Shown one piece after another: positions 1 to 64,000 of a stretch of 64,000 nt of DNA. The stretch is from Paludisphaera rhizosphaerae. GTDB taxonomy: Bacteria; Planctomycetota; Planctomycetia; Isosphaerales; Isosphaeraceae. The stretch's first letter is position 1; each line of letters begins with the position of its first letter. The position numbers and the translations under genes are program-made. The stretch lies in contig NZ_JAALCR010000017.1 in NCBI RefSeq assembly GCF_011065895.1, positions 1-64,000 of the forward strand. Reading direction: 5' to 3'. A model generated the notes under the pieces. The model worked only from the letters and a program-made list of their open reading frames with translations, was not told the origin of the DNA and made no database searches.

Positions 1-264
1 GTCGACTCCGTTTTCGTCGCCTTCCTTAGGCTTTCCCGACGGCCGAGGTTCGTCCAGCTCAAGGCCGATGATCAGGCCGACGTCGAAGTAGCGGAGGCCG
101 CCGGAGCCTTCATCCCTGGGAAAGATGGCGATCGCCCGCCGGCCAGGCGGCAAAAGGGCGAACTCGGGGTAGTCGATCCGAACCGTCGATCCATCCACCA
201 GGCGAAGCTGGAAAGGCGTGAAGGGTTCGGACTTCAGAACCTCTCGGACTTCTTCCGTTCTCAT
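1..264 (-). CDS. Conserved hypothetical protein, truncated at the window edge
   Basis: An open frame runs from an ATG at 264 to the window edge without a stop (88 codons visible), so the C-terminus is missing. The visible protein starts MRTEEVREVL and has the pattern PFTPFQLRLVDGS, then PEFALLPPGRR, then FDVGLIIGLE. I know this layout from short planctomycete proteins of unknown function with a small beta-rich fold. No catalytic motif is visible. It is transcribed in the same direction as the aldo/keto reductase gene at 330-1226, which lies 65 bases upstream, so they could share a transcript. The family memory is a recollection, not a search result. Confidence 0.6.
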   Translation of the reverse strand, partial: MRTEEVREVLKSEPFTPFQLRLVDGSTVRIDYPEFALLPPGRRAIAIFPRDEGSGGLRYFDVGLIIGLELDEPRPSGKPKEGDENGVD

Positions 265-329
265 GAACGTCGTTTCTCCATACCGCGCGGCGGTCGAGGA
301 GGCTCGACCGCCGCGGTCGTCGGCTGGGC

Positions 330-1226
330 TCAGGCCTTCAGTGCGCCGATGGCCTTCTCGGTCCGCTTGAGGATGTCGTCGACCTGGTCGGTCGACTGGA
401 AGCCGATGATGAAGGCGTCGACGGTGCCCAGGCCGAGGACGAACTTGAGGGAGGCGTCGATCTTCTCGGGTTGGGTGATTCGGCCTTCGCCGAGGATCTT
501 CATGCCGACGATCCCCTTGCCGGCGTTGTGCATCTCTTCCAGGACCGAGGCGACCTCGTCAGGCTTCTTGTCGTCCATGATCAGCCCTTCGGGGTTGATC
601 CGGGCGAGGTCGACCTCGACGAACGGCTCTTTGGCGGAGGTGCGGAGCGGGTCCATGCCGTGGCAGCTCGTGCCGTGGGCGCGGATCCGGCCGTCTTCCT
701 TGGCCCGCATCAACTCTTCCATCGCGCCGGTGTGGTCGTGCTGCCAGCCGGTCTTGGTCATGCAGTGGAGCAGCAGGACGTCGATATAGTCCACGCCCAA
801 CTCAAGCTTGTAGCGCTCGATGTGGTCGCGGGCGGTGACGGCGTTGGTGGCGTGGGTCTTGGTCTGGATCTGGTACTTGTCGCGGGGAACGCCCTTGAGG
901 GCCTCGCGCAGGTAGACGTGCGAGCCGTACTGGTCGGCGACGTCGAACAGGGTGATCCCCTGGTCCAGGCAGTGGCGGACGACCTTGGTGAAGCCCTTGA
1001 CCCCCAGCTTGGTCTGGTTGCTCGACTGGCCGCCGCCGACCGTGCCGCTCCCCATGCCGATCAGCGAGGTCTCGATCCCCGTCTTGCCCAGCACGACGCG
1101 GGCCTGCGGGCTCGCGGGCAAAGCGTTCTTCGCGAAGGCGGCCCGGGATGTCCCAGCGCCGGCCGTGGCGAGGGCCGCGGCGGTCGCGGACGTGGCGAGG
1201 AAGTCGCGGCGGTTCAGCGGCGTCAT
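330..1226 (-). CDS. Tat-exported aldo/keto reductase
   Basis: 298 residues. The N-terminus carries a twin-arginine export motif (NRRDFLATS, residues 5-13) followed by an alanine-rich stretch, so the protein is probably exported. The mature part is an aldo/keto reductase TIM barrel: GMGSGTVGGG near residue 57, then the catalytic tetrad as D95, Y100, K123 and H154 (motifs FDVADQYGS, QTKTH, LLLHC). The family reduces carbonyls with NADPH; the substrate here is unknown. The open frame extends far upstream, but the ATG at 1226 was chosen because it opens the Tat signal. Exported oxidoreductases with this leader are common in planctomycetes. The gene diverges from the Uma2 pair. Confidence 0.85.
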   Translation of the reverse strand: MTPLNRRDFLATSATAAALATAGAGTSRAAFAKNALPASPQARVVLGKTGIETSLIGMGSGTVGGGQSSNQTKLGVKGFTKVVRHCLDQGITLFDVADQYGSHVYLREALKGVPRDKYQIQTKTHATNAVTARDHIERYKLELGVDYIDVLLLHCMTKTGWQHDHTGAMEELMRAKEDGRIRAHGTSCHGMDPLRTSAKEPFVEVDLARINPEGLIMDDKKPDEVASVLEEMHNAGKGIVGMKILGEGRITQPEKIDASLKFVLGLGTVDAFIIGFQSTDQVDDILKRTEKAIGALKA

Positions 1227-1481
1227 GGTTCGAGTCTCCCCTGCGGTTGAGGGTCGGTTCGGATCGATCGGGGCCGAGTAGCGGCGGAGTCCTCCCGCCG
1301 GCGCGTCCTCCGATTTTATCCCGGTCCCGCCGATGCTACTATGTGGAAGTTCAACAATGGCGAAACGATCCGCCGCCAACGCCCAAGATCCTGTCCCGAA
1401 ACCACCTGTCTCCGCGAACGTTCTCCGTTCGACGTTCGCGGCGGACAGGATCGGCTCGAACCCGCCGAGAAGGGCGAAACG
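1227..1481. other. Divergent intergenic region
   Basis: This 255-base region separates the leftward reductase from the rightward Uma2 genes and must hold both promoters unless expression comes from further away. A short GC-rich inverted repeat (GGCGG and CCGCC around a 7-base loop) lies near 1284-1302. I see no convincing -35/-10 pair and no gene. Confidence 0.4.
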
Positions 1482-2120
1482 ATGAACACCACGGTCCTGG
1501 AACGCGAGAAGTCCGGCGTCGAGACGCAGGTCGCGACAACGATCGCCGTTCCGGCCGACGTCCTCCTGAAGGTCGACGCCGACGCCTTCGCCGCCCTCTG
1601 CGCCTCCAACGGCGATCTTCGGCTGGAACTCGACCCGGATGGAGGACTCGTCGTCATGACACCGGCGGGATTGGATTCCAGCGATCGCAACATGGAACTT
1701 GGACGTCAGATCGCGAACTGGAACCATGCCGGCCGGTTCGGCAAGGTCTTCGACTCGTCCGGCGGTTTCACACTCCCCAACGGCGCCGTCCGCGCCCCCG
1801 ACGTCTCCTGGACCGCCCGCCAGCGCTGGCAAGGAGTTCCGCGGGCGGAACGTCGCCGGTTCACTCCGATCGTTCCCGACTTCGTCGCCGAGGTCCTCTC
1901 CCCGATCGACTCCCGGGCCGAGATCCAGGCCAAGATGGCCGAATACATCGCCCAGGGGGTTCGTCTCGGTTGGCTTATCGACCCCGATGCACAGACCGTC
2001 GAAATCTACAGGCCGGGCCGCGATGTGGAGAGGCTGGCGAAGCCGAAGAGCCTCAGCGGCGAGGACGTCATGGCCGGACTCGTCATCGACCTCGCCGAAA
2101 TCCTCTACGACGTCGATTGA
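1482..2120 (+). CDS. Uma2 family (DUF820) putative endonuclease, copy 1
   Basis: 212 residues. Uma2 proteins have a PD-(D/E)XK nuclease fold but their cellular role is unproven. The catalytic pattern is visible as APDVSW, then PDFVAEV, then the lysine in QAKMAEY, followed by GWLIDP and TVEIYRPGR. The start was set at MNTTVLE because the upstream part of the frame is Arg-rich and not family-like; AGAAGG lies upstream. The next gene is a paralog of nearly the same length with many identical blocks (LKVDADAFAALCA, NMELGRQIANWNH), so this is a tandem duplication. Confidence 0.85.
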   Translation: MNTTVLEREKSGVETQVATTIAVPADVLLKVDADAFAALCASNGDLRLELDPDGGLVVMTPAGLDSSDRNMELGRQIANWNHAGRFGKVFDSSGGFTLPNGAVRAPDVSWTARQRWQGVPRAERRRFTPIVPDFVAEVLSPIDSRAEIQAKMAEYIAQGVRLGWLIDPDAQTVEIYRPGRDVERLAKPKSLSGEDVMAGLVIDLAEILYDVD

Positions 2121-2138
2121 ATGACAGAGGAGCGAGCA

Positions 2139-2771
2139 ATGGGCGCGACCCTGCTGGAACAAGCGAAGGCCGACGTCGCCAAGGACGTCGGGACGACGAT
2201 CCTTTTGCCGTCCGAAGTCCGCTTGAAGGTCGACGCCGACGCCTTCGCCGCTCTCTGCGCGGCGAACCGAGACATGCGGCTGGAACGCGAGGCCGATGGG
2301 GGTTTAGCCGTCATGTCGCCTGCATCGGGTCGGAGCGGTCGGCGAAACATGGAACTCGGCCGTCAGATCGCCAATTGGAACCACACCGCCGATCTTGGAG
2401 CGGCCTTCGATTCGTCGACCGGCTTCACCTTCCCCGACGGCTCGATCCTCGCCCCGGACGCGGCCTGGACCCAGCGCGAGCGCTGGGATCGCGTGCCTGT
2501 CGAGGACCAGGACCGCTTTCCGCACATCGTCCCGGACTTCGTCGCCGAGCTGCGTTCCCCCAGCGACTCGATCAAGCAACTCCAGGCCAAGACGGCCCAT
2601 TACATCGCCCAGGGCGTCCGACTCGGCTGGCTGATCGACCCCACCACTCAAACTGTCGAGATCTACCGCCCCGGCCGCGACGTCGAGATCTTGACCAGGC
2701 CCGAATCGCTCTCCGGCGAGGAGGTTCTGCCCGGGCTCGTCATGGATCTCAAGGGCGTCCTGTTCGATTGA
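2139..2771 (+). CDS. Uma2 family (DUF820) putative endonuclease, copy 2
   Basis: 210 residues, paralogous to the gene directly upstream. Active-site residues are retained: LAPDAAW, PDFVAEL, and the lysine of QAKTAHY, then GWLIDPTTQTVEIYRP. The ATG at 2139 is preferred to the one at 2121 because GAGGAGCG stands at normal Shine-Dalgarno distance before it; the earlier ATG directly follows the stop of copy 1 and has no such site. The copies are separated by 18 bases and are probably co-transcribed. Copy 2 differs most from copy 1 in the first 20 residues and around the SGRSGRR loop. Confidence 0.85.
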   Translation: MGATLLEQAKADVAKDVGTTILLPSEVRLKVDADAFAALCAANRDMRLEREADGGLAVMSPASGRSGRRNMELGRQIANWNHTADLGAAFDSSTGFTFPDGSILAPDAAWTQRERWDRVPVEDQDRFPHIVPDFVAELRSPSDSIKQLQAKTAHYIAQGVRLGWLIDPTTQTVEIYRPGRDVEILTRPESLSGEEVLPGLVMDLKGVLFD

Positions 2772-2874
2772 CGCTGTTTGCCGCCTCGGCCGTTCTTGTG
2801 GATTCGCGCACCTGAAATTATCGTATTTTCATCCTGGTGTCGGAATTCCCAAGCGACTCGCGAGGCCCTGCAGC

Positions 2875-5064
2875 ATGTTCTCCGATCGATCGGCGTCCCG
2901 AGTGGCGTGGAGCGGCCTCGCGGCGCTGGCGGCGGCGGTCGGAGCAGTGCGAGCCCAGGGCCCGCAACCGACGACGGCCGAATACCGCCGCGAAGTTCTG
3001 GCGGCGCAGGGGGATGCGGGGCGAGGCAGGGGGCTCTTCGAGAACGTGGCGAAGACGCGGTGCGCCGGCTGTCACTCCGTCGCCGGCAAGGGGCCAGCCA
3101 TTGGGCCCGACCTCGCGGGGCTCACGACGGCGAACGACCGCGGCGAACTGCTCGACGCCATCCTCGACCCCTCGGCCAAGATCAGCCCGGACTACGTCGC
3201 GACGGTCGTCGGGCTGAAGTCGGGCCGGGTGCTTCAGGGGCTCGTCCGACCGCTGGGGGACGCCGATCTGGAGGTCGTCGTCTCAGCCGAAGAGACCGTC
3301 CGAGTGGCGCGGACGGACATCGAGGAGCAGGCCGCCAGCCGGGTTTCGATGATGCCGACCGGCCTGCTCCAGGCGCTCTCGCCGGGCGAATCGGCCGACC
3401 TGCTGGCCTACCTCGCGACTCTCGGCCCCTCGGGCACGGGCTCGCTCCGAGAGGCCGTCGACGTTCGCGACGTCCCTCGCGCGACCGTCCCCGTCGCCTT
3501 CCGGCCCATCATCGCCCCGGCCGAACGCTTCCAACGCCCCGTCTGGTTCGGCCCCGTCCCGGGCCTTCCCGGCGCGGCGATCGTCATCGAGATGCAGCGC
3601 GGGCGGCTCTGGCTGCTGGAGGACGACTTCCGCCGCCGCTCCCTGTTTGTCGACGTCGGCGACGACACCACGCCCGGCGAGTTGACGGGCCTTTCGAGCG
3701 TCGCCTTCCATCCGGACTTCGCTCGCAACCGCCGGTACTTCCTCAAGCTCCACACCCCGCGATCCGCCGGCCGCCTGGCCGTGCGCGTGGTCGAGCGCAA
3801 GGCCGCCCCCGACGGCCGCCGCGATTCGGGCGAGCCCTCGAAACAGATTCTGCACATCCCCGTCTTCAGCGACATCCACAATGGCGGCCACCTCGCCTTC
3901 GGGCCTGACGGTTTCCTCTACCTCGGCATGGGCGACACCGGGCCCCAGAACGACGCCCAGGGCCGTGGCCAGAACCTCTCGACCCTGCTGGGCAAAATGC
4001 TCCGCATCGATGTGGACCGCGCCGAAGGCGACCGACCCTACGCGATCCCCGCCGACAACCCCTTCGTCGGCCGCCCCGACGTTCGGCCCGAGATCTGGGC
4101 CTACGGCTTCCGCGAGCCCTGGCGGTTCAGCTTCGACGCCAGGACCGGCGATTTGTGGGTCGGCGACGTGGGGCAGGGGCTGTTCGAGGAGGTCACCATG
4201 CCCCGCGCCGGGGAGAACCACGGCTGGAACGTCTTCGAAGGCGTCCGCCCATTCTCTGACCGCTTCGCCAGACCCAACGCCCGATACGTCCCGCCCGTCT
4301 TCGCCTACCATCATCGACTGGGCCCCTCCGTCACCGGAGGTTTCGTCTACCGGGGGGCGAAGAATCCCACCATCGCCGGTAAGTACGTGTTCGGCGACTT
4401 CGAAACGCGCCGCGTCTGGGCGCTCGACCAGCGCGATCGGACGCCCACGGCGATCCTCGAGATCGGCCGCGCGCCCGACCGTATCGCCTCGTTCGGGACC
4501 GACTCCGAAGGCGAATTGTACGTCGTCGGCCTGGACCAAGGGCTGATCTACCGGATCGACGCGGCCTCCGCCGACCTGACCCCCGCGCTGCCGGCGCGCG
4601 AGGTCGTCGCCACCTCACGCCGCGACCCTGCGACCTGGCGCCGGACCGAGCAAAGGCCGGCCGAAGGATGGATCGCCGAGGACTTCGACGACGCCTCGTG
4701 GACCGAGCGTCCCGGCGGCTTCGGCACTCGCGGCACGCCCGGGGCGAACGTCCGGACCGAATGGCGGTCGTCCGACGTCTGGCTCCGCCGGGCCTTCGAT
4801 CTCCCCCCGGGGGACGTCGCCCGTCTCGCCCTGCTCGTCCATCACGATGAGGATGCGGAGATCTACCTCAACGGCGTCCTCGCCGTCCGCCTCCCAGGCT
4901 TCATCCGGGAGTACGAGGAAGTCCCCATCGCCGCCGAAGCCCGCGCCGCCCTCCGAACGGGTCGGAACACCCTGGCCGTCCACTGCCGTCAGAACGGCGG
5001 CGGCCAGTACATTGACGTCGGGATCATCGATCGCCCGGTCGTCCCCGCGGCCGCGCCGCACTGA
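2875..5064 (+). CDS. Secreted haem-binding / sorbosone dehydrogenase-like fusion protein
   Basis: 729 residues with a signal peptide ending near AVRAQG. Residues about 45-180 form a c-type haem domain of the Pirellula/Verrucomicrobium type (C63AGCH67, then GPAIGPDLAGL and LLDAILDPSAK); a distal Met may come from SMMPTG. Residues about 225-560 match the beta-propeller of glucose/sorbosone dehydrogenases (HNGGHLAFGPDGFLYLGMGD, then LRIDVD), which oxidise sugars with PQQ. Residues about 600-725 look like a galactose-binding jelly roll (WIAEDFDDASW, VWLRRAFDLP, IYLNGV). The order suggests a periplasmic sugar dehydrogenase with its own electron acceptor and a glycan-binding tail. Activity and cofactor are inferred. 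Confidence 0.85.
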   Translation: MFSDRSASRVAWSGLAALAAAVGAVRAQGPQPTTAEYRREVLAAQGDAGRGRGLFENVAKTRCAGCHSVAGKGPAIGPDLAGLTTANDRGELLDAILDPSAKISPDYVATVVGLKSGRVLQGLVRPLGDADLEVVVSAEETVRVARTDIEEQAASRVSMMPTGLLQALSPGESADLLAYLATLGPSGTGSLREAVDVRDVPRATVPVAFRPIIAPAERFQRPVWFGPVPGLPGAAIVIEMQRGRLWLLEDDFRRRSLFVDVGDDTTPGELTGLSSVAFHPDFARNRRYFLKLHTPRSAGRLAVRVVERKAAPDGRRDSGEPSKQILHIPVFSDIHNGGHLAFGPDGFLYLGMGDTGPQNDAQGRGQNLSTLLGKMLRIDVDRAEGDRPYAIPADNPFVGRPDVRPEIWAYGFREPWRFSFDARTGDLWVGDVGQGLFEEVTMPRAGENHGWNVFEGVRPFSDRFARPNARYVPPVFAYHHRLGPSVTGGFVYRGAKNPTIAGKYVFGDFETRRVWALDQRDRTPTAILEIGRAPDRIASFGTDSEGELYVVGLDQGLIYRIDAASADLTPALPAREVVATSRRDPATWRRTEQRPAEGWIAEDFDDASWTERPGGFGTRGTPGANVRTEWRSSDVWLRRAFDLPPGDVARLALLVHHDEDAEIYLNGVLAVRLPGFIREYEEVPIAAEARAALRTGRNTLAVHCRQNGGGQYIDVGIIDRPVVPAAAPH

Positions 5065-5216
5065 CCACTTCGGTTCGAGATGATGAAATCGCTCATCGCC
5101 CCGCACTCGCATCATTGCGATTCGAATGCCGCATGATTATTGTATTTTAATCATTTCGACCTGAGACGTGGGGCCCGGCTTCGAGGCTGGGTCCGGAACG
5201 ATGGAGGCCCCTGCCG

Positions 5217-8200
5217 ATGGGATGTTCGTCATCCGTTCGAATCGCGTCAGCGCGCCCGGGTCGAGCCGGGCGACTCGCGCTGCCCCTGCTGCTGGCGGCG
5301 ATGCTCGCCGGGTGTGGGGAATCGGGCGAGCCGCCCATCGAACCGCCCTCGGGATTCCCATCGGCCAAACTGGCGGAGTCGCTCCGGGCCGTGGCCGCTT
5401 CGGCCGCTGCTGCGAAGGCGACGCCCGTTTCCGCTCCGACCGCTGACGCGCCGTCGACCTCGCCGACACCCGCGCCCGCGTCGACTTCGACGCCGGCTGC
5501 ACCGCTGACTTCGGCGGAGATCGTCGCTCGGGTGGAGCCCTCGGTGGCGGTGGTCAGGGGCAAGGGGAAGACGGGGACGGGGTTCATGGTCGCGCCGGGG
5601 CTGCTTGCGACCAACGCCCACGTGATCGAGGGGGCGAATTCCAAGGACCTGGAGGTCCGGTTTCCTTCCGCGCCCGACGGCAAGAAGGGACCTTTCCCGG
5701 CCGAGGTGGTCTTCCGCCGGCGGGGTCGGGACCTGGCCATCCTGAAGGTGGCGGCCGACCTCCCGCCGCTGGAGATCGCCGACGCCTACAAGTTCCAGAA
5801 GGGGGCCGACGTCCTGGTGATCGGCAACCCGGGCTTCGGCAAGGACATGGTGCTGGAGAACGCCGTCAGTCGGGGGGTCATGAGCACGAAGGCCGCCATC
5901 GAAGGCCGCGACTATTACCAGATGTCGATCGCGATCAACCCCGGCAACTCGGGAGGTCCGGTCGTCGACGGCGCGGGCAAGGTGGTCGGCGTGGCGACCC
6001 TGAAGTCGAACCTGCTGGAGGGGACCGCGTTCTGCGTCCCGGCCGACGACCTGCGCACGGTGATCACCCAGGCAACCACTCCCGGCGGCCCCGCCCCCGA
6101 CTCTGCCGAGTCCGTCGGCTCCGCGGGGCTCCGTTACGCCTGGAAGCCCGGCCAGACCTACGTCTACTCCGTGACCGCCACCTACGAGGCCGGCAAGGAA
6201 GTCGTCGTCCTCCAGGGGAGCAGCATCTACCGCGCCCGAGACGCGGAGGCCGACGGAGTGAAACTGGCCCACAGCGGCTGGCTCGTGACGCGCCGGCGTC
6301 CCAAGAATCCCGGGCTTGGCGCGAAGTCCCAGGTCCAGTCTCCCGCGGCGCCTTCCAGGGTCGAGATGATCCTCGACGAACAGGGGAACGTGACGACCGA
6401 ATTCCAGGGCGCGATCCCCCTCCCGCTCCTCGGCGACCTCGCGCTGCTGGCGATCGAACCACTCCCCGAAGGCTCCGAGGATCGTTGGGACGACGAGCAC
6501 CCAATCAGCCTCAACATCTCGCGGACCACTCCCGGTTCGTCGGCCTCGCCGTTCCGCTTCGAGCGCCCCAGCCTGCTCGAAAGCCGGATGCGATCGCGTC
6601 TGCGGCCGGGGATTCGCCCGGGGATCCGCACGCGGCCGGGGATTAGCGTCCGCCCCGCACCGGCGCAGGTGCAGGTTGAAGCCCACCCCGGCCGGGAGAC
6701 CTCCGAGTTCACTCGCAAGTCCCTGGCCGACGGTCGAGCGACCATCGCCAAGACTTACAATCTGCGGACCGACGACATCGTCGGCGCCGGCCCGATGCTG
6801 GAGGTTTCTGGCGAGGGGACGTTCACCTTTGACGTCAATGAAGGGGTTCCCGCGGGTTTGGAGTTCCACGGCCAGATCGTCCAGAACACCGAGAACGAGA
6901 CGCTGCGGATCCCGGTCCGCGTGGAGTGCCGCCGCCTCGAAGGGGCGGAGCGCGACCTGGCGATGCGGTTCCCGGCCGTGCCGCCCACCGCGATGACGCC
7001 GATCGACGCCGACGACGTGAAGCAGGCGCTCGCCGGGCTGAAGTCGTCGGACGCCGGGAAGCGTCGCGAGGCGGCCAACTTCCTCCGCGACGGAACCCCG
7101 GTCGAGACTCGCCGCGACGCCGTCGCCCAGGCGCTGAAGGGCTTGCTGAACGACGGCGACGGCTCGATCCGAGCCGCGGCCGTCCAGGCTCTGGGCGTCT
7201 GGGGAGGGCCCGCCGCCCCTTCCTGGCTGCTCGCCCGCCTGGACGACGACCGCTTCGGCGCCCGCGACGAGGTGTTTGAGGCCCTCGCCCGGCTCACGCC
7301 CGACGACAAGAGCGCGGCCGCGGTGGCGTCGAAGCTCAAGGGGGACGACCGCGGCCGGGCCGCGCGGACGCTTCGCGCCTGGGGCTCGGCCGCCGAGCCG
7401 GCCCTGCTCGGATTGGTCGACGGCTCGGAACCGATGGAGACCCGATCCGAGGCTTGCCGGATCCTCAAGGACGTCGGCACCTCTCGCTCGGAGTCGGTCC
7501 TCCGCCGGCTGGCCCAGGCCGCTTCCGGCGAGGAAATGGGCCGAGCGGCCGAGTCAGCCGCCCGCGCGATCGAGCGTCGTCGGATGACCGAGGCCGACGT
7601 CGCGGCGACCCTCGCCGACCTGAACTCGGGCGAGGTCCGCCGCCGCCGAGAAGCCGCCGACCGACTCGCCGCCGTCGCCCCGATCGCGGACCGACGCGCG
7701 ACAGTCGCGCAGACCCTCGCGGAGAACGTGGACGACCCCGACGTCTTCGCCCGAGGCGCGATCGTCAAGGCGCTGCGGAATTGGTCCGACCCCGCCGCCG
7801 CGAAGCCCCTCTTTGAGAAGCTCAAGAACCCGAAGTTTCAGGGGTGGCGTGAGGCGATCGAGATCCTGGGGTCGCTCGGCCCGAAGGCCCAGACCGAGGC
7901 GGTCGAGGCGGTCGCCTCGCGAGTGAAGGACGACCGCGGCCTGGTTTTCCGCGTCCTCCAGGAGATCGGGCCGCCGGCCTTGCCCGTCCTGATCCGACTG
8001 GCCGACCCGAAAGGCGACACGGACGTCCGCCGCGAGGCTCTGCAAGCGCTCGGCCGCGTCGCCGATCCCTCCGTCCTCCCGCTGCTTCGCGCGGCGGCCG
8101 CGGAGAAGGACAAGGCCTTCCTCGTCATGGCCGCCAACGGTGCGATCCGCGACGTCGAACGCCGCAACCTCTCGCCGAAGGAGTTGAACGATCTGATCGG

Positions 8201-8750
8201 CCGTCTGAAGGCCTCCGACCCGAACCAACGCCGGGACCCTCTGCGCCGACTGACCGAAGTCCACCTCGACGACGCCCGGCGCGCCCAGGTCGTCGCGGCG
8301 CTCAAGCCGCTGTTGCTCGATTCCGAAGAATGGACCCAGGGAGACGCGCTCCGCGCTCTCCGATCCCAGGGCGGGGCTGAGGCGCTCGACGCCCTGCGGG
8401 AGGCCGCCGCCAACCCGGCCTTCCGACCGTGGCGCGACGCCGTCCAGGCCCTCGCCGAGGAGACTCCAACGCCCGCCGTCGCCGAGCTGGTCGTCGGCCG
8501 GATGGGCGACGATCGCGGGCACTGCATCCGGACGCTGGAGAAGATCGGCCCCGTCGCCGGCCCGGTCGTGCTGAAGGCCTTCCAGGAGTCGAGCGACTCC
8601 AAGGAGCGCCTGGAGCTTTGTCGCCTGCTGGAACGGGTCGGCGGTCCGGAAGCCCTCGGAGCGCTCCACGAGATGACGTCCCAGAAGGAGTCCGGCGCTC
8701 TCGCCCACCTTGCCGAGGACGCGCTCCGCGGCATCGACGAGCGGAAGTAA
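5217..8750 (+). CDS. Trypsin-like serine protease with C-terminal HEAT repeats, lipoprotein
   Basis: 1177 residues. The N-terminus is a lipoprotein signal (LPLLLAAMLAGC, lipobox Cys33), followed by a Pro/Thr/Ala-rich linker to about residue 95. Residues 100-275 are a trypsin-like domain with H135 (ATNAHVIEG), D172 (RRGRDLAIL) and S245 (NPGNSGGPVV), like DegP/HtrA. The middle part (about 290-590) has no recognised motif. From about 600 to the end there are repeated HEAT-type helices (AAVQALGVWGG, EALARLTPDD, EALQALGRVADPSVLPLL). This could be an anchored quality-control or signalling protease that recognises partners through the solenoid. A GGAGG site lies upstream. A bidirectional terminator follows the gene. 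Confidence 0.85.
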   Translation: MGCSSSVRIASARPGRAGRLALPLLLAAMLAGCGESGEPPIEPPSGFPSAKLAESLRAVAASAAAAKATPVSAPTADAPSTSPTPAPASTSTPAAPLTSAEIVARVEPSVAVVRGKGKTGTGFMVAPGLLATNAHVIEGANSKDLEVRFPSAPDGKKGPFPAEVVFRRRGRDLAILKVAADLPPLEIADAYKFQKGADVLVIGNPGFGKDMVLENAVSRGVMSTKAAIEGRDYYQMSIAINPGNSGGPVVDGAGKVVGVATLKSNLLEGTAFCVPADDLRTVITQATTPGGPAPDSAESVGSAGLRYAWKPGQTYVYSVTATYEAGKEVVVLQGSSIYRARDAEADGVKLAHSGWLVTRRRPKNPGLGAKSQVQSPAAPSRVEMILDEQGNVTTEFQGAIPLPLLGDLALLAIEPLPEGSEDRWDDEHPISLNISRTTPGSSASPFRFERPSLLESRMRSRLRPGIRPGIRTRPGISVRPAPAQVQVEAHPGRETSEFTRKSLADGRATIAKTYNLRTDDIVGAGPMLEVSGEGTFTFDVNEGVPAGLEFHGQIVQNTENETLRIPVRVECRRLEGAERDLAMRFPAVPPTAMTPIDADDVKQALAGLKSSDAGKRREAANFLRDGTPVETRRDAVAQALKGLLNDGDGSIRAAAVQALGVWGGPAAPSWLLARLDDDRFGARDEVFEALARLTPDDKSAAAVASKLKGDDRGRAARTLRAWGSAAEPALLGLVDGSEPMETRSEACRILKDVGTSRSESVLRRLAQAASGEEMGRAAESAARAIERRRMTEADVAATLADLNSGEVRRRREAADRLAAVAPIADRRATVAQTLAENVDDPDVFARGAIVKALRNWSDPAAAKPLFEKLKNPKFQGWREAIEILGSLGPKAQTEAVEAVASRVKDDRGLVFRVLQEIGPPALPVLIRLADPKGDTDVRREALQALGRVADPSVLPLLRAAAAEKDKAFLVMAANGAIRDVERRNLSPKELNDLIGRLKASDPNQRRDPLRRLTEVHLDDARRAQVVAALKPLLLDSEEWTQGDALRALRSQGGAEALDALREAAANPAFRPWRDAVQALAEETPTPAVAELVVGRMGDDRGHCIRTLEKIGPVAGPVVLKAFQESSDSKERLELCRLLERVGGPEALGALHEMTSQKESGALAHLAEDALRGIDERK

Positions 8751-8773
8751 CTCAGTCGCAGGCCGGCGCATGG

Positions 8774-8805
8774 AAAAGGCCGCGCGAGTTTCGCGCGGCC
8801 TTTTT
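8774..8805. terminator. Bidirectional intrinsic terminator
   Basis: A perfect 10-base stem (8778-8787 pairs with 8791-8800, arm GGCCGCGCGA) has a 3-base loop, four A residues before it and five T residues after it. It therefore has the form of a Rho-independent terminator on both strands, and it sits between two convergent genes, the HEAT protease and the DUF1080 protein. Confidence 0.85.
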
Positions 8806-8837
8806 GCGTTCCAGACTCGGCGGATCGCCAGGGGCGG

Positions 8838-10163
8838 TCAGTCGATCGGCTTGATGTAGACGTCGCGGAACTCGACGGGGTCGTTGTGGCCGGCGAAGCC
8901 GAAGAAGCCCTTCGTGCGGTCCTTGCCGGGGTGGGGGGAGTTGGCCATGAACTCCTTGACGGTGCTCAGGTCGGCGTCGAGGATCGGCGTGCCGTTCAGC
9001 TCCACCTGGATCTTGGGGCCCTTTACGACGACCTTCTCATAGTTCCACTCGCCGACCGGGCGGAGGTACCCACGGTGGGCGGGGACCATGCCGTAGGCCG
9101 AGCCGTGGGCCTGACGCGGGTCGAGCTTGGCGTACTTCTCGTGGCCGTCGTCGAGGACCTGGAGTTCGGTCATCCCCTTGTAGGCGGCGTCGCCGTCGCC
9201 GGCGTAGCGGATGGCCAGGCCGTTGTTGCCTGCGGGGGGGAGGCGGAATTCGAGGAGGGCGGTGAAGTCGCCGTACTCCTTGTCGTAGTAGAGGTTCCCG
9301 CCGTGCTTGGGCTTGCAGCGGATGGCCCCGTCGGCCACCTCGTAGTTGTCAACGGCGCCCTTCCAGCCGTCCAGGTTCTTGCCGTTGAAGATCTGGGCGA
9401 AGCCGCCGGGGGTCAGGTCGCGCTTGGCGAGGTAGGCGTTGGCCTCTTCGACGGGGATCTCGCGGAGCTTGATGTTGCGGAAGCGGGTCTCGCTGCCGTG
9501 GGTCTGAAGCTGGATGGGGCCGACCTTGGCGAGCGGGATCTTACGATCCTTGTCCCAGTAGTTCTCCATGATCGCGTCTTCGACGACGAGCTTGCCGTTG
9601 AGCCAGACGTTCGTGCGAGCGCCGATCTGGAGGACCCGAAGCGTGTTCCACTCACCAATCGGGTTGTCGGCGAAGACCAGCGGATCCTTGCCCGGCTTGC
9701 CGGCCGTGTTGTTCCAGAGGCCGCCCGACCCCTTGTCGGAGCCCAGGCTGTGCTTGCCGGCTTCCGGGCGGAAGTCCCAGATCTGGATCTGGGGCGTGCC
9801 GCGAAGGTAGATGCCGCTGTCGCCCATCGGCCCGATCTTGAAGTCGACGAACAGCTCGACGTCGCCGTAGTCCTTGTCGGTCGACATGAAGACGCCGTGG
9901 CCGTCGTTGATGATTTCGCCGTCGGCCGCCTTCCAGTGCTGGGCGGCGTCGGCGGCGTCCTTGTCGAGCTTCGCCTTCTGCGCCTCGGGAGACATCGCCT
10001 TGAACTTGCGCGGGTCGATCGTGGACTCGCCGTGCCAGCCGGAGAGGTCCTTGCCGTTGAAGATCGCCTGAAGGCCGGGTTCCTCGGCGGCGGCGGGACG
10101 GCCGGTGAAGGCCGCCGCGAACGTCATCAGGGCGAGCGTCAGGTGGGGCTTCTTGGGGATCAC
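8838..10163 (-). CDS. Secreted double DUF1080 (3-keto-disaccharide hydrolase-like) protein
   Basis: 441 residues. The start is a GTG at 10163, preceded by AAGGAA at normal spacing and opening a signal peptide that ends at PAAAEEPG; the frame upstream is repeat DNA and not coding. Two DUF1080 modules follow in tandem, each opening with the same signature (IFNGKDLSGW near 34, IFNGKNLDGW near 255). The DUF1080 fold is a concanavalin-like jelly roll, and some members hydrolyse 3-keto-glucosides. The gene is last in a leftward sugar block but is separated from the rhamnosidase gene by a 306-base region with a palindromic repeat. Confidence 0.85.
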   Translation of the reverse strand: MIPKKPHLTLALMTFAAAFTGRPAAAEEPGLQAIFNGKDLSGWHGESTIDPRKFKAMSPEAQKAKLDKDAADAAQHWKAADGEIINDGHGVFMSTDKDYGDVELFVDFKIGPMGDSGIYLRGTPQIQIWDFRPEAGKHSLGSDKGSGGLWNNTAGKPGKDPLVFADNPIGEWNTLRVLQIGARTNVWLNGKLVVEDAIMENYWDKDRKIPLAKVGPIQLQTHGSETRFRNIKLREIPVEEANAYLAKRDLTPGGFAQIFNGKNLDGWKGAVDNYEVADGAIRCKPKHGGNLYYDKEYGDFTALLEFRLPPAGNNGLAIRYAGDGDAAYKGMTELQVLDDGHEKYAKLDPRQAHGSAYGMVPAHRGYLRPVGEWNYEKVVVKGPKIQVELNGTPILDADLSTVKEFMANSPHPGKDRTKGFFGFAGHNDPVEFRDVYIKPID

Positions 10164-10469
10164 GTGGGATTCCTTATTGGTGGCGGCGTCGGGAAGGGTG
10201 GAGGGACTTTGCGGGGAGGATTCAAGGGACGGAGGCGATGCTGCTTCGCCCCCTAGCAGGCCGCCGCCATCGTCCCTTCTCCCCTGGTGGGAGAAGGTGC
10301 CGCGCAGCGGCGGATGAGGGGGGACGCGACCGTCGGGGGACGTCGGGGTCCCCCTCATCCGGCTCATCAGGCCGCCTTCCCCCGCGAGGGGGGAAGGCTG
10401 TCATGGTCCAGGTCTCGGGCGACACTTATTCTGCCCGAGACGTCCGCCGCAGGCCAGCCCCTTCGCCGA
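10164..10469. other. Intergenic region with composite repeat
   Basis: This 306-base gap between the rhamnosidase and DUF1080 genes is mostly filled by the palindromic repeat at 10274-10397. The rest (10164-10273) holds the Shine-Dalgarno site of the DUF1080 gene and no visible gene. Confidence 0.6.
10274..10397. repeat. Composite palindromic intergenic repeat, locus 1
   Basis: The unit begins with a hairpin (CCCTTCTCCC ... GGGAGAAGG, 10274-10297) and ends with a second hairpin (CCTTCCCCC ... GGGGGAAGG, 10375-10397). Between them, GCGGATGAGGGGG on one side and TCCCCCTCATCCG on the other are inverted copies, so the whole unit can fold into a long stem with two terminal hairpins. Related units occur at 15089-15241, 36321-36494, 36542-36590, 38173-38349 and 48140-48274. 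Confidence 0.8.
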
Positions 10470-13400
10470 TCAAGGCGCGGCGAAGGTGAAGACGTAGCGG
10501 CCGGAGCCGATTTCGGCGACGGCCTGGCCGTTTTCGACGGCCGTCGACTTGACGCCCTGCGCCTGGGCCAGCGCCACGCCGCTCTCGGTGACGGCGGCGG
10601 GATCGGCGACGGGGAGGACGACCTTCGCCGTGGTGTTGGCCGGGACGGTGACATCGACGGTGACGGCCCCGGCGTTCCGCGCCCAGGCGACCGTGACGTC
10701 GCCCCGGATGCTCCGGTACTGGGTCGTCGCGAAGGTCAGCCGGTCGGTCAGCTTGGGGGCGATCAGGATCTTCTTGTAGGCGACCTCGGTCGGCTTGATG
10801 CCGCCGATGTTCTCAACCATCCAGCCGTAGACCGCGCCGAAGGAGTAGTGGGCGAACGAGTTCATCCCCGGGTCCTGGAAGCCCTTGTCCGGGGTCCAAC
10901 CGTCCCAGCGCTCCCAGATGCTGGTGGCGCCGTGCTTGATGGAGAAGCCCCACGAGGGGAACGTGTCGTTGAACAGCAGTCGGTAGGCCACGTCGGTCCG
11001 GCCGATCTTGGAGAGGACCAGCATCAGGTCCTTGGTGCCGATGAAGCCGGTGGAGAGGTGCCAGTTCTTGTCCTCGATCCGCTTCACCAGCAGCTCGGCC
11101 GCCTGCTTGGCCTTCTCGCCGTCGACGAGGTCGTTGGCGAGGGCCAGCACGTAGCAGGCCTGGGTGTCCCCCTTGATCTTGCCGTCGTCGGCCACGTACG
11201 CCTTGTTGAAGGAAACCTTGATCTGTTCATAAACGCCGGCGTACTTCCGAGCTTCCTCGGGCTTGCCGAGGACCTCGGCCGCCTGGGCCGTGAGTCGGGC
11301 GGCCAGGGCGAAATAGGCCGTGTAGATCACGTCCTTGGGTGTGTCGGCGCCGATGCTCAGCCAGTCGCCGAAGCAGTGGTACTTGGCCGGCGGCAGCAGG
11401 TCGGGCGTGCTGCGATGGATCAGGAAGTCGACGTACTTGACCATCGACGGGTACTGGCGTTCCAGCGTCCGCTTGTCGTTGTAGACCTGATAGACGGTCC
11501 ACGGGCAGACCACGCCGGCTTCCGCCCAGGCGGGGCCGCCGTCGTCGCCGGCGACCTTCACCGGAGCGACCATCGGGAACTGGCCGTCGGCGCGCTGGCC
11601 GTCGACCAGGTCGACGAGCCACTTGTCGAAGAACGACTCGACGTCGGTGTTCAGCGTGGCCGTCTTGATGTAGACCTGCGCGTCTCCCGTCCAGCCCAGG
11701 CGCTCGTCGCGCTGGGGGCAGTCGGTGGGGATGTCGATGAAGTTGGCGCGCTGGGTCCAGTAGATGTTGTTATGAAGCTGGTTCAGCATCGGGTCGGAGC
11801 ACTGGAACCGGCCCACGACGGGCGTGGCGCTGGAGATCGCCAGGCCGACAACCGACTCGGAGGTCGGCGGCGACTTCAGGCCGGAGACCTCCACGTACTG
11901 GTAGCCGTGGAAGGTGAACCGGGGGCTCCAGATTTCCTCCTCGCCGGTCCCCTTGCAGACGTAGGTGTCGACGCAGCGGGCCTCGCGGAGGTTGGTGACG
12001 TAGACGGTGCCGTCCGGGTTGAGCCGCTCGGCGAACCGCAGCGTGATCGTCTGGCCGGGTTCGCCGCGGAGGCGGATGCGGGGGATCCCGGCGAAGTTCT
12101 GGCCGTAGTCGATGACGTAGACGCCCGGCTTGACCTCGTTGTAGGTCTTCGCCCGCAGCTCGCGGAAGGCCGTCACGGCCGGGCCGGAGTGGGCCTCGAC
12201 CTTCGGGTCCATCTCGGCGCCGACGTCGACGGCCGCCCAGGTGGAGGCGTCGAAGCCGGCCTGGCTCCAGCCCGGCTTCTCCAGGCGGGCGTCATAGGTC
12301 TCGCCCATCAGGAAGTCGGCCTCGAGGGTGGGGCCGACGGAGGCCTTCCAGTCCGGGCCGGTGGCGACGACGGCCTGCGAGCCGTCGGCGTAGTCGACGA
12401 CGAGTTGGGTCTTGATCCGTGTCTTCTTGCCGTAGTGGTCGCGGTTCTTGCCGAAGCCGACGTAGCCGCTGTACCAGCCGTCGGCGACGACCGCCCCCAG
12501 GGCGTTGGAGCCGGGGCGGACCAGCGGGGTCACATCGTACGTCCGGTAGAGGACGCGCTTGGTGTAGTCGGTCCAGCCGGGATTGAAGAGGTCTTCAAAG
12601 GCGCGGGCGCCGTTGACGTAGACGTCGTGGATGCCCAGGGCCGTGGTGTAAAGAGTGGCCCGAGCGATGGGCTTCTCAACGGCGAAGTCGGTGCGGAGGT
12701 GGACCGGCTTGGGGAGGACCAGACGGGTGACGCTGAGCTTGCCCCAGGGGCCGTCGCCGTAGTTGGCGACCACCTCGGCGGCGGGGAGACCGGCAAGGTC
12801 GATCTCACGGTTGTGCCAGTTCGCGCCGGGGTCGGCGATGGTCTTCCACGAGCCGTCGGTGACCTTCTCGACGACCCGGCCGTCCTTCAGCTTCACGACC
12901 AGTCGGGCGAGCAGGCCGGCGGGGCTGGGAGCGCCGTTCTCAACCTCGACGCGGATCGAGTTCTGGCCCGGCTTCACCGCGCGGAGGGCGTCGACCTGAA
13001 GCGGGACCTTGTGGCTCGTGCCGGCCGCGATGAGCTGGCCGTTGACCGTGTAGCGGTGCGAGTCGTCGGCGACGGTCAGGAGCGTCGCCTCCTCAATGGG
13101 GGAGTCGGCGGGGATCTCCAGCTCGGTCACGAACAGGCGGTGGGCCTTGGGCTTGTCGTTCCCCTTGTCGTCGGCGTGCCAGATCCACTTGCCGGCGCCG
13201 AAGTCGGCCGGAACGGACGCGGCCGAGTCGTCGCGGGCCTTGTCGTAGCCGATCCACTGGGCCTTCCAGTCGCCGGGCTCGATCAGGCCGACCGTCCAGA
13301 ATGCTGGGGCGCTCCACGGCGAGGCGACGCCCGCACCGTCCCACAGGCGGACCTTCCACAGGCATCGCTGGCCGCTCTTGAGCGGGGCGCCGGCGTAGGC

Positions 13401-13718
13401 GACGCCCGTCGTCTCGTCGGAGGCGATCTTGCCCGAATCCCAGAGGTCTCCCTCGTCGGCGGCGAGCTTGGCCTCGGTCGTGGAGACGATGATCTGGTAG
13501 GCCGACTGGACCTCGCCCCGGCGCGAGGAGGCGACCATCCAGCTCAGCCGGGGGTTTCTGGAGTCGACGCCCAGCGGGTCGACCTTGGCCTCGACGCGGA
13601 GATAGGCCGGCGAGGCGCCCAGGACGTCGACCTGCGCGGGGACGTTCTGCGCCCTCGTCGACGACGCGCCGGCCGCCGCGGCCAGCAAGAATGCGTGAAC
13701 GAGCCTTCGCTTCAACAT
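10470..13718 (-). CDS. Alpha-L-rhamnosidase (GH78-like), secreted
   Basis: 1082 residues with a signal peptide (MLKRRLVHAFLLAAAAGASS). The family signature DCPQRDERLGWTGD lies near residue 662 and carries acidic catalytic residues; SIWERWDGW follows near 931. N-terminal Ig-like and jelly-roll domains (NPRLSWMVAS, DVYVNGARAFEDLFNPGWTDY) fit the bacterial rhamnosidase layout. It releases L-rhamnose from plant glycosides or pectic chains outside the cytoplasm. The ATG at 13718 is 41 bases after the rhaT stop, so the two are likely co-transcribed and the released sugar would be taken up by that symporter. Confidence 0.93.
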   Translation of the reverse strand: MLKRRLVHAFLLAAAAGASSTRAQNVPAQVDVLGASPAYLRVEAKVDPLGVDSRNPRLSWMVASSRRGEVQSAYQIIVSTTEAKLAADEGDLWDSGKIASDETTGVAYAGAPLKSGQRCLWKVRLWDGAGVASPWSAPAFWTVGLIEPGDWKAQWIGYDKARDDSAASVPADFGAGKWIWHADDKGNDKPKAHRLFVTELEIPADSPIEEATLLTVADDSHRYTVNGQLIAAGTSHKVPLQVDALRAVKPGQNSIRVEVENGAPSPAGLLARLVVKLKDGRVVEKVTDGSWKTIADPGANWHNREIDLAGLPAAEVVANYGDGPWGKLSVTRLVLPKPVHLRTDFAVEKPIARATLYTTALGIHDVYVNGARAFEDLFNPGWTDYTKRVLYRTYDVTPLVRPGSNALGAVVADGWYSGYVGFGKNRDHYGKKTRIKTQLVVDYADGSQAVVATGPDWKASVGPTLEADFLMGETYDARLEKPGWSQAGFDASTWAAVDVGAEMDPKVEAHSGPAVTAFRELRAKTYNEVKPGVYVIDYGQNFAGIPRIRLRGEPGQTITLRFAERLNPDGTVYVTNLREARCVDTYVCKGTGEEEIWSPRFTFHGYQYVEVSGLKSPPTSESVVGLAISSATPVVGRFQCSDPMLNQLHNNIYWTQRANFIDIPTDCPQRDERLGWTGDAQVYIKTATLNTDVESFFDKWLVDLVDGQRADGQFPMVAPVKVAGDDGGPAWAEAGVVCPWTVYQVYNDKRTLERQYPSMVKYVDFLIHRSTPDLLPPAKYHCFGDWLSIGADTPKDVIYTAYFALAARLTAQAAEVLGKPEEARKYAGVYEQIKVSFNKAYVADDGKIKGDTQACYVLALANDLVDGEKAKQAAELLVKRIEDKNWHLSTGFIGTKDLMLVLSKIGRTDVAYRLLFNDTFPSWGFSIKHGATSIWERWDGWTPDKGFQDPGMNSFAHYSFGAVYGWMVENIGGIKPTEVAYKKILIAPKLTDRLTFATTQYRSIRGDVTVAWARNAGAVTVDVTVPANTTAKVVLPVADPAAVTESGVALAQAQGVKSTAVENGQAVAEIGSGRYVFTFAAP

Positions 13719-13759
13719 GATTCGATTCCCTTTCCAAACGTCTGCGTGGACGAGTCGGC

Positions 13760-14980
13760 TCAGTGCTGGGCTTCGACCGGCGCGGTGGACTCGGCGGGGG
13801 CCGCGGCCGGGGCGAGCGAGTTGCCGTAGCCGATGATGACCGTGGAGGCGATCAGGACGGCCAGGGTCAGCCCGACGAGCCGCTTGGTCCGCGCGCTGGT
13901 CCCCGTCCATTCCTTGAGGAAGATGCCCCAGAGGGTGCTGAAGATCATGATGCTGGCCATGTGGAGGGTCCAGCTTGAGAAGCCGAACCGGCCCATCTGG
14001 CTCTCGCCCATCTGGTAGAAGAAGAACTGGAAGTACCAGGTCACCCCCGCCAGGGCGCTGAAGAAGTAGTTGGCCAGGAGCGGCACGCGGTCGCCGGAGC
14101 CGTTCGACCCTCCCAGTCCTTCGGCCTGACGAGCCGCCTCCTCGCCGGGGGCGTCGGTGGTGGTCTCCAGAACGTCCTCGCGGTCGGTGGGGAGCACGCC
14201 CGGCCGGGTGGTCGGGCTGAGGTACTGGTAGGCCGAGCCGTTCTTCCAGTGCAGGAAGGCGCACCAGAGGAAGTTGGTGGTGAACCCGCCGGCCAGGATG
14301 ACCACCAATGACGGCAATCCGCGCCAGAGTTCGGTGGTGCCGTGCTGCGCGGCCAGCTCCTTGATCGGCCCGCTGGCGTCCAGCCCGAAGGCGAAGCAGG
14401 CGCTCATCACGCCCGAGAAGGTGGCGACCAGGATCCCCTTCTTGAAGTCGAACTCCTGGATGGAGGCTCGCTTGGCCTCCTCGGACATCTCGCGCTCCTT
14501 CGACATCCCCGCGAGCCCGGCGACGGCGATCCCCGCCAGGCAGACGAGCACGCCGAAGAGGACCACCTGGCCTGACAATGTTGGCACGATCTTCGTCATC
14601 AGCTCGCCCTTGACGATGGGCGGGACCATCGTGCCGAAGGCGGCCGTATAGCCGAGCGCCACGGCCATCCCCAGCGACATCCCCAGGTAGCGCATGGTCA
14701 GGCCGAACGTAAGCCCCCCCAGCCCCCAGAGGACGCCGAACAGGTAGACGATGCCAAGCGTGCCGACCGGCGTCTCGCTGAGGATCGCCGGCAGGTCCTT
14801 GCTCAGCGCCAGGCCGAGCGCCCACGGGGCGATGATCCACGAGAAGACGCCGCCGACCAGCCAGTAGGTCTCCCACGACCATTTCCGGACGAACCGGTAT
14901 GGCACGTAGAAGCTGCCCGAGGCCAGCCCGCCCAGCCAGTGGAAGACGACGCCGAGGAACGGATTCGGTGTGGAGTTCAT
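13760..14980 (-). CDS. rhaT: L-rhamnose/H+ symporter
   Basis: 406 residues, hydrophobic, with about ten membrane helices. The start (GVVFHWLGGLASGSFYVPY, then KWSWETYWLVGG and SWIIAPW) closely follows the RhaT signature. RhaT imports L-rhamnose with protons across the inner membrane. Neighbours agree: rhaA lies upstream on the same strand and the rhamnosidase lies 41 bases downstream. A charged loop near residues 245-290 (DREDVLETT ... EEAARQAEG) is longer than I expect for the enterobacterial protein. A 289-base gap with a palindromic repeat separates it from rhaA. Confidence 0.93.
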   Translation of the reverse strand: MNSTPNPFLGVVFHWLGGLASGSFYVPYRFVRKWSWETYWLVGGVFSWIIAPWALGLALSKDLPAILSETPVGTLGIVYLFGVLWGLGGLTFGLTMRYLGMSLGMAVALGYTAAFGTMVPPIVKGELMTKIVPTLSGQVVLFGVLVCLAGIAVAGLAGMSKEREMSEEAKRASIQEFDFKKGILVATFSGVMSACFAFGLDASGPIKELAAQHGTTELWRGLPSLVVILAGGFTTNFLWCAFLHWKNGSAYQYLSPTTRPGVLPTDREDVLETTTDAPGEEAARQAEGLGGSNGSGDRVPLLANYFFSALAGVTWYFQFFFYQMGESQMGRFGFSSWTLHMASIMIFSTLWGIFLKEWTGTSARTKRLVGLTLAVLIASTVIIGYGNSLAPAAAPAESTAPVEAQH

Positions 14981-15088
14981 GGGAGGTCGAGGCTGTCTCT
15001 GCGGGGTGTCGGATGGGAGAGGCGTTTGACGAAAAGAAAACCCGGATGAGGGGCGTCGCGATTCGGATCAAGCGAGGGGTCGAAAACG

Positions 15089-15241
15089 GTCTTCCCCCCT
15101 CGCGGGGGAAGACAGACGCCGAAAGCGTCAGACGAGGGGGACGACCGGCGTCGCATACGCATCCGATCGGCCGACCTGAACGCGGAGCCAATCCCCCCTC
15201 ATCCGGCCCTTCGGGCCACCTTCCCCCGCGAGGGGGGAAGG
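15089..15241. repeat. Composite palindromic intergenic repeat, locus 2
   Basis: The terminal hairpins are GTCTTCCCCCC ... GGGGGAAGAC (15089-15113) and CCTTCCCCCGCG ... GGGGGGAAGG (15219-15241). Inner arms are GACGAGGGGGACG and CCCCCCTCATCCGG with a small GGCCCTTCGGGCC hairpin. The architecture matches locus 1. It lies between rhaA and rhaT and could affect mRNA processing within that transcript. Confidence 0.8.
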
Positions 15242-15269
15242 CCGTTACGGTCCGAATCGGAGGTCATGC

Positions 15270-16541
15270 TCAACCGCGCTTGCTCAAAACCTCGGCCTCA
15301 TACTTCTTGACCTGATCGAGCCAACCCCGGCCGATGGGGATGTTCTTGGACTGGAGGTAGTGGTCCCAGACGGCGCCGAAGGGGAGCGTCTTCGATTCTT
15401 CGAGCAGGGCCATGCGCGAGGTGTAGTCCCCCTCGGCCTCCAGCTTGCGAAGCTCGTCGATCGGCTCTAGCAGGGCGAGCAGGAGCGCCTTGATCATGGA
15501 ACGCGTGCCGACGACCCAGGCGGCCACGCGGTTGATGCTGGCGTCGAAGAAGTCCAGCCCGATGTGGACGCGGTCCAGGTAGCCGCCGCGAACGAGTTCC
15601 TGGGCGATCAGCTCGATGTCGTCGGTCAGCAAAACGACGTGGTCGCTGTCCCAGCGGACGCCTCGGCTGACGTGCATCAGGACGCGGTCGACGTACGCCA
15701 GGGCCTGCGAGAGCTTGTCGGCGACGACCTCGGTGGGGTGGAAGTGGCCGGAGTCGATCGTGTAGACCTTCTTCCGCGTGATCGCATAACCGAGATAGAA
15801 CTCGTGCATGCCGACCACGTACGTCTCCGAGCCGATGCCGAACAGCTTGCCCTCGACGGCGTCCAGGTTCAGCCGGGGGTCGATGGGCTTCTCGAACATC
15901 GCGTCGAGCGACTGCATGAGCCTCTCGCGCGGGCCTTTGCGGTCGACCGTCTGGTCCTTCATGCCGTCCGGGATCCAGACGTTGGTGACGCAGGTCGTCC
16001 CCAGCGCCTCGCCTATCGCCGCGCCGATCTTCCGGCAGGCGATGCCGTGGTCGATCCAGAACTGGCGGATCCCCTTGTCCGGGTGGGCGAGCGTCCAGCC
16101 GTCGGCCGCCTTGGGATGCGAGAAATAAGTGGGGTTGAAGTCCATCCCCATCTTCTTGGCCTTGGCCCAGTCGATCCAGTTCTTGAAGTGGGCCGGCTCC
16201 AGGGCGTCGCGGTCGACCTTCTTGCCGCCGGTCTCCGCGTAGCTGGCGTGCAGGTTCAGCCGGTGCGTGCCGGGGATCAGCGAGAGGGCCTCGTCCAGGT
16301 CCTTCCGCAACTCGTCGGCGGTGCGGGCCTTGCCCGGGTAGTTCCCCGTGACGGCCAGGCCGGCGCCCAGACCTTCGCCAGCGTTCTCGAACCCGCCGAC
16401 GTCGTCTCCCTGCCAGCAGTGCAGCGAGATCGGGATGGCGGAGAGTTTCTCCAGCGCCTTGTCCACGTCCACGCCGATCGCGGCGTAGCGCTCCTTCGCC
16501 AGGGCGAAAGCCTGGTCCACGTTCTTGTTGGGAGAGGGCAT
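15270..16541 (-). CDS. rhaA: L-rhamnose isomerase
   Basis: 423 residues, close to the usual length of about 420. The opening [15 protein letters not shown] is the RhaA signature; metal-binding blocks are seen as DSGHFHPTE near 264 and VRWDSDHVV near 294, matching the Mn-binding His/Asp positions of the E. coli enzyme. It is cytoplasmic and converts L-rhamnose to L-rhamnulose, the first step of catabolism. It is followed by rhaT and the rhamnosidase. No rhaB kinase or rhaD aldolase is in the window. The GH32 gene ends 99 bases upstream on the same strand. Confidence 0.95.
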
Positions 16542-16640
16542 GCTCGTCTTCCTTCCAGCAATATCGAGGGCGACGGATTCGCCCCGGGCCCCGATTTTCG
16601 CACGACCGCGGGGCCGCTTCCAGGGCCTGGCGAAGCCGCC

Positions 16641-18890
16641 TCAGCGACCTCCATCAGGCCACGACGACTGCAACGAGTAAAGCTTCAGTTGTTCCAAATC
16701 GACCGCCCCACCCACAGTCGCAACCTCGAAAGAATGGTTCCCAGCGTCCGGGAGCGAGGCGATGGAGAGGGCGGCCTGGCCGCGGTTCGCGAAAACCTCG
16801 ATCGACCCCGCGTCTACGTAAACCTTCAACCGCACGAGCCCATCGACCTGCGGGACGAATGCTCGCACCTGCTTGCAGGAGAGATCCTGGCGGGCGACGT
16901 CGTACACCAGGGTGGTCCCACGCAGCTTCAGATTGAGTGACATCGCCCCGATGGGCCGGAAGGCCAGATCGATGACGCATGCGTCATAGGACTTCAGTTT
17001 CCGTTCACGGTCGCGCATCTGTCGCTGCATGTCCTGCATCGATTTGGCATAGATCGGCACCTGCAGATTCAGGGGGAGAGAGAACTCCGGCTGCAGATTC
17101 TTGGGGGGGAGCTTGTCGGGAGTCACATTCTTCCAATGGCTGAAATCCTTGACATCCTGCTGCAGGGCGTCCAACTCGGCGACGGGTTCGGCGAACATCC
17201 GCGGACCGTCCGTCGTCGTCCGCAGGGTCAGCTCGACCGGCAGGTTCATCTGCTGATTGAAGGCCGAGCCGGGGAATTTCACGTCGCGAGCCCACCCGAT
17301 CTGAATCCGACGGCCCTTCGGTTCGTCGCTGAACGTCTGGGCGGCGTAGAAGTTTCCGTGCCAGAGCGTGTGCTTGTCCGGTCCCGATGTGGGCGTGAAC
17401 GTCTTGCCGTCGAATGCGCCGAGCTTGTACTGACCGTCGGCGGCGTAGACCACCCAGAGCTTCTTGTTCGGGTCGCCGTCGACGGGGAGTTCGAAGAGGT
17501 CGGGGCACTCGTAGAAGCCGTCGAGCCGGCTGGCGAAGGTCCACGCCTTGAGGTCGGTCGAGGTGTAGAAGTCGATGCTTCGGCGCACCGGCTTGACCTT
17601 CTCGTCCTCGTCGTAGACGGCCATGACCCAGTGCTTGCCCGGGGCGTACCACAAGAGCCGGGGGTCGCGGCCGTCGTGCTTGACGACGGGGTTCCCCTCG
17701 AACTCGGTCCAGGTCCGGCCGCGGTCGTTGCTGAAGACGATGCACTCGCCTCGGCCGGTGCTGGTGTAGGCGGCCACGAGCGGGTTCTTGCCGTCCTTGC
17801 CGAAGCCGCTGGTGTTGCCATGGTCGGTCACCGCGCTGCCGGAGAAGGCCCAGTCGCCATACTTGTGGGGATAGAGGGCGATGGGAAGCTCCGTCCAGTG
17901 GACGAGGTCCGGGCTGACCGCGTGCCCCCAGTGCATGTTGCCCCAACCCCAGCCATAGGGGTTGTGTTGGTAGAACAGGTGATATTCGCCATCGTGCCAG
18001 ACGAGCCCGTTCGGGTCGTTCAGCCACCCCCGCCGCGAGGTGAAATGGAACTGCGGCCGGTGCGGCTCCTTGTAGAGGCCGGCGGCGTTCGGGACGTGGT
18101 CCGCCTGGACGATCTGCTCCAGGGCCTTCGGATCGTCGACCTCGTCAACGCGGAACGTGACGCTCTTCCCCTTGAAGGATTCGAGATCGGCGAAGGCGAG
18201 GAAGTCGGGCTCGCCGGGCGCCAGCTCGACATCGAATTCGTGGAGGATCTTGCCGCCCTCGCCCTCAATTTTGGCCCGAACTTTCTGAGCGCCGGTCTTT
18301 ACAGGGATGTGCAGGTACCGATTCTGCAGAACGATCGTCCGCGAGGCGGCCTGCGGGATCTTGGGCCTGTCGGTCTGGACGATCTGGTCGACGTTGATGT
18401 GACCCCACCCTCCCTTACGCTGGTCGACGACTCGCAACACGGCCTCCTTGCCTTGGAGGTCGCGGACGTCCCAGGCGGCCCATCGCAGGCGTTCCGACCC
18501 TCCGGGTTCGCGATTCGGTCCCGTCGCCGAGTGGACGACCTTGCCGTCGACGAGGAGGTCGAGGCACGTCTCCTTCTCCCAGCCGCCGCCGCCGATCAGG
18601 AAGTTGAGGTGCTCGCGATCGATGCGGAACGGCGGGCTGGTCAGCTCGCCGGTGGAGCCGTCGCCGTCGTGGTAGCTGTTCACCAGGCCACGGCCGAGGT
18701 ATCCTGCAACGGGCATCTGGCCTGGGAGCGTTCCGCGTGCGGGAGCCTCGCCAAAGGCCGTCCCGGTCGTCTTCCAGCCGCCGTAGTCGTCGCCCTCGAA
18801 ATCGGCGATCACCACGTCCGGTCGCGTGGAATCCAGGGTGGGAGGGGCTGTCAGCGCCGCGAGGGCGGCCAGGGTCAGCGCGGCGATCAT
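16641..18890 (-). CDS. GH32 fructan hydrolase (levanase/invertase-like), secreted
   Basis: 749 residues with an N-terminal signal (MIAALTLAALAALTAPP). An N-terminal region of about 270 residues (DFEGDDYGGWKTTGTAFG) is found in several secreted GH32 enzymes. The catalytic five-blade propeller shows the family triad: nucleophile Asp in WLNDPNGL near 290, the RDP motif (GRDPRLLWY) near 406 and the acid/base Glu in YECPDLFELP near 459. A C-terminal beta-sandwich (VYVDAGSIEVFANRG) completes the architecture. It should hydrolyse beta-fructosides such as levan, inulin or sucrose. It lies first in the leftward sugar block and diverges from the SGNH gene. Confidence 0.93.
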   Translation of the reverse strand: MIAALTLAALAALTAPPTLDSTRPDVVIADFEGDDYGGWKTTGTAFGEAPARGTLPGQMPVAGYLGRGLVNSYHDGDGSTGELTSPPFRIDREHLNFLIGGGGWEKETCLDLLVDGKVVHSATGPNREPGGSERLRWAAWDVRDLQGKEAVLRVVDQRKGGWGHINVDQIVQTDRPKIPQAASRTIVLQNRYLHIPVKTGAQKVRAKIEGEGGKILHEFDVELAPGEPDFLAFADLESFKGKSVTFRVDEVDDPKALEQIVQADHVPNAAGLYKEPHRPQFHFTSRRGWLNDPNGLVWHDGEYHLFYQHNPYGWGWGNMHWGHAVSPDLVHWTELPIALYPHKYGDWAFSGSAVTDHGNTSGFGKDGKNPLVAAYTSTGRGECIVFSNDRGRTWTEFEGNPVVKHDGRDPRLLWYAPGKHWVMAVYDEDEKVKPVRRSIDFYTSTDLKAWTFASRLDGFYECPDLFELPVDGDPNKKLWVVYAADGQYKLGAFDGKTFTPTSGPDKHTLWHGNFYAAQTFSDEPKGRRIQIGWARDVKFPGSAFNQQMNLPVELTLRTTTDGPRMFAEPVAELDALQQDVKDFSHWKNVTPDKLPPKNLQPEFSLPLNLQVPIYAKSMQDMQRQMRDRERKLKSYDACVIDLAFRPIGAMSLNLKLRGTTLVYDVARQDLSCKQVRAFVPQVDGLVRLKVYVDAGSIEVFANRGQAALSIASLPDAGNHSFEVATVGGAVDLEQLKLYSLQSSWPDGGR

Positions 18891-19009
18891 GGGGCGGGCT
18901 CCGGGGAGGCTTCGAGTCGTCTCGCAGACCCCGAGGATAGACCGACGAGCCGACTCGGGGAAGCCGTCGGCCGCCCCGACCGATGGAATCTCGAACGGAG
19001 GCCGTGACG

Positions 19010-20260
19010 ATGCGACCGAGAATCTGGGCCCTCACGGCCTCCCTGTTGATGCTCGCCCCGACGGTCGCCGAGGCCGGGGATTACGCCCTCCGCGACGGCG
19101 ACTCGGTCGTCCTTCTGGGCGACAGCATCACGGCCGCCCGGACGTGGGGGCGGATCGTGGAGAACTACACGCTGCTCCGCTTTCCCGAGCGCCGGGTCCA
19201 CTTCCACAACGCGGCCTGGGGCGGCGACACGGCAGCCGGCGGGCTCGCGCGTATGGATCGCGACGTTCTGGCGTACAAGCCGACGGTCCTGATCGTCGCC
19301 TACGGGGTCAACGACATCGGCTGGGGGACGAAGGCCGACGACGCCCACAAGCAAGCGTATCTTGACGGAATCCGCGGGATCGTTGAGAAGGCCAGGGCCC
19401 AGGGCTGCCGCGTCTACATCGGCTCCGCCGCCGCTACCGCCGAGGATCCGGACAAGGCTGAGCACGGTTACCTCCAGACCATGTGCGACGAAGGGATGGC
19501 CCTGGCCCGTTCGCTGGGCGAGCACTCCATCGACATCCAGCGCGGCATGCGCGCCGTCCAGCGCCGGATGGTCGAGGCCAACGCGAAGGAGAAGCCCAGG
19601 GAGCCGCACTCGCTCCACGTTTCCGACGGCGTCCACCTCAACGACCTCGGCCAGTTGGCGATGGCCTTCGCGGTCCTGGACGGCCTCGACGCCCCCGCCG
19701 AGGTGTCTTCAGTCGCCGTCGACGCGAACAGCCCGGCCCTCGCGACGGCCGACGGCTGCAAGGTCTCCAATCTGAAGGGGAACGCGACACGCCTGGAGTT
19801 CGACCGTCTCGACGCCGGCCTGCCGCTCAACCTGGGCCTCTTCGGCGCGTTGCAGTACCGCTTCATCCCGGTGGGCGACCGCTTGAATCGATATATGCTG
19901 ACGGTTCGAAACCTCCCCGAAGGCGAATACACCGTCACCGCCGACGGTCGAGGCCTGGGGAAGTGGCCCGCGAAACGGCTGGCCGAGGGCGTGAACATCG
20001 CCTCCGCCACGGCCAACGGCTGGGAGCCCGGCGGCCCCTGGGAGGCCGCCGCCTGGTCGCTCGCCGAACTCACCCAGGCCCGCGTGAAGCTCACCCAGTA
20101 CCTCCTCGAACTGGCCCGCAACCTGCCGGATTCCCCCGTCCTCGCCGACCTCCAGGCCCAAACCCGCGACGCCGACCGCCGCATCGAAGACATCCAGCAC
20201 ACCCTCGTTTCACCCAGGCCGTTCCACTTCGTCGTCGAACGCGCGGAGCCGGCGAAATGA
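19010..20260 (+). CDS. Secreted SGNH/GDSL hydrolase
   Basis: 416 residues. The ATG at 19010 is preferred over one at 18983 because GGAGG stands 8 bases before it and it opens a signal peptide (LTASLLMLAPTVAEAG). SGNH blocks are visible: LLGDSIT with Ser39, WGGDTAAGG, YGVNDIGW, and SDGVHLNDLG near 204 with the Asp/His pair. Such enzymes remove acyl or acetyl groups from glycans or lipids. A C-terminal extension of about 200 residues has a beta-rich part and a helical tail. Its stop overlaps the sirtuin start by 4 bases (ATGA), so the two are translationally coupled. Confidence 0.88.
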   Translation: MRPRIWALTASLLMLAPTVAEAGDYALRDGDSVVLLGDSITAARTWGRIVENYTLLRFPERRVHFHNAAWGGDTAAGGLARMDRDVLAYKPTVLIVAYGVNDIGWGTKADDAHKQAYLDGIRGIVEKARAQGCRVYIGSAAATAEDPDKAEHGYLQTMCDEGMALARSLGEHSIDIQRGMRAVQRRMVEANAKEKPREPHSLHVSDGVHLNDLGQLAMAFAVLDGLDAPAEVSSVAVDANSPALATADGCKVSNLKGNATRLEFDRLDAGLPLNLGLFGALQYRFIPVGDRLNRYMLTVRNLPEGEYTVTADGRGLGKWPAKRLAEGVNIASATANGWEPGGPWEAAAWSLAELTQARVKLTQYLLELARNLPDSPVLADLQAQTRDADRRIEDIQHTLVSPRPFHFVVERAEPAK

Positions 20261-21099
20261 GCGAGGGTTTATGTGATCGCGAAATCGCCCTCGCTGCCGA
20301 GGTCCTCGCCGCGGCCGACGCCCTTCTGATCACAGCGGGGGCGGGGATGGGGGTGGACAGCGGGTTGCCGGACTTTCGCGGTCGCGAGGGGTTCTGGCGG
20401 GCCTATCCTCCTTACGCGAAGCTCGGGCTGGACTTCGCCCAGTTGGCCTCGCCGCGGTGGTTTCGCGAGGATCCGACGCTGGCCTGGGGTTTCTACGGGC
20501 ATCGGCTGGGGCTCTATCGCGAGACCTTGCCGCACGGAGGGTTCGCGATCCTGAAGCGGTGGGGCGAACGGATGCCGAAGGGCTGGTTCGTTTATACGTC
20601 CAACGTGGACGGCCAGTTCCAGCGCGCGGGGTTCGACGCCGACCGCATCCTCGAGGTCCACGGTTCGATCCACCATCTGCAATGCACCGTCGAATGCGGC
20701 GCCGGCATCTTCCCGGCCGAGGGGCAGGGGGTGGAGATCGACCCGGCGACGATGCGAGCCGTCGGCCGGCTGCCGCAGTGTACCCAGTGTGGGGCCATGG
20801 CCCGGCCCAACATCCTGATGTTCGGCGACGGCGGCTGGGACGACGCCGCGAGCGAGGCGCAGGCCCGCCGGTATCGCGACTGGATCCGGTCGCTGGGCGA
20901 ATGCCGGCTGGTCGTCGTCGAATGCGGCGCGGGGACCGCCGTTCCCACCATCCGCATGCTCGGCGACCGCCTGGCGAACGCCGGAGTGCCGCTCGTTCGG
21001 ATCAACGTCCGCGAGCCCGCGGGGCCGCGCGGGACGATCTCCATCGCCGCCGGGGCGCTTGATTCCCTGGCGGCGATCGACGCAATCATCAACGAGTGA
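20257..21099 (+). CDS. Sir2-family NAD-dependent protein deacylase
   Basis: 280 residues. Sirtuin motifs are clear: GAGMGVDSGLPDFRG (28-42), TSNVDGQ (114-120), the catalytic H135 in EVHGSIHH, and VVECGAGTAVPT near the C-terminus. The zinc site is C143/C147 and C175/C178; the first pair is CX3C rather than the usual CX2C. The enzyme removes acyl groups from lysines using NAD and is cytoplasmic. The start overlaps the stop of the SGNH gene, which suggests coordinated expression, although one partner is exported. The gene converges on the inositol phosphatase gene with 13 bases between stops. Confidence 0.92.
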   Translation: MSEGLCDREIALAAEVLAAADALLITAGAGMGVDSGLPDFRGREGFWRAYPPYAKLGLDFAQLASPRWFREDPTLAWGFYGHRLGLYRETLPHGGFAILKRWGERMPKGWFVYTSNVDGQFQRAGFDADRILEVHGSIHHLQCTVECGAGIFPAEGQGVEIDPATMRAVGRLPQCTQCGAMARPNILMFGDGGWDDAASEAQARRYRDWIRSLGECRLVVVECGAGTAVPTIRMLGDRLANAGVPLVRINVREPAGPRGTISIAAGALDSLAAIDAIINE

Positions 21100-21112
21100 T
21101 CGCCCAGGCAAG

Positions 21113-21943
21113 TCATGGTTTCTTGAAAGACTCGTTCATGATCTCCACGAGTTCGTCGTGGAGCAGGCCATTGGAGGCGAGGACGCTGGTTTTGGCCAGG
21201 GGGAGAGGGTCGCCGTGGCAGGTGGTGACGCGGCCGCCCGCCTCCTCGACGAACAGTCGGCCGGCGGCGAAGTCCCAGGGCGCCAGCTCGTACTCGAAGA
21301 ACGCGCCGAAGGCCCCCGTGCCGACGAGCCCCAGGTCGAGCGTCGCCGCGCCGAGGCGACGGAGACCGTGGCTCTTGCGGTGGAGGATCTCGCGGCAGGC
21401 GTCCAGAGTGGCCTCCATCATGGCGCCGCGATCGTAGAAGTAGCCGAAGGCGACGAGCGACTCGTCCAGCCGGGCGGTGGGGGAGACCTTCGCCCGCTTC
21501 CCCTTGCGCCAGGCGCCGCCGCCCCGGACGGCCGAATACCAGTCGTCGTGCAGCGGAGAGCCGACCACGCCGACGGTCGCCTCCCCCTTGTGGTAGTAGG
21601 CGACCGAGATCCCGAAGTGCGGGACGCCGTGGAAGAAGTTGCTGGTGCCGTCGACCGGGTCGATAATCCAGACGTCCTCGCTGGAGAGAACCGCGGCGGC
21701 ACCCTCGACGTCTCCCTGCCCCTCCTCGCCGTAGATCGCGTGTCCGGGGAACGCGCGCTTGATGACGTCGACGATCGCGCGTTCGGCCTCGACGTCGGCC
21801 TTCGTCACGATGTTGAACGAGCCCTCGCCTTCGGCGTTCTTCACGTCGGCCGCCAGACCGGCTTCGAAGTATCCCGCCGCGATCCCGCCGCCGACCTTCG
21901 CCGCCGCCAGCGCCGTCTCAAGCTCCGCCTTCCACCTGTCCAC
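21113..21943 (-). CDS. Inositol monophosphatase family protein
   Basis: 276 residues from a GTG at 21943, chosen because GAGGAGG lies just upstream; the open frame beyond it is Arg/Pro-rich and not family-like. Metal and substrate motifs are present: GEEG (E73/E74), DPVDGTSNF (95-103) and APWDFAAG near 230. The family hydrolyses inositol-1-phosphate or related sugar phosphates with Mg. It could equally be a histidinol-phosphatase or CysQ-type member. No operon partner is seen; it converges with the sirtuin gene. Confidence 0.9.
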   Translation of the reverse strand: MDRWKAELETALAAAKVGGGIAAGYFEAGLAADVKNAEGEGSFNIVTKADVEAERAIVDVIKRAFPGHAIYGEEGQGDVEGAAAVLSSEDVWIIDPVDGTSNFFHGVPHFGISVAYYHKGEATVGVVGSPLHDDWYSAVRGGGAWRKGKRAKVSPTARLDESLVAFGYFYDRGAMMEATLDACREILHRKSHGLRRLGAATLDLGLVGTGAFGAFFEYELAPWDFAAGRLFVEEAGGRVTTCHGDPLPLAKTSVLASNGLLHDELVEIMNESFKKP

Positions 21944-22713
21944 GATTCTCAACCCTCCTCGGAATCCGTCGCCTGCCCGACACCGCCCTCGATTATAGAC
22001 CGAACCACCCTCGGGCCGCCTGCGGTCGCCGTGGGTTCGATTGGGTTCGGTCGCGGCTGAATGGGTTGCGTGGTCACGGCGTATCTTGTGATTGGGGCGT
22101 GGTTTGTGTTTGGCTGGTCTGTCCGCGGGCTGGGTTCGTTCGACTCGTTTCGCGCTGCGTTTCGTCGTTGTCTCTGGGAGATCGGCTGTGATGTTGCGAA
22201 GCCTGCTCCCGCCGGCCGTCTGTCTATAGAGTGGCGCACGAAACGGATTGGCGACTGTCTTCCGTCGGATTTCCGCCCGACGAACGGACAGCGGTTCGCG
22301 GGAGTTTCGGCGTCTCGAACCGAGGGGGGGGCGATCCGCTTCGCCCGTCGCGTCGAGCCTCGGGGGAGATTCAGCGGGTCGACGGCCTTCGGCGTGGGGA
22401 CGCCGTTGATGGATCGTTTCCTGGTTCCAATGGCTGATCGCCGGCGGTCGCTCGCGAACGATCCTCTCCGTCCGTCCCCACCAGGCGTTGCGTTCGGGCG
22501 TGGGGTGATGGGAAAACCGCCTGCGATGGACAAAAATCGGCCGCCGGGTCTTCCGCTGGGCATCGGCTGGTTCGCATAACGCGTTGAGTGGCAGGGTGTT
22601 CCGGATCACGGCGGCCGTCGGCGCACATTCTGCGTTAGGCCGCCGTCGATGTGTGTGAAGTATCGGCCCCTCCGTCCTGGATCCACACCCCCACGAAGGA
22701 TCGCCTGTCGACC
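21944..22713. other. 770-base divergent intergenic region without a supported gene
   Basis: The region lies between the leftward phosphatase and the rightward DUF1559 gene. The + strand of 22040-22200 is rich in G and T and does not show the G/C third-position bias of nearby genes. Open frames exist on both strands but give low-complexity, Arg- or Ser-rich products without Shine-Dalgarno sites. A short inverted repeat (CGTCGG ... CCGACG) lies near 22263-22285. Promoters for both flanking genes are expected here. Confidence 0.5.
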
Positions 22714-23700
22714 ATGAGTCTCCCCCACAACAACGACCCTCGTTGGATTCGCGGTTTCACCCTGATCGAGCTGCTGGTCGTCATCGCGATCATCGCCGTG
22801 CTGATCGCTCTGCTCCTCCCCGCGGTTCAATCGGCCCGCGAGGCCGCGCGAAGGATTCAGTGCGTCAACAATCTGAAGCAGATCGCTCTCGCGGCTCACA
22901 ACTACCACGACGTCAACAACTGCTTCCCCACGGCGAGGCCTTCCTCTTCCCCGCAGTACGGCCACATGGTGACGCTCCTGCCGTTCCTGGAGCAGGGCGT
23001 TCTGACCAACGCGTTCAACGTCTCGCTTTCGGGAGGGTTCGCCGACCCGGGGAATCAGACGGTGGCGAACACGAATCTGTCGGTCCTGCTCTGCCCGTCG
23101 AACCCCAACCAGCAGACCATCCGCCTGCGCAAGTCCAGCTCGACGGGGAAGTCGTACGGGGCGTACATCACCGACGCCAACGGCAACTTCATGACCGGCT
23201 GGGTTTGCGACTACTGGGTCAACCACGCCATCAGCGCGGCGACCATGACCCTGCTCGACCCCAGCGCGACGACCGCGCCCGACCCGATCTTCAAGGGGAC
23301 CGCGCCGAACATGGCGATGGTCACCGACGGGCTCTCGAACACCACGATGTTCCTGGAGCATGCGGGCTACGACAAGCACTACGTCAAGGGCGTGGGCTGG
23401 CCGATGCCGGATTCGGACCTCACGCTCGACCAGCCCGGCGCCTGGGGCGCCTGGCTCGGCTGGTGCGCGTTCATGGTTCAGGGGTATTCCAACTCGCCGC
23501 CGCCGACCAATACCAGTACCCCGGCCGGAACGGCCTGCGCGATCAACTGCAACAACTCGCAGGGGGTCTTCGGCTTCCACCCGGCCGGGGCGAACGTCGC
23601 CATGGGGGACGGCAGCGTCCGGATGTTCTCCACGAGCATGACGGTCGCCAACCTGATGGCTCTGGTCAGCCGGAGCGGCGGGGAGATCGTCTCGCAATGA
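22714..23700 (+). CDS. DUF1559 prepilin-like protein
   Basis: 328 residues. The N-terminus has a type IV prepilin cleavage and methylation motif, [20 protein letters not shown], followed by [12 protein letters not shown], the DUF1559 hallmark. The C-terminal motif [13 protein letters not shown] near 300 is also typical. These pseudopilin-like proteins occur in large numbers in planctomycetes; their role is unknown but is probably surface or secretion related. The ATG at 22714 has AAGGA upstream and gives the usual short leader. The following lipoprotein gene overlaps the stop by 4 bases. Confidence 0.92.
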
Positions 23701-24134
23701 CGCCTGCGCCCCGGCTCGCCCGCGTTCTCGCCCTTCTGATCCCGGCCGCGGCCATGGGCTGCGGCGGACCGACGCCCTGCATCGTGTCGGGGTCGATCCT
23801 CGTCGACGATCAGCCGGCGGAAGGGGTGTACGTCGTCTTCCACCCGGCCGGAAAGCCGGCGTCGTCTCCGGACGTCGGCTCCTCCCGGACCGTCCAGGAC
23901 GGCTCGTTCAAGGCGATCGTGGAAGCGCCGGGGGAATCGGCCGTGACCGTCTTCTGGCCCCGGGCGAAGCTCCAGGACGGCGATCTTCTTGAAGGACCGG
24001 ACCTGTTTGGGGGCAAGCATCGCGACCCTCAAAACCCGGTGGCGACGCTGACCGTCGAGGAAGGCGACAACGCCCTGGCCCCCATCAAGTTGACGAGCCC
24101 CCCGCACGGGAAGCGATCGTCCGTCAGACGATGA
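23697..24134 (+). CDS. Small lipoprotein with carboxypeptidase-regulatory-like fold
   Basis: 145 residues. A lipoprotein signal ends at AAAMGC (Cys21). The rest ([23 protein letters not shown], then [20 protein letters not shown]) resembles the transthyretin/carboxypeptidase-regulatory beta-sandwich that often accompanies DUF1559 genes. The ATG overlaps the stop of the DUF1559 gene (ATGA), so the two are coupled. A similar pair in reverse order occurs at 61509-63007. The function is unknown. Confidence 0.82.
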
Positions 24135-24223
24135 GATCGCCCCTGTCCGTTTGTCTGATCAATCCGATTGTTTTGCCAGTTTGCTGCTCCGTCGAAGGCC
24201 TCTAGCGAGGCCCGGCCAAGCCG

Positions 24224-24248
24224 CCCTTCTCCCCTCATGGGAGAAGGG
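24224..24248. repeat. Single hairpin of the intergenic repeat family
   Basis: A perfect 10-base stem (CCCTTCTCCC, 24224-24233, with GGGAGAAGGG, 24239-24248) encloses a 5-base loop. It equals the left terminal hairpin of locus 1 without the rest of the unit. It lies downstream of the lipoprotein gene; there is no T-run after it, so it is not a normal intrinsic terminator, though it may protect the 3' end of the mRNA. Confidence 0.7.
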
Positions 24249-24302
24249 AGGATATAGGCCTTACCTCGTCAATTCGACAAGACACCACCCGAGAGGAACT
24301 TC

Positions 24303-26408
24303 ATGCTGAACTCTTCGCCCTTCCGTTGTTTATTGGCCCTGGCCATGACGGCCGTCGCCGCTTCGTCGGCCGTCGCCGACGAGCCTCCGGTCGTCCGTTC
24401 CGCGAGGTCGGGGGCCTGGTCGGCGAAGGAGACCTGGGATCTGGGCCGCGTCCCGAAGGCCGGCGACCGCGTCGTCGTCCGGGGCGGTCATCACGTCACC
24501 TATGACGTGGCCTCGGAAGACGTCATCCGCCTGGTGCAGATCGCCGGGACGCTGGAGTTCGCCCGCGACCGCAGCACCCGGCTCGACGCGGGGCTCATCA
24601 CCATCATCAGCAATGAGGAGCCCTCGGAGGAGGGCTTCGACTGCCACGCGCCGATGACCTCCATGAAAGACATGAAGGACATGCCCGAATCCGCGCGGCC
24701 CTCGTTGCTGGTCGGGCGTCCGGGGCAGCCGGTCCCCGCGCCCTTCTCGGCGGTGATTCGCCTGCATTACGTCGAGGGGATGGACCGGGCCTCCTGCCCG
24801 GCGATCGTCTGCTGCGGCGGTCGGATGGAGTTTCACGGCGAGCCCGTCAAGCAGACCTGGCTGAAGCTCCGGCAGACGGCCGACGCCGGCTCCAACAACG
24901 TCTACGTCGACGAGTTCGCCAACGGCTGGAAGCAGGGGGACCACGTCATCGTCACCAGCACCCACCGTCAGCGCGACGGTCGGGGCGTCGGGGGCGACTT
25001 CCTCGCCGGGTCTCAGACCGAGGAGCGCCGGATCGTCGGCCTCTCGCCGAGGGATTTCACCGGCGGTTACTCGATCCGGTTCGACCGTCCGCTCGCCTTC
25101 GGCCACTTCGCCGAGGGGAACTTCCGCGGCGAGATCGCCAACCTCACGCGCAACGTGGTCGTCGAGTCGGCCAACCCGGACGGCGTCCGCGGCCACACGA
25201 TGTACCATCGCGGCTCGGCCGGATCGATCAGCTACGCCGAGTTCCGCCACCTCGGCAAGGAAGGCGAGAAGGGGCGCTACAGCATCCACTTCCACCTCGT
25301 CGGCGAAACGATGCGCGGCAGCTCCGTCATCGGGGCCTCGGTCTGGGACAGCAAGAACCGCTGGATCACGATCCACGGCACCGACGACCTGGTGGTTCGC
25401 GACGTGGTCGGCTACAAGAGCGTCGGCCACGGCTTCTTTTTGGAGAGCGGGTCCGAGGTCAACAACATCCTCGACCACAACCTCGCGGCGCTCGTGCTGC
25501 CGGGCAAGCCGCAGAAGGAGCAGGAGGTTCCCTTCGACCTCAACCGAGGCGCCGGCTTCTGGTGGGCCAACAGCCAGAACAGCTTCACCCGCAACGTGGC
25601 CGCCGACTGCGCGGAGTACGGCTACCGGTTCGACGTCAAGAAGACGGCCGACTACGACCCGGTCCGGTCGATCCGGCAGCCCGACGGCTCGACGGCGCCC
25701 AAGGACGTGCGCACCTTGCCGTTCGTCCGGTTCGAGGACAATGAGGCCCACACGATGAAGTTCTTCTGCCTGAACCTCCGCGGCGTGACGCGGCCGGAGC
25801 AGGGGCTGGACTTCTACAGCCAGAACGAGAGCCTGGCCAGCGAGGCCGCCGCCGCCCGGCCCGAGGCCGGCCACCCCTTCTGGATCCGGAACTTCCGGTG
25901 CTGGGAGGCCAACTGGGCGACCCACCTGGGAACGACCGGCGTGTTCATCGACGGCCTGGACGTCTTCCGCGCCGACGTGGCCATCTGGCGGTCGATCATG
26001 GACGGCTCCGGATTCCGTCGCATGACCACCAAGGACATGCGCGTCAACGACATCCACAACCCGCTCAGCTCGGGCTACGTCCCCTCCCGCGACGACGCCG
26101 ACCGCGGCGCCTTCCGCGGGCTCTCCAGCTTCAAGGACGACATGCCGCCGACGACCGTCATCACCTCGGCCGTTCGCGAGGGGAACCTCGTGCGGCTTCG
26201 GGGCTCGGTAGCCGATACCAGCGACGTCAAGCGCGTGCTGGTCAACGGTCGCGAAGCGACCTCCACCCGCGGCGCCTTCGCCGAGTGGGAAGCCGTCCTG
26301 GAGGCCCCCTCCGGCGCGGCTCTTGAAGTCGCCGCCGGCGCCGAGGACGTGCTCGGCCACGTCGAGCCCCGGCCCCACGTCGTCCGGGTCGAAGCGTCGG
26401 GCATGTGA
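24303..26408 (+). CDS. Secreted G8-domain / parallel beta-helix protein
   Basis: 701 residues with a signal peptide ending at SSAVADEPP. Residues about 30-180 match a G8 domain (SGAWSAKETWDLGRVPKAGD, GHHVTYDV, IAGTLEF). Residues about 270-600 look like a right-handed parallel beta-helix (GSAGSISYAEFRHLGKEG, SVIGASVWDSKNRWITIHG, NNILDHNLAALVLPG). This combination is known from CEMIP/TMEM2-type proteins linked to hyaluronan cleavage in animals, and from uncharacterised bacterial proteins. A polysaccharide-binding or cleaving role is plausible but unproven. A C-terminal Ig-like tail (VVTSAVREGN-like, RVLVNGREATST) is present. Confidence 0.75.
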   Translation: MLNSSPFRCLLALAMTAVAASSAVADEPPVVRSARSGAWSAKETWDLGRVPKAGDRVVVRGGHHVTYDVASEDVIRLVQIAGTLEFARDRSTRLDAGLITIISNEEPSEEGFDCHAPMTSMKDMKDMPESARPSLLVGRPGQPVPAPFSAVIRLHYVEGMDRASCPAIVCCGGRMEFHGEPVKQTWLKLRQTADAGSNNVYVDEFANGWKQGDHVIVTSTHRQRDGRGVGGDFLAGSQTEERRIVGLSPRDFTGGYSIRFDRPLAFGHFAEGNFRGEIANLTRNVVVESANPDGVRGHTMYHRGSAGSISYAEFRHLGKEGEKGRYSIHFHLVGETMRGSSVIGASVWDSKNRWITIHGTDDLVVRDVVGYKSVGHGFFLESGSEVNNILDHNLAALVLPGKPQKEQEVPFDLNRGAGFWWANSQNSFTRNVAADCAEYGYRFDVKKTADYDPVRSIRQPDGSTAPKDVRTLPFVRFEDNEAHTMKFFCLNLRGVTRPEQGLDFYSQNESLASEAAAARPEAGHPFWIRNFRCWEANWATHLGTTGVFIDGLDVFRADVAIWRSIMDGSGFRRMTTKDMRVNDIHNPLSSGYVPSRDDADRGAFRGLSSFKDDMPPTTVITSAVREGNLVRLRGSVADTSDVKRVLVNGREATSTRGAFAEWEAVLEAPSGAALEVAAGAEDVLGHVEPRPHVVRVEASGM

Positions 26409-26504
26409 GTCGAGTCGACCGGTCGGGGCGTGCGGGTGATTCGGCGGTCTCTTAAGATGAAGGGACCACCGACGATCCCCACGCCTTTCGACCGGAACCT
26501 TCCC

Positions 26505-27626
26505 ATGCGGTTCAGAGTCTCCCTCGGTCTGTTCGTCGCGATTTCCCTGCTAATCCCCCGACCGGGGAGCGCCGGCGAGGAGGCCGCACCCTCGTTGCAG
26601 GCGAAGTTCGGTTCGAAGTTCGTCGTCGGGGTCGCGCTCGGCGGGCGGGTGCCGGACGAATACTCGGACGTCGAGCGAAAGCTGATCCTCGGCCAGTTCG
26701 GCAGCGTCACGCCTGAGAACTGCATGAAGATGACCGCCGTCCAGCCGAGGGAGGGGGAGTTCCACTTCGAGGAAGCCGACGCCCTCGTCGACTTCGCCGA
26801 GAAGAATCGGCTCCAGGTCGTCGGCCATACGCTCGTCTGGGCCAAGGACGAGCGGACGCCCGCCTGGTTCTTCCGCGACGGCGACAAGCCGGCCTCGCGC
26901 GAGAAGGTTCTGGAGCGGATGCGGACCCACATCCGCACGCTCGTCTCGCGCTATCGCGGCCGGATTGCGTCGTGGGACGTGGTCAACGAGGTCCTCGACG
27001 ACAACGAGCCCGATCTGCGGCCCTCAAGCTGGCTGAGCATCGTCGGCCCCGAGTTCATCGCCGAGGCCTTCGCCTGCGCCCACGAGGCCGACCCGGGCGC
27101 CCTGCTGCTCTACAATGATTACAACGTCGATCAGCCCAGGAAGCGGGAGAAGCTGATCCGGCTGATCGGCGACCTTCGGAGCAAGAACGTCCCGCTGGGG
27201 GCGATCGGCATCCAGGGGCACTGGGAGGTCGATCAGGTCCCGTTCAAGGACATCGAGGCCCTGCTCGTCGCGATGAAGGATCTCAGGCTGAAGGTGATGG
27301 TCTCCGAGCTGGACCTGGGCGTCGTTCCGAGGGGCGTCTGGTGGGCCGACGGCGGCAAGCGCCGGGATGAGATCGCCAGGACCGACCCGCTCGCCGCCGG
27401 CTGCCCCCCCGACCTCATCGACCGTCAGGCCGCCCAGTACGCCCAACTCTTCCGGCTCTTCAGCGACCACGCCGACGTCATCGCCCGCGTCACCTTCTGG
27501 GACCTCCACGACGGCCGAAGCTGGCTGAACTCATTCCCCTGGAAGCACGCCGAATACCCGCTCCTCTTCGATCGTCGCGCGTCCCCCAAGCCCGCCTTCC
27601 AGGCCGTGATGGACGTGAAACCGTGA
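26505..27626 (+). CDS. GH10 endo-beta-1,4-xylanase, secreted
   Basis: 373 residues. The ATG at 26505 opens a clear signal peptide (MRFRVSLGLFVAISLLIP). The TIM barrel shows the family motifs: NCMKMTAVQP near 72, VGHTLVWA near 106, the acid/base E162 in WDVVNEVLDD and the nucleophile E268 in VMVSELDLG, then VTFWDLHDGRSW near 330. It should cut xylan backbones outside the cell. It follows the G8 protein on the same strand after about 96 bases. There is no carbohydrate-binding module. Confidence 0.95.
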   Translation: MRFRVSLGLFVAISLLIPRPGSAGEEAAPSLQAKFGSKFVVGVALGGRVPDEYSDVERKLILGQFGSVTPENCMKMTAVQPREGEFHFEEADALVDFAEKNRLQVVGHTLVWAKDERTPAWFFRDGDKPASREKVLERMRTHIRTLVSRYRGRIASWDVVNEVLDDNEPDLRPSSWLSIVGPEFIAEAFACAHEADPGALLLYNDYNVDQPRKREKLIRLIGDLRSKNVPLGAIGIQGHWEVDQVPFKDIEALLVAMKDLRLKVMVSELDLGVVPRGVWWADGGKRRDEIARTDPLAAGCPPDLIDRQAAQYAQLFRLFSDHADVIARVTFWDLHDGRSWLNSFPWKHAEYPLLFDRRASPKPAFQAVMDVKP

Positions 27627-27701
27627 TCCGATCGGCGCATGTTTTGCAGCTTCATTCTCATGTTGATTCTCCCTCGTTGGGTGAACTGAGAGGAGCCTGC
27701 C

Positions 27702-27953
27702 ATGGCGGACCGGATCAAGCGTCGCGAGGACGTGAACCCCGAACGGGGCGAGCACGAATACGGCGACGTCGCGTTCGCCGATCCAACCAACAAGAAGTAC
27801 CCCATCGACAGCGCCGAGCACGTCCGAGCCGCGTGGAGCTACATCAACCACAAGGACAACGCCGCCAAGTACGCCGGCGACGAGGTCAAGACGATCAAGG
27901 AACGCATCAAGCGAGCCGCCAAAAAGCATGGCGTCGAAATCGGCCATGACTGA
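27702..27953 (+). CDS. DUF6582-like small protein
   Basis: 83 residues, highly charged and without a signal or membrane segment. The pattern ADPTNKKYPIDSAEHVRAAWSYI and then KTIKERIKRAAKKHGVEI matches a small domain often seen at the ends of phage-related or stand-alone proteins. The cytoplasmic role is unknown. A GAGAGGAG site lies at 27688-27695, a normal distance before the ATG, which supports translation. It lies between the xylanase and a small membrane protein with no obvious link. Confidence 0.75.
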   Translation: MADRIKRREDVNPERGEHEYGDVAFADPTNKKYPIDSAEHVRAAWSYINHKDNAAKYAGDEVKTIKERIKRAAKKHGVEIGHD

Positions 27954-27989
27954 CGGGTCGCAGGAACTCGGATCGAAAGGACCACGGCC

Positions 27990-28202
27990 ATGAGAGAAAC
28001 CACAATCCCCCTACCGGAACTCGCCCTGATCGCCGGGACTCGCGCCTTGCTGGGCGCCGGCATTGCCCTGCTTGCGGCGGGCCGTCTGTCGGCAGACCAG
28101 CGCAAGGCCGTCGGGTGGGCGCTTCTGGCGGTCGGCGCCGTGACGACGTTGCCTCTGGCCTACGACGTTCTCGGCAGAAGTCGGGTGGCGAGGATCGGTT
28201 GA
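27990..28202 (+). CDS. Small membrane protein
   Basis: 70 residues with two hydrophobic segments (about 13-30 and 42-58), separated by the hydrophilic turn GRLSADQRKAVG. GAAAGGA lies just upstream of the ATG and it follows the DUF6582-like gene by 36 bases, so the two may be co-transcribed. I do not recognise a family. It is supported by base usage and layout rather than homology. Confidence 0.55.
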   Translation: MRETTIPLPELALIAGTRALLGAGIALLAAGRLSADQRKAVGWALLAVGAVTTLPLAYDVLGRSRVARIG

Positions 28203-28262
28203 CGACCCTCGCACGAGACCGAGGATGGCTAGCCTGATCGGAGCTGATCGAGGCTTACAGCG

Positions 28263-28291
28263 TTGACGCGGTGCACGCTTTGTTAGATACT
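28263..28291 (+). promoter_or_regulatory. Sigma70-like promoter of PEP-CTERM copy 1
   Basis: TTGACG (28263-28268) and GATACT (28286-28291) are separated by 17 bases. The same arrangement at the same spacing occurs before the tandem paralog at 29258-29286, while the bases around it differ; this supports a functional promoter. The predicted leader to the ATG is about 48 bases. Confidence 0.55.
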
Positions 28292-28346
28292 CGCCTCGCG
28301 GCGAGCTGCAACAGCCCGTCGCGAGGCCCTACCAAGGAGCGGCACC

Positions 28347-29255
28347 ATGCGCAGGATGCGACTGGCGGCGACCCTGTTCGCCCTCACCCTCTCGTCGACG
28401 GCCCTCGGCGTGCCGATCATCACGGTTGAGGATGGCTCAACGCTCGTCGTCGACTCCGCGACGAAGGCCAATTACGATGTGCGAGGCTCGCTCGACATCC
28501 GCGCCGGCGCGGACGTCAACAGCGTCTACAGCTACAGCGAGGGGTCGGGGAAAGTGACCATGTCGGGCGGCCGGGTCGACTATGGGATCAGCCTCAGCCG
28601 AGGCCTCTTCGAGTCCACCGGCGGCGAATCCTACGGGGCCGGCAACTATTCCAACGGCCTGGACATCGGATGGGGCCAGGCGGTGATCTCCGGCGGGACG
28701 TTCGTTGGCGGCAACGGCACGCTCGCCGCCGGAAGCGGCGTCGCGGGCTCGGCGGGGACCTGGAACGGCGTCCCGTTCGTCTCGGAACTGGCCATCAGCG
28801 GCGGCACGTTCATCGGCGGCACCGGCGCGGGCGGCTATTACGGCGGCGATACAGGTTATTCGCTCATCTCGCTCGGCAACACGACGGTGACCGGCGGCGA
28901 GTTCCTCAGCCCGATCGCCATCAACGCCGCGTACGGCGGCGTGACCAGCTTCTTCGGGACTGGCCTCTCCTACGATGCCGCCACCCAGACGCTCTCCGGC
29001 GTGCTCTCGAACGGCGACGCCCTCCACGCCCTGGTCTACCTCTCGGGCGGGACGGTCGCCGAGACCAACGACGACGGCACGGAGATCACCTTCTCCTATG
29101 ACTCCGGCGTCTCCACCGACCCGCCGACGAACCCGGAGCCGCCGCCGGTCCCCGAGCCGACCTCGCTGATCGTCTTCGGCCTTGCTGGGGCGTTCGCCAT
29201 GGCGCGTCATCGTCGGATCAGCCGCGGAAGGACCGCGAGCCGCTCCAATTGCTGA
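28347..29255 (+). CDS. PEP-CTERM protein, tandem copy 1
   Basis: 302 residues. It has a signal peptide (RLAATLFALTLSSTALG) and a C-terminal PEP-CTERM signal: VPEPTSLIVFGLAGAFAM followed by RHRR, which directs exosortase-dependent sorting. The body is rich in Gly/Ser/Thr with repeated ISGGTF(V/I)GG and VTGGEFLSP units, like a beta-helical surface protein. AAGGAG stands 7 bases before the ATG. It is paralogous to the next gene; both genes carry the same promoter and leader. The ligand or role is unknown. No exosortase gene lies in the window. Confidence 0.88.
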   Translation: MRRMRLAATLFALTLSSTALGVPIITVEDGSTLVVDSATKANYDVRGSLDIRAGADVNSVYSYSEGSGKVTMSGGRVDYGISLSRGLFESTGGESYGAGNYSNGLDIGWGQAVISGGTFVGGNGTLAAGSGVAGSAGTWNGVPFVSELAISGGTFIGGTGAGGYYGGDTGYSLISLGNTTVTGGEFLSPIAINAAYGGVTSFFGTGLSYDAATQTLSGVLSNGDALHALVYLSGGTVAETNDDGTEITFSYDSGVSTDPPTNPEPPPVPEPTSLIVFGLAGAFAMARHRRISRGRTASRSNC

Positions 29256-29257
29256 CG

Positions 29258-29286
29258 TTGAAGCTGTGCACGCCTCGTTAGATACT
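29258..29286 (+). promoter_or_regulatory. Sigma70-like promoter of PEP-CTERM copy 2
   Basis: TTGAAG (29258-29263) and GATACT (29281-29286) have a 17-base spacer with the block GTGCACGC shared with the promoter of copy 1. The -35 begins 2 bases after the stop of copy 1, so each copy appears to keep its own promoter. Confidence 0.55.
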
Positions 29287-29339
29287 CGCCTCACGGCGGG
29301 CTGCACCGGCTCCGTCGCAGGCTACCAAGGAGTGGCACC

Positions 29340-30218
29340 ATGCGCAGGATGCGACTAACGGCGACCCTGTTCGCCCTCACCCTTTCGTCATCGGTCTTCG
29401 CGACGCCGATCACCGTTCCCAACGGCTCGACGCTCGTCGTCGACTCGGCGACGAAGGAGATGTACAACGTTCGAGGTTCGCTTGAGATCCGCGCCGGGGC
29501 GGACATCCACTACGTCTACACTGACCCCGAAAGCCCGGGAAAAGTGACGATGTCGGGCGGCTTGGTCGACAATGGGATCAGTATCGGCCAGGGCTTCTTC
29601 GAGGCGACCGGCGGCGAGTCTCGGGGCGTCGGCACCTACGCTAGCGGGCTGACGGTCGGTTGGGCCCAGGCGCGGATCTCCGGCGGCACGTTCATCGGCG
29701 GCGATTCACCCTTCCAGCCGGGGAATGGCATCACTGGCTCAGCGCTAAACTGGGGCGCCGGCCCCTTCCTCTCGGAGTTAACCATCAGCGGCGGCACGTT
29801 CATCGGCGGGACGGGTTCAGGGGGCTACTACGGCGGGACTTCGGGCTACTCACTCCTGTCGCTCGGCAACACGACGGTGACCGGCGGCGAGTTCCTCAGC
29901 CCGATCGCCATCGACGCCGCGTACGGCGGCGCGACCAGCTTCTTCGGGACCGGCCTCTCCTACGACGCCGCCACTCAGACGCTCTCCGGCGTGCTCTCGA
30001 ACGGCGACGCCCTCCACGCCCTGGTCTACCTCTCGGGCGGGACGGTCGCCAGGACCAACGACGACGGTACGGAGATCACATTCTCCAACGACTCCGGAGT
30101 CTCCACCGATCCGCCGACGAATCCTGAGCCGCCGCAGATCCCGGAACCGACCTCGCTGGTGGTCTTCGGTCTCGCCGGCGCCTTCGCCATGGTCTACCGC
30201 CGTCGGGCCCGCCGCTGA
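29340..30218 (+). CDS. PEP-CTERM protein, tandem copy 2
   Basis: 292 residues, a close paralog of the upstream gene. Signal peptide RLTATLFALTLSSSVFA, repeated ISGGTFIGG units, and IPEPTSLVVFGLAGAFAM plus YRRRARR as the sorting tail. The stretch from TTVTGGEFLSP to LVYLSGGTVA is almost identical in both copies, also at DNA level, while the middle differs (GNYSNGLDIGWG against GTYASGLTVGWA). This mosaic suggests recent duplication or gene conversion. AAGGAG precedes the ATG. It converges on the SnoaL-like gene with 10 bases between stops. Confidence 0.88.
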   Translation: MRRMRLTATLFALTLSSSVFATPITVPNGSTLVVDSATKEMYNVRGSLEIRAGADIHYVYTDPESPGKVTMSGGLVDNGISIGQGFFEATGGESRGVGTYASGLTVGWAQARISGGTFIGGDSPFQPGNGITGSALNWGAGPFLSELTISGGTFIGGTGSGGYYGGTSGYSLLSLGNTTVTGGEFLSPIAIDAAYGGATSFFGTGLSYDAATQTLSGVLSNGDALHALVYLSGGTVARTNDDGTEITFSNDSGVSTDPPTNPEPPQIPEPTSLVVFGLAGAFAMVYRRRARR

Positions 30219-30228
30219 ACCGCGGCGG

Positions 30229-30684
30229 TTACTTCGCCGGCGGCGCGGGGAGCATGTTGCGGATGGCCGCGATCTTCCAGCCCTCGGTGGTCCGCTTCAT
30301 CGTGAAGGCCGTCCACATGGCGCGAACGTCGGCGGCGCCGACCTGGGTGTAGCGGCCGTCGACGAGAGCGACGTCCGGGGTGACCAGGCGGATGGTCTCG
30401 ACGTCGATCGTCCGCTTCGCCGGGTTCTTGCGTGAGGATTCCAGCATCCCCTGGACGAGCGAATCGCGGCCGTGGCGCCAGGTGCCGTCGGAGACGAGTT
30501 GATCGGCGTCGGCGGTCAGCAGGGCTTCGACGGCCTTCGCGTCGCGGGCCTCGCGGGCGTCGACGTACTTGCGGACGACCTCGCGCAGGGCGGCGTCGTC
30601 GTCCTTCGAAACGGTCTGCGCCTGGGCCAGAACCGGGGAGACGAGGGTCAGCAGGAAGACGAGGGCTGCGGAGGGCTTGGTCAC
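30229..30684 (-). CDS. Secreted SnoaL-like / DUF4440-type protein
   Basis: 151 residues from a GTG at 30684. A signal peptide ends at VLAQAQ. The mature part ([32 protein letters not shown], split as an alpha-helix pair, then [12 protein letters not shown] and WKIAAIRNM) fits the NTF2/SnoaL cone fold found in small exported planctomycete proteins. The ligand is unknown. The GTG overlaps the TGA of the upstream SGNH-like gene by 4 bases (GTGA), so it is probably translationally coupled. Confidence 0.8.
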
Positions 30685-32003
30685 GGCTGGGCTCCGGATT
30701 GGGATGAGGGCTTCCTCGCGTCGCGGAGCGATGTGCTCCAGGTCTCGTGGATGCGGCGGGCGATGACGGCGTAGCCCTGGGCGTTGGGGTGCGTGTCGTA
30801 GGCCCAGTAATGGGGCGTCCCGGCGGCCTCGGCGGCCTCCAGGTCGGGCGTGGCGTCGGCCAGGGGGAGATTCAACTGGCCGCAGACCTCGGCGAGGATG
30901 CGATTCTGGGCGCGGTACTTCGGATCGCCGGGGAGGGCTGCGGCGAGGTCCGGTTTCATCCCCATCTCGACGAGGGCCTTCGCGTAGCGCGTGTGGACGA
31001 CGCCGCAGAAGGGGATGTAGGCGACCATCATTCGCGCCTCGAAGATCTTGGAGAGATCGGCCATCCGCTGGAGGATCGTCTGCGGGGAGCCGTCCTTCGA
31101 GAAGTCGTGCGAGAGCAGGCCGGGCATGTCCTCCGACTGATGGTGAAGCCACGGATTGATCCGGCCGGCCCTCATGTCGTCGTACAGCGCCTTTTCGAGC
31201 CCCGACGGGCAGGGGCGGCCGTCGGCCCAGGGGTTGGTCTCGTCGGGGATCGGAGCGAAGAAGCGGATCGCCGGGTGGAACCAGCGGCGGTAGATCGGCT
31301 TCTCGTAGATCGCGCGGTCGATCAGGTCGACCAGCCGAGGCTCCCAGGGGTCGACCTCGATGGGCTCGAACCGCTTCGGCGGCTGGTTGAGTGAATCGTA
31401 AATGAACGGGGCGGGGAGATCGTTGCAGTAGAGCGCGAGGACGACGTCGTCGGGACGCAGCAGCGCGACGGCGTCGCGGAGGAGGATCCACAGGTGGGGC
31501 ATGCTCGCGGCGATCACGCCCAGGTTGATCACCTCGGCAGGGGATCCTTCACGAGACAGGATCCGCGACCACTCGGCGGTGATCGTCTGAGAGTCGGGAA
31601 CGCCTTCGCCTTCCACGACGCTGTCGCCGACGACGAGGATCCGTCGCTGGCCGGGCGTCCGTGCGATGCGGAAATCGGGGCCTCGAAAGCCGTAGAGGTT
31701 GAGGTTGTGGACCTCGGAGAAGCCGTCCGGGCGGCTCTCGATCCAGAGCCGGTCGTAGACCAGGCCGCGCTCCATCGTCTTCTTGAACTGCGGGTGCGAC
31801 TGGGCCATCTGCTGGTAGTGGATCCGGTTGAACTGCTGGACCTCCGGCCGCGGGAACATCGCCCGGAAGACGACCTCCTGGCCGAGCGCGACCGCCAGCA
31901 GCAGCACGCCTCGGAACAGCCAAAGGCGCTGCCGCGAGAGCCGCAGGGGCCGCTTCGCGGCGGGGGGGGCTTCAGGGGGCGAGGGGTCGGGCGGAGAGGT
32001 CAT
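30681..32003 (-). CDS. Membrane-anchored SGNH hydrolase-like protein
   Basis: 440 residues from the ATG at 32003. A GTG at 32039 would add 12 residues and overlap the upstream stop in the same GTGA way as the next junction, so the start is uncertain. One membrane segment ([15 protein letters not shown]) lies near residues 26-42. The outer part has [14 protein letters not shown] with the Ser of the GDS block, [12 protein letters not shown], and a C-terminal DTHPNAQGY with the Asp/His pair. Proteins like this act on acylated sugars or lipids. It is the middle gene of a three-gene coupled run. Confidence 0.78.
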
Positions 32004-32035
32004 GGCGTCCAGGATACTCGATCCCCGACCGCGAT

Positions 32036-33016
32036 TCACGGCTGGTCGTCGTCGTCCTCGGGCGCATCAGGCTGGTTGGCGGGGAGCGAATCGAGGATCG
32101 GTTTGACGGCCGACCAGAGCTGCTCCTTGAAGCGGATGACGGGCGGGTTGGCGAGCGTCTCGGGCGTGGAGTCGGGGCGGTCGGCAGCAGTCAAGACGCC
32201 GATCGTCATTTCGCCGTCGGTGTAATAGGGGTCGCCGCCGCCGTTGCGGCCGATCAGCGTGGCGCCGACGCCCGTGACCTGGAAGATCTCGGAGAGCCGA
32301 TCCCGGCCGCGGAGATCGGCGAACAGGCCGTTGCGCTCGTCGTCGACGTCGGGGGCGATGTGGTGGGTGATCTGCCCGGTCCGATGGCTCAGGCCAACGC
32401 TCCGGTCGAACGTCACGGCTCCGATCCAGAGCGGCATGCCGTCCCGGCCCAGGTCCTTCGACTCCCAGAACCGGACGTGGTGCCGCTGCTTCGCGCTGTC
32501 GCCGACGGGCTTCTCGAAGGCCAGATCCTGCTTGCGGCCGAAGACGAAGAGCGGGCTGACGGGGGCGTCGTTGTAGGGACGGCCTCGGATCACGCTGCCG
32601 GCGATCTCCAGGCTGGTGCGGAGCGTCACGGGATCGGCCGGATCCCAACCGGCGGCGTGCATGGCCTTGACCAGTTCCTCGCGCGTGCCGATCAACCCGA
32701 CGTTCAGCGGGTCGCCGGGAATCCCCTGCGCCGTGAGGGTCGTCCGAGGGGCGTCCATCATGGCCGGGTGGTGTTCGTAGTGCGTCCAGAAGAACGGCGC
32801 GACCACATACGCCACGATCAGCCAGAAGACCACGGAGTACGCCAGGAACTTCCCCGTCCGCGCCGACCACCGCCGCTTCCAGGACCGCACCAACGCGGGA
32901 ACGGCCGCCGCCTCGGCCTCGGGAGCGGGCGCGGTTTCAGAGAGGTCCTGAGCGATCTCGGCCGCGACCGCCGGGGCCGCGTCGTTCTGGAGCGGATCGT
33001 GTTGATCGTCGGCCAT
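32036..33016 (-). CDS. LssY C-terminal domain membrane protein
   Basis: 326 residues. After an acidic N-terminus there is one transmembrane segment (about 57-77). The rest (PGDPLNVGLIGTREELVKAM, AAGWDPADP, RPYNDAPVSPLFVFGRKQDLAFEK, HHVRFW) is the LssY_C domain, often found next to PAP2 or DedA membrane proteins; its function is not established. A GAGG site precedes the ATG. It is first in a run with the SGNH-like and SnoaL-like genes, with overlaps at or near each junction. Confidence 0.85.
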   Translation of the reverse strand: MADDQHDPLQNDAAPAVAAEIAQDLSETAPAPEAEAAAVPALVRSWKRRWSARTGKFLAYSVVFWLIVAYVVAPFFWTHYEHHPAMMDAPRTTLTAQGIPGDPLNVGLIGTREELVKAMHAAGWDPADPVTLRTSLEIAGSVIRGRPYNDAPVSPLFVFGRKQDLAFEKPVGDSAKQRHHVRFWESKDLGRDGMPLWIGAVTFDRSVGLSHRTGQITHHIAPDVDDERNGLFADLRGRDRLSEIFQVTGVGATLIGRNGGGDPYYTDGEMTIGVLTAADRPDSTPETLANPPVIRFKEQLWSAVKPILDSLPANQPDAPEDDDDQP

Positions 33017-33181
33017 GTCGCCCTCGTTCGTCCAGGATCCGCAGCAACCTCCGCCGCACAGCCAATTCTGCTTCCGGCTCGACGAGCCGTCAAACGGATC
33101 GGCCAACCTTGCCGGCCGGGGGCTCGGTCTGGTAATCCTCAGTCTGGCCGAAGGGGACGAGTCGCGGAGGGAGGTGGCCGG

Positions 33182-33901
33182 ATGGATGGGGCGGCGGTGC
33201 TGGCTTCGATCCAGGTGGGGAAGCCTCGCGAGGCGGGGACCGAGGGGGCGGCGGACCCGTTCGATCGGCCGTGGGTCAGCGGGTTCTGGAAGGAGACCGC
33301 GGCCGGGCCGGTGGACCTGCGCTGGACGAACCTCGACGGCGACGGCCAGGCCGATCTGGTGAACCACGGCGGGGTCGACAAGGCCGTCTGCTGCTACTCG
33401 GCGGCCCATTATCCGGGATGGCGGAGCGAGTTAGGCCGTCCTGACATGGCTTTTGGCGCGTTCGGCGAGAACTTCACCATCGACGGCCTCGTCGAACCCG
33501 ACGTCTGCATCGGCGACACCTTCCGCGTGGGGACGGCCGTGGTGCAGGTCTCGCAGCCGAGGCAGCCCTGCTGGAAGCTCGCCCGCCGCTGGCGGATCAA
33601 GGAGTTGACGTTTCTCGTCCAGGATTCCGGACGCACCGGCTGGTACTTCCGCGTCTTGACCGAGGGAGTCGTTCAGACCGGCGAGCCGTTGACGCTCGTG
33701 GATCGTCCGCACCCGGACTGGACCATCGCTCGGGCCAACCAGGTCATGCACCACGATAAGGCCGACCTCGCCTCCGCCGCCGCGCTCGCCGCTCTGCCGA
33801 CGCTCTCCGCAAGCTGGAAGACAACGCTGCACAACCGGATTGCGAAGGGGATCGAGGCCGACGCGACTCGTCGTCTGGAAGGACGGGGAGCGTCGGGATA
33901 G
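33182..33901 (+). CDS. MOSC domain protein (YiiM-like)
   Basis: 239 residues from the ATG at 33182, which has GGGAGG upstream. MOSC motifs: VNHGGVDKAVCCYS near 60, FGENFTIDGL near 94, and the conserved Cys130 in QPRQPCWKLARR, which in the family binds the molybdenum cofactor or a sulfur atom. A C-terminal helical segment (LASAAALAALPTLSASW) matches the 3-alpha domain of YiiM-type proteins, which reduce N-hydroxylated compounds. It diverges from the LssY_C gene. The substrate is unknown. Confidence 0.9.
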   Translation: MDGAAVLASIQVGKPREAGTEGAADPFDRPWVSGFWKETAAGPVDLRWTNLDGDGQADLVNHGGVDKAVCCYSAAHYPGWRSELGRPDMAFGAFGENFTIDGLVEPDVCIGDTFRVGTAVVQVSQPRQPCWKLARRWRIKELTFLVQDSGRTGWYFRVLTEGVVQTGEPLTLVDRPHPDWTIARANQVMHHDKADLASAAALAALPTLSASWKTTLHNRIAKGIEADATRRLEGRGASG

Positions 33902-33945
33902 GATCGAGCGACGTCCGGGACTCCGAATCGAACCGAAAGGCCCCC

Positions 33946-35583
33946 ATGATCCATCGCTGCTTGCGTCTCGTTTTCGGGGGGGCCTGCCTCCTCGCCTCGC
34001 TCTTCCCAACAGCCGTTCAGGCCCAACAGGCCGTCGCCAAGGCTCCCGACATGGCCGCTCTGGCGAAGGCCGGGCGCGAGACGATCGCCAGGCTGGAGAA
34101 GGAGTCGGCGTCGTGGACGTCGACGATGCACCTGCCCGGCTCGGCCGACGTGATCGTCGAGATGCTCTCCACGCCCAACGGGCGGCGGATGACCCTCTCC
34201 ATGTCGCTTCGGGGCCAGCGAGCCGAAGCGATCCGGATCGTGGAACGCGACGGCGTCTGGTACGTGAAGGAACACAACAAGCGGGGCAAGTACCGCCCTT
34301 ACGAGGCGCCCTTTCTGCTCCCGACCGCCTACATCTTCCTGCTCCGCGCCGAGGCCCTGGCCGTGAACGAGGCTGGACCGTCGCCCGAATCCTACGAGGG
34401 GACGACGAACGGCGTGGCGTCGTATCGCACGCCGCTTCCCGACTCGGCGCGGCGACAGCTCCAGTCGACGCTCGAGCACCTGGAGAAGCTCAAGGCCCTG
34501 GCCCCGGAAAAGGCGGCCGCGCCCGAGTTGGTGCGGATCGGAGAGCAAGGCCGCGAACTCCTCGACCGAGGCATGCCGACGAAGGTCGATTCGACCACCG
34601 GCCTGATCGTCCTCGACGGCGCCCCCGACCGTCAGACGGAGATGCGGGATTTCCGCTGGCTCGACGCCGTCGACCCAAACGAGCTGCGAGTCGACGACCA
34701 GCAGTGGGAGGACTTCGCCGACGACCCCACCGCGGGCGACACGTCCGACCTGGTGTTGATCAACCACTCCGGCATCTGGAGGCCCGGCCAGCCGGCCGGC
34801 GACAGCGACGGCCGACTGCTCGACGTCCGCACCGGCCGCCTGCGGCGGATCCCCTTGCGGGAGCCGATCGTCATGTCCGGATGCTTCCTCAAGGACCGGG
34901 CGAAGGTGATCGTCTCGGGGCTCGATCAGGCGCGCGGGGGGCTGGACCTGTACGAGGTCGACCTCAAGACCGGCGCGAACCGTCGGCTCGGGGGCGAACG
35001 GCTCGCCGAGGGAAATACGCTGATGCCGGCGTGCTCGCCTGACGGCAAGACGATCGCCGCGCTGCACAAGCCGCCGGCCGGCGATCCTCTGGATGCGACG
35101 CTGGTCCTCGTGGACGTCGAGAGCGGTGCGGCCCGACCCCTCGGAGTGCCTCGCGACCAGGCGTTCCTCTCCTGGACTCCCGACGGCAAGGGGTTGATCC
35201 TCCTCGTGCGGGAACCGCTCGACCCCAAGGACCTGAATTCGCCGCGGACCTCGTCGATCTCTCGGCTCGACCTGGACGGCCGGCTGACGAAGCTGCGCGA
35301 GGGGACGATGCCGGTCGTCCTGTCCGACGGCCGGATCCTCTTCCAGGACGAGAAGGCCCACGGCTGGAAGACGTGCAACCTTGAAGGCGGCGACGAGAAG
35401 GAGTACGCCGGCGGCCTCGCCGGCTACGGCTTCCCGGCTCCCGCGGCCGACGGCAAGCGGATCTTCATGATGCACTTCGTCCCGGGCCAGGGCCCGACGC
35501 CGACCGTGCTGCCGATCGACGAGGCCGAGGGGAAGCCGGCGACCACCGCGCCGGGGCTCTGGAGCATGCCGGCCTGGCGCTGA
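33946..35583 (+). CDS. Secreted TolB-like beta-propeller protein
   Basis: 545 residues with a signal peptide ending at PTAVQAQQ. Residues about 30-230 form an unrecognised alpha/beta region (GRETIARLEKESASW, VERDGVWYVKEHNKRGKY) that resembles an outer-membrane lipoprotein carrier-like sheet. Residues about 330-540 contain repeats such as ACSPDGKTIAAL, SWTPDGKGLILL and PAPAADGKRIFMMHF, typical of TolB/WD-like propeller blades. It may bind proteins or glycans in the periplasm. No catalytic residues are evident. The following membrane-protein gene starts about 100 bases later. Confidence 0.7.
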   Translation: MIHRCLRLVFGGACLLASLFPTAVQAQQAVAKAPDMAALAKAGRETIARLEKESASWTSTMHLPGSADVIVEMLSTPNGRRMTLSMSLRGQRAEAIRIVERDGVWYVKEHNKRGKYRPYEAPFLLPTAYIFLLRAEALAVNEAGPSPESYEGTTNGVASYRTPLPDSARRQLQSTLEHLEKLKALAPEKAAAPELVRIGEQGRELLDRGMPTKVDSTTGLIVLDGAPDRQTEMRDFRWLDAVDPNELRVDDQQWEDFADDPTAGDTSDLVLINHSGIWRPGQPAGDSDGRLLDVRTGRLRRIPLREPIVMSGCFLKDRAKVIVSGLDQARGGLDLYEVDLKTGANRRLGGERLAEGNTLMPACSPDGKTIAALHKPPAGDPLDATLVLVDVESGAARPLGVPRDQAFLSWTPDGKGLILLVREPLDPKDLNSPRTSSISRLDLDGRLTKLREGTMPVVLSDGRILFQDEKAHGWKTCNLEGGDEKEYAGGLAGYGFPAPAADGKRIFMMHFVPGQGPTPTVLPIDEAEGKPATTAPGLWSMPAWR

Positions 35584-35679
35584 ATGGTCATCGGCGGTAG
35601 AATGGAGCGACGGAGGCCGGGCGACCGCGGCGACACGGGCCGCGGCCGGATCCTCCGCCTCGCCGAAGCCGATACGCCC

Positions 35680-36258
35680 ATGACGACCACGCCCCAAGAC
35701 GGCGGCCCGACCCGATCCTGGAAGACCGAAGAGCCCGACCATGTCCGCACTCCGCCTCCACGCGGACTGGAGCCGGACGCCCCGCGCGGACGGCGTGGAA
35801 TCTCCGGGCGGTTGTTCGTCCTGGGATCGCTGGCGGCGATCGCCGGGGTCTGGCTGATCCTGGTCGGCGTCCTCCGACCGTCGCTGGTGGAGTCGAAGCG
35901 CCGGGCCGAGTTCGCCCGCCGCGAGGTCGCCCCGCCGATTCTGGAGCTGCTCAAGATCCATCCCGCCGGCGTCGACGAACGCGCCTGGGACGAAACCGTC
36001 CGCGACGCCTACACGCTCGTCGCCACAACGGCCGAGTCCGGTTCGCTCACGATCGAAGATGAGACGGCCCTGCGCGACCAGATCCGCGGGGAAGTCGCGA
36101 AAGCCCGAGAACAACCCGACACGGTCGTCGCCGTGCTGTCGGCCCTGTGGGACCACGTCGCCGATATCGCCCGCGCTCACCCCCGCCCCGGTGTGCCGGA
36201 CGTCGACCGCCGGCTGCCGAAGCCGGCGGTTTTGGCGAAAACGGGACCAGCATCGTAG
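35680..36258 (+). CDS. Hypothetical single-pass membrane protein
   Basis: 192 residues from the ATG at 35680; upstream in-frame ATGs at 35584 and 35602 would add an Arg/Gly-rich leader and are less likely. One transmembrane segment (LFVLGSLAAIAGVWLILVG) lies near residues 46-64, with a mostly helical outer part (RRAEFARREVAPPILELL, DETALRDQIRGEVAKA, VVAVLSALWDHVADIA). I do not recognise the family. It follows the propeller gene on the same strand. Confidence 0.6.
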   Translation: MTTTPQDGGPTRSWKTEEPDHVRTPPPRGLEPDAPRGRRGISGRLFVLGSLAAIAGVWLILVGVLRPSLVESKRRAEFARREVAPPILELLKIHPAGVDERAWDETVRDAYTLVATTAESGSLTIEDETALRDQIRGEVAKAREQPDTVVAVLSALWDHVADIARAHPRPGVPDVDRRLPKPAVLAKTGPAS

Positions 36259-36320
36259 CGAGCCCTGGTTCACTCTCCCACCGCTGACCACCCGATACCT
36301 TTCCGGCGGCGGCGATCAAG

Positions 36321-36494
36321 ACGTGGTGGGGGAGGACAGACCGCGCCGCGGTCCGATGAGGGGGACGACCACATGTAGAGTTCTCAGTTGGCAGTTCTCG
36401 GCCGAGGGAACGTACTTGCTTTCCTCGCTAACAACTGAGAACTGAGAACCATTCGTGCCTTTCGGGCCACCTTCCCCCGCGAGTGGGGAAGGCC
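36321..36494. repeat. Composite palindromic repeat, locus 3, interrupted
   Basis: Left arm: GTGGTGGGGGAGGACAGACC, a CGCCGCGG hairpin, then GATGAGGGGGACGACC (to 36370). Right arm: CTTTCGGGCCACC and the terminal hairpin CCTTCCCCCGCG ... GGGGAAGG (36470-36493). The left hairpin is degraded. The centre is replaced by a separate palindromic element at 36378-36450. Confidence 0.7.
36378..36450. repeat. Palindromic AGTTCTCAGTT-type element, copy 1
   Basis: The element opens with GAGTTCTCAGTTGGCAGTTC and closes with the inverted relative AACAACTGAGAACTGAGAAC plus one base. The pairing block is GTTCTCAGTT with AACTGAGAAC. It is less GC-rich than its surroundings and sits inside repeat locus 3. A related element lies at 38209-38275. 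Confidence 0.65.
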
Positions 36495-36541
36495 GTTGAG
36501 GTAGGCCGCAAGGCGACCGGTACACACTCCGAAATCCGACG

Positions 36542-36590
36542 ACCCTCATCCGCCGCTGCGCGGCACCTTCTCCCGGGGGGAGAAGGGACG
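36542..36590. repeat. Composite palindromic repeat, half unit
   Basis: Right half only: CCCTCATCC, a CCGCTGCGCGG hairpin, then CACCTTCTCCC ... GGGAGAAGGG. It ends directly at the rsmA stop, so the hairpin could act at the 3' end of that mRNA. Confidence 0.7.
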
Positions 36591-37544
36591 TTAATCGTCG
36601 CTCGGCCCCCCGCCCTCGCCCTCGGCCTCGGTCGGAGTCACGGCGCCCCAGCTCGTCTTGAGGGCCTTGGCCAGGGCGATCCACTGGGGGACTTCCAGAG
36701 CCTCGGCGCGGAGGCCGCCGTTGATGGCGAGGGATTGCAGCAGGGCGTCGACGTCGGCCTTGGAGACGCCCTCGGGGGCCATCTTGGCGAGCACGACGCG
36801 GATGACCTTGCGGCGGTAGAGGAAGACCTCGCGGACGATCCGGTGGAACCACGCCAGGTCGCCGACGTTCTCGCGCTCGGCCGGGTCGGGACGGATCACC
36901 ACGACGGCCGAATCGACCTTCGGTCGGGGCCAGAAGACCGAGGGGGGCAAAACGCGGGCGATCTCGATCGTCGCCAGCGCCTGGAGGAGCACGGAGAGGG
37001 CGCTGTTCTCGGAGTCGCCGGGGCCGGCGATCATCCGTTCGCCCAGCTCCTTCTGGATGGTGACGACGATCAGCGAAGGCCGGCGTTCGTCGTCGACCAT
37101 CAGGTTCATGATGAGCGGCGTGGCGATGTTGTACGGGAGGTTCGCCACCAGCTTGAAGGGGCCGCCGTCGCGGCCGCGGTCGAGCGTCTCCAGCACCTCG
37201 GGGGCGACGGCGTGTTTGCCGGCCAGGGCGTCAAGGTTCAGCACCTTGGCGTTCGGGAACTCGGCGACCGATTTGGTCGCGAGCGCGGCCATGCCCGGGT
37301 CAAGCTCGACGGCGAGCACCTTCGCCCCGCGCGACGCCATCAAGGAGGTCAACGCCCCCGCGCCGGGGCCGACTTCCAGGACCATGTCGCCGGGCTCGAT
37401 CGCCGCTTGCTCGACGATCAGGTCGTGGATGTTCAGGTCGATGAGGAAGTTCTGCCCGAGCCGATGCCGAGGCGCGAGGCCGTGGCGGTCGAACAGTTTG
37501 CGGAGGTAGGACTGGGTCTGCCGCGTCGGTTCTTGGTCGCTCAC
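36591..37544 (-). CDS. rsmA: 16S rRNA dimethyladenosine transferase
   Basis: 317 residues, somewhat longer than the usual 270-290 owing to N- and C-terminal tails. Motifs: LGQNFLID (29-36), the SAM loop EVGPGAGAL (57-65), and the catalytic NLPYN (135-139). RsmA/KsgA dimethylates two adjacent adenines in helix 45 of 16S rRNA during 30S maturation. The ATG overlaps the stop of ribE by 4 bases, so both are translated from one leftward mRNA. The tail EAEGEGGGPSDD is acidic and probably disordered. Confidence 0.95.
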   Translation of the reverse strand: MSDQEPTRQTQSYLRKLFDRHGLAPRHRLGQNFLIDLNIHDLIVEQAAIEPGDMVLEVGPGAGALTSLMASRGAKVLAVELDPGMAALATKSVAEFPNAKVLNLDALAGKHAVAPEVLETLDRGRDGGPFKLVANLPYNIATPLIMNLMVDDERRPSLIVVTIQKELGERMIAGPGDSENSALSVLLQALATIEIARVLPPSVFWPRPKVDSAVVVIRPDPAERENVGDLAWFHRIVREVFLYRRKVIRVVLAKMAPEGVSKADVDALLQSLAINGGLRAEALEVPQWIALAKALKTSWGAVTPTEAEGEGGGPSDD

Positions 37545-38134
37545 CGGTTTTGTCCCAGCAGCTTCTGGACGTGCTTGGCCAGGACGTCGGCCTCGATGTT
37601 CACGCGGTCGCCGGGCTTGAGCGTCCCCAGTGTGGTGACGCTCAGCGTGTGGGGGATCAGCATGATGGAGAACCCCGCCGGCTCCACGTTCACCAACGTC
37701 AGGCTGACGCCGTCGACGGCGATCGAGCCCTTGTCAACCATCAGGACCGTCCAGGCCGGGTCGACGTCGAAGGCGAAGAACTCCCACTCCCCCTCGCGAC
37801 GGCGCTCGCGGAGGACGGCCGTGGCGTCGACGTGCCCCTGGACGAAGTGGCCGCCGAGACGGTCGCCGACGCGGACCGAGCGCTCCAGGTTGACCGGGTC
37901 GCCGACCTTGCGGGCTCCGAGATTCGTTCGGACGAGCGTCTCCGGCCCGGCCTGGACCTCGAACCGCTCCGGGGCCGTGGCGACGACCGACAGGCAGCAG
38001 CCGTTGACGGCCACGCTCTCACCGATGGCGAGGGGCGCATCCAGCCCATCCCAGCGGACGGCCAGCCGTTTGCCGCCCTCCTCGTCCGTCATCGCCTCAA
38101 TCCGCCCCATCGCCTCGACCAGCCCGGTGAACAC
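37541..38134 (-). CDS. ribE: Riboflavin synthase, alpha chain
   Basis: 197 residues. The start MFTGLVEAMGRIEAM is diagnostic, followed by the two lumazine-binding repeats: GESVAVNGCCLSVV with EVQAGPETL in the first half, and KGSIAVDGVSLTLVN with ISIMLIPHTL-like IMLIPHTLSVTTL in the second. It converts two 6,7-dimethyl-8-ribityllumazine molecules to riboflavin. Linkage to rsmA is unusual in my experience. No FMN riboswitch is visible upstream; the space is occupied by repeats. Confidence 0.95.
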   Translation of the reverse strand: MFTGLVEAMGRIEAMTDEEGGKRLAVRWDGLDAPLAIGESVAVNGCCLSVVATAPERFEVQAGPETLVRTNLGARKVGDPVNLERSVRVGDRLGGHFVQGHVDATAVLRERRREGEWEFFAFDVDPAWTVLMVDKGSIAVDGVSLTLVNVEPAGFSIMLIPHTLSVTTLGTLKPGDRVNIEADVLAKHVQKLLGQNR

Positions 38135-38172
38135 GCTCGCCTCCCGTGAATTCCCCTTCGACCGCCCTGCAA

Positions 38173-38349
38173 CGTCCTTCCCCGCTTGAGGGGACGGTGG
38201 CCGCTCAGGAGTTGTCAGTGATCAGTCGCCAGAGAGGATCATGAGTCCCCACCTCTGAGAACCGAGAACCGGCAACTAATCGCTCCTCGCCGGTCGTCCC
38301 CCTCATTTGACCGCTGCGCGGTCTGTCTTCCCCCTCCAGGAGGGAAGAC
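38173..38349. repeat. Composite palindromic repeat, locus 4, interrupted
   Basis: Left part: GTCCTTCCCCGC ... GAGGGGACGG. Right part: GTCGTCCCCCTCATTTG, an ACCGCTGCGCGGT hairpin, then GTCTTCCCCCTC ... GAGGGAAGAC (38325-38349). The centre holds a second-type palindrome at 38209-38275, as in locus 3. Confidence 0.7.
38209..38275. repeat. Palindromic AGTTCTCAGTT-type element, copy 2
   Basis: GAGTTGTCAGTGATCAGTC at the left and CTGAGAACCGAGAACCGGC followed by AACT at the right are imperfect inverted relatives and resemble the element at 36378-36450. Thus the rsmA-ribE operon is flanked on both sides by the same nested arrangement. Confidence 0.55.
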
Positions 38350-38397
38350 GTCGGAACGTCCGGACTCACTCATTCTACCAGGACGGCGGGGGAACGC

Positions 38398-39882
38398 TCA
38401 GGCCAGGATCGCCTTCACGGGATTCTGGTCGAGGACGCCGGTGAGACGCATGTCGAGGCCCTGGGACTTGAACGTCAGGCGCTTGTGGTCGATCCCCATG
38501 CAGTGGAGGATCGTGGCGTTCATGTCGTGGATGTGGACGGGGTCCTTCACGACGTTGTAGCTGAAATCGTCGGTCTCGCCGTGGACCACGCCCTTCTTGA
38601 TGCCGCCGCCGGCGAACCAGATGGGGAAGCACTTGGGGTGGTGGTCGCGGCCGTAGTTCTCGCGGCTGAGCGGGCCCTGGCAATAAATGGTGCGGCCGAA
38701 CTCGCCGCCCCAGATCACCAGGGTGTCGTCCAGCAAGCCGCGCTGCTTGAGGTCGGTGATCAGGGCGTAGGTCGCCTGGTCGACGTCCTGGCACTGGGCG
38801 GGGAGGTCGCCGGCCAGGTTGCCGTGCTGGTCCCAACCGCGGTGGAAGATCTGGACGAAGCGGACGTCGCGCTCGGCGAGGCGACGGGCGAGCAAGGCGC
38901 AGCGGGCGAACGAGCCCGGGCGGTGGACGTCGGGCCCGTACATGTCGAGGACGTGTTGGGGCTCGCTGGCGACGTCCGTCAGCTCGGGGACGCTCGTCTG
39001 CATCCGGAAGGCCATCTCGTACTGGGCGATGCGAGCCTGCGTCTCCGGATCGGTGAAGGCGTCGTACTCCTTCTGATTGAGGCGGTTGATCGCATCGAGC
39101 GTGCGCCGGCGGACCGACGAATCGACGCCCGAGGGGTTCGACAGGAAGAGCACCGGGTCGCCGGTCGCTCGCAGCGAGACCCCCTGGTGCTTGCTGGGGA
39201 GGAACCCCGCGCTCCAGAGGCGGTTGTAGAGGGCCTGCGCGGGGGTCTTGCTCGACCACGTCGGCGTCATGACGACGAACGCGGGGAGGTCGCGGTTCAT
39301 CGTCCCCAGGCCGTAGCTCAGCCAGGAGCCCAGGCTGGCGCGGCCGGGGACCTGATTGCCCGTGCAGATGTAGGTGACGGCCGGGTCGTGGTTGATCGCC
39401 TCGGTCCAGACCGTCTGCACGAGGGAGATCTCGTCGACGATCTTGGACGTCCAGGGGAGCAACTCGCTCACCCACATGCCGGACTGGCCCTGCTTGGCGA
39501 ACTTGAACTTCGAGGGCGCGACGGGGAAGCGGGCCTGGCCGCTGGTCATCGTGGTCAGGCGCTGGCCGTTGCGGATGGACTCCGGCAGGTCCTTGTCGTA
39601 CATCGCCTCCATCTTCGGCTTGTAGTCGAAGAGGTCGAGCTGCGACGGCCCGCCGTTCATGTGGAGGTAGATCGCCCGCTTGGCCTTGGGGGCGAAGTGG
39701 GGGAGGCCGGGGAGACCGCCGGTGTCGACCGGGAGCTTGGGCGCGGCCGGGTCGCCGCCGAAGGCGATCCCCTCGCGCGCCATGAGGTCGGCCAGGGCGG
39801 CGGCGCCGAGGCTCATCACGCCGGCTCGGCCGAAGAAGCTGCGACGGGTTTCCAGGTTGACTCGCTCGCGGATCGGGTCCAT
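38398..39882 (-). CDS. DUF1501 protein, Tat-exported
   Basis: 494 residues. The N-terminus has a twin-arginine motif ([11 protein letters not shown]) and a hydrophobic stretch. Family landmarks: [20 protein letters not shown], then [45 protein letters not shown] and [17 protein letters not shown]. The fold is alkaline-phosphatase-like (sulfatase/phosphatase superfamily), but the function is unproven. It lies 34 bases after the PSD1 gene, the standard planctomycete pairing; the two probably act together in the periplasm. Confidence 0.93.
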
Positions 39883-39916
39883 CGGACGTCTCCCGGTGGG
39901 GGGCTGGGCTGGGGGC

Positions 39917-42900
39917 TCAGCCCCGGGTCACGACCTCGTCGAGGTTCAGGATGATGTTGCCGATCATCGTCCAGGGCGCCAGCTCGCGGGGATCGGCGGC
40001 CGGGTCGGGCTTGGTCGCGCCCGACTCGATCAGGGCCTTGGCTTCCTCGGGCTTGGCGGCGTAGTGGGCGGTGAGATCCTTGAGCGCGGACGACAGCTCG
40101 GACAACTCGCCGGCCTCCGGGGCGCGGCCGACGGCCAGGCGGAACATCCGGGCGAGGCGGTCGTCGGTGCTCCCGCCGGCCTCGCGACGGGCCCGTTCGG
40201 CCAGGGCCCGCGAGGCCTCGACGAACTGGGTCTCGTTGAGCAGCAGGAGCGCCTGGAGGGGCGTGTTGGTGCGCTCGCGGCGGACGCGGCACGACTCGCG
40301 CGAGGGGGCGTCGAGCGTGGTCATCTGCGGCGGGGGCGCGGTCCGCTTCCAGAAGGTGTAGAGACTGCGGCGGTGGACCTTCTCGACTCCTTCGTCGGCC
40401 TTGAAGTCCTTGGTGTTGCTGCCGGAGTACGCCACGGCCTCCCAGAGCCCGGACGGCTGGGGCGGCTTCACGCTCGGCCCGCCCATGGTCTCGACTAGCA
40501 GGCCCGACGAGTAGAGCGCCTGGTCGCGGATCGTCTCGGCGTCCAGGCGGAACCGGGGCCCGCGGGCGAGGAGGCGGTTTTCCGGGTCCTTCGTCAGCCC
40601 CTCGGGCGTGGCGCGGGAAGACTGGCGGTAGGCGGCCGTGGAGACCAGCCGGCGGACCATCCGCTTCACGTCCCAACCCTCCTCGCGGAACGTCGAGGTG
40701 AGCCAGTCGAGCAGCTCAGGATGGCTGGGGGGCTCGCCCTGGGCGCCGAAGTCTTCCGAGGTCTTCACCAGGCCCGTGCCGAAGACCTGCTGCCAGATCC
40801 GGTTGACCGCCACGCGGGCCGTCAGCGGGTGCTCGGGGGCGACCAGCCACTTCGCCAGCGCCAGACGGTCGGCCGGGGCGTCGGAGGGGAGGGGGGGGAG
40901 GAACGAGGGGACCGCGCGGCCGACCTTGTCCTTGGGCTGGTCGTACTCGCCGCGGTTCAGGATGAACGCCGGCTTGGGCTCGCCGGCCTTCTCACGGAAG
41001 ATCAGGGTCGTCGCGACCTGCCCGTCCAGCTTCGCCTTCTCGGCCTCGGCCTGGACGATCTCCTCGCGGATCGGGGCGACGGCATCCTCAGCGCCCGACC
41101 AGCCGGCGGCCAGGAACTGGTCGATCAGTTGCTTGCGCTCGGCGTCGGTCCGCTTGTCGCGGGCCTTCTTGAGGATCGCCTTGACCGGGTCGGGGAGCCC
41201 CGCCCCGTTGTCGACGAGGCGGTCGCGGATCCAGGCGGTCAGGTTCGGGTACGTCCGCCCTTCCTGAGGCGTGGTGGTGCGGATGCCGGATTCATCGAAG
41301 TAGACGGCGCCGTCGAACAGCGTGAACGCCCAGCCTTCGATCTGCGTCCCTTTGGCGATGCCGAGTTTCGCGACGGGGACCTCCAGCCGGACCCACTCGC
41401 CGTCGATGGGGAGGTCGCCGATCCGCAGGCGTTCGGTGGTGCCGGCCTTGCCCCAGTCGATCTTGTCGTCGCCCCAGAACGCCCGGTGCGACCAGTTGCC
41501 GGCCGTCTTCCACTGGAGCATGATCTCCTTGGGGGGCCGCCTGGGGTCGATGTAGACGTGGGCGAAGAGGACGTCCCCCTTGCCGACCTTGAGCTTCGGG
41601 CCGCCGGCCTCGATGATCTTCTGCATCAGCCCCTTGGCCTGGACGCGGAGCGCCTTGCGGCCGGTCTTGACCGGGACGTCGCCGGCGGGGGCGAAATCGC
41701 CGTCGCCCGACTCGGTCGCGCCGGCGGGGGGGCCGTCGTCGATCCAGGCGAAGTCCTCGCGAGAGACGACCTCCGCCAGCTTCTCATCGACCTTCGGGTC
41801 GTAGGCCGCGGCGATCCGCGCCTTTTCGGTCTCGGCCTTCGTCTTCAGCCCGGCGATCTTGGCGTCGGCCGCCGCCAGCGCGACGGCCTGCTCCGGGGTA
41901 GGCGTCTTCTGGAACGGCGCCCAGCGCGAGATGTTGCCGTCCATCGCGGGGCCGTCGATGTTGTTGAAGAACGCGAAGAGTTGATAATACTCTTTCTGGC
42001 TGATGGGATCGTACTTGTGATCGTGGCAGCGGGCGCAGGCGACCGTCAGACCGAGGAAGACCGAGCCGTTGGTGTCGACCTGATCGGCGACGTTCCGGGT
42101 GTAGACTTCCTGTTCGATCGAGCCTCCCTCGGAGGTCGAGACGTGGCAGCGGTTGAACCCGGTCGCGATCAGCATGTCGGCCGTGGGGTTCGGCAGCAGG
42201 TCCCCGGCGAGCTGCTCGACGATGAAGCGGTCGAAGGGCTTGTCTTCGTTGAAGGCGCGGACGACCCAGTCGCGATAGGCCCACATCTCGCGGAAGTTGT
42301 CCAGGTGCAGGCCGTGGGTGTCGCCGTATCGGGCGGCGTCGAGCCAGTAACGGGCCATGTGCTCGCCGTACCGGGGCGAGTCCAGCAGGCGGTCGACGGC
42401 CTTCTCATAGGCGGCGTCGATCCCGACGGCGGCGACCGCCGACAGGAAGGCGTCGGCCTCGGCGGGGGTCGGCGGCAGGCCGGTCAGGTCCAGTGTGACC
42501 CGGCGCAGGAGGGTTGCCGGATCGGCCTGCGGGCCGGGCTTCAGCCCCTCGGCCTCAAGGCGGCCCAGGAGGAAGGCGTCGACTGGTCCCCGTGGCCAGG
42601 CGGCGTTCGCGGGCTTGGGGGCCTCGGGTTTGCGGACGGGCTGGAAGGCCCAGTGCCCGCTCCACGGGGCGCCCTGGGCGATCCACCGCTTGAGGACGTC
42701 GATCTGGGCGGGCGTCAGCTCCTTGCCCGACTTCTTGGGGGGCATGACCATCTCGGCGTCGTCGGTCTCGACGCGGAAGATCAGGCCGCTGTTCTCCAGG
42801 TCCCCCGGAACGACCGCCGCGTCGCCGGACTTCAGCTTGGCGATCGCCCCCTCGTGGGTGTCCAGCCTCAGGCCGGCCTTGCGCTCCTTCTCGTCGAAGC

Positions 42901-43069
42901 CGTGGCAGGCGAAGCAGGCGTCGGACAGGATCGGCCGGACGTCGCGGTTGAAGTCGACCTTGGCGCCGACCGGGGCGGTGGCGGCCGGTCCCTCGGCGCG
43001 GGCCGGGACGAAAGTCGTCGCGATCAACGCGGCCGCAACGGCCGCGATCGGTCGTGGACTGAGAACCAT
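39917..43069 (-). CDS. PSD1 / planctomycete cytochrome c protein (DUF1549-DUF1553)
   Basis: 1050 residues with a signal peptide ending near VPARAEG. A cytochrome-like domain has C52FACH56. DUF1549 begins near 150 ([32 protein letters not shown]) and contains [14 protein letters not shown] near 350. DUF1553 ([55 protein letters not shown]) ends the protein. Between them, residues about 430-620 form an extra beta-rich domain ([33 protein letters not shown]) like a carbohydrate-binding jelly roll. The family is assumed to be periplasmic redox or glycan related; the function is unknown. Confidence 0.92.
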
Positions 43070-43185
43070 CGAGGATCTCCCGGGGGCGGGGGCGGTTCGT
43101 CGGCGGGGCTGGCGGCGTGTTCAAGAGCCCTTTAACTTACCATCCCGACTCCCCCGGGGGAAAGCTTTTTGGAAAGGCGTGCGGG

Positions 43186-43746
43186 TCAGGCAGCCGGTTG
43201 GGCCGGATGCGACCGCCTGACGACGGCGAAAGCCGCCGGCGCACCCAGTGCAATCAGGACAATCGACGAGGGTTCCGGGGCGGCTTCCGACGACCGTGTG
43301 AGGAGCGTGCCGGACCCGCTGCGCCTGTTGCCGTACTGGGATTCGGTGATGATGATCGACCCAGAGCCCGAGGAAATCGGGGTGAACTCCGCGGTGAGAA
43401 ACTGCCCGCCGCTGGCGAAGAGGCTGAACGACCCCTGGGCGTAAGTCACGGAGAAATAGTGGTCGTCGGCCACCGAGGGAACATAGTAATTCCCGGAGAA
43501 GAACATCGAGCTTCCATTGATGATGGCGGACGACGTCGACATGCTGATCGAGAGCAGCCTCTGCAAGTCGTCGCTGTAGGTGAACGTGCCGCTGGCCGTC
43601 CCCGCGCTCGAGGCGGGGACTCCAGGCAGCGTCGACGCGTTGTTCAGCCCGATCGAGAACTGGTAGACGACGTCCGCGGCGGCCTGCTCCGCCTGTCCGA
43701 CCGTCGCCAGCAAAATCAAAGAGTTGATCAGGGTGAACCGCTTCAT
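43186..43746 (-). CDS. PEP-CTERM protein
   Basis: 186 residues from the ATG at 43746. A signal peptide (LINSLILLATVGQAEQAAA) is followed by a beta-rich body with TASGTFTYSDDLQRLLSIS and FTPISSGSGSIIITESQYG. The tail EAAPEPSSIVLIALGAPAAF followed by AVVRRSHP is a PEP-CTERM sorting signal. It is unrelated in body sequence to the tandem pair at 28-30 kb. It is divergent from the next PSD1 gene. The function is unknown. Confidence 0.82.
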   Translation of the reverse strand: MKRFTLINSLILLATVGQAEQAAADVVYQFSIGLNNASTLPGVPASSAGTASGTFTYSDDLQRLLSISMSTSSAIINGSSMFFSGNYYVPSVADDHYFSVTYAQGSFSLFASGGQFLTAEFTPISSGSGSIIITESQYGNRRSGSGTLLTRSSEAAPEPSSIVLIALGAPAAFAVVRRSHPAQPAA

Positions 43747-44166
43747 GGGTCGCTCGCCTACTGCTGAGTGGGGCGATTGAGACGGCGAGAGGATGCGTCT
43801 CGCGTCGCCGCCGCCCACCGACGCGTGAGCGTCGTGTCGAGTCAGCTTTGGATCATGCCAGCAATGTGCTTCGAAATTCACGCATGATGAAAAACATCAA
43901 CACGAGATTCCATAATAGGCTGTTGACGGCTTGTGTAAGCGGCGGTCGGTGGCCTGATCGCGCGTGGGTTGGTTTTCAAACCTGGCGGCCGACCGCTCGC
44001 CGGTGATTGCCAAGGGGGGTGGCGGGTCGGTGGACGCGGCCTTGTGTCGGCCCGCTCGACCGTGCGAGAATAAGAAGGTCGACCGAGAGTCGGCCCCTCC
44101 TTGCCAGCGCTGCGCTCTGATCCTCCCGGTTTCGGATTCCCGGCCCTCGTCGAGAGTCGCGCCCGC
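43747..44166. other. Divergent intergenic region, 420 bases
   Basis: Between the leftward PEP-CTERM gene and the rightward PSD1 gene. The part 43850-43935 is clearly richer in A and T than the rest and is the likely promoter zone. No convincing gene is seen. Confidence 0.45.
43912..43939 (-). promoter_or_regulatory. Possible promoter of the PEP-CTERM gene
   Basis: On the minus strand CTTACA and TATTAT are 16 bases apart in the AT-rich part of the divergent region, with 4/6 and 5/6 matches to the sigma70 consensus. The leader would be about 165 bases. It is a weak prediction with no second copy to support it. Confidence 0.25.
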
Positions 44167-46506
44167 ATGAAGCGTTTCATCACCAGTTTCGGGACGGTGG
44201 GACTTCTGGCCGCGTCCGCGACGATCGCGTCGGCCGACGACCGGGTCGACTACAATCGGGACGTCCGGCCGATCCTGGCGAAGGCCTGCTTCGCCTGCCA
44301 CGGGTCCGACGCCAAGGCCCGCGCGGCGGATCTGCGGCTGGACGTCCGCGACGAGGCCGTGAAATCGACCGACGACCGCGAGCCGGCCTTCGTCCCCGGC
44401 GATCCCTCGGCGAGCGTGGCGATCGAAAAGATCCTGGACGAGGACGACACCCTGCGCATGCCTCCTCGCAAGGCGGGGCCGCGGCTCGACCCCGCGCAGG
44501 TGGACGTCCTCAAACGATGGGTCGCCCAGGGGGCGGAGTATGCCGAGCACTGGGCGCTCGTCCCGCCGCAAGCGCCCGCGCAACCGGCCGTCGCTGAGGC
44601 CGGCTGGACCCGTGATTCGCTCGACGCCTTCATCCTGGCCCGGCTGGAGAGCGAGGGGATGCGGCCCTCGCCCGAGGCCGACCGCGCGACGCTCTTCCGC
44701 CGGATCAGCCTCGACCTTCGCGGCCTGCCGCCGACGATCGCCGAGGCCCGCGCCTTCGCCGAGGACCCCGCGCCCGACGCCTACGAGAAGGCCGTCGACC
44801 GTTTCCTGGCCGATCCCGCCTTCGGCGAGCGGTGGGCGCGGCCGTGGCTCGACCTGGCCCGCTACGCCGATTCCGCCGGCTACGGCTCAGACCCGCTCCG
44901 GACGATCTGGGGATATCGCGACTGGCTGATCGCCGCCCTCAACGCGAACACGCCCTTCGACCGCTTCACCATCGAGCAGATCGCCGGCGACCTCCTCCCG
45001 AACGCGACCGACCGCGACCGCGCCGCGACGGCCTTCCATCGCAACACGATGACCAACACCGAAGGCGGTACGGACGACGAGGAGTTCCGCATCGCCGCCG
45101 TGAAGGACCGGGTCGACGTGACCTTTCAGGCCTGGATGGGTCTGACGATGGGCTGCGCCAAGTGCCACTCGCACAAGTACGACCCGATCAGCCACGAAGA
45201 GTATTACTCGGCCTTCGCCGTCTTCAACCAGACGACCGACGCCGACCGCCCCGACGAGGCCCCCGTCATCCCCTGGATGACCCCCGAGGACGCGAAGCGG
45301 CTGGAAAAGATCGAAGCCCAGATCGGCAAACTCAAGAAACGGCAGGAAACCCTCGTCGGCCCGCCGGAGAAGAAGAAGCTCGACGAGATCGCCAAGTTGG
45401 AAAAATCGAAGGCCGGCTTCCCGACACTCCCCGTCATGGTCGAATTGGCCCCCGACAAGCGGCGCGTGACGCGCGTCTTGATGAAGGGGAACTTCCTCGA
45501 CCCCGGCCCCGAGGTTTCCGCCGGTCTGCCCAAGGCCCTCGGGCCGAAGCCCGAAGGCTTCGTCGACCGCCTGACACTGGCGAAGTGGCTGGTCGACCGT
45601 CGCAACCCGTTGACGGCCCGCGTGGCGGTCAACCGAACGTGGGCGACGCTCTTCGGGACGGGGATCGTCGCCACCGAGGAGGACTTCGGGACTCAGGGCG
45701 AGCCTCCCAGCCATCCTGAGCTGCTCGACCGCCTGGCCGTCGACTTCATGGAGTCGGGCTGGGACGTGAAAGGGCTGATCCGGCGGCTCGTTTGCTCGGC
45801 GACGTATCGGCAGTCGGCCCGTGCGACCAGGGAGATGCTGACGAAAGACCCGCGCAACCGACTGCTCGCCCGCTTCCCGCGCGTCCGCCTGGACGCTGAG
45901 GCCGTCCGCGATCAGGCCCTGGCGCTCTCGGGGCTGCTCGCCCGCAAGATCGGCGGGCCGAGCGTCTTCCCCGTCCAGCCTGAGGGGCTCTGGCAGGCCG
46001 CGTTCAACGGCCAGCGGACATGGAAGACGAGCGACGGGACCGACCGGCATCGTCGCGGGCTCTACACCTTCTGGCGGCGGACCGTCCCGTATCCCTCGAT
46101 GGCCGCGTTCGACGCCCCCAGCCGCGAGCTTTGCTCGGTGAAGCGCGTCCGGACCAACACGCCGCTCCAGGCGCTCGTCACGCTCAACGACCCGGTGTAC
46201 GTCGAGGCCGCGCAGGGCCTCGCGCGGAGGATGGTCCGCGATGGCGGATCGTCGCCCGAGGATCGCGTCCGCCATGGGCTGGAGTTGTGCCTCGGCCGAC
46301 CGGCCCGCGACGAGGAGGTCATCCCACTTCTGTCGCTCTACGCGGCGCAGCTCGACCGCTACCGTCGCGATCCATCCGCCGCGACCGCTCTGGCCACGGA
46401 CCCGATCGGCCCGCTCCCCGATGGGCTGGACGCAGCCGAGGCCGCCGCATGGACGGCCGTGGCCAACGTGCTCTTGAATCTCGACTCCGTTCTGACCCGA
46501 GGGTGA
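44167..46506 (+). CDS. PSD1 / planctomycete cytochrome c protein (DUF1549-DUF1553), short form
   Basis: 779 residues from the ATG at 44167, which opens a signal peptide (KRFITSFGTVGLLAASATIASA). The haem motif is CFACHGSD near residue 40. DUF1549 (DSLDAFILARLESEGM, LDLRGLPPTIAEARAF) includes CAKCHSHKYDPISHEEYYS; DUF1553 includes RVAVNRTWATLFGTGIV and RRGLYTFWRRTVPYP. It lacks the extra jelly-roll domain found in the 1050-residue relative and represents the basic architecture. The DUF1501 gene starts 4 bases after its stop, so the pair is tightly coupled. Confidence 0.93.
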   Translation: MKRFITSFGTVGLLAASATIASADDRVDYNRDVRPILAKACFACHGSDAKARAADLRLDVRDEAVKSTDDREPAFVPGDPSASVAIEKILDEDDTLRMPPRKAGPRLDPAQVDVLKRWVAQGAEYAEHWALVPPQAPAQPAVAEAGWTRDSLDAFILARLESEGMRPSPEADRATLFRRISLDLRGLPPTIAEARAFAEDPAPDAYEKAVDRFLADPAFGERWARPWLDLARYADSAGYGSDPLRTIWGYRDWLIAALNANTPFDRFTIEQIAGDLLPNATDRDRAATAFHRNTMTNTEGGTDDEEFRIAAVKDRVDVTFQAWMGLTMGCAKCHSHKYDPISHEEYYSAFAVFNQTTDADRPDEAPVIPWMTPEDAKRLEKIEAQIGKLKKRQETLVGPPEKKKLDEIAKLEKSKAGFPTLPVMVELAPDKRRVTRVLMKGNFLDPGPEVSAGLPKALGPKPEGFVDRLTLAKWLVDRRNPLTARVAVNRTWATLFGTGIVATEEDFGTQGEPPSHPELLDRLAVDFMESGWDVKGLIRRLVCSATYRQSARATREMLTKDPRNRLLARFPRVRLDAEAVRDQALALSGLLARKIGGPSVFPVQPEGLWQAAFNGQRTWKTSDGTDRHRRGLYTFWRRTVPYPSMAAFDAPSRELCSVKRVRTNTPLQALVTLNDPVYVEAAQGLARRMVRDGGSSPEDRVRHGLELCLGRPARDEEVIPLLSLYAAQLDRYRRDPSAATALATDPIGPLPDGLDAAEAAAWTAVANVLLNLDSVLTRG

Positions 46507-46510
46507 CGCC

Positions 46511-47983
46511 GTGGGATTGGAAGCGAACCTCGACCTGCGTCAGATCCTCCACATGCGGCTCGCCCGAGCGGAGACGCGCCGGCAGTTCCTGCGGCGCTCG
46601 CAGATGGGGCTGGGGGCGATTGCGCTGGCCGGGTTGACGGGCTCGACGCGGGCCGGCGGCGAGGCCGACGCCGCGCCGGCGATTCCTCGACGTCCGGCGA
46701 AAGCGAAGAGCGTTATCTATCTTCATATGTCCGGAGGTCCTCCGCAGCAGGATCTCTTCGACTACAAGCCGCTCCTGAACAAGCACCACATGGAGCCCTG
46801 TCCGGAGGAGCTTCTCAAGGGCCAGCGGTTCGCGTTCATCAAGGGGCGTCCCAAGATGCTGGGGACCCCTCACAAATTCGCCCGCCGCGGCGAGAGCGGC
46901 CAGTGGATGAGCGACATTCAGCCGAATCTCGCCGAGGTGATCGACGAGACGACGGTGATCCGGTCGATGATCACGACCGAGTTCAACCACGCGCCGGCGG
47001 AGTTGTTCATGTTCACGGGTTCGCCCCGGAACGGCGGCGCTGCAATGGGCTCGTGGATCACGTACGGGCTGGGATCGGAGAATCGCGATCTGCCCGGCTT
47101 CGTGGTGATGATCAGCGGCGGCACCGACCCGACCGGCGGCAAGGCGCTGTGGAGCCCCGGATTCCTGCCAGGGATCTTCCAGGGCGTGCAGTGTCGGACG
47201 GTGGGCGACCCGGTGCTCTACGTCGGCGACCCCAAGGGGATGACTCGCGAGGACCGGCGGCGCACGCTCGACGCGCTCGATCGTCTGAATGAGATCGAGG
47301 CCCGCGAGCACGGCGACCCCGAGACGTTGACGCGGATCGGCCAGTATGAGCTGGCCTTCCGGATGCAAGCGAGCGTCCCGGACGTGATGGACGTGGGCCG
47401 CGAACCGCAGGCGATCCTGGAGGAGTACGGCGCCGTCCCCGGCGCGGCGTCGTTCGCCAACAACTGCCTGCTCGCCCGCCGCCTGGTCGAACGGGGCGTC
47501 CGTTTCGTCCAGTTGTTCGACTGGGGATGGGACTGCCACGGCACCAGTGCGGGGAACGACATCGTCGAGTTCTTGCCGAAGAAGTGCAAAGAGGTGGATC
47601 GGCCGATCGCCGCCCTGATCCGAGACCTGAAACGCCGAGGGCTGCTCGACGAGACGATCGTGGTCTGGGGCGGCGAATTCGGCCGGACGTCGATGAATGA
47701 GGCCCGTGGCGGCTCCACGTTCCTGGGCCGCGACCACCACCCGCACTGCTTCACCCTCTGGGCGGCCGGCGGCGGCTTCAAGGCCGGCGCGGCCGTCGGC
47801 GCGACCGACGAACTCGGCTCCTCCATCGCCGTCGACCCGGTCCCCGTCCACGACTTCCAGGCCACGCTCCTGCACCTCCTGGGCCTGGACCCGTTCACCT
47901 TCCGCTACCCCGACCAGGGCCTCCAGCAACGCCTCATCGGCGTCGAGGAGGGCGTTAAGGTCCGCAAGGATCTTATAGCCTGA
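46511..47983 (+). CDS. DUF1501 protein, Tat-exported
   Basis: 490 residues from a GTG. A twin-arginine motif is present (ETRRQFLRRSQMGLGAIAL). Landmarks: [66 protein letters not shown] and GRDHHPHCFTLWAAGGG. It forms the usual pair with the PSD1 gene just upstream. The protein folds like alkaline phosphatase family members; the substrate is unknown. Confidence 0.93.
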   Translation: MGLEANLDLRQILHMRLARAETRRQFLRRSQMGLGAIALAGLTGSTRAGGEADAAPAIPRRPAKAKSVIYLHMSGGPPQQDLFDYKPLLNKHHMEPCPEELLKGQRFAFIKGRPKMLGTPHKFARRGESGQWMSDIQPNLAEVIDETTVIRSMITTEFNHAPAELFMFTGSPRNGGAAMGSWITYGLGSENRDLPGFVVMISGGTDPTGGKALWSPGFLPGIFQGVQCRTVGDPVLYVGDPKGMTREDRRRTLDALDRLNEIEAREHGDPETLTRIGQYELAFRMQASVPDVMDVGREPQAILEEYGAVPGAASFANNCLLARRLVERGVRFVQLFDWGWDCHGTSAGNDIVEFLPKKCKEVDRPIAALIRDLKRRGLLDETIVVWGGEFGRTSMNEARGGSTFLGRDHHPHCFTLWAAGGGFKAGAAVGATDELGSSIAVDPVPVHDFQATLLHLLGLDPFTFRYPDQGLQQRLIGVEEGVKVRKDLIA

Positions 47984-48466
47984 GCAAGTCGTCGAATCGT
48001 CTGAACCCGTCGTCGAATTCTCGGATTTTCTCGACGGTTGGGGACCACCATCAAGGTACAGGGATGCCTCAGCGTCTCCCGGTTCCTTGGCAATACGATG
48101 GTCTGCAACGTCCAGGATTTCGAGCGACGATCGAAGTCGCTTCTCCCGGCAGGAGATGTCAGCCCGAGGACCCTCACCCGTCGCTTCGGGCCAATCCTCT
48201 TCCGGGGGACCGCTGACACGACGTTGACTTCAAGGAGGATCAACCCCAACGGCCTTCCCCCGCGAGGGGGGAAGACGTCTTGATCGCCGACGCCGAAGAA
48301 GTCTTGGGTGGTCAGGGCGGGAGATGAGACTTTGAGGCGGGGCGATCTGTGTGGAACACGGTTTTTTGTCGAACGAAGCCACCCGGGTTCGTTGAAATCG
48401 GAATGATGGCAATGGTTTGCGTCATTGGGTCCGTTGGCTTCGTTCGCGGGCGAAGCCATTGGTGGA
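47984..48466. other. Intergenic region with degraded repeat
   Basis: 483 bases between the DUF1501 stop and the sialidase stop (convergent). It contains the degraded repeat at 48140-48274. The remainder has a short direct repeat of GTCGTCGAAT near 47989-48020 and a T-run at 48362-48367. No gene is supported. Confidence 0.5.
48140..48274. repeat. Composite palindromic repeat, locus 5, degraded
   Basis: The left hairpin is reduced to CTTCTCCCGGCAGGAG. The middle has GACCCTCACCCGTCGCTTCG. The right hairpin is intact: CTTCCCCCGCGAGGGGGGAA plus G (48253-48274). It lies between convergent genes. Confidence 0.6.
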
Positions 48467-49645
48467 TCACCTGGCGGCGGGGCTGGTCGCCTGGTCGACG
48501 ACCACGCGGAGGCGGGTCTCGGGGGAGACCGGGCGGCCGGCGGCGACGTCGGCCTCGGTGAAGACGGCCATGAGGATTTGACGGTCTCGGGTGCGGTTGT
48601 AGTCGTAGGTCAGATAAATCCGTCCGTCTGGATCCTGCACGCCGTCCGGGTAGGAGACCCCCTTGCGGTCGTCGATCATCAGGCCGCCCGTCCAGGTCCG
48701 GCCGTCGTCGTCGGACAGGCGGGCGATCAGGTGCGACCGGGCTTTGCCTTCAGGAGGCTGATGGGCGACCAGCAGCAGCTTGCCCGACCGCAGACGGCGG
48801 ATGAAGAAGCGGCTGTCGACGTGAGGGATGGTCGACCGCCGGCCCTCGCTCCATGTCAGGCCGCCATCGGTCGAGTCGGCCTCGCCGATGCCGTACTTGG
48901 TCCGGACGAGCATCCAGAGCGAGCCGTCGCGACGCTCGACGATCGAGTGCTCGTCGAAGGCGCGCTCGGGGACGATCGTCTTTCCCCGGGGCGTCCAGTT
49001 CGCGCCCCGGTCGGTCGAGGCGACGACGTGGGCGCCGGTCCCCAGGTTCGACGCGCGGCGATGGCCGGCGTCGGCCGTGGCGGGGCGTTCCCAGACAGCG
49101 ACGGGGAGGAGCCAGGTCCCGTCGGACGTGACGGTCGGCTTGTTCATCATGATGCCGTCGCAAAGCCGGCGCGGGGTGGACCAGGCCGGGGCCTCCGCGT
49201 TCGGGTTGTCGGTCGAGATCGTCCACACCCCGGCGCGACCGTCCCACCACTGGTACGACTGGGCCCAGAAGAGGTGCAGCCGGCCGTCGGGGTCGAGCCA
49301 CAGGCAGGGATCGTAGGCCCGGACGGGTCCCGGCGGGTCGACCACGAGCTTCGGTCCCGACCAGGTCTTGCCGTCGTCGCCGCTGGTCGTCAGGACGACA
49401 TAGTTGGATTCGCCCTCGCCGTCGCCGCCGGCGTACCAGGTCGCCCAGAGCCGGCCGCCCAGGGGGCGCTCGATCCCCGGGATCCCCTGAAACGGCCGTG
49501 CCGTTGATGCGTACTCCGGGCCCGGTTGGGTGTTCACGACGACCGGCTTCAGGGACGCGTCCTGCGCCCGGACGACGCCGACCGCCGCGGCCGCCAGCAA
49601 GATCCCGATCGCGATTCCCACCGTCCGCTCGTCGTGTCGTCGCAT
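48467..49645 (-). CDS. Secreted sialidase-like protein with four Asp-boxes
   Basis: 392 residues with a signal peptide (IAIGILLAAAAVGVVRA). Four Asp-box repeats are visible: SGDDGKTW (88-95), STDRGANW (210-217), STDGGLTW (258-265) and SDDDGRTW (311-318), which define the six-blade sialidase propeller. PFQGIPGIERPLGGRLWATW resembles the N-terminal Arg-containing strand. The enzyme may remove sialic or ketodeoxy acids from glycans, but many planctomycete members have unknown activity. It lies at the end of a leftward run with a small basic protein gene upstream. Confidence 0.85.
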   Translation of the reverse strand: MRRHDERTVGIAIGILLAAAAVGVVRAQDASLKPVVVNTQPGPEYASTARPFQGIPGIERPLGGRLWATWYAGGDGEGESNYVVLTTSGDDGKTWSGPKLVVDPPGPVRAYDPCLWLDPDGRLHLFWAQSYQWWDGRAGVWTISTDNPNAEAPAWSTPRRLCDGIMMNKPTVTSDGTWLLPVAVWERPATADAGHRRASNLGTGAHVVASTDRGANWTPRGKTIVPERAFDEHSIVERRDGSLWMLVRTKYGIGEADSTDGGLTWSEGRRSTIPHVDSRFFIRRLRSGKLLLVAHQPPEGKARSHLIARLSDDDGRTWTGGLMIDDRKGVSYPDGVQDPDGRIYLTYDYNRTRDRQILMAVFTEADVAAGRPVSPETRLRVVVDQATSPAAR

Positions 49646-49889
49646 GGTCGCACCTCCGTCGTTCGCCCGACTGTAACAGCAGGCGAGGGCGTCGGCGATG
49701 GTGGGCTTCGAAAAGGGAACGCGGCCCCGGGTTGCCTCTCGGCCGCCCAGCGCCGCGTTGTGGTGAAGGAGACAGGGAACTCGGGACGCATCCCGAGCCG
49801 CGATTCAAGAGCCTCCACTGAGATGGTGCGAATTCATGGCGAGGTGAGGATGAGTGCGTCGCTCCTCCCCCTCGGCGTCGCGGGTCGCT

Positions 49890-50042
49890 CTAGGATTTCT
49901 GTCCGAAGAGGACCGTGCGTAACCGGATGCTTCCCGCCGAATCGGCGTCGAACATGCCCTCCTGGAACCATCTCGTCCAGCCTCGCGTCCTGCGTGATTC
50001 CCGACGGACCCCGTAAATCTTGCGACGCTTCTTCGGGCTCAT
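49890..50042 (-). CDS. Small basic protein, candidate
   Basis: 50 residues, [20 protein letters not shown] followed by a Trp-rich part [18 protein letters not shown] and the end [13 protein letters not shown] lies at normal distance before the ATG. The protein is very basic at the N-terminus and contains three aromatic residues in a short space, consistent with nucleic-acid or ribosome binding, but I do not recognise a family. Support comes from the ribosome site and composition only. It may share a transcript with the sialidase gene. Confidence 0.45.
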
Positions 50043-50357
50043 GGTCGCCTCCGTGGGGGTTTCGATTTGTCGAAAGACATGGACGATCGACTGACATCGC
50101 AAGCCGCGTACCATTCCGGTCGCGGGCCGCGAGAAATCACCGTCGACCGCACTGAAATCATAGGAGAATTCCTGGGGCCTTTCTCGCTTCGTCGATTTTT
50201 TTCACGGATCCGCGACAACACGACGCGGAAAACCGGCCCTCGCGGGGGCGTGGCTCCAGCAGTCGAGGCGCGGTACGCTCGGTTCTTTGGCGAATGTGCA
50301 TTCGTCGTGAGCAAATTTCGACCACGGTTCGGTCGTTTCGACAATCGCGGAGGTGTC

Positions 50358-52784
50358 ATGGCGACTTCTGCACCTATCACTGGATGGTCCCTCCGGTCGT
50401 GGTTCGTCACGCTCGCGGTGCTGCATGCAGGGGCTCTCGCGATGGCCGAGGAGCCGGCCGCGAAGGCGCTTCAGCTTCGGTACGACCGCCCCGCCCGCGA
50501 ATGGTTGGAGGCCCTGCCGCTCGGCGACGGCCACCTGGGGGCGATGGTCTACGGCGGGTTTCCTTCGGAACGAATCGCCCTGAACGACGGGACGCTCTGG
50601 TCGGGGGGACCGAAGGACGGCGACAACCCGGAAGCCCTCAAGGCTCTACCGGAGATCCGCCGCCTGATCGCCGAGGAGAAGTACGCCGAGGCCCACGCTT
50701 ACGCCAAGAAGATGCAAGGCCCGTTCACCCAGAGCTACCAGCCGATGGGCGACCTGCTGCTGACGTTCCCAGCCGTCGAAGGGGGCACGACCGATTACCT
50801 CCGCACGCTCGACCTGGACCAGGCCGTGGCGACGACCACCTATAAGGCGGGGGGCGTGACGTATACGAGGGAGCTTTTCACCTCCAACCCCGACCGCGTT
50901 CTCGTCGCCCGACTGACGGCGGACCGTCCCGGGGCTTTGGCCTTTGAGGCGAAGCTTGCCAGCAAGCAGCGGTTTCACACGAAGGCCGACGGCGACGCGC
51001 TGGTCCTCGTCGGCCAGGCCCCCGCGAACGCCGATCCGGTCTACCACAAAACGGCCGAGCCGATCTCCTACAACGATGACGCGGGGATCCGTTTCGAGGT
51101 TCGCGTGAAGGTGCTCGCCGACGGCCAGGTCTCCGTCTCGGGCGATGCGATCCGAGTCGCCGGCGCGACGACCGCGACCTTGCTCCTGACCGACGCGACG
51201 AGCTTCAACGGGTTCGACAGATCGCCTGTCCGCGAGGGCCTCGACCCGGCGCCGATTGCGGCGGAACGTCTCGCGAAGGCCGCGGCCAAGACCTACGAGA
51301 CGCTCAGAGATAATCACATCCAGGATTATCAACGCCTGTTTCGTCGGGTGGCGATCGACCTGGGGCCGTCCGCGCCCGGGGCTCTGGACGTATCGACCGA
51401 CGAGCGGGTGAAGCGGTTCGGCGCGAAGGACCCGGGGATGGTCGCACTCCACTTTCAGTACGGCCGATACCTGCTGATCGCCAGCGCCCGTTCCGGCGGA
51501 CAGCCGCCCAACCTGCAAGGGCTCTGGAACGACGAGTTGTTCCCTCCCTGGAGCAGCAATTACACCATCAACATCAACACTGAGATGAACCACTGGCCGG
51601 CGGAGGTCGCCAACCTGGCCGAGTGCCACGCGCCATTGTTCGCCATGATCCGCGACCTGGCCGTCAACGGTGCGAAGACGGCTCGGGTCAACTACGGTTG
51701 CAACGGCTGGGTCGCCCACCACAACACGGACCTCTGGAAGCAGTCGGCGCCGGTGGGGGCGTTTGGCAAGGGGGACGCCACCTGGGCGTTCTGGCCGATG
51801 GCCGGGCCATGGCTCTGCCGTCACCTCTGGGACCACTACGCCTTTGGCGGCGACGAGGCGTTCCTGCGCGAGACCGCTTATCCGTTGATGAAAGGCTCGG
51901 CGGAGTTCTGCCTGGACTGGCTCGTCGAGGACGCCAGCGGTCGATTGACCACCTCGCCCTCGACGTCCCCCGAGAACCAGTTCATCGGTCCCGACGGCAA
52001 GCGTTCAGCCGTGAGCGCGGGGAGTTCGATGGACCTTGAGTTGATCCACGACCTGTTCGCCCACTGCATCACCGCCTCGAAGGTTCTCAAGACCGACGAC
52101 GCCTTCCGCGGCAAGCTCGAAGCGGCGATGGCGAAGCTGGCCCCGCTCCAGATCGGGCCGGACGGCCGGCTGCAGGAGTGGTCGAAGCCCTTCCGAGAGG
52201 CCGAGCCGAAGCACCGTCACGTCTCGCACCTCTGGGCCGCTTATCCGGGCGACCAGATCACCCAGCGGACGCCCGACCTTCAGGAGGCCGTGAAGAAGTC
52301 GCTGATCGCGAGGACCGACCAGGGGACAGGCTGGTCGACCGGCTGGAAGGTCTGCCTGTGGGCCCGGCAAGGAGACGGCGACCACGCCTTCGGGCTGATC
52401 CAGCGGACGCTGACGCTCGGCCCCGGCGGCGTGTACGCGAACCTGTTCGGCAGCCATCCCCCGTTCCAGATGGATGGCAACTTCGCCTTCCCCGCGGGGG
52501 TCTCCGAGATGCTCCTGCAAAGCCACGAGGCCGACGGCGACGTCCATCTCCTCCCCGCCTTGCCTACGGCCTGGCCGACGGGCTCCGTCAAGGGCCTCCG
52601 CGCTCGAGGCGGCTTCGAGGTCGACCTCGCCTGGAAGGACGGCAAGCTAACCTCCGCCGTGATCCGATCCAATCTCGGCCGCAAGGCGACGGTCCGCACC
52701 GCCGGCAAGGCCGTGACGATCGAGACGAAGCCGGGCGGGACGTATACAATCGATGCAGGTTTGATCGTGCGTCCCGGGGCGTGA
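50358..52784 (+). CDS. GH95 alpha-L-fucosidase, secreted
   Basis: 808 residues. The ATG at 50358 has GGAGG upstream and opens a signal peptide ending near ALAMAEE; the longer open frame before it is not family-like. GH95 features: [20 protein letters not shown] near 36, [11 protein letters not shown], the catalytic region with [15 protein letters not shown] near 395, [13 protein letters not shown] near 533, [12 protein letters not shown] near 620 and [13 protein letters not shown] near 697. The enzyme releases alpha-1,2-linked fucose or alpha-L-galactose by inversion. It extends the set of exported hydrolases in this window. Confidence 0.93.
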
Positions 52785-52822
52785 ACTGTGTGGCCCCCTG
52801 ATTTTGTCGGAGGTCCTTCATC

Positions 52823-53440
52823 GTGAGCACGACCGCCGCGCTTCCGGTTCTCGACGCCGCGCTCGCCTCGCGGCTGTCGAGGATCAGCGTCGACCAATAT
52901 GACCGCCTTGTCGCGGCCGGCGCGATTTTCGACGCCGAGGCCGTGGAACTGATCGAAGGGCTCTTCGTGAACAAGATGGGCCGTAACCGTCCCCACGTGC
53001 TGGCGGGCAAGCTCGGGCTCGCGGCCTTGCAGCGGATCGTCCCGGCGGGCTGGCACGTCGCCAAGGAGGATCCGGTCCGGGCTTCGGACTGGAGCAAGCC
53101 GGAGCCCGATCTGGCGGTCGTTCGGGGAGGGATCACGGACTATGTCGACCGTGACGTGACGGCGGCCGACGTCGGGCTCGTCGTCGAGATTGCCGAATCG
53201 AGCCTGGCCGTCGGCCGCGACGTCATGGGCCGCCTGTACGCCGCGGGCGGCATCCCCTGCTACTGGGTCGTCAACCTCGTCGACGGCCTCGTCGAGGTCT
53301 ATTCCGATCCCGACCTCGCCGCCGGCTACCGATCACGACAGGATCACCGCCGAGGAGAGACGATTTCGGTGACGCTCGACGGCGTCGAGGTCGGACGCGC
53401 GACCGTCGACGAGTTGTTGACGGGCAAGCCGAGCGCCTGA
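52823..53440 (+). CDS. Uma2 family (DUF820) protein with altered catalytic lysine
   Basis: 205 residues from a GTG with CGGAGG upstream. The Uma2 core is clear: IEGLFVNKMGRNRPHVLA, PEPDLAVVRG, VGLVVEIAESSLAVGRD and YWVVNLVDGLVEVYSDP. In the family the lysine of PD-(D/E)XK lies four residues before the Tyr of the (R)LYA motif; here that residue is Met (codon 53225-53227) in DVMGRLYAAGG. The protein may thus be inactive as a nuclease. It is closer to the common Uma2 type than to the tandem pair at 1.5-2.8 kb. Confidence 0.85.
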   Translation: MSTTAALPVLDAALASRLSRISVDQYDRLVAAGAIFDAEAVELIEGLFVNKMGRNRPHVLAGKLGLAALQRIVPAGWHVAKEDPVRASDWSKPEPDLAVVRGGITDYVDRDVTAADVGLVVEIAESSLAVGRDVMGRLYAAGGIPCYWVVNLVDGLVEVYSDPDLAAGYRSRQDHRRGETISVTLDGVEVGRATVDELLTGKPSA

Positions 53441-53446
53441 GCGCGG

Positions 53447-53896
53447 TCAGGGCTTGGGCTTCTCACGGTCGAAGACCATGAGGGTCCAGTGGTCGCCGGG
53501 GTCGGCGCGGAAGGTGGTGGGTCGGGGTTGGTCGGGGTCGGCGGTGCAGAGGGTGAGGCGGTCGCCTTCGAGCTTGTAGAGGCCGCGGACGACCTTGTCG
53601 CGGCCGGGGCCCCCGTCGGCGTGGACGTCGATGGTCCTGGGGTCGGACTTGGTGTTGAGGACGATCGTGGATCCGGAGAAGCTCTTGCCGTCGCGTCGCC
53701 AGACCACGCGGTCGCCGTCGACTTCGCGGGTGATCGAGCGGACGACGGCCTCGTCCGTCTCCTTCCCCTCGCGGCGGAAAGAGACGGACCGCCAGACGCC
53801 CTGGTGCCTCGCCAGCTCCGCCTTCACCTCGGGCGAGGGTTCGGGCGACTGTGTGACGAGGGCCAGGGCGAGGCACGCAACAACGATCGATTTCAT
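53447..53896 (-). CDS. TIGR03067 family secreted protein
   Basis: 149 residues from the ATG at 53896 (a TTG at 53911 is possible). A signal peptide (KSIVVACLALALVTQS) precedes the pattern ELARHQGVWRSVSFRREGK, then RVVWRRDGKSFSGS, DPRTIDVHADGGPG and GLYKLEGDRLTLC, which is the TIGR03067 planctomycete lipocalin-like domain. The function is unknown. It follows the DUF1501 gene closely (16 bases), so it is probably the last gene of that operon. Confidence 0.85.
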   Translation of the reverse strand: MKSIVVACLALALVTQSPEPSPEVKAELARHQGVWRSVSFRREGKETDEAVVRSITREVDGDRVVWRRDGKSFSGSTIVLNTKSDPRTIDVHADGGPGRDKVVRGLYKLEGDRLTLCTADPDQPRPTTFRADPGDHWTLMVFDREKPKP

Positions 53897-53912
53897 GTCG
53901 ACGTAATTCAAC

Positions 53913-55394
53913 TCAACCGAAGAGGCGGGTGACGGCCTCGGCCTTGACCAGCTCGCGGGGCTGGTTCAGGTGGTTCATGACCATCGTGGCCGGGTCGATG
54001 CCGAAGGCGTGGTAAATGGACGCCAGCAGCTCGCCGGGGTGGACCGGGTCGGTGAGCGGGGCGGAGCCGGTCTTGTCGGACGAGCCGTGGACGTGGCCCC
54101 GGCGGATCCCCGCGCCGGCGAGAAGGGCCGTGTAGCAATACGGCCAGTGGTCGCGGCCGTCTGGGCTGTTGCCGTTGCCCGAGGTGCTGACCCCCTTGCG
54201 CGGGCTGCGGCCGAACTCGCCCACGGCGACGACGAGGGTCTCGTCGAGCATGCCGCGGCGGTCGAGGTCCGTCAGCAGGCCGGAGAGGCCCTGGTCGAGC
54301 ATCGGGCCGGACTTGTCCTTCATCCGCTCGGTCAGGCCGATGTGGTGGTCCCACGAGTGGTTGTCGGAGTTGGCGACCTTGGGCCAGATCACCTCCACGA
54401 CGCGGGCGCCGGCTTCGATGACGCGGCGGGCCAGCAGGCAGCTCTGGCCGAAGGTGTTGCGGCCGTACAGGTCGCGGGTGGGCTCGTCCTCGGCGGAGAG
54501 GTTGAACGCGTCGCGGGCGCGGCCGGATACGACCAGGCTGAGAGCACGGTCGTAGTATTCGTCGAGCTTGTAGTCGGCCACGGCCTCGTCAACGGCCTTC
54601 ATACCCGCGGAGAGGGCGTCGCGGAGCTTGGCCCGGCGCTGGAGACGGAGGGCGAAGACCTCGGGCCGGAGCTGAAGGTCGTCGACCTTGATCCGGTCCA
54701 TCTTGGTCATGTCCATGTCGTCGCCGTCGGGGAACAGCGTGTAGGGGTCGAAGGCCTTGCCGAGGAACCCGGCGGTGCCGCCCTTGCCGACGACGTTGCT
54801 CTCCTGCAGCGGCCGGGGGAGCATGACGAACGGGAGCATGGGGACGGTCTGCGGCCGCAGCCGGACGATCTGCGAACCGAAGTTGGGGAAGTCCTTGGGG
54901 CTGGGGGGCTCAAGCTGGCCTGACGGGCTGACCTTGTCGGTGGTGTACCCGGTCATCATCTGGTAGATGGCCGCGGTGTGGTTGAACAGGCCGTTGGGGG
55001 TGTAGCTCATCGAGCGGACGAGCGTGAACTTGTCGGAGACCTGCGCGAGCTTGGGCAGGATCTCCGTGAAGTCGATCCCCGGCACCTTGCTGTTGATCCG
55101 CTTGAACTGGCTGCGGACGTTCTCCGGCAGGTCGTCCTTGGGGTCCCACAGGTCCAGGTGGCTGGGCCCGCCCTGAAGGTAGACCATGATGATGCTCTTG
55201 GCCTTCCCCCACCCTGGCGCCGTCTTCGAAGGGGACGCCCCCGCGGCTCGCGCCGTGGCCGCCTGAAGCTGGAACAAGGTCCCGAGCCCGACCCCCATCA
55301 GCCCCGACCCTCCCACGCGAAGGATGTCGCGCCGGGTCGTTCCAAGCTGCGGGTCGCACAGATCCTTGCCGGACTGTCCGGGGACGATGATCAT
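53913..55394 (-). CDS. DUF1501 protein, Tat-exported
   Basis: 493 residues from the ATG at 55394; a start at 55466 would overlap the preceding gene. A twin-arginine motif is present ([18 protein letters not shown]). Landmarks: [72 protein letters not shown] and [17 protein letters not shown]. Its expected PSD1 partner is the 1703-residue gene at 56234-61345, but two unrelated small genes lie between them. Confidence 0.92.
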
Positions 55395-55446
55395 CGGCGG
55401 GGCTCCCTGAGGGGCGGAGAGTGATGGCGACCAGTGCGACGCGGGG

Positions 55447-55788
55447 TTATTCGGTTGCGGATCCATTCAGAGAGAGCGGCGGGCTCGGATGCTCGAATTC
55501 CATGTTTCCGGCCGACGTCTTGAGTTCATCCGGCGTCCGCAAGAGGAGCATGTTGACGTCTGAGCTGACCTCTTCGTCCAGTTCGTCCAGGTGATCCCAG
55601 ATGAGGTCGTTTCGCTCGCTTCGGCTCAGTTTCTCGAAGCTCGGGTCGACGATCCGAATTCGGATGGAATACAGGCTGTACCGATAAATGGTGATCTGAG
55701 CAAGCGGGTGGGTCGCCTGGTATTCCTGCAGTTTGGAGGCGATCGCTTCAAGTGACGCGTCGGAGCCGCCTCGAATCTCAACGGACAT
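55447..55788 (-). CDS. BolA/KH-like small protein paired with HEPN protein
   Basis: 113 residues, no signal peptide. The centre reads [20 protein letters not shown] followed by [20 protein letters not shown], then [12 protein letters not shown]. The strand-then-SFE-then-helix order resembles the BolA fold (VSDAFEG ... RH in BolA), with Asn at the usual His position. The ATG lies 1 base after the stop of the HEPN gene, so the two are certainly co-translated. I recall similar proteins beside HEPN genes in planctomycetes and cyanobacteria, but their function is not known to me. Confidence 0.75.
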
Positions 55789-55789
55789 C

Positions 55790-56206
55790 TTAAAGTCTCC
55801 CGTGGGCCCATTCCATGATCGCATCGACCGCCTTGAGGAAGGAGCGGGCGTCTCGGTCGCTCAGGGAGGCCGTTGAGTAGCGGAGTTCCGTGGACCAATC
55901 CTCAACGAGCGTGAAAGCTCGCGTGATCTCCGCCGGAAGCGCCGCGCCTCCCCTTTCACGATACCAGGACTTCAGCCGATCGTAGTCATGAGCTTTGGCT
56001 CCTCGGAAGAGATCGAGAGCGGCGGTCGTCTGCGAGTTCGGGGTCAGCGAGAGAATCAGCGACTTGAGGACGCATTCGACGCCGTATCCCGCAAGGTAAA
56101 CGGCTCCCGTCGTGAATGAGGCTTCAAGGAGAATCTGGGCTTCATCGCGTCGCTGTGAAGCGCAGCGGAAGAACCGCCGGGCTTCCTTGGAACTTGGAAT
56201 CGCCAC
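55790..56206 (-). CDS. HEPN domain protein
   Basis: 138 residues from a GTG with GGGAGG upstream. The helical HEPN core is visible: RRDEAQILLEASFTTGAVYL, AGYGVECVLKSLILS, the HD motif in RGAKAHDYDRLKSW (R68 and H73 form an RX4H string), and VEDWSTELRYSTAS before the last helix. HEPN proteins are often RNases or nucleotidyltransferase partners in toxin-antitoxin and defence systems; here no MNT partner is present. It is followed at once by the BolA-like gene. Both genes lie between a PSD1 and a DUF1501 gene on the same strand. Confidence 0.85.
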   Translation of the reverse strand: MAIPSSKEARRFFRCASQRRDEAQILLEASFTTGAVYLAGYGVECVLKSLILSLTPNSQTTAALDLFRGAKAHDYDRLKSWYRERGGAALPAEITRAFTLVEDWSTELRYSTASLSDRDARSFLKAVDAIMEWAHGRL

Positions 56207-56233
56207 TGCGGGGGAATCCTCCCCTTTCCTTCG

Positions 56234-59200
56234 TCAGTGGTTGAACAGGAACTCTGGGCTGTTGATCAGCGCCCACGCGACGTCCTGCGCCGCGGTCAGC
56301 CGTCGGGTGGCGGCTTGCTGGACGCTCATCTCGACGTCGCGGCGGAGCTGGACGAGGGGCGTCGGCGGAGCGATGGGCTTCTTGGCGCTTTCGATCCGGG
56401 CGAGCAGGGCGGTGCGGGCCGGGTCGACGGGGAGCGGAGTCTTCGCCATGGCGAGGGCGGCCTGGCGGTCGAGCCAGCCCTGATCCATCCGGCGGTGGTA
56501 ACTCAGCAGTGTCTCAGTCTGGGCCGGCGTGCGGACCTCCGGCGCGACGGCCAGCACGGCGCGGAGGTGTTCGGGCAGACTCAGCCCCGGGTCGCGGCGG
56601 GCGACCGAGATCCGGAACCGCCCCAGGGTGAACGGGGGCTGGTACTGCTGGGACAGGGTGAGAGTCAGCACCGTTCCACCGGGTCCGCCGACCGGATCCT
56701 TTGTGCGGAAGGTCGCCCAGTGGGTCACGCCCGTGCGAGGGGAGACGGCCCAGCCGCGCGAGTCGCCGGAGTTGCCGTCGATCGCCTTCGCGACCTCGAA
56801 CGAAGCCTGGCTGAAATCGGCGAGCGCGTCGCGCAGGCCGACGGGTTTGGGCTGGTCCGGCGTCGCCTTGGGCGCGGCGGAAAGCTGGAATTCGGAGAGA
56901 ACGAAGTTGCCGTCGGGAGCCCGACCGGGGCCGTTCTGCGGCTGCTTGGGATCGGCCAGGACTTCCAGGCGGACGGCGGCGATCCCTTCCAGGTCGGTTG
57001 CGGCCGTGACGGTGAAGTCGGCCCTCTGGGCGGGGCCGGCGGCCGTGATCGCGCCGTCGGCTTCCTTGGTCAGCTTGAGCTTGCCCGTGGCCTTCAACTC
57101 CGAGGGATTGAGGACGACCCAGGGGTCGACGACGGCGCCGGCGTTCGCCTTTTCCCAATCGCCGACCTTGGCCGCGATCTGAGCGTCGTACGCCTTCACC
57201 TCGGCCTCGGCGGCGGCGACCTTGTCGGCCTGCTCCTTCTCACGGGAAGCGCGGCGGGGACCGTCGGTCGCGTCGAACGCGGCCAGGTCGGCCTCGGCGG
57301 CGGCGAGCGTCGCCAGTCGCTCCCGTTCGACGCGCGGGCGGTCCAGGGCGAATTCCACCTCCTTTTTGCCGAGGCTTTCGACGAGGGACTTGTGATCCTC
57401 GTCGACCTCGCGGAAGGCGGCGCGGGAGGCTTCGAGCTGCTCGGACGTGGCCGGTCGGTTCAGGATCCGCATGAACAGCTCGGAGACCAGCTTGTCGTCG
57501 TCGGGCTCGCGGGCGGTCAGGCCGGTCAGGGCGTTGGACGGGTCGGCCAGGGCGTCGGCCAGGGTCGGGCCGCTGACCAGCGCCATGACGGGGCCGAGCT
57601 GCAAGCCGCTGGACCGTTCGCACTCGCAGGCGCTCTCACGCGCCGGGCGGCCGAAGGCCGAGAGGAATCCGCTGGGGAGTTCCACACCCGAGTCCGGCAG
57701 AGCGGCCGCCCGGGTGCCGTCCGGAACGCCGGGGATCCGCGAGGTCGAACCCGTCACCAGGTTCACGGCGTCGAAGAGCACCTCGGCGGGGAGCCGCCGG
57801 GCGACCGCGTGCGAGTAGTTCGTCTTGTCGTCGGCGTTGAACTTGTTGGTCGCGACCGAAAGCTGGTACGTCCGCGAGGTGCAAATGTCGCGGAGCATCT
57901 TCCGGACGTGGAAGCCCCCCTTCACGAACTCGCTCGTCAGGTGGTCGAGCAGCTCGGGGTTGGAGGGCGGGTTGCCGGCGCGGACGTCGTCGAGCGGCTC
58001 GATCAGGCCGACGCCGAACAGGTAGCCCCACAGGCGGTTGACGTACGTCCGGGCGAAGTACGGGTTCTCGGCCGAGGTCAGCCAGGCGGCCAACTCGTCG
58101 CGACGGCTCGACCCGGATGCCGCGGGATGCTCGCATTCGAAGGGGAACTTGGGAGGCGTCGGCTGCTTGGTCCGGTCGTGGACGACCTCCTCCTTGCCGG
58201 CGTCGGAGACGATCTCGTAGAGCGGCTGGGGCTTCTCGACGGCCGTGCCGCCGATCGTCTTCCCCTCGCCGGCCGGGTCGGGCTTCAGGTCCACCTGCGC
58301 GAAGAAGGCGGCCGTCTGATAGTACTGGTCCTGAGTCCAGCGCTCGAAGGGGTGGTCGTGGCACTTGTTGCAGTTGAACCGAACCCCCAGGAAGAGCTGG
58401 GTGGTGTTCTCCATCGTCGCGCCGGGCTCGCGGAGGATCTTGTAGTACGAGGCGGCCGGGTTGGCCTTGTTGGAGCCCGCCGCCGTGACGACCTTGCGGG
58501 CGAACTCGTCGTACGGAACGTCGGCGACGACCTGCGTGCGGATCCAGTCTCGGAAGGCGGCCGCGCCCTCGACGCCCAGGAACTTGCGGTTCACCTGCAG
58601 CAGGTCGGCCCACTTGTTCGTCCAGTAGTCGATGAACGCCGGCGAGCCGATCAGGCGGTCGACGAGGGCCTCGCGCTTGGCCTTGGATTCGGCCGGGTCG
58701 GCGAGGAACGCGCGGACCTCGTCGGCGGATGGGGGGAGGCCGGTGAGATCGAGCGAGACGCGGCGGAGGAACTCGGCGTCGGTGCAGAGGCCGGAGGGGA
58801 GGATCTTCATCCGTTCCCACTTGGCGGCGACCAGGTCGTCGATCCGGCCGTAGCTTGGCGGGGTCGTCCAGGCGAAGCCAGTCCGATCGCCCATGACGGT
58901 GAGGGTCGTCGAGGCGTAGCAGCCTTCATAGCGGACCAGGACGGGAGCCTCGCCGCGGCGGAGGGCGGCGACCAACCCCAGGGGCTTGGCGGCGGCGACC
59001 TCGGTGTTGCCGCTTTCGACGAACGCCTCGCGAGTCACGTCGCGGGTCGAGCCGTCGGGGAACGAGGCGACGACCCGAAGTTGCTGGGTCGCGCCGGGGA
59101 GCGGAATGATCGGGTTCTTGGGGAAGACCTCGATCCTCGCGACCTTGGGGGAGGCCCGGTCCAGCTTCGCCCCCTGAGCGATCCAGGAGCGGACGATCTC

Positions 59201-61345
59201 GAAGTAGGCGTCGCCGGGCTTCATCAGGACACCGCCGACGTGAGGGACGACGCCCGTCGGCTTGTCGAGCATCAGGCTGTCCTCGGGCGAGGCCAGGTTG
59301 ACGCGGCGGCCGGCGACGTCGTCGGTGAAGGCGGTCACGTCGTAGAGCGGGTCATACCCGCGGAGCGACAGCTTGAAGCCGTTCTTCCCCTGGGCGGAGC
59401 CGTGGCAGGTCCCCTGGTTGCAGCCCAGTCGCGAGAGGACCGGATTGACGTCGCGGACGAAGTCGGGCCGCATCGGAGCGCTCAGCCCCTCGACCTTCGC
59501 GGCGACCTCGACGGTCTTGCCGCCGATCGCCAGGACGACCTTGGCGGAGCCGTCCGCCTTCGGTTTCACCAGGCCGGCGTGCGAGACCTCGACGGCGTCC
59601 CCCTCGACCTTCATCTCGACCATCCGGGTGGCGTCGAAAGCGTCGCCGGAGGCGAGCTTCGCCGTGATGACGAGTTGCGCGTAGGAGGCGGGCGATCTCA
59701 GCGAGACCTCGCGGGGCTCGACTTCCAGGGCGACGACCTCGCCGGCCGGCGGCGTCTCGGAGCTTGCCGGCTCCTCGGGGAGATTCAGCCGAGCGGGCGA
59801 GCCGGCGGCGGCGAGGTTCCCCTCGGCCGAGCCGGCGATTGGGACCGGGACGAACTCCTTGATGAGCGAGCCGGTCTCCGGATCGATCAGGCGGACCAGG
59901 CCGTCGGAGCCGGCGGCGGCCAGCACCTTGCGGTCGGGGCGGAAGTCGACGGCGTACTGGCCGGCGGGGGCCTTGAATCGCGAGACCTCGCGCACGCCCT
60001 CCTTGTGATAGGCGTCGACCGCCGCGTTCTCCTCGGCCGACCGCGCGGTGACCACCTTGGTCTGGATCTTCTTGATCGCCTCGGGGTATTCGTCGCCGAA
60101 CTCATACGAGTAGACGGCGATCTCCCCCGAAGTCCCGTCGAGGCTGCCGGCGGCGGCGATTCGCAGCCCGTCCGGGCTGACGGCCACGCCCATCACGCGG
60201 CCAGGCAGGGAGGGGAGTTCGCGCATCAGGTTCGAGTCGTCGCCGATGACGCGCTGGGTCTGGCGGAAGATCCGGTAGACGCGGGGCTGGCCGTCAGAGC
60301 CGCCGATCACCAACTCATCGCGCTTCGGGTGCCGGGTGATCGCCGACAGCCCTCCCTTGAGCGCGCCGGGGGTGATGGAGGTCACGTTGTCCACGAATCG
60401 CTGTTCGGCGATCTCCGTCAGCTTGGCCGTCATGTCGCGGCCGACCGAGACGAGGTGCGAGCCGTCAGCCGAGAAGACCGTGCCAAGCGCCCAGTCGGAG
60501 TGCGAGCCCATGAACAGGACCTGAGCCCCGGTCTTGGCGTCGATGGCGCGGACCGAGTTGTCAGTGCAGCCGAAGGCGACCTTGGTTCCGTCGGGCGACC
60601 AGCTCGCACCGAAGGCGACGTCGAACGAGACCGAGGTCGACAGCAGGAGCTTCCGCTTGGCGACGTCCCAGATCTGGATCTCGCCTCGGCGGGCGGGGTC
60701 GCCGCCGGTCGCCGCGAGCTTCGAGCCGTCGGGCGAGAAGGCCAGCGAGTCGACCCGCTCGGACAGGCCGACGAGGCGGGCGACTAGCTCGGAGCCGTCG
60801 GCCTTCCAGAGGACGATCTCATGGAAGCCGGCGACGGCCAGCAGCGAGCCGTCGGGCGAGAAGGTCAGGGCGGGGATGACGGGGGGGCGGGAGTACTCGG
60901 GCGGGTGCTCGGCGTCGACCTTCGACCCCGCGCCTGCGGGCGTGTCGTCGACGGCGCCCTGGGCGATCCAGGCAGTGATGGTCTCGATCTCGGCCTTCGA
61001 GAGCGGCGGCGCGTTGCGGGGCATCTCGGCCTTGCCGTCGTGGGGCGTGACCATCTCCACGAGCGAGCTCTCGCCGGGTTTGCCGGCGACGACCGCTGCA
61101 CCCTCCGTCTCGCCCCCCTTCAACAGCCTGTCGAACGACGTCATTACATAGCCGCCGCCCGCCTTGGCCGGCTGGTGGCAGCCCTGGCAGCGGCCCTGGA
61201 GGATCGGTCGGACCTGCTTGTCGTAGCTGACCTTCGGCGGTTCGTCGGCGATCGCCGATGAGGTCAGAAACGCCAGCCCCGCCAGAGCCAAAGCCCCGAC
61301 CCGGCCGCGCCCCGGCCGGCCCATTTCGCGCGTCGTTCGACCCAT
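56234..61345 (-). CDS. Giant PSD1 cytochrome protein with WD40 and Ig-like domains
   Basis: 1703 residues with a signal peptide (VGALALAGLAFLTSSAIA). Order seen: cytochrome-like C53QGCH57; a WD40 propeller about 160-510 (LTFSPDGSLLAVAG, LAFSPDGSKLAATGG); an Ig-like BIG2 domain about 545-630; a second planctomycete cytochrome region about 640-740 (CNQGTCHG); another Ig-like domain; DUF1549 about 850-1060 ([25 protein letters not shown]); DUF1553 from about 1110, split by a coiled coil (RERLATLAAAEADLAAFDA) and a jelly-roll-like insert; then AQDVAWALINSPEFLFNH at the end. Presumed periplasmic; the function is unknown. Confidence 0.9.
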   Translation of the reverse strand: MGRTTREMGRPGRGRVGALALAGLAFLTSSAIADEPPKVSYDKQVRPILQGRCQGCHQPAKAGGGYVMTSFDRLLKGGETEGAAVVAGKPGESSLVEMVTPHDGKAEMPRNAPPLSKAEIETITAWIAQGAVDDTPAGAGSKVDAEHPPEYSRPPVIPALTFSPDGSLLAVAGFHEIVLWKADGSELVARLVGLSERVDSLAFSPDGSKLAATGGDPARRGEIQIWDVAKRKLLLSTSVSFDVAFGASWSPDGTKVAFGCTDNSVRAIDAKTGAQVLFMGSHSDWALGTVFSADGSHLVSVGRDMTAKLTEIAEQRFVDNVTSITPGALKGGLSAITRHPKRDELVIGGSDGQPRVYRIFRQTQRVIGDDSNLMRELPSLPGRVMGVAVSPDGLRIAAAGSLDGTSGEIAVYSYEFGDEYPEAIKKIQTKVVTARSAEENAAVDAYHKEGVREVSRFKAPAGQYAVDFRPDRKVLAAAGSDGLVRLIDPETGSLIKEFVPVPIAGSAEGNLAAAGSPARLNLPEEPASSETPPAGEVVALEVEPREVSLRSPASYAQLVITAKLASGDAFDATRMVEMKVEGDAVEVSHAGLVKPKADGSAKVVLAIGGKTVEVAAKVEGLSAPMRPDFVRDVNPVLSRLGCNQGTCHGSAQGKNGFKLSLRGYDPLYDVTAFTDDVAGRRVNLASPEDSLMLDKPTGVVPHVGGVLMKPGDAYFEIVRSWIAQGAKLDRASPKVARIEVFPKNPIIPLPGATQQLRVVASFPDGSTRDVTREAFVESGNTEVAAAKPLGLVAALRRGEAPVLVRYEGCYASTTLTVMGDRTGFAWTTPPSYGRIDDLVAAKWERMKILPSGLCTDAEFLRRVSLDLTGLPPSADEVRAFLADPAESKAKREALVDRLIGSPAFIDYWTNKWADLLQVNRKFLGVEGAAAFRDWIRTQVVADVPYDEFARKVVTAAGSNKANPAASYYKILREPGATMENTTQLFLGVRFNCNKCHDHPFERWTQDQYYQTAAFFAQVDLKPDPAGEGKTIGGTAVEKPQPLYEIVSDAGKEEVVHDRTKQPTPPKFPFECEHPAASGSSRRDELAAWLTSAENPYFARTYVNRLWGYLFGVGLIEPLDDVRAGNPPSNPELLDHLTSEFVKGGFHVRKMLRDICTSRTYQLSVATNKFNADDKTNYSHAVARRLPAEVLFDAVNLVTGSTSRIPGVPDGTRAAALPDSGVELPSGFLSAFGRPARESACECERSSGLQLGPVMALVSGPTLADALADPSNALTGLTAREPDDDKLVSELFMRILNRPATSEQLEASRAAFREVDEDHKSLVESLGKKEVEFALDRPRVERERLATLAAAEADLAAFDATDGPRRASREKEQADKVAAAEAEVKAYDAQIAAKVGDWEKANAGAVVDPWVVLNPSELKATGKLKLTKEADGAITAAGPAQRADFTVTAATDLEGIAAVRLEVLADPKQPQNGPGRAPDGNFVLSEFQLSAAPKATPDQPKPVGLRDALADFSQASFEVAKAIDGNSGDSRGWAVSPRTGVTHWATFRTKDPVGGPGGTVLTLTLSQQYQPPFTLGRFRISVARRDPGLSLPEHLRAVLAVAPEVRTPAQTETLLSYHRRMDQGWLDRQAALAMAKTPLPVDPARTALLARIESAKKPIAPPTPLVQLRRDVEMSVQQAATRRLTAAQDVAWALINSPEFLFNH

Positions 61346-61450
61346 GAGCGGATGCTCCCCGATGTCGGGCTTCGATCAGTGCATTCCGCAAATGTTAAAC
61401 GACCGGCGGGGGCCGACGCAAGGCGTGCGGGGAACGCTGTAAACGCACAA

Positions 61451-61483
61451 CGACCCGGCGTCGGGAGAGGACGCCGGGTCGTC
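61451..61483 (-). terminator. Stem-loop after the DUF1559 gene
   Basis: A perfect 13-base stem (61451-61463 with 61471-61483, arm ACGACCCGGCGTC) encloses a 7-base loop. It lies 25 bases after the stop of the leftward DUF1559 gene. No clear T-run follows on that strand, so termination may be weak. Confidence 0.55.
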
Positions 61484-61508
61484 GTGTTGAGGAGAGGCGT
61501 GATTGGCG

Positions 61509-62519
61509 TCAGTAGCTGTCGGAACTGACGACCTCGCCGCCGCTGATTGAACCCAGGGCTCGCCAGACGGGCAGGCTGATCGAGTCCTTCATGAACTGAA
61601 CGTGGCCGTCGCCGAACAGGGTGTTGACCCCGCCGGAGTGGCGGCTGCGCGAAGCCATGACGGTGTTGGCCGCCGAACTCTGGATGAGGCACGGCGGGTT
61701 GTTGTTGTAGCCCGGTTGGCAGTAGTTGCTCCAGGAGATGTCCGGCAGCTTGGTGTTGGGGGCCAGGTACGTCTCGAAGGCGGCGCCGTAGCCCCAGTGG
61801 ACGTAACCCCGGAGGTCGCTGCCGGCGACGGCGCTGGTGGTCTCTCCCTTGATGATCTCGGAGACCAGGATGGTGTTGCTGGTGCCGTCGGTGATTTCCG
61901 AGATCCCCACCACGCCGTACTGTGAGGTGGTGTAACCGTCCGGACCCCCGTTCACCGGATTCGTCGGCCACATGTCGGTGAAGGGCGCCTTGAGGTAGGA
62001 GACCGCCGCGCTGCCTGTCCCGTACGTGGCGCTCTGGTAGAACGTCGTGTTGCCGAAGTTCGCCGCGTAGTTGTACGAGGGGATGTTGGCGAGCGGCTTG
62101 GTGTTCTTGTCGGAGGGGCAGAGATAGACGGTGAACAGGTTCTGGGAGATCGTCGTGTTGGCCGCTCCACTGTAACGGAGCACCGTGTCGTTCGAACCGC
62201 CCGGTTTGCCGGCAGCCGAGTTGTCGCCGTTGAAGTTCCAGCCGTTGAAGGCCGAGGTCTGCTCCATGTAGGGGAGGACGAAGACGACCCACGTTCCCCA
62301 GCAGCAGCCCTTGATGCCGGCGGGGAGGCTCCCCATCGAGCTTTCGTAGTTGGCCATTCCCAGGCCGATCTGCTTGAGGTTGTTGTTGCACTGCATTCGG
62401 CGGGCGGCTTCACGCGCGCTTTGAACGGCGGGAAGCAGCAAGGCGATCAACACAGCGATGATGGCGATGACGACCAGCAACTCGATCAGGGTGAAGCCTC
62501 TGCGGCTCGGCTCGGACAT
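61509..62519 (-). CDS. DUF1559 prepilin-like protein
   Basis: 336 residues. The ATG at 62519 has GGAGG upstream and gives a short leader before [20 protein letters not shown], then [20 protein letters not shown]. The C-terminus has [16 protein letters not shown], the family end motif. It lies 53 bases after the lipoprotein gene on the same strand. The role of these pseudopilin-like proteins is unknown. A stem-loop follows. Confidence 0.92.
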
Positions 62520-62572
62520 GACGCCTCCAGAAGGGTACGGAATGGGAGAGTTCATCGACGGCTGTAGCGGGT

Positions 62573-63007
62573 TCAACGCCGGCTGCGGCGGGAGGGCTTG
62601 GTCGCCGTGATGTCGAAATCGAAATTGTTGGACTGAGCGGGGTTGACGGTCGCCTCCATGGGCGACTTCGAGGTGTAAACGACCGCCGGCGCATCCCCTT
62701 CCGATGGTTCGCCGGGCACCTCATCGGACGCGCCGGCGGCGCCGGCGTCCGAGTCTGCCGGAATAATGGTGACGGTGTAGGGCCCCAGAGCCGGACCTTC
62801 AGAGGCGGGTATCGTGTAGGAGCCGTCGACCACCTGGCCCCAGGAGGCCCCGCGCGAGTCCCCTTCCTTGGGGATGAACTGAATATGGCCCTTCGTTAGC
62901 GGCTTGCCGTCGACCGACACCCTGCCTGAGACCGCCGCTCGTTCGAGTTCGTCGCTTTCGCCGCAACCGAATATCGTCAGGGCGATGGCCAGCCAGGGGG
63001 CCTTCAC
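62573..63007 (-). CDS. Small lipoprotein paired with DUF1559 gene
   Basis: 144 residues from a GTG at 63007, which puts a lipoprotein signal ([14 protein letters not shown]) at the very start; the earlier in-frame TTG would give an odd polar leader. The body [20 protein letters not shown], then [20 protein letters not shown] resembles the carboxypeptidase-regulatory/transthyretin fold. It is a functional analogue of the lipoprotein at 23697-24134, but here it comes before the DUF1559 gene. The tail KPSRRSRR is basic. Confidence 0.8.
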
Positions 63008-63257
63008 TCTCGATCGTTTGTCTGCAAAGCCCACGTCGTCCGATCCTCTGCCTCGTTCTGAATCCTGGCGCAAGCGGTGAGACGAATGCGCACGTTAGGG
63101 GGGAGGACTTCGATTCTAGCGCGATGTGTGAAGGGCGAATGAAGTCGGAATACCGAATTCATTAATACTGGGTCGAGAGTTCGCCCCCTTACGGATGTGA
63201 TTCGATGGTTGTACGATGGGCCGCGGGATCGCGTTCGCTCGAACGAGGAGGTGACTC

Positions 63258-64000
63258 ATGAAGGGGACGTCATTAGTCTCGGCGATCGCTCTGCTTGGTC
63301 TGGTCTGTGCCGAGGCGTCGGCCGTTGAAGCGGAGAAGCGGCCGAACATCCTCTTCGCGATCGCCGACGATTGGAGCGTCCACGCGGGTTGTTACGGAAC
63401 GCCCTGGGTGAAGACGCCGGCCGTCGATCGGATCGCCCGCGAAGGGATTCGATTCACGAACGCCTTCACGCCGATGGCGAAGTGCGCTCCGTCGCGTGCG
63501 ATCGTCCTGACGGGTCGGCACCTCTGGCAGAACGGCGAGGCCGGCAACCATCAGGCGTACTTCCCGGCCGATCTGAAGGTCTGGCCGGAGGCGCTCGTCG
63601 AGGCCGGATGGCGGGTCGGCTTCACCGGCAAGGGCTGGGGGCCGGGGGTGGCGAACGACGCCTCGGGAAAGCCTCGGCGACTCACGGGGACGGCCCACCA
63701 GAAGCGCAAGAGCCCACCGCCCACGAAGGGGATCTCCGACCTCGACTACGCGGCGAACTTCTCCGATTTCCTCGACGCGACCCCCGCCGCCGGCAACCCC
63801 TGGTGTTTCTGGTACGGGGGCTTTGAGCCGCACCGTGGTTATGAGGCTGGCTCGGGGGCGTCGAAGGGGGGCAAGAAGCCGTCGGACGTCGACCACGTTC
63901 CAGGCTACCTGCCGGACTCGGACGTCGTCCGCGACGATCTGCTCGACTACGCCTACGAGGTCGAACACTTCGACGCCCACCTCGGACGCATGGTCGCCGA
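63258..64000 (+). CDS. Secreted sulfatase, truncated at the window edge
   Basis: 247 residues visible; the stop lies outside. A signal peptide ends near EASAVEAE. The sulfatase active site is C76[11 protein letters not shown], where the Cys would be converted to formylglycine; metal-binding DD at 37-38 (FAIADDWS) and [19 protein letters not shown] complete the N-terminal part. GAGGAGG precedes the ATG. It should desulfate glycans outside the cytoplasm and needs an FGE maturase, which is not in the window. Confidence 0.92.

Follow-up and report, generated by a model that had tools for sequence, protein, structure and literature searches.

Why do two small genes lie between a PSD1/DUF1553-type gene and a DUF1501 gene in Paludisphaera rhizosphaerae, when the two other PSD1/DUF1501 pairs of the same stretch of DNA are almost contiguous? 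The window, i.e., the whole stretch of 64,000 nucleotides that was analysed, belongs to a draft genome of 8.05 Mb in 110 contigs. An earlier note had read the two genes as a HEPN gene and a BolA-like gene inserted into a PSD1-DUF1501 operon, and both open reading frames are indeed present at that place (Table 1), with gaps of 27 bases between PSD1 and HEPN, 1 base between HEPN and partner, and 52 bases between partner and DUF1501, the last counted to the ATG at 55394, which is taken as the start of DUF1501. The other two pairs (39917..43069/38398..39882 and 44101..46506/46511..47983) are separated by 34 and 4 bases, respectively, as had been claimed. A Shine-Dalgarno-like, purine-rich stretch precedes the start codon of the HEPN gene as well as that of the partner. 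The same arrangement is present in Planctomycetales bacterium 71-10 (L073) and in Aquisphaera insulae (L076; Isosphaeraceae).

Table 1. Positions of the inserted genes and their flanks in the window, and of two examples of a second small gene family in the loci named
Feature	Position	Strand	Remarks
HEPN gene (P0001)	55790..56206	minus	GTG start; 138 aa; putative effector
Partner gene (P0002)	55447..55788	minus	ATG start; 113 aa; BolA/KH-II fold; putative antitoxin or regulator
PSD1/DUF1553-type gene	56234..61345	minus	1703 aa; upstream flank of the insertion, outside the module
DUF1501 gene	53913..55394	minus	493 aa; downstream flank of the insertion, outside the module
Second small family, L144	6360-6758		alignment A5
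Second small family, L154	5369-5773		alignment A5

The first of the two genes encodes a member of the HEPN superfamily, scoring 36.7 bits against the Pfam HEPN family (PF05168; cut-off 22), and it matches the HEPN component A of the PADLOC system PDC-M28 (PDC-M28A) with an E-value of 7.2e-8. The predicted model has a mean pLDDT of 95.6, and solved HEPN structures come first when it is compared with Foldseek, where the best match is 1wol (E 3.5e-3) and none reaches E 0.001. Superposition with VIA-align gives Z-scores of 16.2 for 1ufb (rmsd 1.9, 119 aligned), 14.9 for the sacsin HEPN domain 3o10 (rmsd 2.3, 122 aligned), 14.1 for 1wol and 13.5 for 2hsb, all above the warning level of about 13 that applies to helical bundles. 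Residue conservation was counted in 64 rows, i.e., the window protein and 63 of 68 paired loci, after removal of five rows that were broken or partial. No variation is seen at E44, K48, H73 and W104, and R109 and Y110 are each present in 63/64 rows. E44 and K48 are located in the helix formed by residues 32–53 (E44-x3-K48), and H73 in an insert (residues 57–84) between helices 2 and 3. The R68-x4-H73 string highlighted in the earlier note does exist, and its histidine is invariant, but R68 is found in 34/64 rows, compared with 64/64 for E44/K48 and 63/64 for R109, and the string as an active site is therefore rejected on conservation. It precedes helix 3, and Y75, which follows it, is present in 19/64 rows.

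The usual HEPN motif Rx4-6H is located at the end of helix 3 (PMC3710099, in its passages on HEPN motifs). The window HEPN has no histidine at positions +5 to +7 after R109, and the canonical motif is present in 5/64 rows. The same passages describe an Ex3[KR] motif, with the acidic residue in helix 2 of HEPNs, and report that AF0298-type HEPN-T proteins and AbiV lack the motif histidine and have another conserved histidine, placed in the insert that separates helices 2 and 3, where it forms a possible alternative active site (PMC3710099). The window HEPN fits this AF0298/AbiV type: the arginine is kept, the motif histidine is absent, and both the insert histidine and Ex3[KR] are present. Lacking the canonical Rx4-6H, the protein may also be non-catalytic. 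Its net charge is +2, and the HEPN is positively charged in 61/68 standalone pairs.

As for the partner, a BolA/KH-like core had been suggested, and the family profile and the fold comparison bear this out. A profile of 66 rows (A3; the window protein and 65 of 68 relatives, with three longer rows dropped) finds BolA proteins among the PDB sequences from E 1.5e-4; eleven of its twelve best matches are named as BolA proteins or domains, and the remaining one (XC975) is named as hypothetical. With planctomycete rows alone (A1), the best E-value is 0.0076, and 8/10 matches carry the name BolA, with XC975 as one of the others. The single sequence reaches 13.0 bits against BolA (PF01722; E 0.14, cut-off 25.7), which places it outside the BolA family proper. 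The predicted model (pLDDT 87.2, with a C-terminal tail of low confidence) is built on an alpha-beta-beta-alpha-alpha-beta core, and Foldseek lists BolA first, with a best E-value of 1.8e-3 and no match reaching E 0.001. Eight of the nine best rows in VIA-align are BolA (1v60, Z 8.8, rmsd 3.6, 93 aligned; 4pui, 8.4; 4pug, 8.4), and ribosomal S3 KH parts and some nucleotidyltransferases rank below them. Because the BolA Z-scores are only slightly above the 7–8 that may be attained by unrelated models, it is the sequence profile that carries weight. F51, R59 and P86-x-E88 form a sequence core common to the partner and BolA. The partner is a divergent BolA/KH-II-fold protein. Within the host genome, the sole match of the A3 profile at E <= 0.001 is the window partner, and no ordinary BolA is picked up.

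That the module is without an MNT partner also holds. No nucleotidyltransferase family is listed for the window partner at E <= 10, and the nucleotidyltransferase motif G[SG]-x-SDxD occurs in 0/66 partners in its strict form and in 2/66 in a loose one. Nucleotidyltransferase folds give Z-scores of 7.0 (2rff), 6.3 (1ylq) and 5.9 (the MNT antitoxin 8xeo), below the 8.8 of BolA. An MNT-like partner is rejected, despite the presence of these nucleotidyltransferases in the fold list.

The metal ligands of BolA proteins, as set out in part of PMC7538681, are an invariant histidine near β3 and a histidine or cysteine in the β1–β2 loop. The window partner has histidines at 27, 66 and 100 only and no cysteine, and none of the histidines is found in the β1–β2 loop or at the start of β3. 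With both ligands missing, an Fe-S function of the window partner is rejected. Three partners from Poribacteria (L124, L135 and L143) have a histidine near the start of β3; a rough pattern placed a histidine near β3 in 8/61 rows, of which 5 were judged by eye to be anchored on the wrong P-x-E, and this position is therefore read only in the three rows from Poribacteria and in the window protein. The partner is acidic, with a charge of -10 for the window protein and a median charge of -5 over the set (n=68); it is negative in 55/68 standalone pairs, and a positive HEPN and a negative partner occur together in 49/68. A conserved acidic C-terminal tail is found, by a strict pattern, in 55/68 partners. 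The opposite charges and the acidic tail speak for a protein–protein partner and against an RNA binder.

The two genes form a conserved unit. Scoring how often they are neighbours, as the earlier note had proposed, places 38 of 42 partner matches in 198 Planctomycetia genomes directly downstream of a HEPN match on the same strand. The partner matches are distributed over 37 genomes, and the HEPN search of the same set gave 81 matches in 54 genomes. Of the 81, the partner-linked HEPNs hold ranks 1–37 and 39, so pairing is a feature of the close HEPN relatives and is absent from the distant ones. Among the unpaired partner matches, one (G163, L185) is intact with no HEPN match within the 3.2 kb read, one (G012) is a decayed partner-like frame with no HEPN match, one (G147) is a divergent BolA-like gene that adjoins another HEPN (PF18735, E 4.5e-4, below the cut-off), and one (G028, a 61-residue match) yielded no partner frame on follow-up. 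The HEPN is followed by the partner in all of the 30 Planctomycetia loci that were read, i.e., the best-scoring of the 81 HEPN matches except one or more second copies. Scanning genome contigs with a profile of these HEPNs (A2; 29 of 30 rows, as one was broken) yielded 349 relatives. The BolA-like partner is present in 68 of the best 80 that were kept, and in 44/68 the gap is +1 or -4 bases. The planctomycete partner alignment (A1, 28 of 30 rows) finds matches in 10 of 392 genomes of the phylum, with 12 candidates scored per genome, three of them outside the class; in two of these three (G384 and G331) a HEPN match adjoins the partner, and the third (G265, L191) is an ordinary BolA at 72.2 bits (cut-off 25.7). 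When the window partner was used as a single sequence, the genome-contigs scan gave no match and none was found among plasmid records. The HEPN matches two plasmid records and one phage record, all 29–33% identical, and two viral contigs weakly.

A second small protein family occupies the other 12 of the best 80 HEPN loci (Table 1), and its gene shares 22 bases with the end of the HEPN gene. Its hosts include Ornithinibacillus, Acidobacteria, Nocardia, Spirosoma and others, and it is also found on an Acinetobacter plasmid. A profile comparison with the BolA-like partner gives a probability of 33% and an E-value of 4.7e-4, and the 11 PDB sequences listed for its own profile at E <= 5 include no BolA; it is probably another type of HEPN partner that is not clearly related to the BolA-like one. 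At the divergent G147 locus (L188 483-1738), three overlapping genes encode a weak RiboL-PSP-HEPN match, a BolA-like protein and a glutaredoxin-like protein (DUF836, E 3.5e-11). Since BolA and glutaredoxin are known partners, this gene row may be an intermediate between a redox BolA and a HEPN partner.

At the PSD1-DUF1501 junction, the pair is a patchy, foreign-looking insertion of low GC content. In 42 of the 45 genomes of the family, a single close orthologue of the DUF1501 gene is present (E <= 1e-150), and the junction was surveyed in the best 30 DUF1501 loci. The pair is present in four of these, the window genome and G064 from one genus and G095 and G111 from another, and in 18 the junction is empty, with the genes 13–163 bases apart. 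In one (G151), a DUF29 gene is found instead (L193 2631-3080, E 3.5e-16), which shows that the junction tolerates insertions, and seven loci have no clear PSD1 gene upstream. Within the window's own genus, four further genomes have an empty junction. Some genomes with an empty junction (G131, G171 and G068) have the pair elsewhere. In a HEPN tree of 75 distinct rows, built without six rows that were broken or partial and without the duplicates shared by two locus sets, the same-site insertions need 2 changes and may have a single origin. The GC3 values of the HEPN and partner genes (0.69 and 0.72) differ from those of PSD1 and DUF1501 (0.92 and 0.94), and the contrast is repeated in the three other genomes with the pair at the junction. 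Similarly, dS between the window and L073 is 1.56/1.67 for HEPN/partner and 0.38/0.29 for PSD1/DUF1501, and between the window and L076 it is 1.96/1.67 and 0.61/0.41, respectively. Composition may explain part of this difference, and because a flank GC3 of 0.92–0.99 in itself lowers dS, independent transfer is not claimed.

Among 80 non-redundant pair loci, the HEPN is broken in five (L049, L094, L099, L125 and L133) and the partner in none, with L091 (flagged at the N-terminus only) and L095 (a frame that runs past the usual end) counted as intact. The loci were found through the HEPN, which works against seeing broken HEPNs. The chance that all five lesions fall in the HEPN is about 0.05 if lesions are distributed by gene length, and these are draft MAGs, so assembly errors may contribute to the count. 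Tandem partner copies after a single HEPN were also observed, two in L085 and L124 and three in L135.

The surroundings of the pair were compared in 20 pair loci (101 neighbour genes, none in L210) and 20 control stretches from the same genomes (106 genes), a coarse test since the simple gene finder that was used misses genes. At E <= 1e-10 the pair neighbours match 93 PADLOC families and the controls 43, where a single neighbour in L194 accounts for matches to 31 families and four genes of G193 (L201) for matches to 56. Among the matches listed (25 families of each set), PD-T4-6 models, which we take to be of the serine/threonine-kinase type, appear for both pair and control genes, matches to MzaA are found for two pair neighbours (best E 2.9e-61), and a match to a CARF/RtcR-type model for one. 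G193 is a true defence locus, where a DpdE/DrmD-like helicase (E 1.1e-234) is encoded on one side of the pair and a DrmMI/type IIG-like protein on the other, and a ThsB-like gene is nearby; this is the one neighbourhood of the 20 in which a defence island was traced. Of the 140 Pfam families among the pair neighbours, the 25 that are listed belong for the most part to metabolism, sigma factors or the PSD1/DUF1501 type. In G041, G188 and G057 (L205, L206 and L208; two genera of one other planctomycete family), the same gene adjoins the pair, probably a lysA-like decarboxylase according to Pfam counts. A broad enrichment of defence islands is not seen in the 20 neighbourhoods, and the pair is often placed among ordinary genes.

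A larger form of the module is found in five Streptomyces and two cyanobacterial loci, where in 7/7 cases a protein of 881–893 aa takes the place of the partner beside the HEPN. The first ~110 residues of these proteins are a BolA-like domain, and in the two that were scanned (L141 and L146) this domain is followed by AAA_KGGVGR (E 3e-45 and 3.5e-55) and ATPase_Sll1717 (E 2.8e-32 and 1.7e-39); the ATPase part of L141 aligns to all seven fused proteins. Both scanned proteins match PDC-M28B and PDC-M28C. For PDC-M28B, the L141 match covers residues 27–316 and so begins inside the BolA-like part, and that of L146 starts at 125, beyond this part. PDC-M28 corresponds to the PADLOC models PDLC04558-04561, where 'PDC' stands for phage defence candidate. 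On a Nostoc plasmid, a HEPN-like gene is followed by an 890-aa 'ParA family protein', near hsdR, and this is the large form as judged by length and name. In the fetched flanks of 61 unfused pairs, the ATPase query has no match, and in the window's own genome it gives nothing convincing, the sole match being one of 55 residues (E 1.8e-4) on another contig. The window partner has no PADLOC match listed at E <= 10 and does not qualify as a PDC-M28 B or C ATPase. The window pair is thus an ATPase-less relative of the candidate system PDC-M28. Among the papers listed in a search of the open-access PMC literature (without bioRxiv), there was no description of the two-gene, ATPase-less form, no PDC-M28 and no link between HEPN and BolA. 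The earlier suggestion of an undescribed module can accordingly be kept for the two-gene form, but not for its components, as the HEPN matches PDC-M28A and the partner domain is N-terminal in the PDC-M28B/C matches.

Based on the gene and protein sequences, we propose that the pair is a toxin–antitoxin-like module of an abortive or defence type, in which the acidic BolA-fold protein restrains the basic HEPN, and we give this proposal an even chance of being right. A HEPN dimer would cut or block RNA by means of H73 together with R109 and E44/K48. The acidic partner, with its start codon 1 base further on, would bind the basic HEPN, perhaps with its conserved C-terminal tail covering the active site, and would keep the HEPN off until its release by a stress or an invasion. 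The HEPN switch would be set by the ATPases in PDC-M28, and in the two-gene form release would have to depend on turnover of the partner or on some other signal. We count for the proposal the linkage, the conserved HEPN residues, the fusion, the opposite charges, the decay that is confined to the HEPN, the intact partner without HEPN (L185), the patchy insertion, and the G193 and Nostoc contexts. Counted against it are the missing Rx4-6H, a gene order with the effector first, which differs from that of MNT-HEPN modules, the one defence neighbourhood in 20, and the retention of the pair beside the lysA-like gene in two genera, which is unlike a roaming module. The same applies to the small number of decay events (five, P ~0.05, in draft MAGs) and to the BolA assignment, where planctomycete rows give a best E-value of 0.0076, and to the Foldseek comparisons, which have nothing at E 0.001 for either model. 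A broader scenario, in which BolA-fold proteins have been recruited as antitoxins or gatekeepers of HEPNs, and a two-gene conflict module of a class not described before grew into PDC-M28 by the addition of the KGGVGR and Sll1717 ATPases or is what remained after their loss, seems to us a little less probable than an even chance.

Among other explanations, we consider it somewhat unlikely that the pair is an anti-phage effector and sensor instead of an addiction module, either PDC-M28 minus its ATPases or the core from which that system grew, with a BolA-like domain that detects a change caused by the phage and then licenses the HEPN. Such a role would agree with the PDC-M28A match of the HEPN, with the PDC-M28B match of L141 that begins inside the BolA-like part, with the contexts in G193 and on the Nostoc plasmid, and with divergence that is fast relative to the flanks. 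A precedent for accessory control of a HEPN is offered by the validated system DS-11, which needs both its CBS and its HEPN domain according to the part of PMC13092281 that describes it. It is opposed by the single defence island in 20 neighbourhoods, by the lack of such an ATPase in the flanks fetched for the 61 unfused pairs and of a convincing one in the own genome, by the weakness of the HEPN matches in phages and viral contigs, and by the L146 match to PDC-M28B, which starts only after the BolA-like part. Less probable still, and unlikely in our judgement, is a non-toxic regulator, where a non-catalytic, RNA-binding HEPN and a KH-like helper would tune expression of the host operon. Inactive HEPNs are regarded as likely RNA binders in the relevant passages of PMC3710099, the canonical Rx4-6H is absent here, the partner fold resembles the KH part of ribosomal S3, and the pair is found in the PSD1-DUF1501 operon of two genera, with two further genera having it next to a lysA-like gene. 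The acidity of the partner is unlike an RNA binder, however, E44, K48 and H73 are invariant, and the host operons vary by lineage, with the PSD1-DUF1501 junction empty in most of the loci surveyed (18/30).

A BolA-type redox or Fe-S protein that works with glutaredoxin and has the HEPN as its client is very improbable. The BolA fold and the gene row at L188 would suit it, but the window partner has no cysteine and no histidine at the ligand places (positions as given in part of PMC7538681). Chance insertion of two unrelated small genes has a negligible probability; the junction has also taken up a DUF29 gene in G151, yet the 38/42 linkage in 198 Planctomycetia genomes refutes it, and the pair recurs in several contexts and has a fused form elsewhere. 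A BolA fold without Fe-S ligands that serves as the steady partner of HEPN proteins would have taken on a new role for this fold. The standalone pair may represent the core of PDC-M28 minus its ATPases, so that effector and gatekeeper become testable in two small genes. The locus also suggests that conflict-type genes may reside inside ordinary planctomycete operons, where searches for defence islands would miss them.

Several known systems come close, and one of them is PDC-M28. Both this system and the window pair have a HEPN of one family first in the operon and a tight junction, and the BolA-like domain forms the N-terminus of proteins that match PDC-M28B; the window pair differs in the absence of the KGGVGR and Sll1717 ATPases and in a standalone partner with a conserved acidic tail. 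HEPN/MNT (HepT-MntA) is likewise a two-gene HEPN module with a small α/β partner. Unlike in HEPN/MNT, the window partner has a BolA fold and is not a nucleotidyltransferase, and the HEPN comes first. The HepT motif is Rx4HxY, which the window string R68-x4-H73-x-Y75 resembles, but this string is positioned before helix 3, and R68 and Y75 are poorly kept (34/64 and 19/64 rows). BolA proteins have been studied as Fe-S and iron regulators. As for BolA/YrbA, the fold and the sequence core are shared with the window partner, which differs in lacking both metal/Fe-S ligands, in scoring below the Pfam cut-off, and in having a HEPN as its operon partner. A dyad of the MAE_18760 HEPN and a ParA/Soj ATPase has been proposed as toxin and antitoxin (PMC3710099). 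In this dyad, too, a HEPN is located beside a ParA-like ATPase, a parallel to the fused PDC-M28 form, but the HEPN is of another family with the canonical motif, and no BolA-like part is described in the passages of PMC3710099 that concern it. With AbiV and AF0298-type HEPN-T, the window HEPN shares the E-x3-K in helix 2, the histidine between helices 2 and 3, the arginine late in helix 3 and the absence of the Rx4-6H histidine, as described in part of PMC3710099. The fold match to AbiV (Z 7.4–7.5) is far below those to 1ufb and 2hsb and within the chance range for helical bundles. AbiV is titled in the PDB as an RNase in a two-component antiphage system, and the HEPN of the window differs from it in having another partner.
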